Positions 1 to 36,217 of a stretch of DNA of 36,217 bases are shown piece after piece. The notes beneath the pieces are model-generated. The model was not told the origin of the DNA and ran no database searches. It saw only the letters and a list, made by a program, of their open reading frames with translations. Source of the stretch: Candidatus Gastranaerophilales bacterium (GTDB lineage Bacteria > Cyanobacteriota > Vampirovibrionia > Gastranaerophilales > Gastranaerophilaceae); contig CALUQS010000014.1 in NCBI GenBank assembly GCA_944322975.1, positions 1 to 36,217 of the forward strand, given 5' to 3'. A program made the position numbers and the translations under genes. How positions within the stretch are numbered: the first letter of the stretch is position 1; every line of letters begins with the position of its first letter.

Positions 1-206
1 GCAAAGAACGGGTGGAGCCCAAGAAACTTTCCGACCTGCTGTTCCGTTCGTACAGAAAGTAACACAAACCTGTGCTCGGCAACTCGGCACGTAAAAATTG
101 CTGAAGTATAAAGATTAATTTGGTTCAAATAATTTCCCGTGCCTCAAACAAACCTCGCTTGTAGTTGTTTGTGTAACTTTCTGTAATTCACTCCACAAAG
201 GTCGGA
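1..206. repeat. Imperfect long inverted repeat in intergenic DNA
   Basis: The segment folds back on itself. Bases 52-69 (acagaaagtaacacaaac) match the reverse complement of 167-184 with one mismatch; 30-37 (tccgacct) pairs with 199-206; 86-91 (ggcacg) pairs with 138-143. Read outward-in, both arms encode a similar peptide: frame 2 of the plus strand contains VQKVTQT and ends at a TAA at 92-94, and the minus strand (324 to 115) contains LQKVTQT. This looks like two converging copies of one short repeat rather than a gene. The text 14-35 (ggagcccaagaaac...) is also faintly like the 49-nt module at 26750-26798. The remaining bases up to 404 show no gene; the region directly upstream of 405 is AT-rich and probably holds its promoter. 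Confidence 0.5.
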
Positions 207-404
207 GGTGTTGCGGTATTCTCTGATTCAAATTTTTCTTTTTTATTTTCCTACTGATTAATTCCATTTTTTTGGGGGGCAGCTCAGTATCCGCCTCCGG
301 TTTTATTGTATGCATGAAATACACCGTCTATACGTGTAAATGGCATTATTATCTGTTACAATTAATGGGTAAACATATAAAAAAGTATTACAGAGGTAAA
401 TAAG

Positions 405-1739
405 GTGGAAAATATAATAAAAAGGGAAATTGCTTACCCGTATCTGACAAAACCTGTTGAAATATATGAACGTGAAAACGGTCATAAAATTGTACTTGCT
501 CACAAAGAGGGCGGGCTTGTAAATGTTTCAAGCTGGGTAAAAACCGGTTCTATAAATGAAACCGATGAAAATAACGGGATTTCTCATTTTTTGGAACATC
601 TTATGTTCAAAGGAACACACAAGCATAAGTCCGGTTATTTTGACAAGACTCTTGAAGCTAAAGGTGCAATTGTCAACGCTGCAACATGGAAAGATTACAC
701 TTTTTATTATGTAACTTTGCCAGAGGGGCCGGATAAGGCATATTTAAAACAAGCAATAGAACTCCATGCTGATATGATGCTTGACCCTGTTATCCCTGAA
801 GAGGAAATCGGACCGGTATTTAAATTAGGTGATGATAATGTTTCTCAAAAAAGAGAAAGACATGTTGTTATCGAAGAAATAAGAATGCGTCAGGACCAAC
901 CCTGGACAAAGATTTACAACTCAACAAACTTTAATATGTATACAAACCATCCATATAAAAGAGATGTAATAGGTTTTCCGCAAACCATTGCCTCTCTGCC
1001 CAGAGAAACTATTCTTAATTATTACAAAACACACTATACACCAAATAATATAACAACTATAATAGCCGGCGATTTTGACCATAAAGAGGTTCTCGACCTT
1101 GTATGCAAAGAGTTTGATTTTAAAGGAAGACCAAATTTTGATAATCCGAAACATAAACTCGATACACCCGTAACCGAGCCTAAGTATATTGAGTTAAAAG
1201 GTAAAATAAATACAGGGTTCGCTATTACCGGCTGGCTGGGACCTGTTGCCAAAGATTTAAAAGAAAATATAGCGCTCGAAATAGTCAATGTTATACTGGG
1301 CGAAGGTCAAAGCTCAAGACTCTATCAGAATCTGATAGAAAAAGCAAATGAACCGGTATTTAATATAGTTACAACCGACTTTTACAATTTTAAAGACGGC
1401 GGCAATTTCTTTGTTCAGGCAAATTACAAAGCTGATAAAAAAGAACTTGCGCTGGAACTAATCAAAAAAGAGCTGAATAATTTCTTAAGCGGCGATATGA
1501 CCCAACGGGAGTTTAACAAAGCAAAGAAAAAACTAAAATCACGTTTTGCTGAATCAGCCGAAACAGTATCCGATATAGCAGAAAACATCGGTTATTACAT
1601 GACTGTTTGCGACGATCTGGATCTTGTTGAAAAATATCCGCTTTTGCTTGAAGAAATCACAATAGATGACGTAAATGAAATTGCTAACAAATATCTTAAT
1701 TTAAACCACTCGGTAACAACTGTTTTGTTACCTGAATAA
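405..1739 (+). CDS. M16 family zinc metallopeptidase, catalytic subunit, cytosolic
   Basis: A 444-residue single M16 peptidase unit of the processing-peptidase type. The inverted zinc motif HFLEH is at residues 61-65 (His61 and His65 as ligands, Glu64 as general base), and the third ligand lies in VVIEEI at about Glu157. Between them sits an extra stretch of about 13 residues (roughly 135-149, containing GPVFKLGDD) that the paralogue at 22702 lacks. There is no signal peptide, so it should act in the cytosol. The start is GTG at 405, with an AGAGG 8-9 nt upstream. The next gene begins 20 nt downstream and encodes a non-catalytic M16 unit, so the two probably form a heterodimeric peptidase, as known for two-gene bacterial M16B enzymes. 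Substrate is unknown. Confidence 0.9.
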   Translation: MENIIKREIAYPYLTKPVEIYERENGHKIVLAHKEGGLVNVSSWVKTGSINETDENNGISHFLEHLMFKGTHKHKSGYFDKTLEAKGAIVNAATWKDYTFYYVTLPEGPDKAYLKQAIELHADMMLDPVIPEEEIGPVFKLGDDNVSQKRERHVVIEEIRMRQDQPWTKIYNSTNFNMYTNHPYKRDVIGFPQTIASLPRETILNYYKTHYTPNNITTIIAGDFDHKEVLDLVCKEFDFKGRPNFDNPKHKLDTPVTEPKYIELKGKINTGFAITGWLGPVAKDLKENIALEIVNVILGEGQSSRLYQNLIEKANEPVFNIVTTDFYNFKDGGNFFVQANYKADKKELALELIKKELNNFLSGDMTQREFNKAKKKLKSRFAESAETVSDIAENIGYYMTVCDDLDLVEKYPLLLEEITIDDVNEIANKYLNLNHSVTTVLLPE

Positions 1740-1759
1740 ATTTTATAAAGGAATTAAAA

Positions 1760-2989
1760 ATGAAAAAAACAATTTTAGATAACGGCATACCCCTTGTAAT
1801 AAAGGAAAATAAAAACACCCCCCGCCATGCTTTATGTTTTTATTTTAAGATAACCGAACCTGAAAAAAAGGCGGGCGTGTATACTCTTTTGAACAGATTG
1901 TTTTTGCAGGGCACAAAAAAACGTAATGCACACAATCTTGCTCAGGAGCTTGATGAAAATGCAATCGACTGCTACAGCGAAATGAAACAGGATTTTATCC
2001 GTTTTAAACTGCAATGTCTCAATGAAGATTTTGAAAAAGGACTTGAAATTCTTTCCGATATAATACAAAACTCCACTCTTGAAGATTTTGAAAAAGAAGT
2101 TATTAAACTTAAAGGAGAAATTCAAGCAGAGCTTGACGAGCCTAAAACTCTTGCTATGGACTCTTTTTATTCACATATTTTCAAAAATCACTCTTACGGT
2201 CATACATATACAAATATATTAAAAGACATTGATACAATAACCAAAGCAGACGTTATTGACGCATACCGCTGCCTTATTGAAAAATCTCCTAAAGTCATTA
2301 GCCTTGTCGGCGATTTTGGCGGAGAAAACGTTTTGGAACTTTTGAAAAAATACTTTTCTCAAATTAAAAACAATACGCAATGTGTTGTAGACAACGAAGT
2401 TAAAAAACTTGAACAATCAGAGATTGTAAAAGTTACAAAAGACGATGCTTCTCAGGCTCAGATTATTCAGGGCTGGCGGGTGCCGACAATTTTTGATAAA
2501 GATTACGCCGCTATCATGGTAATGAATACTCTTTTAGGCGCAAGCGGTCTTTCTTCAAGATTGTTTTTAGAATTGAGAGACAAAAAAGGGCTTGCTTATG
2601 TAGTTCGCAGCAGTTATGAAATATACGACCACAGTGCATTGTTTAATGTTTATATTGCAACAGAGCCTAAGAATATAAAAACATCGCTCGAGGGTTTTAA
2701 AGTTGAACTCGATAAAGTGAAACATACACCTGTTAGCGAAACAGAACTTGAAAACGCAAAAAATAATCTGCTTGGCAAACGTCAATTCTTTAGTGAGACA
2801 AACCTTCAACAGTCAAGCCTTATTGCTTATTACGAGGACAAAAATCTTGGTGCGGATTTTGAACAAACTTTCACCCAAATGGTGCAAAAAGTCAGTGCAG
2901 AAGATATTCAAAGGGTTGCAAATGCGTATATAAATGACAAATACGTTTTAACAGTACTGGCACCGGCTGATTATTTGAAAGGAATATAA
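1760..2989 (+). CDS. M16 family protein lacking the zinc motif (partner subunit)
   Basis: A 409-residue M16-fold protein. At the position where the catalytic motif HxxEH should be, the sequence reads YTLLNRLFLQGT, so neither zinc-binding histidine is present. The C-terminal substrate-binding signature is intact: SSRLFLELRDKKGLAY, with the Arg and Tyr that contact substrate in M16B enzymes. This is the normal division of labour in two-subunit M16 proteases: this chain supplies the R/Y pair and half the chamber, and the upstream chain at 405-1739 supplies zinc. RBS AAAGGA lies about 7 nt before ATG. It is followed after 3 nt by the PilZ gene, so the three genes read as one operon. No secretion signal is seen. 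Confidence 0.88.
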   Translation: MKKTILDNGIPLVIKENKNTPRHALCFYFKITEPEKKAGVYTLLNRLFLQGTKKRNAHNLAQELDENAIDCYSEMKQDFIRFKLQCLNEDFEKGLEILSDIIQNSTLEDFEKEVIKLKGEIQAELDEPKTLAMDSFYSHIFKNHSYGHTYTNILKDIDTITKADVIDAYRCLIEKSPKVISLVGDFGGENVLELLKKYFSQIKNNTQCVVDNEVKKLEQSEIVKVTKDDASQAQIIQGWRVPTIFDKDYAAIMVMNTLLGASGLSSRLFLELRDKKGLAYVVRSSYEIYDHSALFNVYIATEPKNIKTSLEGFKVELDKVKHTPVSETELENAKNNLLGKRQFFSETNLQQSSLIAYYEDKNLGADFEQTFTQMVQKVSAEDIQRVANAYINDKYVLTVLAPADYLKGI

Positions 2990-2992
2990 ATT

Positions 2993-3619
2993 ATGGCGCT
3001 TTCTCCTGTAAAAAGAGGTCAAAAAGTTCAAATAGAAGTCGATATAGGCATAAGTAAAATTATAATAGATTGTTATATTTTAGAAGCCGAATCAGACAGG
3101 CTTACTCTGTCTTTTCCTCCTTCTAAAAATGAATACACGCCTTATTTAAGCGAAGGCACCGAGATAAAAGCCTTTGTGTATAGTTTCACCGGTATAATGA
3201 TTTTTGATTCCATTGTTTTTGATCCTCCGTTTGACGGTCAAATGGTTATAGAATTCAGCGAACATCATCAGGTTATACAAAGACGTAAATACCTTAGAAT
3301 GCCTTTTATATCCGACTTTTTTATTGAAAGAGAAGAGGATGAGGGCAATATAAAAACATCTACGGTGGATTTAAGCGGCGGCGGAATCAGATTTTTAAGC
3401 GAAACCCCAATTACACCGGATAAAGTTTACAAAGCCCAGCTGAGACTTGTCCCTTATGAACCAATGATTAAAGTTGAAGGGACAGTGCTTAAAAAACATT
3501 TTTACAGGGCAAATGAATATGTCATGGAATTTTTGAAAATCGATGAAAAAGACCGTGATAAAATAATTCAAAAATGTTTGACTATAGAACGTATTCAAAA
3601 CTCCCAAGCAAATTCATAA
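2993..3619 (+). CDS. PilZ domain c-di-GMP-binding protein (YcgR-like two-domain)
   Basis: A 208-residue protein. Residues about 1-90 form a beta-rich N-terminal domain resembling the YcgR/flagellar-brake N domain. Residues about 96-205 are a PilZ domain with both c-di-GMP contact motifs: RRKYLR at 97-102 (RxxxR) and DLSGGG at 126-131 (D/NxSxxG). It should bind cyclic di-GMP and pass the signal to an unknown partner such as a motility or surface machine. The only diguanylate-cyclase-like domain in the window (in 12126-13451) is degenerate, so the ligand must be made elsewhere. The start lies 3 nt after the upstream M16 stop, and its ribosome-binding site (AAAGGA) lies inside that gene's last codons, indicating translational coupling. 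Confidence 0.88.
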   Translation: MALSPVKRGQKVQIEVDIGISKIIIDCYILEAESDRLTLSFPPSKNEYTPYLSEGTEIKAFVYSFTGIMIFDSIVFDPPFDGQMVIEFSEHHQVIQRRKYLRMPFISDFFIEREEDEGNIKTSTVDLSGGGIRFLSETPITPDKVYKAQLRLVPYEPMIKVEGTVLKKHFYRANEYVMEFLKIDEKDRDKIIQKCLTIERIQNSQANS

Positions 3620-3620
3620 T

Positions 3621-3660
3621 TAAAAAAGAAAAAGACAAGATATACAATCTTGTCTTTAGT
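3621..3660. terminator. Bidirectional intrinsic terminator between convergent genes
   Basis: An 11-bp stem (3631-3641 with 3647-3657) encloses a 5-nt loop. An A-rich run lies on its left, which becomes a T-run for the minus-strand transcript of 3701-5638; a short T run lies on its right for the plus-strand operon. It sits between two converging genes, as expected for a shared terminator. Confidence 0.8.
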
Positions 3661-3700
3661 AATAGATGATGTATATAGTTAAGCTAAATTTCGTTTTTAA

Positions 3701-5638
3701 TTATCTTGAGCCATATGGCGATGCGTATAACTCTTCAAAACCGAGACCTGACCCTGCCGGTCTTTGAGATAAAGCATCAGTACTTTGTGAGGCTGTTGTC
3801 TGTTGTCCTGAAAGGAATTCATCTGCGTTGTTCAAAGCCTGCTTGCTGCTGTTCATTGCATTTATGTAATCCTGCATTGCCTGTGCTGATTCAAATCCGT
3901 AAGATTGTGCGAGTGCATCAGCATCCTCTGTGCTCAGTGTTGTAACATTGCCGCCTGTTAATGCCATTGTAGGATAGCCAATAGATGCTCTGTGCTGTTG
4001 TTCAAACAATTTCGCATTTTTAAGGTGCAATCTTTTTTTAGCTGATTTGATAGCTGAATTGTTTTGTTCAATCAAATTTGTCAATCTTTTCTGTTTTAAT
4101 TCCAGTCCGGCAATTGATTCTAATTTTTGAGTTGTTGATAAATTACTGTTGTTTTCAATCTGTTTAATGTTCTCATTTGTTTCTTTTAACGCTTTTTCCA
4201 GCTTTTGTACTCTTGCTTTTGCAACATTTATTCTTTCAAGCAATCTTTCTGCTTTTGCAAATGACTTAACCATCTCAAGCTGGTCTTGGGCTTGTGTCAG
4301 CTGTAATTTTCCTTCGTCTGAAAGATTTTTGTCTGATTTAAGATTTTTAATTTTTGTATTAAGTTCTTCAATCTGCAGCTCACGGACACCGGCAACGGAC
4401 TGTTGTTTAATCAGTTTTGCTCTTTGCTCGATTTTTGCGGCAATCTGTGTATCTATTGACGTTGCGTCTGCTTCTGAAAGAGTTTGTTTTTGTAGTTTTA
4501 AATCATCGATTTCCTGTGTGAGTTGATTGATTTTTGCATTGTTATCCTGAACCGTTGCCTGTTCCGGCATAGCTGCTTTCTGCGCTTGCAATTGTTCTCT
4601 GGTATCAATTAATGCTTTTAACTGGTTTTCTTTTTGTTCAATAATCTGGGCATTTTTATCCGGTCTTTTTCTTAATTCAATAAGTTCTTTGTGCAGTGAT
4701 TTTTCTTTATCAGCAATAGTTTTTATTTGTTTATCAAATCTTGTTTCATAATACTGTTTGATATTCTGTTTTGCATTTGTTGATTTAAAAGAGGCTTCCC
4801 AATTTGTTTTAAGATTTTTATTCAATGTAGAAATTGCATCAGTAGCGGAATTTGTAACTCCGTTGTCTTTTACGTAATTGTATCCGTCTTTTATTTTAGT
4901 GCCAGAGTATTCAAATGTCTTGCGTGTTGCCTGCAATGGGGCTTTTATGCCTTTGTATGTACTGACATTAACTTTTGCGGTTTTTAATGCGCCTTTTGCA
5001 CCCGCAACAGAACCAACGATTGCAGTTGCACCGGAGCCTATTTCCTGCCAGGCGGCTTCTGCCTGGGCATCTGTTTTTGCCTCCATAGCTTTCTTGATAC
5101 CTTTACCGGTTTGCACTGCGCCCATTACAACGCCTGCCCCAACCAGAAAAGGTGCTGCAGCACCGCCAGTTGCTACAGTCAAGGCTACTGCACCTGCTGC
5201 AACCGCAGCTGTCGTTAATGTACGTTTTATACTAAATTTGCCGTTTTCGTCACAGACCATTCCCTTAAAGAAATTGCCTACGCCTTTAACAAAATTTTTG
5301 CATTTTTTACCGAAACTTATTTTTCCGTCATCGTTCCCATCACCGGTAGTCGGAATTACTGTTTCTTCCGGTGTTTGTTGAGCTTGAGAAGAAGTTACCG
5401 TATCAACCGGCGCTTGCGCCTGAACAGGATTTTGTACAGCGGAAGTTTGGTTTTGAGCAGACGAATCTTGAGCATTGGTCCGCTGCTGTTGCTGCAATGA
5501 TTTTCTTATTCGTTCATATTGTGCCTGCTGCATCTGCTGAACCTGCTGCATTGTCTGCATCAAATAAGTCCAGTACAAACCATTTTGATAGTTTGACGGC
5601 AGTGCAGAATAAAAATTCATTCCGTATCCCATTCCCAT
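3701..5638 (-). CDS. Large Ala/Gln-rich coiled-coil protein of unknown function
   Basis: 645 residues with no family I recognise. From the N-terminus: a Met/Gly/Tyr-rich start (MGMGYGMNFYSALP); a Gln-rich stretch at about 28-60; a Pro/Gln/Ser linker to about 95; a short GDGNDDGKISFGK segment with EF-hand-like Asp spacing; a hydrophobic Ala/Gly/Val-rich stretch at about 135-185 that could span or insert in a membrane; then about 330 residues of charged heptad-type coiled coil (about 285-550); and a Ser/Gln/Gly-rich tail. RBS GGAG lies 11 nt upstream of the ATG. There is no classical signal peptide. It may be a structural or surface-associated protein; this is inference from composition. It appears to be a single-gene transcript ending at the terminator at 3621-3660. 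Confidence 0.8.
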   Translation of the reverse strand: MGMGYGMNFYSALPSNYQNGLYWTYLMQTMQQVQQMQQAQYERIRKSLQQQQRTNAQDSSAQNQTSAVQNPVQAQAPVDTVTSSQAQQTPEETVIPTTGDGNDDGKISFGKKCKNFVKGVGNFFKGMVCDENGKFSIKRTLTTAAVAAGAVALTVATGGAAAPFLVGAGVVMGAVQTGKGIKKAMEAKTDAQAEAAWQEIGSGATAIVGSVAGAKGALKTAKVNVSTYKGIKAPLQATRKTFEYSGTKIKDGYNYVKDNGVTNSATDAISTLNKNLKTNWEASFKSTNAKQNIKQYYETRFDKQIKTIADKEKSLHKELIELRKRPDKNAQIIEQKENQLKALIDTREQLQAQKAAMPEQATVQDNNAKINQLTQEIDDLKLQKQTLSEADATSIDTQIAAKIEQRAKLIKQQSVAGVRELQIEELNTKIKNLKSDKNLSDEGKLQLTQAQDQLEMVKSFAKAERLLERINVAKARVQKLEKALKETNENIKQIENNSNLSTTQKLESIAGLELKQKRLTNLIEQNNSAIKSAKKRLHLKNAKLFEQQHRASIGYPTMALTGGNVTTLSTEDADALAQSYGFESAQAMQDYINAMNSSKQALNNADEFLSGQQTTASQSTDALSQRPAGSGLGFEELYASPYGSR

Positions 5639-5782
5639 ATAACAGTTTTCTCCTAATAATAAATCCCGTGTTTTTTCTCTTAATTTCCCTTATTTAATTA
5701 AAGTTTATTTTTGAATATAAATTGACTTAATTTTTAAGTTTATTAAGTAATGTTACAAAATTAATAATACAGCCGCTACAGA

Positions 5783-5816
5783 CAAAAAAAAGCTGTTGAA
5801 TTAAATTCCAACAGCA
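5783..5816 (-). terminator. Intrinsic terminator of the receiver-like gene
   Basis: Stem 5792-5798 (gctgttg) pairs with 5809-5815, extended by aatt/aatt with one bulged base. On the minus strand it is followed by eight consecutive T (the A run at 5784-5791). It lies about 30 nt after the stop of 5846-6238. Confidence 0.85.
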
Positions 5817-5845
5817 CAGTCTAAACAGGGATGATAAAATAAATT

Positions 5846-6238
5846 TTAGTTAACACCGGTATTAGGCAATGAATCCAGTCCGGAGGTACGCCCGTGTAAT
5901 ATGTCAAGGAGCGTGTCATAAGAATCTGCAAAAGTTAAAGATTTGTCATTCATCATTCTTAATGTTTTTTGCTCCAATGTTGAGTTTGTTATTATGGTCT
6001 TAATAGGAAAATATTCGCTGAATTGTTCAATAACAGAGGCTATAACAAAATTATACATATTAGCGTCAATTATTACGTAAGAAATTCCGGCAATTTCAAG
6101 ATATCTCTGTGCGGAATCGGCTTCTGTCACAGAAAAAATATTTTTTTCACAGATACCGGCTTCAATGCATTTTTCTGCGATTTCTGTTATTGCATTCAAA
6201 TCTTCTTGTATAATAAGTACACTTGTTTTGTTAATCAT
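5846..6238 (-). CDS. Stand-alone degenerate receiver-domain protein
   Basis: 130 residues with the alternating strand/helix pattern of a response-regulator receiver: strand 1 VLIIQED, strand 3 YVIIDANM with an Asp where the phospho-acceptor sits, and strand 4 KTIITNST. The acidic pair after strand 1 is reduced (QED) and the conserved Lys-Pro after strand 5 is absent (LTFADSY). No output domain is present. It may be a phosphorylation-independent or weakly phosphorylated single-domain regulator. It stands alone between two minus-strand genes with its own candidate promoter (6334-6362) and a roughly 90-nt structured leader. Family assignment rests on fold pattern rather than a full motif set, so moderate confidence. 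Confidence 0.6.
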   Translation of the reverse strand: MINKTSVLIIQEDLNAITEIAEKCIEAGICEKNIFSVTEADSAQRYLEIAGISYVIIDANMYNFVIASVIEQFSEYFPIKTIITNSTLEQKTLRMMNDKSLTFADSYDTLLDILHGRTSGLDSLPNTGVN

Positions 6239-6248
6239 TTCTTTCTAA

Positions 6249-6316
6249 AACCTCTTACAAAGAGGTTATCGGATTTTAATCAAAAATCTTTACAACTTTA
6301 GTTGTAATATCCTCCA
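6249..6316 (-). promoter_or_regulatory. Structured 5' leader of the receiver-like gene
   Basis: Two hairpins lie in the leader. Arms 6290-6297 and 6300-6307 (ttacaact/agttgtaa) form an 8-bp near-palindrome, and 6249-6256 with 6260-6267 (aacctctt/aagaggtt) form an 8-bp stem with a 3-nt loop. The only SD-like bases near the start codon (AGAGG on the minus strand) are inside the second stem, 12 nt from ATG. A strong GGAGG at 6311-6315 has no start codon at a usable distance. Together this suggests translational control, but no known riboswitch class is recognised. Confidence 0.35.
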
Positions 6317-6333
6317 AATGATGTAGATGACAG

Positions 6334-6362
6334 ATTATACTTCTCTCTGTTTGCAACGTTAA
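6334..6362 (-). promoter_or_regulatory. Candidate sigma-70-type promoter for 5846-6238
   Basis: On the minus strand a perfect -10 TATAAT (6334-6339) is preceded by TTAACG (6357-6362, four of six matches to TTGACA) at a 17-bp spacing. The transcript would start about 90 nt before the receiver-like gene. Confidence 0.45.
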
Positions 6363-6420
6363 CACACCATATTTTCTGCACAAAAAATAAAGATATTCAT
6401 CAAAATTTTAGACAAAAAGG

Positions 6421-7875
6421 TTATTTTTTTATAACTTCTATACATTTGTATTCGTTCAAATACGGCAGATGAGCTTCTGTAATAAGTTCGCCCGGGAGTA
6501 ATATCGATATTCCGGGAGGGCATTCCGCAATCACTTCAGCCGAAATTCTGCCTATTGCTTTTTCTTTTGCAATTGTTTCTTTTTCACTGTAGTACGCCTC
6601 ACGCGGGTTCATAACGATTTTTGGCGTAAGCATCGGCATGTGTTTTCTTTTTTCAATATAATAAATATCCGAATAGTTTGATTTGGCAATTTTTTCTATG
6701 GAATTTACAAGATACTGTATTTCCTGTTTTGTGTTACCTATATTTATCAACAGCAAAACCCCGACATCGCTTGCGGATTCGACTTCTATATCAAAATCAA
6801 TTTCGAGAATACTTTCCAGACGCTTGCCGGAAAGTCCGTCAACACTGATAAATATTTTTGTAATATCCTGATTAAAGTTTTCTGTAGCCTCTAAAACATT
6901 TACACCTTCGATTTTATGCAATTTTTTACGTATAAATTTTGCATATTGAATAGCGCGGCTCAACTGTCTTTTGCCTTTTTTAGATTCAAGGTTTGCTCTT
7001 GCAGCATCAAGACTTGCCATTAATAGCATAGAAGGGCTTGTTGTCTGTAAAAGCTGCAGCGTTCTTTCTACTTCATCAGGGTTAAATTTTGAACCTTTTG
7101 GAATATGCAGCATAGAACTCTGCGACATACTTCCGCCTGTTTTGTGCAAAGAATGTACAACAGCGTCTGCACCAAGATGTATTGAAGACACCGGCAGGTT
7201 TTTGTTAAAATTCCACAAACAGCCGTGCGCTTCATCTACAATCAATGGAACATTGTATTTTTTGCACACATCGGCAATGGATTTTATATCAGAAACAACC
7301 CCTTCGTATGTAGGGTTTGTTATCCACACCATAGAAACATCTTCATTTTCTTTTAAAGCTTTTTCAATATCTTGAGGTCTTATTTCTCCCCACAAAGACC
7401 ATTCATTCAATTTTTCAGGCAAAATCCATACAGGCTCCGCACCTGAAATAATCATACCGGTAAGTATTGAGCGGTGGCAGTTCCTGTTAACAATAACTTT
7501 TTTACCCTTTTTAGACTGGCACATTGCAAGGGTTAAATTTCCTATTGTAGAACCGCCGACAAGGAAAAAGGTTCTTTGTGTGCCAAAGGCCTGGGCAGCA
7601 AGCTCTTGAGCCTCTTTAATAGGGCCTGTTGCAGGGTGAAGAGTGCCAAGGTTATCAAATTCATCTGTTGTATCTAAAAGCAAAGCACGGTTTCCGACAA
7701 GTTTTTTAAACGGCTGGTAAGAAGCACGTCCCCCTGTATGCCCCGGAATATGAAACTGCATCATAGGGTTTTTATAAAATTTTTCAAGTGCTTCAACAAG
7801 CGGTGCTTTTACATCGCTTTTTAAGTCATCGGAAATTTTACGGAACTTACGTGTTTTTGTCTTTGCTTTTAACAT
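6421..7875 (-). CDS. Orn/Lys/Arg decarboxylase family, PLP-dependent (SpeA-like)
   Basis: 484 residues, the usual length of the short Bacillus-SpeA-like branch of fold-I (aspartate aminotransferase fold) amino-acid decarboxylases, which lack the N-terminal wing domain of the enterobacterial inducible enzymes. Visible signatures: FHIPGHTGG at 41-49; VDEAHG at 213-218 (Asp214 for the PLP ring nitrogen, His217 stacking); and HSLHKTGGSMSQ at 241-252 with the Schiff-base Lys245. The conserved C-terminal Orn/Lys/Arg decarboxylase region is also present. It would make agmatine, cadaverine or putrescine; which of these cannot be told from the sequence. GGAG is 12 nt upstream of ATG, rather distant. 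No polyamine-pathway neighbours are present. Confidence 0.88.
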   Translation of the reverse strand: MLKAKTKTRKFRKISDDLKSDVKAPLVEALEKFYKNPMMQFHIPGHTGGRASYQPFKKLVGNRALLLDTTDEFDNLGTLHPATGPIKEAQELAAQAFGTQRTFFLVGGSTIGNLTLAMCQSKKGKKVIVNRNCHRSILTGMIISGAEPVWILPEKLNEWSLWGEIRPQDIEKALKENEDVSMVWITNPTYEGVVSDIKSIADVCKKYNVPLIVDEAHGCLWNFNKNLPVSSIHLGADAVVHSLHKTGGSMSQSSMLHIPKGSKFNPDEVERTLQLLQTTSPSMLLMASLDAARANLESKKGKRQLSRAIQYAKFIRKKLHKIEGVNVLEATENFNQDITKIFISVDGLSGKRLESILEIDFDIEVESASDVGVLLLINIGNTKQEIQYLVNSIEKIAKSNYSDIYYIEKRKHMPMLTPKIVMNPREAYYSEKETIAKEKAIGRISAEVIAECPPGISILLPGELITEAHLPYLNEYKCIEVIKK

Positions 7876-8188
7876 TTAGCATACAATCTCCATCGATTTT
7901 AAATACAACGATTAAGTTAATACTGCTTATAAAGCTACTGTATCATATTTACGCAGTGACCCCACGTACTTGTTGCGTGCGCCGCAGTATACGGACAATG
8001 ATTGAATTTGTTTAATGCACATTTTCAACAAGTTATCGGTGTCTGTTGACTTATGAAATAATACAACAAAAATATTTTTTGTTGTACCATCATGTATATT
8101 ATTGCATATATTTAAAAATACATACAAAAATAAAATTGCTATTATAGTGTAAACATTAGTAACAAAAAAGAAGAAAAGGATAAGATTT
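7876..8188. other. Divergent intergenic region with an AT-rich inverted repeat
   Basis: 313 bp separate the divergent decarboxylase and aroF genes, and no coding signal is seen. The only clear structure is a 23-bp inverted repeat at 8063-8085 (acaacaaaaa / tttttgttgt around tat), which could be an operator or a weak hairpin. A TATAGT at 8143-8148 may be the aroF -10 element; no good -35 was found. Confidence 0.4.
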
Positions 8189-9199
8189 ATGCTCATTATT
8201 ATGAACCCGTCAGCTACGGACGAACAAATACAGGCAGTTGTGAGTTTTATAAAAAGAAAAAATTTTGATGCACATGTATCTAAAGGAGAAGTGCAAACTG
8301 TAATAGGCGCTGTCGGCGGAAAAATCATCGACCCCCGTGATATTGAACTTTTAGACGGAGTAAAAGAAGTTATAAGAATTTCTTCAAGCTACAAGCTTGC
8401 CGGACGTATGTTCAAACCAGAGGACACAATTATAGAAGTTAACGGAGTAAAATTCGGCGGTGACAATATAGGTCTTATTGCCGGGCCGTGCACTGTGGAA
8501 AGCTATGAACAAATGGACGAAACAGCAAAACAACTCAGTCAGATTGGTGTCAAAATATTAAGAGGCGGGGCTTTTAAACCAAGGACTTCACCCTATGCGT
8601 TTCAGGGCTTAGGAGAAGAAGGTCTGAAAATTATAAGAGATGTTGCCGATAAATATAATATGGCTGTAACATCAGAGGTTATGGAAATTTCACAAATTCC
8701 GATGTGTTTAAAATACGTGGATATTTTGCAGGTTGGTGCAAGAAACATGCAAAACTTCAACCTTTTAAGAGAACTCGGCTATATTAACAAACCCGTTATG
8801 GTGAAAAGAGGTATGGCTAATACAATAGAAGAACTTCTTATGGCTGCAGAATATGTTATGTCCGGCGGTAACAGAGAAGTTATTCTTTGCGAAAGAGGCA
8901 TAAGGACTTTTGAAAGAATAACAAGAAATACCCTTGATTTGTCAGCGATTCCGGTTGTAAAAAAATTGAGCCACCTGCCTATCATTGTCGACCCCAGCCA
9001 TGGTACGGGTTTGAGAGACAAAGTTGCACCGATGTCACGCGCAGCAGTGGCCGCAGGATGTGACGGACTGATAATAGAAGTCCACTATGACCCTGATACG
9101 GCACTTTGTGACGGTGCTCAATCTTTGTATCCGCAACAGTTTGCCGAATTAAAGAGTGATTTGGAAAAAATTGCACCTATAATAGGTAAACATATCTAA
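8189..9199 (+). CDS. aroF: 3-deoxy-7-phosphoheptulonate (DAHP) synthase, type I-beta with N-terminal regulatory domain
   Basis: 336 residues, the typical length of the Thermotoga-type enzyme. Residues about 1-70 form the ferredoxin/ACT-like regulatory domain (start MLIIMNPSATDEQIQ). Residues about 75-336 form the aldolase-type barrel with AGPCTVES, GGAFKPRTSPYAFQG, and DPSHGTG. It condenses phosphoenolpyruvate with erythrose 4-phosphate, the first step of the shikimate pathway, in the cytosol. The N-terminal domain is the feedback-control site for aromatic amino acids in this subfamily. AAGGAT lies 8 nt before the ATG; an in-frame ATG four codons later is possible. No other aromatic-pathway genes are adjacent. 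Confidence 0.93.
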   Translation: MLIIMNPSATDEQIQAVVSFIKRKNFDAHVSKGEVQTVIGAVGGKIIDPRDIELLDGVKEVIRISSSYKLAGRMFKPEDTIIEVNGVKFGGDNIGLIAGPCTVESYEQMDETAKQLSQIGVKILRGGAFKPRTSPYAFQGLGEEGLKIIRDVADKYNMAVTSEVMEISQIPMCLKYVDILQVGARNMQNFNLLRELGYINKPVMVKRGMANTIEELLMAAEYVMSGGNREVILCERGIRTFERITRNTLDLSAIPVVKKLSHLPIIVDPSHGTGLRDKVAPMSRAAVAAGCDGLIIEVHYDPDTALCDGAQSLYPQQFAELKSDLEKIAPIIGKHI

Positions 9200-9207
9200 A
9201 AATATTG

Positions 9208-9235
9208 TATAATGGTGCAAAATAATTATTTTGCA
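9208..9235 (+). promoter_or_regulatory. Candidate promoter and 20-bp perfect palindrome upstream of ade
   Basis: TATAAT (9208-9213) is followed after 2 nt by a 20-bp perfect palindrome, TGCAAAATAATTATTTTGCA (9216-9235), 53 nt before the adenine deaminase start. The position over the expected transcription start fits a repressor operator. As a terminator for aroF it would have only two G-C pairs per arm and no T tract of its own, so an operator is favoured. Confidence 0.5.
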
Positions 9236-9288
9236 GTCTTTAAACAAAATAACCGTTTATTCAACGCAAATAGCATAGGAGCCCTGAA

Positions 9289-11025
9289 TTGGACATATTT
9301 GAACAGCAAACAAATGCTCAAACAGCAATAATTATAAAAGCTGCAAAGGGTGAGATACCGGCTGACCTTGTGATAAAAAATGCCAAACTGATAAACGTAT
9401 TGTCAGAAGAAATTTATGATACCGATATTGCCGTCTCGAACGGCATAATCGTTGGTACAGGCAAAGGCTACAAAGGCAAAGAAGAAATAGATGTCAATGG
9501 AGCATATGTCTGCCCATCCTTTATTGACGGTCACGTCCATCTTGAAAGTTCTATGCTTATTCCGTCAGAATTTGCAAAACTGGTAGTTCCTTCTGGCACT
9601 ACGACGGTTATTGCAGACCCGCATGAAATTTCCAATGTCATGGGCTTACAAGGCATAAGTTTTATGAGGGAAGCCACAAAAAACTTACCGCTTGATGTAT
9701 ACATGACCCTGCCGTCTTGCGTTCCGGCAACGGATTTAGAAACATCCGGAGTGGATTTAAACAGCTATGACCTTGCTTTGTTGATTGACGCACCCTGGGT
9801 ACTCGGAATAGCAGAGATGATGAATTTCCCCGGTGTAATCAGCTGTGACAGCAGTGTACTGAGTAAGATACAACTGGGACTTGAAAAACATAAATGTATT
9901 GACGGACACGCACCGCACCTTAGCGGAAAAGATTTATGCGCTTATGTTGCTTCGGGTGTTCGTTCGGATCATGAATGCACTACTGAGCAAGAAGCTGCTG
10001 AAAAACTCAGACTCGGGATGTATTTAATGATTAGAGAAGCGACAGGAGCAAGAGATTTAGAAGCTCTGCTGCCGGTATTAAAAAAATACAATACGAGAAA
10101 GTGTATGTTTGTTACGGATGACAGACATCCTAAACATCTTACAGGTCATATTTCCGGCATGATAAAAAAAGCAGTCCAAAACGGAATAAATCCGATAAAA
10201 GCAATACAAATGGCAAGTTTAAACACAGCTGAATATTTTAAATTGCCAAACTTAGGAGCAATTGCTCCGGGCTACAAAGCAGATATGCTTGTGTTAAAAA
10301 ATCTTGAATCCTTTGAACCGGAAATGGTCTTTAAAAACGGGAAATTAACAGCAAAAAACGGAAAAATGCTTGTTGATACTAATAATTCCAATCCGCCGCG
10401 TCTTAGAGGATCCGTAAATATTAAATATTTACACATTGAAGATTTTCATATCAAAGCCAGAACAGACATTGTGAAAACAATAAATGTTATACCCAAACAG
10501 CTTATAACAAAAAGAACAGATGAAAAAATAGCGCTAAAAGACGGTCTTGCAATTGCAGATACCCAAAACGATGTGTTAAAAATAGCTGTTATTGAACGTC
10601 ATAAAGCTACAGGCAACATTGGTTTGGGGTTTGTAAAAGGTTTCGGTCTAAAATCAGGGGCAATTGCTTCTACAGTTGCGCATGATTCCCACAATATGAT
10701 TGTTATAGGAACAAATGATGAAGACATGTATTATGCTGCCGTAGAACTGGTAAAATCCCAGGGCGGGAAAATTATTGTAGAGAACGGGAAAACACTTGCC
10801 CACCTAAAATTACCTATTGCAGGATTAATGTCTGATAAAACAGCGCAAGAAGTTCAGGAAAATATTAAAGAACTGGAACACGCTGCGAAAAAACTCGGAT
10901 GTAAAATAGAAGATCCGTTTATGAGTATGGCATTTTTATCTTTGTCTGTAATTCCTGAATTAAAAATTACCGATAAAGGGCTTATTGACGTAAATAAATT
11001 CGAGATTACAAATCTTTTTGTATAA
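9289..11025 (+). CDS. ade: Adenine deaminase
   Basis: 578 residues, the usual length for the bacterial/archaeal adenine deaminase of the amidohydrolase superfamily, which converts adenine to hypoxanthine in purine salvage. Metal-site motifs: DGHVHLESSM (His82, His84) on strand 1; HAPHLSG; RSDHECT; and DDRHP for the later ligand Asp region. The C-terminal family-specific domain has AHDSHNMIVIGTNDEDM. The start is TTG at 9289, chosen because AGGAG at 9277-9281 lies 7 nt before it and the family's N-terminus is then complete. It is a separate transcript from aroF, with the palindrome at 9216-9235 in its leader. Only xanthine/purine regulation is suggested by context. Confidence 0.94.
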   Translation: MDIFEQQTNAQTAIIIKAAKGEIPADLVIKNAKLINVLSEEIYDTDIAVSNGIIVGTGKGYKGKEEIDVNGAYVCPSFIDGHVHLESSMLIPSEFAKLVVPSGTTTVIADPHEISNVMGLQGISFMREATKNLPLDVYMTLPSCVPATDLETSGVDLNSYDLALLIDAPWVLGIAEMMNFPGVISCDSSVLSKIQLGLEKHKCIDGHAPHLSGKDLCAYVASGVRSDHECTTEQEAAEKLRLGMYLMIREATGARDLEALLPVLKKYNTRKCMFVTDDRHPKHLTGHISGMIKKAVQNGINPIKAIQMASLNTAEYFKLPNLGAIAPGYKADMLVLKNLESFEPEMVFKNGKLTAKNGKMLVDTNNSNPPRLRGSVNIKYLHIEDFHIKARTDIVKTINVIPKQLITKRTDEKIALKDGLAIADTQNDVLKIAVIERHKATGNIGLGFVKGFGLKSGAIASTVAHDSHNMIVIGTNDEDMYYAAVELVKSQGGKIIVENGKTLAHLKLPIAGLMSDKTAQEVQENIKELEHAAKKLGCKIEDPFMSMAFLSLSVIPELKITDKGLIDVNKFEITNLFV

Positions 11026-11109
11026 TTTTTGATACTGCGCATTTGCAGCACAAACAATCGGACATGATTAAGAAAACCTTAAATTTTTATTATTTAGTCT
11101 ATGCCTTGA

Positions 11110-11115
11110 TATAAT
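11110..11115 (+). promoter_or_regulatory. -10 element placed for a leaderless kinase mRNA
   Basis: TATAAT ends 6 nt before the ATG of the histidine kinase, so the expected transcription start coincides with the start codon. No Shine-Dalgarno sequence precedes that ATG, and no convincing -35 was found. Confidence 0.4.
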
Positions 11116-11121
11116 AAAAGT

Positions 11122-12129
11122 ATGGAAAAAATACAAATTGATTTTAAAAAGATAGTAGAAAAACTTGACTCACCGGTTATTGCAGCAGACTTTGACAACA
11201 AAATAGTCTATGCCAATACAGAATTTTGCGCTCTGTTTAATACAAGTTCAGACCAGATAACAGGTAAAGTTTTATACGATTTTTTGCCGGAAAATAAAAC
11301 CACTGTATTAATAAATGATTACACCTATAAAGTAACAAAATATGATGATGAATATTTCTCATACTACTACCTGAGCGTAACTGACACACAAATGGAAAAA
11401 ATATATTCTGACTTTATATCAACAGTCAGCCATGAACTGAGAACCCCGCTTACCAGTATAAGAGGTTTTGCCGATACAATGCTTATGTCTTTTGACAAGC
11501 TGGATAAAGCACAGATACAAAAATTCTTAACTATAATAAAAGAACAGTCTAACCGGCTGATAAAACTTGTTGAAAACCTGTTATCAATCTCTAAAATACA
11601 AGTTCAGCACAGCAACCTTGTTTTCAAATCCGTCAACGCAAAATCACAGATAGAACAGGTTACGGATATCTTGAAAAGCCAGTATCCCACCCGATTGTTT
11701 GAATTAAAATGTTCGGATAATGTGCCTAATATTCTTGTCGATGAAAACAAATTCCAACAGATAATGATTAACTTAATGGATAATGCGGCAAAATATTCTT
11801 ACGAAAAAGGCTTGGTCAGCGTTGAAATATCAAACGCCAAGAAAGAAAACTTTGTCAGCATCAAGGTCAAAGACCACGGAGTAGGCATCGAACCGGAAAA
11901 TCTCGGACGAATATTTGAAAAATTTAAAAGAATAGAAAATCACCTCACCCGCAAAACTCAAGGCAGCGGGCTTGGACTTTATATTGTAAAAGATTTGATA
12001 GAAAAAATGGGCGGACAAATTTTTGTGGAAAGCTCTACGGAACTGCCAAACAGCGGCTCTGTATTTGAAATTTTGCTGCCTGTTGCCTCTTACACAAGCC
12101 AGAGTAAGAAAAAACTGGAGGACAGATGA
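11122..12129 (+). CDS. Cytosolic PAS-domain sensor histidine kinase
   Basis: 335 residues without transmembrane segments. Residues about 5-95 form a PAS-like sensor (DSPVIAADFDNKIVYANTEF). HisKA follows, with the phospho-acceptor His104 in SHELRTPLTSIRGF. The HATPase domain shows the N box NLMDNAAKYS, the G1 box DHGVGIEPENLGRIFEKF and the G2 box GSGLGLYIVK. All catalytic boxes look intact, so it should autophosphorylate in response to an internal cue. The gene's TGA overlaps the next ATG (ATGATGA-type 4-nt overlap at 12126-12129), so it is translationally coupled to the multi-domain receiver protein, its likely partner. No DNA-binding response regulator is nearby. Confidence 0.92.
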   Translation: MEKIQIDFKKIVEKLDSPVIAADFDNKIVYANTEFCALFNTSSDQITGKVLYDFLPENKTTVLINDYTYKVTKYDDEYFSYYYLSVTDTQMEKIYSDFISTVSHELRTPLTSIRGFADTMLMSFDKLDKAQIQKFLTIIKEQSNRLIKLVENLLSISKIQVQHSNLVFKSVNAKSQIEQVTDILKSQYPTRLFELKCSDNVPNILVDENKFQQIMINLMDNAAKYSYEKGLVSVEISNAKKENFVSIKVKDHGVGIEPENLGRIFEKFKRIENHLTRKTQGSGLGLYIVKDLIEKMGGQIFVESSTELPNSGSVFEILLPVASYTSQSKKKLEDR

Positions 12130-13451
12130 TGTTATCCAAACTTGTTTTAATTATCGATAAACGAAAAGAATTGCCGGCCAAATATAAAAAGCTTGTTGAA
12201 AATAACGGTGTGAGCGTTATCTTAACAGACAACTTTGAAGAAGGACTCGAAATTTTAACAGGTTATGAACCTGATATGATACTTGTCTCAGACAGTCTTG
12301 ATACAGCTTTATCAGATAATGTAAAAAAACTGAGAATGCTCGGGTACCCTTCCCGTCCATGTATTATTGCGATTTCAAAATCTGATGACCTTAAAGATAA
12401 ACTTGCTGTTCTTGATTGCGGAGCCGATGATTTTTTGAGTGAACCTATTGAATCCGAAGAATTTAAAGCCAGAATCAACGCCCATCTTCGTCGACATTTT
12501 GAATCCATGCTCGATGATATTACGCGGCTGCCTGACACCAAATTTTCTTTAAAAACATTAAAAAGAACCCTTATCGAAAATAAAAAATGGGCGGCTATGC
12601 TTGTCAGAATAAACGAGTTTGAGCCATACAAAGAAATATACGGAGAGCTTGCCGCTGACAAAATGCTTCAGACCTACACCGCTATAATCAGCTCGGCACT
12701 TGATGAGGAAGACTTCTTTGGCGAATTGTCCCAGGGGGAATTTTTGATTTTAACAAACCCGCTTAAAGCAGAGCATATAGCATCGTTTCTGGTATATGCT
12801 TTTGAATCTATTGTTAAAAAATTCTACAGTGAAGAAGACGCAAAATGCGGTTACATAACACTCTACGGAGATGACAATGCAGGCAAAAGGGTCAACCTTG
12901 TATCGACAAGCATAGGTGTAATCTCCGGCGAACACCAGACGTATATTAGTGTAAATTCTGCACTAACTGCACTTTATGCTACCTGTAAACTCGCAAGGTA
13001 TTCCTCATCTGCAGCCGGTTCTGCTTATCTTGTTGAAAGGACAATGCTCAGTGCCGAAAACTCGGTATTCAATAAGGAATATAACAACAAAATCCTTGTC
13101 ATAGAACCGGATGAAGCATTGAACTATCTTTTAAAAACCACGGCTCAAATGCAAGGCTACGAGGTTGCATCCGCACAGGATTACAGTATTGCACAAAACC
13201 TTGTAAAAACTTTTGACCCTGCGCTAATTGTTCTTGATGCCGGCGATGCAGAGACTTTAAAAGGGCTTGAATTGTGCCGGAAATTAAAAAAAGACAAAAA
13301 ATTTAAAAATAAAAAAATAATACTTTCTACTATAATCCATGACAAAAAAATGGTACTCAGCGCCGGCGCTGATTTGTACTTGCCCAAACCGTATGAACTT
13401 TTGGGGGTATTTAACTGGATTGAACAAATGATAAAAGAATTTAATTATTAA
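12126..13451 (+). CDS. Receiver - degenerate GGDEF - receiver protein, partner of the adjacent kinase
   Basis: 441 residues in three parts. Receiver 1 (about 5-120) has Asp56 in DMILVSDSLD, but the conserved Lys is Glu106 (LSEP), so it is degenerate. A GGDEF-like domain (about 128-305) begins with DDITRLPD, the usual family start, but the active-site GGDEF is SQGEF (202-206) and no RxxD inhibitory site is evident, so cyclase activity is unlikely. Receiver 2 (about 320-440) looks functional, with Asp371 in LIVLDAGD and Lys421-Pro in LPKP. Output is probably by protein interaction. The first two residues can be read from either of two adjacent ATGs. The 4-nt overlap with the kinase gene argues they work as one pathway. 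Confidence 0.85.
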   Translation: MMLSKLVLIIDKRKELPAKYKKLVENNGVSVILTDNFEEGLEILTGYEPDMILVSDSLDTALSDNVKKLRMLGYPSRPCIIAISKSDDLKDKLAVLDCGADDFLSEPIESEEFKARINAHLRRHFESMLDDITRLPDTKFSLKTLKRTLIENKKWAAMLVRINEFEPYKEIYGELAADKMLQTYTAIISSALDEEDFFGELSQGEFLILTNPLKAEHIASFLVYAFESIVKKFYSEEDAKCGYITLYGDDNAGKRVNLVSTSIGVISGEHQTYISVNSALTALYATCKLARYSSSAAGSAYLVERTMLSAENSVFNKEYNNKILVIEPDEALNYLLKTTAQMQGYEVASAQDYSIAQNLVKTFDPALIVLDAGDAETLKGLELCRKLKKDKKFKNKKIILSTIIHDKKMVLSAGADLYLPKPYELLGVFNWIEQMIKEFNY

Positions 13452-13673
13452 TAACTGTTCGACGTTTTAAAGTACAAAGTTAAGCGGGTTTTAACGCATA
13501 AGTTATTTATTTTTGTAAATATTACCCTGCAGGATTAACTCTATGGGGTTATATTTTATAAATAATTGTGATATAACTATATTAATTAGACTCTTGGGAA
13601 GTCGATAACTCATATAACAAAACAAAATGCGTCACTACGCATGAAACAAAAAAGACAAAAAGGAGAGATATTT

Positions 13674-15395
13674 ATGGCAGTTGGTCAATTCGTGTTCATG
13701 TTGCACTCCCACCTTCCGTATTACAGAAAAGCCGGCATGTGGCCTTTCGGGGAAGAAAACCTTTATGAGTGTATGGCCGAAACTTATGTTCCCCTTCTCA
13801 ATGCAATTTCAGAATTGTACGAAGACGAAGGAATTAAAGCAAAATTAACAGTCGGTATCACACCGATTTTAGCAGAACAATTAAACGATGAACACCTTCA
13901 AAACGGTTTTATCGAATATTTGGATACACGTATCAAAGCTGTTTCTAAAGATTTGGAAAGATATCCGGATCCTGAGGTAGCACACTCACAGCACTTAAAA
14001 TATCTTGCAAAATATTACTTTGACTGGTTTAACCACATCAAAGACAGTTTTGTAAACAAATATCATAAAGATTTAATCAGCGCTTTCAAAAAATATCAGG
14101 AATTAGGCTGTATTGAAATTACAACCTCCGGGGCTACACACGGTTTTTCACCGCTTTTGGCTACAGATACAAACCTCAATGCACAGTTTAAAGTAGGCTC
14201 TGACACAACAAAAAGACTTTTCGGCAAAAAAGCAAAAGGCTGCTGGCTGCCGGAATGCGCATACAGACAGGGGTATGAATATACCGGCAAAGACGGACAG
14301 AAAAAATGGCGTCCTGCTATAGAAGTAACCCTGCAGAATAATGATATTGAATACTTCTTTACTGAATCTCACGTAATAGAAGGAGGAAACTCAATAGGAA
14401 ACAGACGTGTAATCGGTGTTTACGGAAATATCGAATACATTCCGCTGCCGGAAAGAGAACCTACCGGCTATGACACATACTCTGCATTCTGGCTGCCTGA
14501 CGCACAGGTTGCAGTTATGGGCAGAAATGACCGTGCCGGTTTTCAAGTTTGGTCGGCAGCCGACGGATATCCCGGAGACGGGTGCTACAGAGAGTTCCAC
14601 AAAAAAGACGACAAGTCCGGTGCTCACTATTGGAGAATCACATCTTCGACAACTGACCTCGGTGATAAAATGCTTTATGACCCTGTACTGGCAATGTCGC
14701 AGGTTAACTTGAACTCTGATCACTATACAACCTTGATTTATCACCTGTTGAATGATTACAAGCTTTCACACAACAAAGAAGGTCTTGTCATGGTATCATT
14801 CGACACCGAGTTATTCGGCCACTGGTGGTTTGAAGGTGTTGAATTTATTAAACAGGTTATCAGAAAATTCAACAACTACCTTCCGCAGGTAGAAAGAATG
14901 ACAGCCGGCGAATATCTAAAAGCTCATCCGCCGACCGAGGCTATACAGATTCCGGAATCTTCCTGGGGACAGGGCGGTCACTTCTATGTATGGCAAAACC
15001 ACCTTACTGAGTGGATGTGGCCTATTATTCACGGTTGTGAAAAACGTATTATTGATATTGTTTCTAAATACGAAAAAGTACCGGAAGACAAACTTTTGCA
15101 CAGTGCTTTAAACCAGCTTGCAAGAGAAAACCTGCTGTTACAAAGTTCTGACTGGCCGTTCTTAATCACAACATGGCAGGCAAAAGACTATGCAACAGAC
15201 AGATTCAGAGAACATGTTGAAAGATTCGAAACTATTGCCGATATGATTGAATCCGGCAATATTGACGACAACAAACTACAGGAAATCGAATCTATAGACA
15301 ACTGTTTCCCTGTAATTGATTACAGAGTTTATCTGCCTATTGAAGAAGGAAAAATTCCTCAGCAGGAAGAAAAACTAAAACCGTTGTATGAGTAA
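13674..15395 (+). CDS. GH57 glycoside hydrolase / 1,4-alpha-glucan branching-type enzyme with DUF1957
   Basis: 573 residues. The start at 13674 is chosen over an in-frame ATG at 13641 because AGGAG at 13661-13665 is 8 nt upstream and the family begins MAVGQFVFMLHSHLPYY. GH57 signatures: HSHLPYY at 11-17; GATHGF at 153-158; WLPECAY at 191-197 with nucleophile Glu194; SFDTELFGHWWFEG at 375-388 with acid/base Asp377. The C-terminal DUF1957 part contains SDWPFLITTWQAKDYA and RFREHVERF. The cytosolic enzyme likely introduces alpha-1,6 branches into glycogen-type glucans; branching versus 4-alpha-glucanotransferase activity cannot be separated by eye. Monocistronic, with its own terminator at 15416-15449. 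Confidence 0.9.
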   Translation: MAVGQFVFMLHSHLPYYRKAGMWPFGEENLYECMAETYVPLLNAISELYEDEGIKAKLTVGITPILAEQLNDEHLQNGFIEYLDTRIKAVSKDLERYPDPEVAHSQHLKYLAKYYFDWFNHIKDSFVNKYHKDLISAFKKYQELGCIEITTSGATHGFSPLLATDTNLNAQFKVGSDTTKRLFGKKAKGCWLPECAYRQGYEYTGKDGQKKWRPAIEVTLQNNDIEYFFTESHVIEGGNSIGNRRVIGVYGNIEYIPLPEREPTGYDTYSAFWLPDAQVAVMGRNDRAGFQVWSAADGYPGDGCYREFHKKDDKSGAHYWRITSSTTDLGDKMLYDPVLAMSQVNLNSDHYTTLIYHLLNDYKLSHNKEGLVMVSFDTELFGHWWFEGVEFIKQVIRKFNNYLPQVERMTAGEYLKAHPPTEAIQIPESSWGQGGHFYVWQNHLTEWMWPIIHGCEKRIIDIVSKYEKVPEDKLLHSALNQLARENLLLQSSDWPFLITTWQAKDYATDRFREHVERFETIADMIESGNIDDNKLQEIESIDNCFPVIDYRVYLPIEEGKIPQQEEKLKPLYE

Positions 15396-15415
15396 CAATC
15401 CTGTGAAAATAATAC

Positions 15416-15449
15416 AAAAAGGTGCGGCTAAATCAACCGCACCTTTTAT
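15416..15449. terminator. Strong intrinsic terminator after the GH57 gene
   Basis: The 7-bp GC-rich core ggtgcgg/ccgcacc (15421-15427 with 15437-15443) is extended by A/T pairs on each side and is followed by TTTTATTTT. The loop is 9 nt. It works in the plus direction after the GH57 stop and would also work in reverse. Confidence 0.9.
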
Positions 15450-15605
15450 TTTAATGTTAAAAATTTTGCTCGATAAATTGTAAAATATACACTAAATAGC
15501 CCGGTCAGGTAATGGTTTATTAGCTCAAATAAGATAATATTATAAAGACTTAATACTTTTGTGTTTATATTCTTTTTTACAATTTAATATCAGATAGGAG
15601 TTTTT

Positions 15606-15872
15606 ATGTCGGAAAAAAACTGCAATGTTACATTATCAGACTTTTCAGTTTATCAAAAAGCAAGCTCAGCGCATTATGTAATTTCTCATAAATCAATTGC
15701 CGACAAGCTAAAAAGTTTATTTAAACATGTCAGAGACTACGATTTTTGGGTTTCTGAAAATAATCAACGAATCAGAGAAAAAATCAAACAAAAAAACATG
15801 AAACGGATTAATTCTGCAAAACCCGCAGTCTATAAACTTTCATCTGCTTCATACAAAAATTTTAATATATAA
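15606..15872 (+). CDS. Small basic protein of unknown function
   Basis: 88 residues, not recognised. The start is supported by a good AGGAG at 15596-15600, 5 nt before the ATG. The protein is hydrophilic and Lys/Ser-rich, with predicted helices around 40-65 (SIADKLKSLFKHVRDYDFW, then NNQRIREKIKQKNMKR), which gives a strongly positive middle. There is no signal peptide or membrane segment, and no cysteine cluster (one Cys). It sits alone between a terminator and glmS. It could be a small nucleic-acid- or ribosome-associated protein; that is only a reading of charge. Confidence 0.65.
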   Translation: MSEKNCNVTLSDFSVYQKASSAHYVISHKSIADKLKSLFKHVRDYDFWVSENNQRIREKIKQKNMKRINSAKPAVYKLSSASYKNFNI

Positions 15873-16023
15873 AAAAAGCTAATCAATTTTGGTGGCAGAT
15901 TCTGTATCTTTGTTATGGCGGCCTTGTTGTTCGGATATTTAGCTGTTTAGTATTACTTGTGACTTGTTTGCCTGCGAAAAAATAAACTTATATAATCTTT
16001 ATAAAATATTAATTTCGATAGTC

Positions 16024-16060
16024 TTTTCAAAAACGATTTTTTGAAATAGAATCGTATAAT
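16024..16060 (+). promoter_or_regulatory. Candidate glmS promoter with inverted repeat
   Basis: TATAAT at 16055-16060 lies 28 nt upstream of the glmS ATG. Just before it, 16024-16046 is an AT-rich inverted repeat (ttttcaaaaa ... ttttttgaaa). No -35 consensus is evident, and no glmS ribozyme is recognisable in the 216-nt upstream gap. Confidence 0.4.
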
Positions 16061-16088
16061 TAAAAGAGATAATTGAGGATTTTATAAT

Positions 16089-17936
16089 ATGTGCGGAATT
16101 GTCGGATATGTTGGTTCTAAATCAGTTATAGATATATTAACAAACGGTTTGAGCAAGCTCGAATACAGAGGCTATGACTCTGCCGGAGTTGCTGTCAACA
16201 GTAACGGGAAAATAAAAATTTATAAAGCAGAAGGAAAACTTCAAAACCTTAAGGATTTACTTGAGTTACACAGAAACGAGATTACTAATACAACAGCCGG
16301 CATAGGGCATATTCGCTGGGCTACACACGGTGCCCCTACTACAATAAACGCCCATCCTCATTCTTGCAATTGCGGCAAACTGGCACTTGTTCATAACGGT
16401 ATTATCGAAAATTATAAAGAATTGAGAGAAGAACTTACAAAATACGGTTGTGTATTTAAAACGGAAACCGACACAGAAGTCGTTGCCCATTTAATTGCGC
16501 ATGAATACGGGAAATTAAACGATTTGCCAAAGTCTGTGAGAGCTGCAGCAAGAAGACTGAAAGGCGCTTATGCACTTTGTGTAATGCATCAGGATGACCC
16601 TAATATGATTGTCGGAACCAGAAAAAATGCACCGCTGATTGTTGCAATGGGCATGGGAGAAAACTTCCTTGCGTCTGACTCTCCGGCTATCATTGAGTAT
16701 ACAAAACGCGTAATTTATCTTGATGATGACCAGTTTGCTGTTCTAACCCCTACAAGTGTGCTGGTTACAGATATTGATGGTAAACAGGTCACTAAAAAAG
16801 AAGAAATTTTGCCATGGGAACCTGTTGCAATGAGCAAAATGGGTTACAAACATTTTATGCTCAAAGAAATCCATGAACAGCCTGATGTTATAAGAAATGT
16901 CCTTTCGGGGAAATTGCCTGATATAACAAAACCTATTGTTCTTGATGAAGTTAAACTTACAAAAGAAAAAATAAAAAATTTAAAAAGAATAGAAATCATT
17001 GCCTGCGGAACTTCTTTGCATGCGGCAATGGTCGCTAAATATATTTTAGAAGCCTTTACAAATATTCCTGTAGATGTAGAACCTTCAAGCGAATATATTT
17101 ACAGAAAAACAGTCACTGACGCTGATACGCTGGTAATTGGCATATCCCAATCCGGAGAGACCTCAGATACAATAACAGCCATCAGACAGGCAAAAGCTGT
17201 AGGGTCACATGTGTTAATTATCACAAACAGACCGGACTCTATTATGGCAAGAGAAGCTGACAGCCTGATACCGGTTAATGCAGGCATTGAGGTCAGTGTT
17301 GCAGCAACAAAATCCTTTAACGCACAGTTGATAGCCTTATATTTGTTTACTATGTATATTGCAGAGATTAAAGGCTCTTATGACAGCGCAAAAATACAAC
17401 AGCTTAAGCATGAAATGATGATGCTGCCGCAAAAGATAGAATCAATCCTGTCTCATGAAGAAAGTATAATTAAATGTGCACGTGCATTCGCATCATATAA
17501 AAACTTTATTTATATAGCAAGGGGAATAAACTACCCGACAGCACTGGAAGGGGCGTTAAAACTGAAAGAAATCAGCTATATTAATGCAACGGGATATCCG
17601 GCCGGTGAGTTAAAACACGGACCAATTGCCATGCTGGATGAAACAATGCCGGTGCTTGCAATACTTATGCCCGGCAGTATAGTCTATGAAAAAGTTCTTT
17701 CAAATGCAGAAGAAGCAAAAGCGAGAAACGCAAGAATGATTGCCTTAACCTCTGCAGAAGACCCTCATCTTGAGGATGTTTTTGAATACATTCTTAAAGT
17801 GCCGTCAGTTGACGAGTACCTGTCACCTGTAATAGCCTCTGTACCTTTGCAGCTTCTTGCATATTACATTGCAGAATTTTTAGGTAAAGATGTTGATCAG
17901 CCAAGAAACCTTGCAAAATCAGTTACTGTAGAATAA
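16089..17936 (+). CDS. glmS: Glutamine-fructose-6-phosphate aminotransferase (isomerising)
   Basis: 615 residues, full length. It makes glucosamine 6-phosphate from fructose 6-phosphate and glutamine, the entry to peptidoglycan and LPS amino sugars. The N-terminal glutaminase begins MCGIVGYVGS, with Cys2 becoming the N-terminal nucleophile after Met removal; IRWATHGAP and HPHSC follow. Two SIS sugar-isomerase domains occupy about residues 290-600 (ACGTSLHAAM, SQSGETSDT, NRPDSIMAREAD). The canonical C-terminus LAKSVTVE is intact. GAGG lies 11 nt before the ATG. A 53-codon gene starts 4 nt after its stop and is probably cotranscribed. Confidence 0.97.
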   Translation: MCGIVGYVGSKSVIDILTNGLSKLEYRGYDSAGVAVNSNGKIKIYKAEGKLQNLKDLLELHRNEITNTTAGIGHIRWATHGAPTTINAHPHSCNCGKLALVHNGIIENYKELREELTKYGCVFKTETDTEVVAHLIAHEYGKLNDLPKSVRAAARRLKGAYALCVMHQDDPNMIVGTRKNAPLIVAMGMGENFLASDSPAIIEYTKRVIYLDDDQFAVLTPTSVLVTDIDGKQVTKKEEILPWEPVAMSKMGYKHFMLKEIHEQPDVIRNVLSGKLPDITKPIVLDEVKLTKEKIKNLKRIEIIACGTSLHAAMVAKYILEAFTNIPVDVEPSSEYIYRKTVTDADTLVIGISQSGETSDTITAIRQAKAVGSHVLIITNRPDSIMAREADSLIPVNAGIEVSVAATKSFNAQLIALYLFTMYIAEIKGSYDSAKIQQLKHEMMMLPQKIESILSHEESIIKCARAFASYKNFIYIARGINYPTALEGALKLKEISYINATGYPAGELKHGPIAMLDETMPVLAILMPGSIVYEKVLSNAEEAKARNARMIALTSAEDPHLEDVFEYILKVPSVDEYLSPVIASVPLQLLAYYIAEFLGKDVDQPRNLAKSVTVE

Positions 17937-17940
17937 TACC

Positions 17941-18102
17941 ATGATTTTGACAGACGAATTTAAAATTAATAAAACAGAAAATCTCGAGAGTTCTTATATT
18001 GAAAAAGAACTTTCTAAATTCGATATAATCCCGCTGCGCTGGGCTATAGTTGATGTTACTGATACACAGTATATTCTCACGGTTTCTTATGAAAAAATTT
18101 AA
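17941..18102 (+). CDS. 53-residue conserved-looking small protein in the glmS transcript
   Basis: ATG at 17941, TAA at 18100-18102, beginning 4 nt after the glmS stop. The product starts MILTDEFKINKTENLESSYI and ends LRWAIVDVTDTQYILTVSYEKI-type beta strands. It is a compact charged helix followed by an amphipathic beta segment, which reads like a real folded domain rather than random translation. No strong Shine-Dalgarno is present, consistent with coupling to glmS termination. Function is unknown; position suggests a link to glmS or envelope sugar supply, but that is inference. It is easy to overlook because of its length. Confidence 0.55.
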   Translation: MILTDEFKINKTENLESSYIEKELSKFDIIPLRWAIVDVTDTQYILTVSYEKI

Positions 18103-18295
18103 GCAGAATTTCTGACCTCCTGAGGGAATTCAAAGAAGGGCCTTATACAAGGACATATTGTCCCAACATTTTCCCCAAAATGCATATTTAATTTTTTATA
18201 AGAAATTGCAACAAAGCTTATAATTCAATTGTATTTAGTAAATATTTAATATATTCTTTTATTAAAAAATATTTTTACTACGGGTGTTAAAGATT

Positions 18296-19387
18296 ATGGA
18301 ATTGAATAAAAGATTTATTGTTGATTTATCGCAGGCAAAAACCCCTGCTGATGTTGTATTTGAGATTAGTAACGTGTTGGAAAATCCGGAGGCTGCTAAC
18401 AGAAAAATCTGGCTTAAGCTCGGCAACATTGCGCTTAACCAATCTCAAATTTTGAGTATTAAATCACTTATAAGCAGTATAAATTCTACACTGTCTCTTA
18501 TTGAGTGTGAGTGTGAACAAACAGAACTCGCAGCAGCGACACTGGGTATAAATACTAAAGATGTGGAAGAAGAGCTCCAGTCGGAATTAAGCTCTCTTGA
18601 GCCGGAATCGCCTAAAGACGAACCTTCCGAACAGTATATTCCTCTTGAAGATTACAAAAAAGACGTTAAAATGGATGAACCGTCCATTTCAGAAAGTGAC
18701 CCCGCTCTCTCAACAGATAATGATGAATCTATAGAACAACCTGAGGAAAAAGAAACTTTTGTTGAAACGGTTTCATCGGAAAACAAGGAAGATACACACA
18801 AGGAAGAAGAAACTGATTCCTCAATGACTTCTCATACTGAATCAGAGGATGAAAAGAAAGAAATTCAAACAGAATTAGACAGTATTTTTGATTCTGAAGT
18901 AAAGCTGGAAAATATACTTTCAGAAGAAAAAGACCTTTCTCAAATGCAGAATTGGCCGTTGACTAAAGAATCAGGCGTTGACGATATCGAAATTCCTGAA
19001 GAAGTTATGACGGATGAAGATTATGCAATTTTGCAAATGAATACCCAGTATCACAAACAAACAGTGCGTTCCGGTCAGGTTATACAATCTAACGGAAACG
19101 TTGTTATCATAGGCGACTGCCACCCCGGATGCGAAATCCACGCAGCCGGAGATATTACTGTCTGGGGTGTGTTAGGGGGGATTGCACATGCCGGCTGCAA
19201 CGGCAACACAAAAGCAAGAATCAGGGCTTTGACCCTTAATGCAATTCAGTTGAGGATTGCAGAGTCTTATGCAAGAAGACCCGACCATATCAAAAATATC
19301 TATGTTGAAAAATCTAACACTTTCACACCCGAAGAGGCCAGATACGTAAACGGCAACATAGTTATTTTAAAAACAAATGATAAATAA
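18296..19387 (+). CDS. minC: Septum-site determining protein MinC with long acidic linker
   Basis: 363 residues from ATG 18296; a GTG at 18284 (four codons earlier) is possible but has no better ribosome-binding site. Residues about 1-88 fit the MinC N domain (FtsZ antagonist). Residues 90-250 are an acidic Glu/Asp/Ser-rich linker, which is far longer than the usual short connector. Residues about 252-363 are the MinC C-terminal beta-helix, which binds MinD: QTVRSGQVIQSNGNVVIIGD, GCEIHAAGDITVWGVLGG, HAGCNGN. It is the first gene of a minC-minD-minE operon, so it should block Z-ring assembly at the poles. The acidic linker is unusual and is echoed in MinE two genes on. Confidence 0.92.
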   Translation: MELNKRFIVDLSQAKTPADVVFEISNVLENPEAANRKIWLKLGNIALNQSQILSIKSLISSINSTLSLIECECEQTELAAATLGINTKDVEEELQSELSSLEPESPKDEPSEQYIPLEDYKKDVKMDEPSISESDPALSTDNDESIEQPEEKETFVETVSSENKEDTHKEEETDSSMTSHTESEDEKKEIQTELDSIFDSEVKLENILSEEKDLSQMQNWPLTKESGVDDIEIPEEVMTDEDYAILQMNTQYHKQTVRSGQVIQSNGNVVIIGDCHPGCEIHAAGDITVWGVLGGIAHAGCNGNTKARIRALTLNAIQLRIAESYARRPDHIKNIYVEKSNTFTPEEARYVNGNIVILKTNDK

Positions 19388-19424
19388 TTTGATTAATCAC
19401 ATAACAAGATAAGGAGCAGACTAT

Positions 19425-20237
19425 ATGACAGGGAGAGTAATTGTAATTACTTCCGGAAAAGGCGGTGTAGGCAAAACGACTACATCTGCTAATATCGGTA
19501 CGGCGCTTGCCAAAGGCGGTTCAAGTGTTGTTTTAATAGATACCGATATAGGATTGAGAAATTTGGATTTGTTACTGGGGCTTGAAAACCGCATCGTCTA
19601 TACTCTTGTAGATGTTGTGGAAGAAAGATGCAAACTAAAACAGGCTCTGGTAAAAGATAAAAAGAACCCGAACCTATGCCTGCTTGCTGCTGCACAGACA
19701 AGAGATAAATCGGCTGTTGATGCTGACCAGTTAAAATCAATTTGTGAACAGCTGCAAGAAGATTTTGATTTTGTTCTTGTAGATTGTCCCGCAGGGATTG
19801 AAGAAGGATTTAAAACAGCAATTTCCGGAGCGTCCGAGGCAATTGTTGTCACAACTCCGGAGATGTCGGCTGTTCGTGATGCAGACAGAATAATCGGGCT
19901 TTTAGAAGCAAAAGAAGAAATAAAATCATACAAACTTCTCGTAAACAGAGTAAGACCCAACCTTGTTAAGTCTAATGATATGATGAGTGTAGATGATGTT
20001 GTGGAAATTTTATCCTGCGATTTAATCGGTATAATTCCGGAGGATACCGGTATTATTACCTCAACAAACAGAGGCGAGCCTATTGTTAATGATGAAAATT
20101 CGCCGGCCGGAAAAGCTTATACAAATGTTGCAAAACGTATTAAAGGCGAAGATGTTCCCTTCCTTGATATTAACGAACCCAAAGGCTTTGATGCTTTTCT
20201 TGTAAAAGTTAAAAGTTTATTAGGGATTAAAGCATAG
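19425..20237 (+). CDS. minD: Septum-site determining ATPase MinD
   Basis: 270 residues, the standard length. The deviant Walker A motif GKGGVGKT is at 11-18 with signature Lys12. VVLIDTDIGLRNLDLLLG follows, and VLVDCPAGIE is the Walker B/switch II region. The C-terminal amphipathic helix FLVKVKSLLGI is the membrane-targeting sequence. ATP-bound dimers attach to the inner membrane and recruit MinC; MinE stimulates release. GGAG lies 9 nt before the ATG. It is 37 nt after minC and 14 nt before minE. Confidence 0.96.
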   Translation: MTGRVIVITSGKGGVGKTTTSANIGTALAKGGSSVVLIDTDIGLRNLDLLLGLENRIVYTLVDVVEERCKLKQALVKDKKNPNLCLLAAAQTRDKSAVDADQLKSICEQLQEDFDFVLVDCPAGIEEGFKTAISGASEAIVVTTPEMSAVRDADRIIGLLEAKEEIKSYKLLVNRVRPNLVKSNDMMSVDDVVEILSCDLIGIIPEDTGIITSTNRGEPIVNDENSPAGKAYTNVAKRIKGEDVPFLDINEPKGFDAFLVKVKSLLGIKA

Positions 20238-20251
20238 AAAGGAGCGCAAAC

Positions 20252-20839
20252 ATGAGCGAAAATATTTTCAGCAATTTTTACAACAGGGTTCTCAGCTTCT
20301 TTCAGAATGAAAAAACTGACGGTGACTCATCAAAAACAACTGCCACCAACAGATTAAAACTTGTCCTTATGCAAGACAGGTCTAATCTTGACGGTGCTAC
20401 AATGCAAAAAATGAGAGAACAGCTTATTGCGGTTATTTCAAAATACATTGAAATAGACAAAGATTCCTTGAATCTCAACCTTGAATCCGAAGGTGATGAA
20501 ATTGCACTTATGCTGAATATTCCTGTTATAAGGGCAAGAACTCCGGAAGAGATTGATGAGCTGGAAAAAGCTGAAGAAGAAGCTAAAAAAGAAAATATAA
20601 AAGCAGCTATCGAAGCCGAAATCGCCCAACTATCTAATGATACGGACGATAACAAAGAAGAAAACGAAGATAAAGACCAGGCAGAAGATGATGAAGCAAA
20701 CAATGATTCATCTGACGATAGCGAAAATATAAAAAACGAATCCTCTGATGAAAAAATTCAAGAAAATGAGGCAGAAGAAGAGAATAACACCTCTAATTCT
20801 AATACACAGGAAAAACAATCCTCTAAACAGAAAAAATAA
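20252..20839 (+). CDS. minE: Cell-division topological factor MinE with C-terminal acidic extension
   Basis: 195 residues, about twice the usual 80-110. Residues 1-95 are a normal MinE: an amphipathic N-terminal membrane helix (IFSNFYNRVLSFF), NRLKLVLMQDR at 33-43 (the MinD-contact helix/strand), and the dimerising beta region through about residue 93 (LNLESEGDEIALMLNIPV). Residues about 98-195 are an added, highly acidic, Glu/Asp/Asn/Ser-rich tail with no predicted fold. AAAGGAG precedes the ATG by 8-9 nt. It is the last gene of the operon and is followed by a 15-bp terminator. The tail is not frameshift debris: it is in frame, ends cleanly and keeps codon use like its neighbours. Confidence 0.92.
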   Translation: MSENIFSNFYNRVLSFFQNEKTDGDSSKTTATNRLKLVLMQDRSNLDGATMQKMREQLIAVISKYIEIDKDSLNLNLESEGDEIALMLNIPVIRARTPEEIDELEKAEEEAKKENIKAAIEAEIAQLSNDTDDNKEENEDKDQAEDDEANNDSSDDSENIKNESSDEKIQENEAEEENNTSNSNTQEKQSSKQKK

Positions 20840-20859
20840 AACAAATACAATAAATAATT

Positions 20860-20894
20860 AAATAAAGCGGTGTTAGAAAAACATCGCTTTATTT
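20860..20894. terminator. Intrinsic terminator of the min operon
   Basis: A 15-bp stem with one G-T pair (20860-20874 with 20880-20894; outer arms aaataaagcg/cgctttattt), loop agaaa. T-rich sequence on the right (gttattt) and A-rich on the left make it usable from both sides, fitting its place between the min operon and the converging gene at 20921-22537. Confidence 0.85.
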
Positions 20895-20920
20895 GTTATT
20901 TAGCCTGTGTATAAACCTGA

Positions 20921-22537
20921 TTACAGATTTTTTAAATCTTTTTGAACATCAGATGAAACCTGTCTGACGTTAAATTTAGACTTTAAAAACTCAAGCATAT
21001 TAGGAGTAAGCATATTAGATGTGCAAACAGGAAGATAAATGTTTTTTACCCCCAGATAACGAAGATTAAACAGGTGTGATATGGTATGAAGATTACAGGT
21101 TGTAATAAAAACACTCACTGGAAATTTGTTAAAGTCCACACGACTTTTAATGTGCGATAGTATTTTATAAATTAAAGAAGAATTAAAAAAAGAATCAAAA
21201 TATAAAATATTGTCTTTTTTAGACGACATTGACGTGCTGATAACAAAATAATCGTCGCTGATTATTGATTCCATTTTATTAAAATATTCGCTGTGTAAAG
21301 CCGCATGGTTGAGCAGCCCTATAACTATCAAATGTTTTATTTTTTTCGATTCAATTTTTTCTATAACAGCGTCCACTTTTTGCATAACAACTTTTTCGTC
21401 ATACCCGACTTTAACAGTTGTAATTTTATTGTCTTTTTTATAACCTTCTGTATCTTGTGCGGCTTTAATCAGTTTTGAAAAGTCATTGTTTTCAATACGG
21501 GTCATACCTTTGCCGCCAATTATGTTTGTTGTGAAGATTCTGCCTCTGTAAAGTTTGTCTAAAAGGTATTGAAAATCTCTGATAACAAGCACCGCTCCTT
21601 TAAAGGCCGAAAAATCGTAATGTACATTATCAAGAGACATTTGATAATGTCCTTTTAAGTTAGGATATTTTTCAAACTCAGGATATGCATGCGCAACAAT
21701 AAGCCCGTTGTGTGTATAAACATTTATATCTGTATTTTTTAATGACTCAAGCAGGTCTTTCAAATCTTTTAAATTCTGTCCGGAAACGAGCACAGATTTA
21801 CCCTTGTCCACACCTATATTTACATCGTTTAAAGAAATTTTGCCGTAGTACTCTTCTTTAAACTTGTGTATTTTTTGATGTATTTGAAAATTTATTCCGG
21901 CAAAATCATTTATTTTTTTCAGAAGTTTTGACTCTTGAATAGTTGAAAAATTCAGGCTGTTAAAAAGTTTTAAAATAGCATCTTCTTCCGGCAGATAGTC
22001 ATCTGTGTATGATTTCATCTCAATAAGCCGTATGCTTGCGCTTTTAATCAGGTTCAAAATAATTTCATAAAGATTTTTTACATCGGAGTTTAATATTTTA
22101 TTTCTTAAAATTGCCTGTTGTTCTCCCTGATTGACTATTGAGGAGAGGTTGAATTTTTTAAAATTCAAATTTGATTTTAAAATCTGGCAGTCTATGTTTT
22201 CCTTATCACAAACAGCAATATACGCTTGTTTAACCGATTCCTTTTCCGTATGAATTTTGTATATCAACTCTTCAAATTCTATACGGTTAAATTCATAACC
22301 GATTATCACAACCGACAAATAGTTTATAATCTGATTTTTTATGTTCCGGTTTTCATAACCAAGTTCCTGCATTTTTATGTAATAGTATGTGATTTGCTTA
22401 AGTTCATAAAGCAATACCTCCATAAGCGAATATACAATCGGGTCAACACTGCAAAATCCGTCTATGGCACAGTCGTTATAAGACAAATTGTTTTTGTTAT
22501 CTGTTCCTGAGTCTTTTTCAAAAAATTGATTAAACAT
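20921..22537 (-). CDS. Hybrid cluster protein (HCP/prismane) homologue lacking the cluster ligands
   Basis: 538 residues, full HCP length. Family landmarks align from end to end: the N-terminal CAIDGFC (Cys23-x5-Cys29) followed by helical DPIVYSLMEVLLYELK; VSGQNLKDLKDLLESLKNTD; INVYTHNGLIVAHAYPEFEKY; RIFTTNIIGGKGM; and LGVKNIYLPVCTSNMLTPNML near the end. In true HCPs (ligand residues recalled, not searched) the hybrid 4Fe-2S-2O cluster is held by one His, two Glu and four Cys. Here these fall on Gln254, Gly278, Phe322, Leu409, Met437, Phe450 and Asn482, so none survive, and only two of the four N-terminal cubane cysteines remain. The frame is intact, so this is a pseudoenzyme rather than a pseudogene. 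True HCP reduces NO/hydroxylamine; this protein's role is unknown. Confidence 0.75.
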   Translation of the reverse strand: MFNQFFEKDSGTDNKNNLSYNDCAIDGFCSVDPIVYSLMEVLLYELKQITYYYIKMQELGYENRNIKNQIINYLSVVIIGYEFNRIEFEELIYKIHTEKESVKQAYIAVCDKENIDCQILKSNLNFKKFNLSSIVNQGEQQAILRNKILNSDVKNLYEIILNLIKSASIRLIEMKSYTDDYLPEEDAILKLFNSLNFSTIQESKLLKKINDFAGINFQIHQKIHKFKEEYYGKISLNDVNIGVDKGKSVLVSGQNLKDLKDLLESLKNTDINVYTHNGLIVAHAYPEFEKYPNLKGHYQMSLDNVHYDFSAFKGAVLVIRDFQYLLDKLYRGRIFTTNIIGGKGMTRIENNDFSKLIKAAQDTEGYKKDNKITTVKVGYDEKVVMQKVDAVIEKIESKKIKHLIVIGLLNHAALHSEYFNKMESIISDDYFVISTSMSSKKDNILYFDSFFNSSLIYKILSHIKSRVDFNKFPVSVFITTCNLHTISHLFNLRYLGVKNIYLPVCTSNMLTPNMLEFLKSKFNVRQVSSDVQKDLKNL

Positions 22538-22646
22538 AACTGCATGTTAAACAAATTCGACATTTAAACCATTGACCGGCACGGCTATAAAAATGTAATC
22601 TATATAACAGCATATTAAGACTATGTGTTTAAAATAAAATATATAG

Positions 22647-22652
22647 TATAAT
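22647..22652 (+). promoter_or_regulatory. Candidate -10 element for the secreted M16 gene
   Basis: Perfect TATAAT in the 164-bp gap between the divergent HCP-like and M16 genes, 49 nt before the M16 ATG. No convincing -35 is seen. Confidence 0.4.
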
Positions 22653-22701
22653 CTGTTATCAAATAATAAATTACAATGAACAAAACCCAAAAGGATAAAT
22701 C

Positions 22702-25350
22702 ATGAAAAATATTAAACAATTTGCAATTTTAATTTTTGTCTTCTTTGTCATCGCTGCACAGTGCGTTTTTGCACAGGACTATTCAACTTTTAAACTCGAT
22801 AACGGACAAACCGTTATTATAAAAGAAGTCCACGACAATCCGATTGTAACAATCGATACGTGGATAAAAACAGGCTCAATTAACGAAAACGATACAAACA
22901 ACGGTGTCGCTCATTTTTTGGAACACCTGTTTTTTAAAGGAACAAAAAAACATCCTACAGGCGAGTTTGACAAAATCCTTGAATCAAAAGGAGCAATGAC
23001 AAATGCCGCAACAAGCAAAGATTTTACCCACTATTACATAACAATTCCGTCTAAATACTTTAACCTTGCAATGGATTTACATGCCGATATGCTCTTAAAT
23101 CCGCTTATTCCGGCAAAGGAACTTGAAAAAGAAAGAAAAGTCGTTATAGAAGAGATTTCTAAAACCAACGATAACCCTGAAAATAAACTTTACGAAAACA
23201 TGATAAAATCGCTTTATCAAAACCATCCTTACAAAAGACAGGTTATAGGCAAAAAAGAAATTATTGAAAATATCCCGCGAGAAGAAATCCTTTATTTTTA
23301 CAATACCTGGTATAACCCTTCGAATATGATAACAGTCGTTGTCGGTGATGTTAATACACAGGAAGCGTTAAAAAGAATCAAAAACAACTTTAATAAAAAA
23401 GAAACGAAAAAAACAAAACTTCCTCAGTACAAACCTGACAAATATCTTGAAAAATCAAAAGAAGTAACAGCTTTTGATAAAGTAAAAACAGGTTATATGA
23501 TGATAGGTTTCAGAGGTGTTCCGCAAGAAGACCGCTCAGAAAGTTACGCCCTTGATGTTCTGGCAACAATACTCGGCGACGGACGCTCTTCAAAATTATA
23601 CCAGTCAGTCAAAGAACAACAACAGCTTGCATACAGTATCGGTGCAGGTCATGCCTCAATGAAAGATGACAGCATTTTATACATCAGTGCAAACTTTATC
23701 CCCATAAACAAAGAAAAAGTTAAAAAAGCAGTCTTTGATGAAATAGAAAAAATAAGAAACGGCAACTTTGATGAAAAAGATATACAAAAAGCCAAAAGCA
23801 TAATAGAAAGAGACACCTTCTATTCACGCGAATCCACCTCAAATATAGCAAACGAACTCGGCTATACCACACTTGTGTACGGCGATTCAGAATACTATGA
23901 CGAATATATTGATAATATAAAAAAAGTTACCAAAAACGATATAATAAAAGTCGCAAAAAAATACCTTAACCCTCAACAGGCTGCTGTTTCTATAATGCTG
24001 CCGGATGAAACCTGCCAGCAAAACACCAAAAATATAAGCCATGTCAAAAAGCACACTCATCCCAACAAACCTGTGCTTGTAAAAAAAGATAAAACAATTT
24101 CTCAATACAAACTGCCCTGTAACATAAGTCTTATCATCAATCACAACCGCTTAAACGATATTGTTGCAATGACAATATACTCTAAAGGAGGAAATTATAC
24201 AGAAAAAAAACCGGGGCTCGGCACTATAACATCATCGCTTATGCTTAAGGGTACAAAAAAATATTCCGCACTGGATTTGTCACAGACAATGGAACAAAAC
24301 GGAATAATAATCGAACCTTCAAACAGTTCTGATATGTTTTCAATAGCCGTAAAAACAACCAAAAACGATTTAGCACTTACTTTTGACCTCTTAAACGAAA
24401 TAGTTAACAATGCCTCGCTTGATGAGCAAGAGCTTGAAAAAATAAAAAAAGAAAAACTACAGGCAATACAAAGAAACAGAGATTTGCCGGTAAATGTAGC
24501 GCTCGAAGAATTCAAAACCGCAATATGGCAGGGAACCCCGTACGGCGTAACTGGCAAAGTCCTTGAAAAGACAATCCCTTCAATAAACCAGAGTGATGTT
24601 GTTGATTATTACACGGGACTTTTTTATCCTGAAAACCTTGTAATATCAGTCAACGGAAACGTTAATGACAACGACATAATTAACGGTATTACAGAAATCT
24701 TTTGTCTGGATAAACAAACAAACGCCAAAAAATTTGACTACACTACCTGCCAAAACCTGTTTAAACCTGTCAGCGCAAATAAAACCATAAAAAAAGCAAA
24801 AGATGTTGAGGTTGCGTGGATAGTAATGGGCTGGCTTACAGACGGAGTACAAAATCAAAAAGACATTGTAACCCTGCAGTTGATTGATTCAATCTTAGGC
24901 GGAGGCATGAGTTCCAGACTGTTCAACAGGCTTAGAGATGAACAGGGGCTTGCTTATCAGGTAGGTTCAAGCTTTGCCGCAAATGTAAATAAAGGCATAT
25001 TTGCTCTTTACATAGGTACAAACCCCGCAACCGCACAGCATTCTAAAAACGAACTTTTAAAACAGATTAATCTGCTTAAAAAGGAATTTGTCTCCGATAA
25101 AGAATTGCAGGAGGCAAAAGATAAAATACTGGGCAATTTTATACTCTCTCAGGAAACTAACATGGAAAAAGCCTCAACTCTAGGCTGGTTTGAACTTTCG
25201 GGCAGAGGTTATGAGTATATGAATAAGTTCCAGGAACTTGTAAAAAGCATAACCGCAACAGATATAATAAGTGTTGCAAACAAATATTTTGAACAGCCAT
25301 ATGTGTTCACAATAGTAGCACCGCAAAACTGTTTGAAAAATATAAAATAA
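22702..25350 (+). CDS. Secreted two-unit M16 zinc metallopeptidase (catalytic plus non-catalytic halves fused)
   Basis: 882 residues. A signal peptide (MKNIKQFAILIFVFFVIAAQ, cleavage near VFA at 22-24) sends it to the periplasm. The N-terminal half has zinc motif HFLEH at 71-75 and the third ligand in VVIEEI (Glu150), with normal spacing. The C-terminal half lacks HxxEH (PGLGTITSSLMLKGT at the same place) but keeps the substrate-binding SSRLFNRLRDEQGLAY. It therefore carries in one chain what the genes at 405 and 1760 supply as two, and would close a degradation chamber around short peptides. AAGGAT precedes the ATG by 8 nt. It is divergently transcribed from the HCP-like gene. Confidence 0.92.
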   Translation: MKNIKQFAILIFVFFVIAAQCVFAQDYSTFKLDNGQTVIIKEVHDNPIVTIDTWIKTGSINENDTNNGVAHFLEHLFFKGTKKHPTGEFDKILESKGAMTNAATSKDFTHYYITIPSKYFNLAMDLHADMLLNPLIPAKELEKERKVVIEEISKTNDNPENKLYENMIKSLYQNHPYKRQVIGKKEIIENIPREEILYFYNTWYNPSNMITVVVGDVNTQEALKRIKNNFNKKETKKTKLPQYKPDKYLEKSKEVTAFDKVKTGYMMIGFRGVPQEDRSESYALDVLATILGDGRSSKLYQSVKEQQQLAYSIGAGHASMKDDSILYISANFIPINKEKVKKAVFDEIEKIRNGNFDEKDIQKAKSIIERDTFYSRESTSNIANELGYTTLVYGDSEYYDEYIDNIKKVTKNDIIKVAKKYLNPQQAAVSIMLPDETCQQNTKNISHVKKHTHPNKPVLVKKDKTISQYKLPCNISLIINHNRLNDIVAMTIYSKGGNYTEKKPGLGTITSSLMLKGTKKYSALDLSQTMEQNGIIIEPSNSSDMFSIAVKTTKNDLALTFDLLNEIVNNASLDEQELEKIKKEKLQAIQRNRDLPVNVALEEFKTAIWQGTPYGVTGKVLEKTIPSINQSDVVDYYTGLFYPENLVISVNGNVNDNDIINGITEIFCLDKQTNAKKFDYTTCQNLFKPVSANKTIKKAKDVEVAWIVMGWLTDGVQNQKDIVTLQLIDSILGGGMSSRLFNRLRDEQGLAYQVGSSFAANVNKGIFALYIGTNPATAQHSKNELLKQINLLKKEFVSDKELQEAKDKILGNFILSQETNMEKASTLGWFELSGRGYEYMNKFQELVKSITATDIISVANKYFEQPYVFTIVAPQNCLKNIK

Positions 25351-25368
25351 GTTAAATATGACAAAAAA

Positions 25369-25397
25369 AGTCCTCTGTTGTTTCCCACAGGGGACTT
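25369..25397. terminator. Hairpin after the secreted M16 gene
   Basis: Stem aagtcc/ggactt plus ctgt/acag, with a T-G pair between them (25369-25379 with about 25386-25397). An A run precedes it and mixed A/T follows. It lies 19 nt after the stop and is a likely, though not ideal, terminator. Confidence 0.55.
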
Positions 25398-25498
25398 GCA
25401 TTATTAATATTTGTAAACGGCGTTTCCTGCCTTATAGCAATTTTTTTGTGTTCCGGTTTTATAGATATACTATTGTGTGAAACAAGAAGGAAAGTTTT

Positions 25499-26281
25499 AT
25501 GTCATCAAATTTGACAATCAATCAGGCTTACACCCCTAAAAAACTACAAATACTTAACTCCTCAGAAGAAAATAAAACGGCGCCGGAAACTGAAAAAAAC
25601 CGTGAGACTAAAAAATTTAAAACCCGTGATTACATGATTGGGGCAACTATTCTTGCTACTACTATTGCGGCAGGCATAATAGGCGCTAAAAGAGGTTGGT
25701 TTAACGGTGCAATTAATAAAGTAGAAAATGATGCCAACAACAATGCCGGCGGCTTTTACACAGGTTTTATACAACCGTTATTTGAAAAGTTCGGTGTTGA
25801 TTATAATTCTGTTAAATCGGATGTCTCTGCTTTTGGCAAATTATTAAACAAAATCAGATGCACCATACAGATAAACGCTTTAAGGCAATTAAGCGAACAA
25901 AAAAGCGTTGAATCTTTGTTAAAAGAATATGAAAAATTGATTAACAGCAAACTTGAAATTGTTTTTGATTTTAAAAATAAGAAAGGTGACTTTATACCTG
26001 AATCAACTCTTAATGATCATGTGATAAATTTTGCCAAGGGTGCAGAAATAAGTAAAAGCAGTGCTAAAAATGTTGAAACCCTGTTAAATGTGCATTATAA
26101 AACAGGTCTTGATTTTATTGAAAGAAATTTTGGAAAAGAGTTTAACGAATTGGCAAAAATGTATAAAGACAATTCTCCTGATACTCAAAAATATTTTGAA
26201 ACCTTAATAGAAAATTTAAAATTTAATTACGAACTTTTAATGAAAGACCCTAAATATCACAAACAAATACAAATCGGATAA
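25499..26281 (+). CDS. Membrane-anchored helical protein of unknown function
   Basis: 260 residues, not recognised. A hydrophilic, charged N-terminal 43 residues is followed by one membrane segment (about 45-63, YMIGATILATTIAAGIIGA), then KRGWFNG, so the N-terminus is probably cytosolic-tethered or the protein is type II anchored. The remainder (about 70-260) is a charged all-helical domain with repeated Lys/Glu/Asn/Leu patterns (SAFGKLLNKIRCTIQINALRQL, and later KSSAKNVETLLNVHYKTGLD). AAGGA precedes the ATG by about 8 nt. It is the only gene between the M16 gene and the repeat-bearing gap and may be lineage-specific. Confidence 0.75.
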   Translation: MSSNLTINQAYTPKKLQILNSSEENKTAPETEKNRETKKFKTRDYMIGATILATTIAAGIIGAKRGWFNGAINKVENDANNNAGGFYTGFIQPLFEKFGVDYNSVKSDVSAFGKLLNKIRCTIQINALRQLSEQKSVESLLKEYEKLINSKLEIVFDFKNKKGDFIPESTLNDHVINFAKGAEISKSSAKNVETLLNVHYKTGLDFIERNFGKEFNELAKMYKDNSPDTQKYFETLIENLKFNYELLMKDPKYHKQIQIG

Positions 26282-26330
26282 ACTACAGTGCACAGGCTGC
26301 ATATCTAACCGGTAACAGATTATAAAAAAA

Positions 26331-26354
26331 CGGGTTCCCGAAAACAGAAACCCG
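26331..26354 (+). terminator. Possible terminator hairpin after 25499-26281
   Basis: cgggtt (26331-26336) pairs with aacccg (26349-26354) around a 12-nt loop, preceded by an A run. There is no T tract on the right, so termination is uncertain. Confidence 0.35.
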
Positions 26355-26625
26355 ATGTCTGGAATTAAGAATAGTTGGAAGTATGAAAAAGATTTATTGA
26401 TTATATTTAATAGAAAATATGCAATTTGAACAATTAGAAAACAGGGTAATATTTCATTAGTAATCCGTGTATATTTTATGTAATCCGATAACAGAAAATC
26501 CCCCCTATCCACCTTCGGGGAGCGAATTTGCCTTCTTTTGCCGTTGAGCTATAGCGAAACGTGCAAAATGGCTTCACGAAATAATATTAATCTTTCTAGT
26601 TTTCTTGAAACTGTAAATAGTGAAC

Positions 26626-26798
26626 GGACGGGTGAAACCCGGTGAGCAAGAACTCTGTTCAAAACGATTGAGTATCGTTTTGAATAGAGGCAGGCTAAGT
26701 CAAAAGCGTAGCTTTTGCGTGCCGTATAGAAATTGAACCCAGTGCCACAGTGAAGGGCTACGTTCAGGAGCCCGAAACGTCCGATTTCAAGACAGAGG
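26626..26798 (+). repeat. Modular structured intergenic repeat, copy 1
   Basis: The 677-bp gap 26282-26958 contains no gene but this repeat. Parts in order: small hairpin cgggt-gaa-acccg at 26629-26641; a 93-nt module (26644-26736) with hairpin 1 (26653-26689, 15 bp, loop ttgagta) and hairpin 2 (26701-26717, 7 bp, loop gta), the latter enclosed by ggca/tgcc; then a 49-nt module (26750-26798). The 93-nt module recurs at 36107-36199 at the same length and the 49-nt module recurs identically at 36005-36053, but there in the opposite order. Hairpin 1 is so palindromic that it yields SKR-type reading frames on both strands; those are not genes. A strong terminator follows at 26828-26856. Confidence 0.8.
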
Positions 26799-26827
26799 GT
26801 CGGAGCGATGGAATTACCAAACAAAAT

Positions 26828-26856
26828 AAAAAATAGGCGTTAATTGCCTATTTTTT
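26828..26856. terminator. Strong intrinsic terminator downstream of repeat copy 1
   Basis: An 11-bp stem (aaaaaataggc 26828-26838 with gcctatttttt 26846-26856) and 7-nt loop, with A and T tracts on both sides. No coding gene ends here on either strand, so it implies a transcript through the preceding repeat or insulation of the pilin-like gene. Confidence 0.85.
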
Positions 26857-26958
26857 ATGCTAAAATTTATTTTCAACTATATAGATGTGTTATTTATTAA
26901 AAAATAATGTATAAATTAATTTATATAAGTGTAAATAAAACAAGTATGAGGACTTTTT

Positions 26959-28107
26959 ATGAAAAAAACAAGCACTAAAAAAAGAGGTTTTTCTCTTGCA
27001 GAAGCGCTTATTACATTGACAATAATAGGTATTATTGCAATGCTTGTGCTCCCGGGTTTGAGAAAATACTCCTCTTTGCATGCATTTGCGGCACAGTTGA
27101 AAAAAGATTACATGACCTTGAACAATTCGCTTGATTACGTATTGGCGGATGATTTTGATGTCGACATAGAAGAAATGGGCGGCAGTGCCTTTTTCCAGGA
27201 AAAAATGGTGCCTACTTTTAACGCTGTTTTGCAATGCGGCGGCTCAAACATGTATGAATCTGCCGAAGGCAAAAGAGACGGCTGTTTTGCTTCTTCACAG
27301 GGGCTGCCTGTTACTCCGTCAAGCGCTGTTTTGCTTGCTGACGGTTCTTCAATCGGCAACAGCGGTATGTATTATCTTATAGATGTTAACGGCCCGAACC
27401 TTCCTAATGTCGAAGGCGCTGATATTTTCTTGTATGAATTGAGAAGAGTAAAAGGCGATTATCAATCACCTGATGCAAAGGATGAAACAACAGGAACAAT
27501 CGCTATGCTGACACCGGTTGTTAATGGTTTCTTTAACAAAATTCATAATGCCTTAATTCCTGCTGCTTATGCAGCATATGCGGATTTGGATATGCGAGAT
27601 CCACAGTCTTGCCGTGATGGTAATTGTAGTGATCATCCTATCGTAGGCGGCGGCGGTGGAGACCCTGATTACAATGGTACAGGCAATGGAAACACTACTA
27701 CATATCCAAGAGACCCGGATCCTACCCCTGATAATCCGGAAGATCCGTTCCCTGAAGATGACGATGATGGTGACGGAAACGGCGGCGGCGGAGGCGGCGG
27801 AGGAGGAGGCGGGAATCCTGCTAACCCGAATCCGGGTAATCCGACTCCACCGGAAATTACACCTGGTAACCCTGATCCGAATAATCCTACACCGGGTAAT
27901 CCTGATCCGAATAACCCTACACCGAATAACCCCACACCGAATAACCCTACACCGAATAACCCTACACCGGGTAATCCTAATCCAATACCATCTGACACAG
28001 GTTCTGTCACAGAAGACGGTACATATGCAGCAGGCTGGAGATTTGTACCTGTCGGAAAAGCCAAAGAGGTTATGGATAACGGCTGGAAGATAGAATCGTG
28101 GGACTAA
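26959..28107 (+). CDS. Type IV prepilin-like protein with Gly- and Pro/Asn-repeat tail
   Basis: 382 residues. The N-terminus MKKTSTKKRG-FSLAEALITL is a class III (prepilin) signal: cleavage by PilD-type peptidase after Gly10, with Glu15 at +5 and a hydrophobic helix to about 32. A globular pilin-like domain (about 35-190) includes a likely disulfide (CGGSNMYESAEGKRDGC). After AYAAY, an acidic DDDDGDG segment leads to an 11-Gly run and then about 13 five-residue units of the NNPTP/GNPTP type, ending in a short folded-looking tail (GWRFVPVGKAKEV). GAGGA precedes the ATG. It is probably a pseudopilin or surface adhesin; the repeat tail would act as a stalk. No assembly genes are nearby. Confidence 0.88.
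   Translation: MKKTSTKKRGFSLAEALITLTIIGIIAMLVLPGLRKYSSLHAFAAQLKKDYMTLNNSLDYVLADDFDVDIEEMGGSAFFQEKMVPTFNAVLQCGGSNMYESAEGKRDGCFASSQGLPVTPSSAVLLADGSSIGNSGMYYLIDVNGPNLPNVEGADIFLYELRRVKGDYQSPDAKDETTGTIAMLTPVVNGFFNKIHNALIPAAYAAYADLDMRDPQSCRDGNCSDHPIVGGGGGDPDYNGTGNGNTTTYPRDPDPTPDNPEDPFPEDDDDGDGNGGGGGGGGGGGNPANPNPGNPTPPEITPGNPDPNNPTPGNPDPNNPTPNNPTPNNPTPNNPTPGNPNPIPSDTGSVTEDGTYAAGWRFVPVGKAKEVMDNGWKIESWD
27835..27985 (+). repeat. In-frame 15-bp tandem repeat (NNPTP units) within the pilin-like gene
   Basis: About ten repeats of a 15-bp unit such as aataaccctacaccg, with variants ggtaatcctgatccg. The last four units (from about 27911) are nearly identical at the DNA level, so copy number is probably variable by slippage. 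All units keep the reading frame. Confidence 0.85.
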
Positions 28108-28134
28108 GTTAAAATAACCCAAAAATCCAATAAC

Positions 28135-28169
28135 AAAAAGCCCGCACTTTTTAGTTGTACGGGCTTTTT
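28135..28169. terminator. Bidirectional terminator between the pilin-like gene and hpf
   Basis: Stem aaaaagcccg/cgggcttttt (28135-28144 with 28160-28169), GC core followed by T5 in each direction. It lies between converging genes ending at 28107 and 28190. Confidence 0.93.
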
Positions 28170-28189
28170 ATCTGTAATATTTTTGTATT

Positions 28190-28558
28190 TTATTCTTCAA
28201 CAGTTTCTTCAACTTCTTCTTCCAGAACAGCGCCTGTTCTTATGGAATCGGATTTTGATTTGCCGAGATTTTTATCTTTAAACTTTTTAACCTGTCTTGC
28301 CAGCTTGTCAGCAACAAGGTCTATACTTGCATACATTGATTCTGCTGTTTCCGCAACGTGAACAGAACCTGTTGTAAGTTTGCAGGTAACTTCTGCAGTA
28401 TGTTTTTCAGCAACGCTGGGGTTTTTGATAACCGTAAGCATAATGTCTATAGCGTCAATCTGGTCATAGTGTGCAGCAACTTTACCGATTTTTTCTTTTG
28501 CGTATGCTTTGATAGCATCAGTAATTTCAATGTTTTTTCCGTTTACATGAATGCGCAT
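28190..28558 (-). CDS. hpf: Ribosome hibernation promoting factor, short form
   Basis: 122 residues: an S30AE domain (about 1-95; MRIHVNGKNIEITDAIKAYAKEKI, AEVTCKLTTGSVHVAETAESMYASID) that binds the 30S decoding site during stasis. It lacks the long-form dimerising C-terminal domain (usual total about 180) and instead ends in a short acidic tail (EEEVEETVEE). GGAGG precedes the ATG by 7 nt. A short HPF normally needs RMF or acts without dimerising 70S ribosomes in the way long HPF does. The leader carries an 8-bp inverted repeat (28578-28596). Confidence 0.9.
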   Translation of the reverse strand: MRIHVNGKNIEITDAIKAYAKEKIGKVAAHYDQIDAIDIMLTVIKNPSVAEKHTAEVTCKLTTGSVHVAETAESMYASIDLVADKLARQVKKFKDKNLGKSKSDSIRTGAVLEEEVEETVEE

Positions 28559-28577
28559 GTATTGCCTCCATAAATAA

Positions 28578-28596
28578 TTATACTTATTAAGTATAA
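28578..28596 (-). promoter_or_regulatory. Inverted repeat over the hpf promoter region
   Basis: ttatactt (28578-28585) and aagtataa (28589-28596) form an 8-bp inverted repeat with 3-bp spacing, 20-38 nt upstream of the hpf ATG. The minus-strand TATAAT within it may be the -10, so a regulator bound here would block hpf. Confidence 0.4.
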
Positions 28597-28612
28597 CTCA
28601 TCCGTTGTCGAG

Positions 28613-28641
28613 TTGCAATCATATTATGAGTTTTGTATAAT
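28613..28641 (+). promoter_or_regulatory. Promoter of the secreted GH13 gene
   Basis: -35 TTGCAA (28613-28618) and -10 TATAAT (28636-28641) at exactly 17 bp. It is the best-formed promoter in the window, 37 nt upstream of the ATG at 28679. Confidence 0.75.
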
Positions 28642-28678
28642 CCGTATATAAAAAGTAATTAGATTGAGGGGTTTTAAT

Positions 28679-30274
28679 ATGAAGAAAAAATTTGTTAAAC
28701 TGTTGTCTTTGTTAATACTTGCAGCAGGTATTTTTACTTCCCTGCCGTCAATGGCGTCGGCCGGCAGCAATAATATCTGGTTTAACGATTTAAAAACACT
28801 TTTTTTAAATAACAAAGCGATAATTCTGGCAATAAATATACGCTCTTTTAACGCTGATGACAAAAACGGCGACGAAATAATCGAAACCGAAAAGGGCGAT
28901 GTTGCCGGTAATTTTGTAAACGCAGTAAAAAGGCTCGATGAGATTCAATCTTACGGTATAAATACAATACACCTTTTGCCGGTCACCCCTACAGGCAAGA
29001 TTAAAGCTCTCGGAACAGCAGGGTCTTTATATGCGATATCTGATTTTACAAAGCTTGACCCTATGCTCGATGACAAGACAAACCCTCTTACTGTTGAAGA
29101 AGAGGCAAAAAACTTTGTAGCGGAGTGCCACAAAAGAAATATAAGAGTAATTTTTGATTTACCCTCCTGCGGGTCATATGACTTGTACATGTCAAACCCC
29201 GAGCTTTTTATAACGGGAACTGACGCAAAACCCGTGACTCCGTTTGACTGGACAGACGTAAGAGTATTTAAAGCAGCAAACCCTGACGGAACAATAAATG
29301 AAGAGTTGTATTCCAAATACAAAGCTTATGTGGATATGGTTCAAAAACTGGGCGCAGACGGAATAAGAGCCGATGTTGCAACATCAAAGCCGGCAGAGTT
29401 CTGGAAGAGTTTAATTGCTTATGCAAAATCTAAAGACCCTGAATTCCTTTTTCTGGCTGAAGCCTCGGAGTGCTGGAACGAGCCTCTTGCTCCCAATGCT
29501 CCTTTCACCCCGTATCATGAACTTTTAGACGCCGGTTTTGACGGCTGGTACGGCAGCTATTTCAACTTTAAAAACTGGAAAACACAGGAAGAATTCGAAA
29601 AGAATTTTTCGTTAATTAAAGATACCTTAACAAGCTATCGGGATAAAAAAACACCTAAAGCCGTTATCGGAAGTTTTGCCACCCATGATGAAACCTCTCC
29701 CGTCCTTACGGGCGGTTTGCCTCTTGCTCAGGAAATAATCTGGATGCAGGCTACTTTGCCGGTTAATTCATATTTTGTAGACGGTTTCCCTACGGGCGAT
29801 ACATATAATTACAGATATGCAAACAAAAAAGCAAAGGATTCCTTCACGGATGATGATGTTTATTTTGTCCACAAAGGAAAGTTTGATATCTTCAATTGGT
29901 CAAGAAAACCCGGGGCTTTGCACAACAAATTGATTTTTGATTTTGTTGTTGCAAACCAGTTTAAAACTAAAGCGGCCGACATACTCAACAAAGGGGAATA
30001 TACTTTTCTGAATACAAATAACAAAAATGTTTTTGCTTATATTGTTACTCACAATTATTCTTCGGTTCTTGTAATACTTAACAAAGACTTGTCATACAGT
30101 CAGGCCGCCTCTTTGAGTATTAAAGGATTAAAAGAGAATGATATGATTCTGCCTATTGTGTTTACATCAACGCCTTCCGTTGAAAAAAACAAGGTAAAAG
30201 CGGATTTAATGCCGGGTGAGATTATAGTGTTTATGATAAGCAAGACTGCTGAGCCCGTAAAAAATAAAAAATAA
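28679..30274 (+). CDS. Secreted divergent GH13 (alpha-amylase family) protein
   Basis: 531 residues. ATG 28679 is chosen because GAGGGG lies 7 nt upstream and a signal peptide starts right there (MKKKFVKLLSLLILAAGIFT, cleavage near ASA at 26-28). It has a TIM-barrel with GH13 regions II and III: GADGIRADVA (nucleophile Asp232) and FLFLAEASE (acid/base Glu261). Region IV is ATHDETSP (His336-Asp337). Region I, normally DxxxNH, is FDLPSCGS (159-166), so the Asn-His that shape subsite -1 are missing. It probably acts on alpha-glucans in the periplasm or outside the cell, possibly as a transferase or weakened enzyme. It is a single gene with its own promoter and is unlinked to the GH57 gene. Confidence 0.85.
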   Translation: MKKKFVKLLSLLILAAGIFTSLPSMASAGSNNIWFNDLKTLFLNNKAIILAINIRSFNADDKNGDEIIETEKGDVAGNFVNAVKRLDEIQSYGINTIHLLPVTPTGKIKALGTAGSLYAISDFTKLDPMLDDKTNPLTVEEEAKNFVAECHKRNIRVIFDLPSCGSYDLYMSNPELFITGTDAKPVTPFDWTDVRVFKAANPDGTINEELYSKYKAYVDMVQKLGADGIRADVATSKPAEFWKSLIAYAKSKDPEFLFLAEASECWNEPLAPNAPFTPYHELLDAGFDGWYGSYFNFKNWKTQEEFEKNFSLIKDTLTSYRDKKTPKAVIGSFATHDETSPVLTGGLPLAQEIIWMQATLPVNSYFVDGFPTGDTYNYRYANKKAKDSFTDDDVYFVHKGKFDIFNWSRKPGALHNKLIFDFVVANQFKTKAADILNKGEYTFLNTNNKNVFAYIVTHNYSSVLVILNKDLSYSQAASLSIKGLKENDMILPIVFTSTPSVEKNKVKADLMPGEIIVFMISKTAEPVKNKK

Positions 30275-30292
30275 ATTTCATAGAGAGATTTA

Positions 30293-30313
30293 TTTGGTGC
30301 AATAAATTGCACC
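30293..30313 (+). repeat. ggtgcaa/ttgcacc hairpin module after the GH13 gene
   Basis: atttggtgcaataaattgca pattern: a 7-bp stem (30296-30302 with 30307-30313) and a 4-nt loop, 20 nt after the stop. The same motif with a different loop follows the gene ending at 35964. It may also act as terminator, though no T run follows. Confidence 0.6.
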
Positions 30314-30330
30314 CTGCTGATTGTTGGCCT

Positions 30331-30370
30331 ATGCCCCCTCACCCCGGCCCTCTCCCCAAGGAGAGGGGGG
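30331..30370. repeat. REP-like palindrome (ccctcaccccggccctctcc type)
   Basis: A GC-rich element with stem ccctctcc/ggagaggg (30348-30355 with 30360-30367, loop ccaa) following the text cccctcaccccgg. The same leading text recurs at 30585-30600 and, degenerate and reversed, near 36053-36064. Such ccctcaccccggccctctcc elements are a widespread type of intergenic palindrome in bacteria. Confidence 0.7.
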
Positions 30371-30429
30371 ATATTTAAGCTACCTGCTGCCCCGACTCTC
30401 GGATGGAGAATATTTATACATTAAAATGG

Positions 30430-30557
30430 CTGTCATCCTGAGGAGCGCAGCGAGCTCAGGATCTTACCGGTGATAAATGATAACAAAAAACGTTGGTCAG
30501 ATTCTGAACACACACGTTTGGTGAATGAATCCACCGTCAGATGCTTCAGAATGACAG
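30430..30557. mobile_element. 128-bp MITE-like element with terminal inverted repeats
   Basis: ctgtcatcctga (30430-30441) at the left end and tcagaatgacag (30546-30557) at the right end are inverted copies with one mismatch. A hairpin (cctgag 30437-30442 / ctcagg 30455-30460) lies inside the left end. No coding capacity. The gtcatcctgag text is a common core of intergenic repeats in many bacteria. Flanking target-site duplication is not evident. Confidence 0.55.
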
Positions 30558-30583
30558 TTTAACAGGTTGTTGTTTTATCCGGA

Positions 30584-30715
30584 ACCCTCACCCCGGCCCT
30601 CTGTCTTGAATTTCCTTCACGCTCGACACTGTCGTTCGCTGACGTTTCACTTCTGCTCACTTCGTGTCTCGCTCCCCGGGTTGCACCCGTCCGGAAATTC
30701 GCTCCCAGCGGGAGA
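30584..30715 (-). repeat. Modular intergenic repeat, divergent reverse-oriented member
   Basis: Read on the minus strand it begins like copy 1 (ggacgggtgcaacccgg, 30676-30692, versus ggacgggtgaaacccgg at 26626-26642) and ends ttcaagacagagg (30599-30611), the same end as the 49-nt modules. The middle differs in sequence but is again rich in short inverted repeats. Together with 30275-30583 this 490-bp gap contains only repeats and no gene. Confidence 0.6.
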
Positions 30716-30764
30716 GAGAGAATAATTAAGATGAATCCTGTAGCCTCACCGCGGCATTTTAAAT

Positions 30765-31244
30765 TTATTTTTTATTAATCGGTTTAAACTTGCCGGAATT
30801 CAGGTAGTTGATAACATCTTTTGACAGGTCTGTACCGCCTGTAAAAATAACCCTGTAATCAAGTACAACATCAATCTTTTTATCAGCTGCAACAACTTTT
30901 GTAGCTTCAAGAATGTTGTTTTCAACCTCCTGCGCTCTTTTTAGTTTAAGTTTGTCAAACTCTTCGCTCTTTGCTTTAAAATCTTTTTGCACCTGTTCTT
31001 CAAAATTCTTTTTGTTTATGGGTGAATCTATGTTTTTGTACTGTTTTTCTTTGTCCATTAAAAACTGCTGCAGCTCAAGATATTTTGTATCAATTTCTTT
31101 GTAAGCTGATTTTGCAAATTCATAGTTGGTTTCAACCTCTTTGTAATTTACATAACCGATTGTCTGTGCCTGTGCAGACGAATTAACAGACGCAAAAGTT
31201 AACAATGCGGCTGCTGCAACAAATATAGTTTTAATCTTTTTCAT
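30765..31244 (-). CDS. OmpH/Skp family periplasmic chaperone
   Basis: 159 residues from ATG at 31244; an upstream GTG at 31253 would put the start only 2 nt from GGGAG, so the ATG (11 nt) is preferred. A signal peptide (MKKIKTIFVAAAALLTFASV, cleavage near AQA at 24-26) is followed by the Skp start TIGYVNYKEV and a long charged coiled-coil pair (about 40-115), and it ends with the small beta body (VDVVLDYRVIF region). Skp trimers hold unfolded outer-membrane proteins in the periplasm, so an outer membrane is implied. It is divergent from the AsmA-like gene. It is not linked to bamA or lpxD as it is in proteobacteria. Confidence 0.88.
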   Translation of the reverse strand: MKKIKTIFVAAAALLTFASVNSSAQAQTIGYVNYKEVETNYEFAKSAYKEIDTKYLELQQFLMDKEKQYKNIDSPINKKNFEEQVQKDFKAKSEEFDKLKLKRAQEVENNILEATKVVAADKKIDVVLDYRVIFTGGTDLSKDVINYLNSGKFKPINKK

Positions 31245-31477
31245 AATATTCACTTCTCCCTTTGCTTCACCCCTGCGGGCTCAGTTCAAGCCCAGTTTGG
31301 TATTTATATATCCTGTGCCGGCTTTGTTCATAATCGTTAGTTGTCTTTATGATTTCCCCGGACATTTGTGCCTAACGGCGTTTTAAACCTTCTTAATTAA
31401 CAATTTTAACAATAATCATTTGTAAAGACAAGTGAAAAAATTTTATATTGATATATAATTATTAATTATCAGAGAAA

Positions 31478-31483
31478 TATAAT
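31478..31483 (+). promoter_or_regulatory. -10 element close to the AsmA-like start
   Basis: TATAAT ends 5 nt before the ATG; another lies at 31454-31459. No Shine-Dalgarno precedes the ATG. If the nearer element is used, the mRNA would be leaderless, as suggested for the kinase at 11122. Confidence 0.35.
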
Positions 31484-31488
31484 ACTTT

Positions 31489-34400
31489 ATGAATATAATA
31501 CTAAAAAGAATTTTGTTATCAGTGCTTGCACTTGTACTGGTCGCAGAATTCGTGTTTATACTGGCGATACCTGCAATAATAAATCACCGGCTTTCAAACG
31601 GCGATGCAGCAGAGATACTCAAACAAAAAACAGGGCTTAAGCTGTCTTTTGACGAGGCTAAAATCATAACCTACCCTGATTTTTCCGCAAAATTTTTGAG
31701 TGCAAACCTTCAAATAACCGCTGCTGATAACAAACCCGTTTTAAAAACAAAAGATTTTGATGTGTCCGTGCGGATTCTGCCGCTTTTGTTTAAAAATTTA
31801 TCTGTTAAATCGATTGAGGCATCGGATTTTTCGTTTAATTTCTCCAGAAAAAATGATAAAAAAATATATCTCGGTGATTATGCGCTTAACCTTTCGTTTA
31901 ATCCTCATGAGGATTTTCATCCTGATATTGATTCTTTGTCCGTAACAGACGCGGATATAATTTTTGACGATTTATTAATAAAACAAAAAACCAATCTTAA
32001 GATTAAATCAGCAGATTTTTTGTATAAAAAACATAAAAATTTTAAAATGCTCTTAGTTGCGGGTATTTTTGTCAATGACAAAAAACAAACCACTATAGAG
32101 GCTGATATTTCTTCGGCACTTCCGTTAAAAAAGTCGTTGAATAACGGCAGTGCAAAAGTTTTTGCAAGAATAAACGGGCTTAATCTGGCGTATTATCCGG
32201 CTTATATTTCGTATTTATTCAATCAAAAAGTCAAATCGGCCGCAGGGCTTATTGATTTTGAGATAAACGGCGGCTCTGATGTGTATGAAGTACGGGCAAC
32301 TGTGCAAAAACCCGATATACAAATGCAAAACCCGCTCGATTCCATACATTCGGATTCGAATTTGAATCTGCGGGCAAAGCTGGGGTTTGAGCCGGAAAAT
32401 CTTGTGTTAAAAAATGCAAACCTCAACGCTGATGACTGGAATATAAATGTCTCGGGCAAGTTAAAAGATTATATGTCAAAAAATCCTCAGCTTGACCTGC
32501 AGACAGATATAAAAAACTCTGATATCCATTCTATGTACAGGCTTTTGCCGACGCTAAAAGGCGATACCACACGTGTTGTGAGAAAATTCAAAAAATACGG
32601 AGTCTGGGGCAAGGTCACAGGCACGCTGGACGTTAAGGGCAGTGTGACAAAACCGCTGTTATTCGGCGAACTTAACCTGAGCGATGTTTATATAGTAAAA
32701 AACAACCCCGTAGTTGAGCACTGCAAGATTTATACAAAACTGCTCGGGGATAAAATGTACATAAAAACGAGGGTCTTTGCCGGACACGGCGAATACGTTG
32801 ATATTGAAGGCACCGCTGTTATGGCGTTTTATGCCCCCGGAGAATTTGATGTAGTTTCTTCTAAAAACGTTGACCTCGGCACGGCAGAATACATGCTTGT
32901 GCCTATACACGATGTTGTGGGGTTTGACATAGGGCCTGTTCCGTATATGAAGATTCAGGGCAAAGGTAATATACAACTCCATACAAAAGGGACTGTTCTG
33001 GATGGTTACGCGTACGGAAAATTTAATTTCAGAAACACCTATGCAACCTTGCAGGGGCTTGATACAACTTTGCAAAACGCTCAGGGCGCGCTTGAGTTCA
33101 ACGGCAAGGATATGCATTTTTACACTCAAAAGGCTTTTGTAAAAAATCACCCCGTAAAAGTCGACGGCAAGGCTAATCTTAACGGGAACATTGATTTTGA
33201 TGTAACTTCCGATTCCATAGACCTGTCAGAGCTTTTGAATATACTCAGAAACAGTTCAATTCTTGCCGGCAAAAAACATATGGCAGACCCTGTAGACAAA
33301 GCAAGCGGAAAAGTTAAAACCGCTATAAAAATAAAGGGGGTTGTAAAGGATTTTGGCGAGGTTTTGAAAAAGAATACACTTGATATTTCAGGCAGCGTAA
33401 TTCTGTCTGATTCAACGGGAGAGCTTAAGCAGATTCCTGTTGCCGCGCATAAATTAAAAGGCAAAATTGATTTCCGCAGTAACGACTGGTTTATCGATGT
33501 AAACGGGCTTGTAGGAAGTGCCGGTTTAAAAATAAACGGCGGGCGTGTTGACGGAAAAACATCTTTAACAATAAAAGCTCCGGCTTTAAAGACCGATGAA
33601 TTAGTTGATTCTCTTGTAAAAAAAGGTATGCTGCCGCAGCTTCCCGATACTCATTCTTTGATAAGCCTTGATGCGGATTATCAAAGCACCTCTTCTCAAA
33701 TTGATTTTAACGCCTTCAATGCAAAAGGCGCTTTTTCGCCTTATAAAAATACACCTAAAAACAGGGATTTTGTTATAAATTCCGGAAGTTATAAAGTGCA
33801 TAACGGAAATTTAACCATAAAAGATTTTAATGCCTTTCTTTATGACTCAATAATATACGCTGACGGGCATGTGGACGGATTTTTTACAAAAGATTATAAA
33901 ATTAACGGAAAATTAAACCTTAATAATTTCAATATTGCAGCGTTTAACTCCATAAAAAATTTATCGCTGTTACCGCCTTATCTAAAAAGCCTGTTAAACG
34001 CGTATGACAACTACAAAGGCAGAGCAGACGCGCATATTGAGTGTTACGACAACAATATAAAAGGCAAAGTTAATTTGCAAAACATGACGTTTAATCACAG
34101 CTATTTTAAAACACCTGTCTTTATTGACCGCGGCGAGATATTGCTGGAAGGCACAAAAATCATACTCCACTCTATCATTGCCCGCATTGACGATACACCG
34201 GTGTTTTTAAATATGTCCGTACGCGACCTTGATAAAACTATGAAAATCGGCGGATATTTTACAACCAAACTGACAGAAAACTTTGTTAATAAATATATAA
34301 ACACCCAGCTCACCTATCCTGTCAAACCCAAAGGAGATATTACAATAACCACCGATATCAGCGGCAATGTGAACAACCTCAGGCTGAAACCTAAAATAAA

Positions 34401-35964
34401 ATTTGCCCCGGGTGCTGATATCTATTATATGGGCGCAAGTCTCGGCGATGAGCAGGAACAGCGCGAAATAGATACTGACGTTACAATAAAAGACGGCTAT
34501 ATCTTTGATATCAACAATTTTATTTACAAAAGGTACATGACCTCGCAAAATAACAGGATATACCCTAAAGATATTTTCAAAGCGCAGGGCATAATCAGCC
34601 GTGTCCATGGCGGTTTTTCCGCAGAAAATTTGAGCGTTAAAACCCTGAACAGTGCCAATGTAAAACTGTTTAACCTTCTGTTTAAAAAATCGGTTCTTAA
34701 AAACGGAACGTTTAACTGTAAACTCAATATCAACGGCAATCTGTCAAGCCCGTCAATAATCGGGCAGATTAGCATGTCTAACCTTGAAATGCCTTTGTAT
34801 GACACGGTTTTAAAATCAATAAGCGCAAAATTCGAGGGCAAATCACTGTATGCGGAAATCAAAGGCGAAACGCTCGGGTCTGACTTTATACTGGATATAA
34901 TCGGAGCAAACAAACTTGCCCGTCCGTATGTAATCGACCTGTTTGAATTAAAATCAAAACATATTAACATTGATACGTTTATAGATTCCCTGACAAAAAT
35001 TCCGACACCCGATACTGCTGTCAGACTTGTTGATTCCGGCAGCGGAGCCGCTAATATAAGTGCAATTTTGCCATCTTTTACAATTTCCGATATACAGATT
35101 AAAAACGGAAAAATGAACGCTGATGAGGTGGTTATCAGTGATTTAAAAGCCAATAACTACACCTCAGAGTTTACGTTAGATGAAAATATGATGCTGAAAA
35201 TTGACAAGCTCTCTTTTGACGTTACAACCGGCAAAATGATTGGCAGTGCGGAGTACGACTTTTCTAACGGCAAAATAAAGGCAAACGTTTCCGGTTTGAA
35301 TGTTGATTCCAACAAGATAGCCTCGGCTTTGTTCGGTTTTAATGACCAGATTTTCGGGTCTTCAAACGGAAATATCTCAATAACAACACACGGCTCAAGC
35401 GTAGAAGAACGTTTGAAAAATATGTTCGGCTATGTGTATTTTGAAGTTGCTGACGGTAAAATGCCCAAACTGGGTTCCGTAGAGTATTTGCTGAAAGCCG
35501 GAAATATCTTAAAAAGCGGCATAACAGGCGCCAATCTTAATAATTTTATTGACCTTATTGCGCCTGTCAAAACAGGTTATTTTGACTCAATCAAAGGCAG
35601 TTTCAATTTGAAAAACGGAATTGCCCAGAATATTGAGATATATTCCAAAGGCTCAAACCTCAATCTTTATATAAACGGAGAATTTGATGTTTTGCAAAAC
35701 TATGCAAACATGCGTGTTTTTGGCAGATTAACCAAAAGAGCAAGCAACATACTGGGGCCTATCGGTAATTTGTCTTTTAATTCACTGTTGAACGCAATCC
35801 CCGGAATAAAACTCAACCGTGACGAAAAACGAGGGTTTATTAATGATTTAAACAAAATCCCCGGGGTGGAACTTGATGACGAACAGTACAGAATTTTTAC
35901 GGCAAAGATTGACGGAAAAATCAACGAAAACAAGTTTGTTAAAAACTTCCGCTGGATGGAATAG
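31489..35964 (+). CDS. Very large AsmA/TamB-like (bridge-type) envelope protein
   Basis: 1491 residues. One N-terminal membrane helix (about 7-28, with AIPAIINHRL after it) anchors it in the inner membrane. Then about 1450 residues of beta-rich repeats typical of AsmA-like proteins follow: an N-terminal AsmA part (LKLSFDEAKI, LSVKSIEASDFSFNF), many 'LNGNIDFDVTSDSIDL'-type strands, and a conserved C-terminal region (VYFEVADGKMPKLGSVEYLL to SFNSLLNAIPGI) resembling the AsmA-like C domain. Such proteins form a hydrophobic groove that moves phospholipid between the membranes. Size and repeats fit a bridge-type lipid transporter of the YhdP/TamB/AsmA superfamily; which one is not decidable by eye. 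It is divergent from skp. Confidence 0.85.
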   Translation: MNIILKRILLSVLALVLVAEFVFILAIPAIINHRLSNGDAAEILKQKTGLKLSFDEAKIITYPDFSAKFLSANLQITAADNKPVLKTKDFDVSVRILPLLFKNLSVKSIEASDFSFNFSRKNDKKIYLGDYALNLSFNPHEDFHPDIDSLSVTDADIIFDDLLIKQKTNLKIKSADFLYKKHKNFKMLLVAGIFVNDKKQTTIEADISSALPLKKSLNNGSAKVFARINGLNLAYYPAYISYLFNQKVKSAAGLIDFEINGGSDVYEVRATVQKPDIQMQNPLDSIHSDSNLNLRAKLGFEPENLVLKNANLNADDWNINVSGKLKDYMSKNPQLDLQTDIKNSDIHSMYRLLPTLKGDTTRVVRKFKKYGVWGKVTGTLDVKGSVTKPLLFGELNLSDVYIVKNNPVVEHCKIYTKLLGDKMYIKTRVFAGHGEYVDIEGTAVMAFYAPGEFDVVSSKNVDLGTAEYMLVPIHDVVGFDIGPVPYMKIQGKGNIQLHTKGTVLDGYAYGKFNFRNTYATLQGLDTTLQNAQGALEFNGKDMHFYTQKAFVKNHPVKVDGKANLNGNIDFDVTSDSIDLSELLNILRNSSILAGKKHMADPVDKASGKVKTAIKIKGVVKDFGEVLKKNTLDISGSVILSDSTGELKQIPVAAHKLKGKIDFRSNDWFIDVNGLVGSAGLKINGGRVDGKTSLTIKAPALKTDELVDSLVKKGMLPQLPDTHSLISLDADYQSTSSQIDFNAFNAKGAFSPYKNTPKNRDFVINSGSYKVHNGNLTIKDFNAFLYDSIIYADGHVDGFFTKDYKINGKLNLNNFNIAAFNSIKNLSLLPPYLKSLLNAYDNYKGRADAHIECYDNNIKGKVNLQNMTFNHSYFKTPVFIDRGEILLEGTKIILHSIIARIDDTPVFLNMSVRDLDKTMKIGGYFTTKLTENFVNKYINTQLTYPVKPKGDITITTDISGNVNNLRLKPKIKFAPGADIYYMGASLGDEQEQREIDTDVTIKDGYIFDINNFIYKRYMTSQNNRIYPKDIFKAQGIISRVHGGFSAENLSVKTLNSANVKLFNLLFKKSVLKNGTFNCKLNINGNLSSPSIIGQISMSNLEMPLYDTVLKSISAKFEGKSLYAEIKGETLGSDFILDIIGANKLARPYVIDLFELKSKHINIDTFIDSLTKIPTPDTAVRLVDSGSGAANISAILPSFTISDIQIKNGKMNADEVVISDLKANNYTSEFTLDENMMLKIDKLSFDVTTGKMIGSAEYDFSNGKIKANVSGLNVDSNKIASALFGFNDQIFGSSNGNISITTHGSSVEERLKNMFGYVYFEVADGKMPKLGSVEYLLKAGNILKSGITGANLNNFIDLIAPVKTGYFDSIKGSFNLKNGIAQNIEIYSKGSNLNLYINGEFDVLQNYANMRVFGRLTKRASNILGPIGNLSFNSLLNAIPGIKLNRDEKRGFINDLNKIPGVELDDEQYRIFTAKIDGKINENKFVKNFRWME

Positions 35965-35974
35965 CCGCGCAGCG

Positions 35975-35996
35975 ATTTGGTGCATTTGTTGCACCA
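35975..35996 (+). repeat. ggtgca/tgcacc hairpin module after the AsmA-like gene
   Basis: Second copy of the module seen at 30293-30313: atttggtgca, loop tttgt, tgcacc (stem 35979-35984 with 35990-35995). It sits 15 nt after the stop and directly before repeat copy 2. Confidence 0.6.
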
Positions 35997-36004
35997 TGCT
36001 TACC

Positions 36005-36053
36005 GTGAAGGGCTACGTTCAGGAGCCCGAAACGTCCGATTTCAAGACAGAGG
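36005..36053 (+). repeat. 49-nt module, copy 2
   Basis: Identical over all 49 nt to 26750-26798. Contains two mutually exclusive foldings: gggct/agccc, and acgtt/aacgt. Confidence 0.9.
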
Positions 36054-36106
36054 TTTGGGGTGAGGCTACAGAATTCACCTTAATTATTCTCCCTCGCCCC
36101 TCGGGG

Positions 36107-36199
36107 GAGCAAGAACTCTGTTCAAAACGATTGAGTATCGTTTTGAATAGAGGCAAGCTAAGTGAGAAACGAAGTTTCTCCGTGCTGTATAAAAATTGA
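36107..36199 (+). repeat. 93-nt structured module, copy 2
   Basis: Aligns without gaps to 26644-26736. Hairpin 1 (36116-36152) is identical. Hairpin 2 (36164-36180) differs by three paired changes relative to copy 1 (C-G to G-C, A-T to G-C, G-C to A-T) plus a loop change. The window ends 18 nt later (ggtgtcgcagcgaa), just where copy 1 continues into its 49-nt module. No gene lies between 35965 and the window end. Confidence 0.9.
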
Positions 36200-36217
36200 C
36201 AATGGTGTCGCAGCGAA

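Follow-up and report, generated by a model that had tools for sequence, protein, structure and literature searches.

Results

The window, a stretch of 36,217 nucleotides from a Gastranaerophilales bacterium, carries on its reverse strand an open reading frame (20921..22537, −) that begins with an ATG at 22537, contains no internal stop and encodes the protein studied here (P0001, 538 amino acids). The reading frame, profile matches, PDB relatives and a structural model all identify the product as a ligandless protein with the fold of the hybrid cluster protein (HCP). A divergent promoter region (22538..22701, no strand assigned), bearing a AAATTATACTATA element conserved across the genus, is shared with the gene for an M16 family peptidase of 882 amino acids (22702..25350, +), a neighbour by physical linkage only. 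The same divergent peptidase gene occurs at 20 of 21 other loci of the genus, the exception being truncated by a contig edge. Elsewhere in the window, the MinE gene of a minC-minD-minE cluster (20252-20839, +) encodes a MinE domain at residues 27-92 followed by a tail of ~100 residues rich in Glu, Asp and Asn, and the product of 26959-28107 (+) is prepilin-like, with an N_methyl domain, repeats of the PNNPTP type and an extended run of glycines.

The protein matches the Pfam Prismane family (PF03063) with 120.8 bits (E 8.5e-35; cut-off 27). Its top PDB relatives are the HCPs of E. coli, M. thermolithotrophicus and D. vulgaris; the best-ranked entries (7de4, 8cnr and 1e2u; E 8.5e-40 to 8e-37) align over residues ~21-538. 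The AlphaFold2 model, for which 81 homologues were used (pLDDT 85.9, pTM 0.86, residues 1-28 of low confidence), recovered the fold of D. vulgaris HCP (DvHCP, 1e1d) with E 5.5e-28 and TM 0.80. Together these results bear out the initial annotation, which had described an open frame of HCP length with HCP landmarks throughout, and by sequence and predicted structure the protein is confirmed as a full-length class I HCP homologue and a member of the HCP/CODH superfamily. It resembles class I HCPs (TIGR01703, NF003658; D. vulgaris 1e2u) in length, in fold (TM about 0.8) and in homology from end to end, and it possesses the N-terminal outer-helix region that is absent in class III. The curated cut-off of TIGR01703 itself is 360.8 bits; with a score of 230.9 bits (E 2.5e-68) the protein falls outside the equivalog.

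One difference from class I is the loss of the residues that bind metal. We aligned the ligandless sequences by MAFFT with DvHCP and 17 canonical HCPs from the same class. In the window protein H244 of DvHCP is replaced by Q254, E268 by G278, C312 by F322, C406 by L409, C434 by M437, C459 by F450 and E494 by N482, so that the ligand set HECCCCE, complete in 17/17 canonical HCPs, reads QGFLMFN. These are exactly the seven residues that the first reading of the sequence had named, and the comparison with Desulfovibrio HCP finds no hybrid-cluster ligand kept. Among 81 ligandless sequences, 58 have lost all seven ligands and 71 all four of the Cys ligands. From the fifth ligand column to the sixth the distance is 25 residues in canonical HCPs and 13 (n=77) or 14 (n=4) in the ligandless proteins, which have thus lost about half of this stretch; a deletion of about 12-13 residues is common to all 81 and amounts to 12 in the window protein, whose shortened loop (residues 437-450; 21188..21229, −) contains the Cys434 and Cys459 columns. 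Because these 12 residues are missing between the two columns, F450 is the least certain of the assignments. Misalignment as the cause of the ligand loss was excluded, since pairwise phmmer, MAFFT with the 17 canonical relatives and the fold match were concordant.

The N-terminal cubane site is likewise incomplete. Its CxxC motif (C3 and C6), found in 17/17 canonical HCPs, is missing in 81/81 ligandless sequences, and C15 and C21 of DvHCP survive in the window protein as C23-x5-C29, as had been proposed. Cys23 (codon 22469..22471, −, positioned by arithmetic from the ATG at 22537) is kept in 73/80 relatives and Cys29 (22451..22453, −) in 75/80, the pair being retained in about 90% of the ligandless relatives.

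It is highly improbable that HCP chemistry, the reduction of NO or hydroxylamine, continues here via a cluster held by replacement ligands. The fold and many surrounding glycines are conserved, but little remains of the ligand loop and every one of the seven ligands has been replaced, and variants of E. coli HCP at Glu492 have shown that even one such ligand alone is important (PMC10502027). All HCP classes have been described with common metallocluster ligands (PMC10502027).

The window protein contains six cysteines in all (23, 29, 110, 117, 481 and 505), three of which are new to the clade and near-invariant within it. Cys110 (codon 22208..22210, −), Cys481 (21095..21097, −) and Cys505 (21023..21025, −) are each conserved in 79/80 relatives, and essentially no canonical HCP has cysteine in these columns: the first is mostly V or A (Y in DvHCP), the second Y in 16/17, and the third T or S. 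Cys481 adjoins the former Glu494 column. In the secondary structure of the AlphaFold2 model, predicted strands 474-477 and 499-502 precede C481 and C505, respectively. Judged from alignment and model, these two cysteines probably sit in the type of position that bore the C406, C434 and E494 ligands, and all three gained cysteines would lie near the old cluster site. A single sequence (L157) lacks both C481 and C505, a joint absence that fits the expectation for a pair.

The ligandless protein was present in 22/23 sampled genomes of the window's genus. Orthologues in 21 of the 22 other congeneric genomes are intact, 66-83% identical and have lost the same ligands, with the set Q-G-F-L-[MIL]-F-N; one congener (G007, 85% complete) has the canonical HCP only. 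Other genera of the family carry proteins 26-36% identical with diverse residues in the ligand columns, and an HCP-family match was found in 116/117 family genomes searched, that of the window included. When a profile of the ligandless clade was run against a 97-genome sample of the order, 78/85 family members scored at least 430 bits, 5/85 matched over the N-terminal three quarters only (about 290-340 bits) and 2/85 gave no match. In the samples of the order and the phylum no ligandless HCP was found outside the family: scores of at least 430 bits were confined to it, and the profile reached at most 340 bits elsewhere. At L111:8901-10325 and in G064, G076, G091, G108 and G125 the C-terminal third of the ligandless HCP is short or has diverged strongly.

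In the tree a branch with SH-aLRT 100 separates the ligandless sequences from the rest, and the canonical ones are set apart likewise; the shared loop deletion lends independent support to a single origin of the ligandless clade. The window protein displays all of the clade's characters, namely the ligand loss, the 12-residue loop deletion and C110, C481 and C505.

That the protein is a relict or a degenerating pseudogene without function is scarcely credible. In favour of decay stand the lost ligands and an in-frame stop within the matched region of a few relatives in the family (G069, G147, G149 and G166). Against this, dN/dS (Nei-Gojobori) was 0.010-0.086 in unsaturated pairs within the genus and at most 0.124 in other unsaturated pairs, congeneric frames at the above identities remain open, the gene is near-universal in the family and the new cysteines are fixed. 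The initial preference for a new function over decay is thus supported by the selection analysis, the congeneric orthologues and the family-wide presence alike. An assembly artefact or contamination was also excluded, the gene being present in independent MAGs from many studies.

Partly degenerate HCPs occur in the same order, in the sister families f7 (L043, L052, L061) and f6 (L049, L070). They too have lost ligands, and their tree position is close to that of the ligandless clade, but they keep two or three ligands and have neither the 12-residue deletion, nor the C481/C505 pair, nor a linked glutaredoxin. These paralogues may mark earlier steps of ligand loss; the branch that they share with the ligandless clade, for which the tree tool gave a warning, may instead reflect long-branch attraction. 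One genome (G032) contains three tandem ligandless paralogues (L033:5620-10485 / L135:3968-8833) together with a canonical HCP (L045), and tandem HCP matches below the cut-off were seen in G059 and G088.

An HCP above the TIGR01703 cut-off was found in 43/117 family genomes, and 74/117 had none. Two congeners, G012 and G019 (99% complete), carry the ligandless form and lack a canonical match, and no canonical HCP was found in the window's own genome, which is 85% complete. Since most family genomes have the ligandless form without a canonical HCP, it is unlikely that the latter is an obligate partner, and of the three roles first suggested (sensor, scaffold, partner of a true HCP) the last has lost ground. 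Two stronger clues lay beyond the first reading: the gained C110, C481 and C505, and the glutaredoxin operon of other genera. The same counts bear on a broader alternative, in which the protein would be a structural scaffold or sensor binding a partner protein such as a canonical HCP, the M16 peptidase or a regulator, its cysteines stabilizing the fold or forming a structural disulfide. We regard this as improbable. A full-length fold kept without active-site ligands would suit such a role, as would the conserved pairing with the divergent peptidase gene in the genus; however, 74 family genomes lack an HCP above the cut-off, so a canonical HCP is no general partner, and the peptidase gene adjoins the locus in the window's genus alone, in a divergent rather than an operonic arrangement.

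A more widespread neighbour is a glutaredoxin. Outside the window's genus, 45/62 GTDB loci have a glutaredoxin gene immediately upstream of the ligandless gene, on the same strand and in one operon with it. These genes comprise about 74-101 codons, lie at gaps of -23 to +16 nt from the HCP-like gene, and encode the active-site motifs CPYC (37), CPFC (4) or CPYS (4). In contrast, an upstream glutaredoxin was found at 0/38 canonical or partly degenerate HCP loci (Fisher P 1e-14, a value that overstates independence because the loci are related). Two kinds of glutaredoxin fill the slot, one Grx2/GST_N-like and the other Grx3-like (L102, L132, L133 and L137), which suggests selection for the partnership itself. 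One of the Grx3-like loci (L132) groups with the window's genus in the tree (SH-aLRT 90). The proteins at L132, L133 and L137 have neither C23 nor C29, and this pair is therefore not required.

The window and its genus have no linked glutaredoxin at the locus, and the same is true of one clade of other genera. A search for glutaredoxins of the linked subtype elsewhere in the window's genus gave distant matches only (best E about 1e-5 to 1e-3). Glutamate-cysteine ligase (PF04107) was found in 30/30 family genomes, including that of the window, which makes a glutathione-type thiol plausible. At several loci where the glutaredoxin is missing (L144, L150, L153, L154, L156, L173 and L187), small divergent genes adjoin the ligandless gene upstream; their products have a 'VSFKG'-like motif and a hydrophobic glycine-rich stretch.

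Discussion

We tentatively conclude, with confidence a little short of even, that the window protein is a neofunctionalized, cluster-free HCP paralogue of one Gastranaerophilales family, acting as a glutaredoxin-linked thiol-redox protein. In the structural model the protein keeps the whole HCP fold, and it has lost the residues for binding a hybrid cluster and an ordinary N-terminal cubane; according to this proposal their place is taken by dedicated thiols: C110, C481 and C505, plus the C23-x5-C29 pair in most members. C481 and C505, following neighbouring core beta-strands, would lie along the edge that formerly held the cluster. The three gained cysteines would become oxidized, nitrosylated or persulfidated, and a small glutaredoxin of the dithiol type, transcribed together with the HCP-like gene in most genera, would reset them; in the window's genus an unlinked reductant would replace the operon glutaredoxin. 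We infer that it is the gained cysteines that react, with glutaredoxin as their reductant and a nitrosative or oxidative stimulus as the physiological signal. Counter to this model, the window's genus keeps all the cysteines yet has no linked glutaredoxin.

C110, C481 and C505 could equally bind metal. The main rival to the thiol-redox proposal, which we consider rather unlikely, is that these residues, perhaps with C23 and C29 or with H297, form a new site for Zn or another Fe-S cluster that the glutaredoxin delivers or repairs. Glutaredoxins can indeed carry Fe-S clusters. The three cysteines were acquired together and are hardly ever lost singly, and H297 is His in 64/81 sequences where canonical HCPs have Asn. 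On the other hand, there is no invariant fourth Cys or His ligand, for position 297 is Gln in the remaining 17 sequences and C23/C29 are lost in several; moreover, the linked glutaredoxins are mostly of the dithiol CPYC type (37/45) and not CGFS, the type usually associated with Fe-S delivery. HCP and CODH share one fold with different ligand sets, so that re-liganding has occurred in the superfamily and provides a precedent (PMC10502027).

The broader form of the thiol-redox proposal reaches further, and we advance it with more reserve, as a possibility: that the HCP fold, once that of an Fe-S-O metalloenzyme, now serves a metal-free enzyme or sensor that is coupled to glutaredoxin and uses thiol (or S-nitrosothiol or persulfide) chemistry, with a new cysteine active site in the vacated pocket, and that it is a core protein across the family. 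To our knowledge, no comparable switch in chemistry has been described in the HCP/CODH superfamily. CODH clade D offers a partial likeness: its C. hydrogenoformans CODH-V is a superfamily member without its family's catalysis, and a redox or stress role is proposed for it (PMC10502027, PMC13056359). CODH-V, however, still binds an Fe-S-O cluster via its ligands, whereas the window protein keeps none.

The native role of HCP is itself debated between NO reductase, protein S-nitrosylase and stress protection (PMC10210160, PMC13056359). Since HCP reportedly forms S-nitrosothiols out of NO, although this activity is under debate (PMC10210160), a putative link of the ligandless protein to NO or S-nitrosothiols is reasonable. 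A survey from 2026 of the gene neighbourhoods of 1476 HCP genes places FeS proteins and regulators close to class I genes and, in the passages available, mentions neither a glutaredoxin link nor the ligandless clade (PMC13056359). Nor did we find a description of a ligandless HCP group in the literature covered, most subscription journals and preprints lying outside it.

In conclusion, a glutaredoxin partner points this branch of the superfamily toward thiol chemistry, and a scaffold without metal in a conserved relative offers a natural test of what the HCP fold does alone. There is also a warning for annotation: with a family match in 116 of the 117 genomes and an equivalog-level HCP in 43, a protein of these gut bacteria that matches Prismane should in most cases not be taken for a reductase of NO or hydroxylamine.
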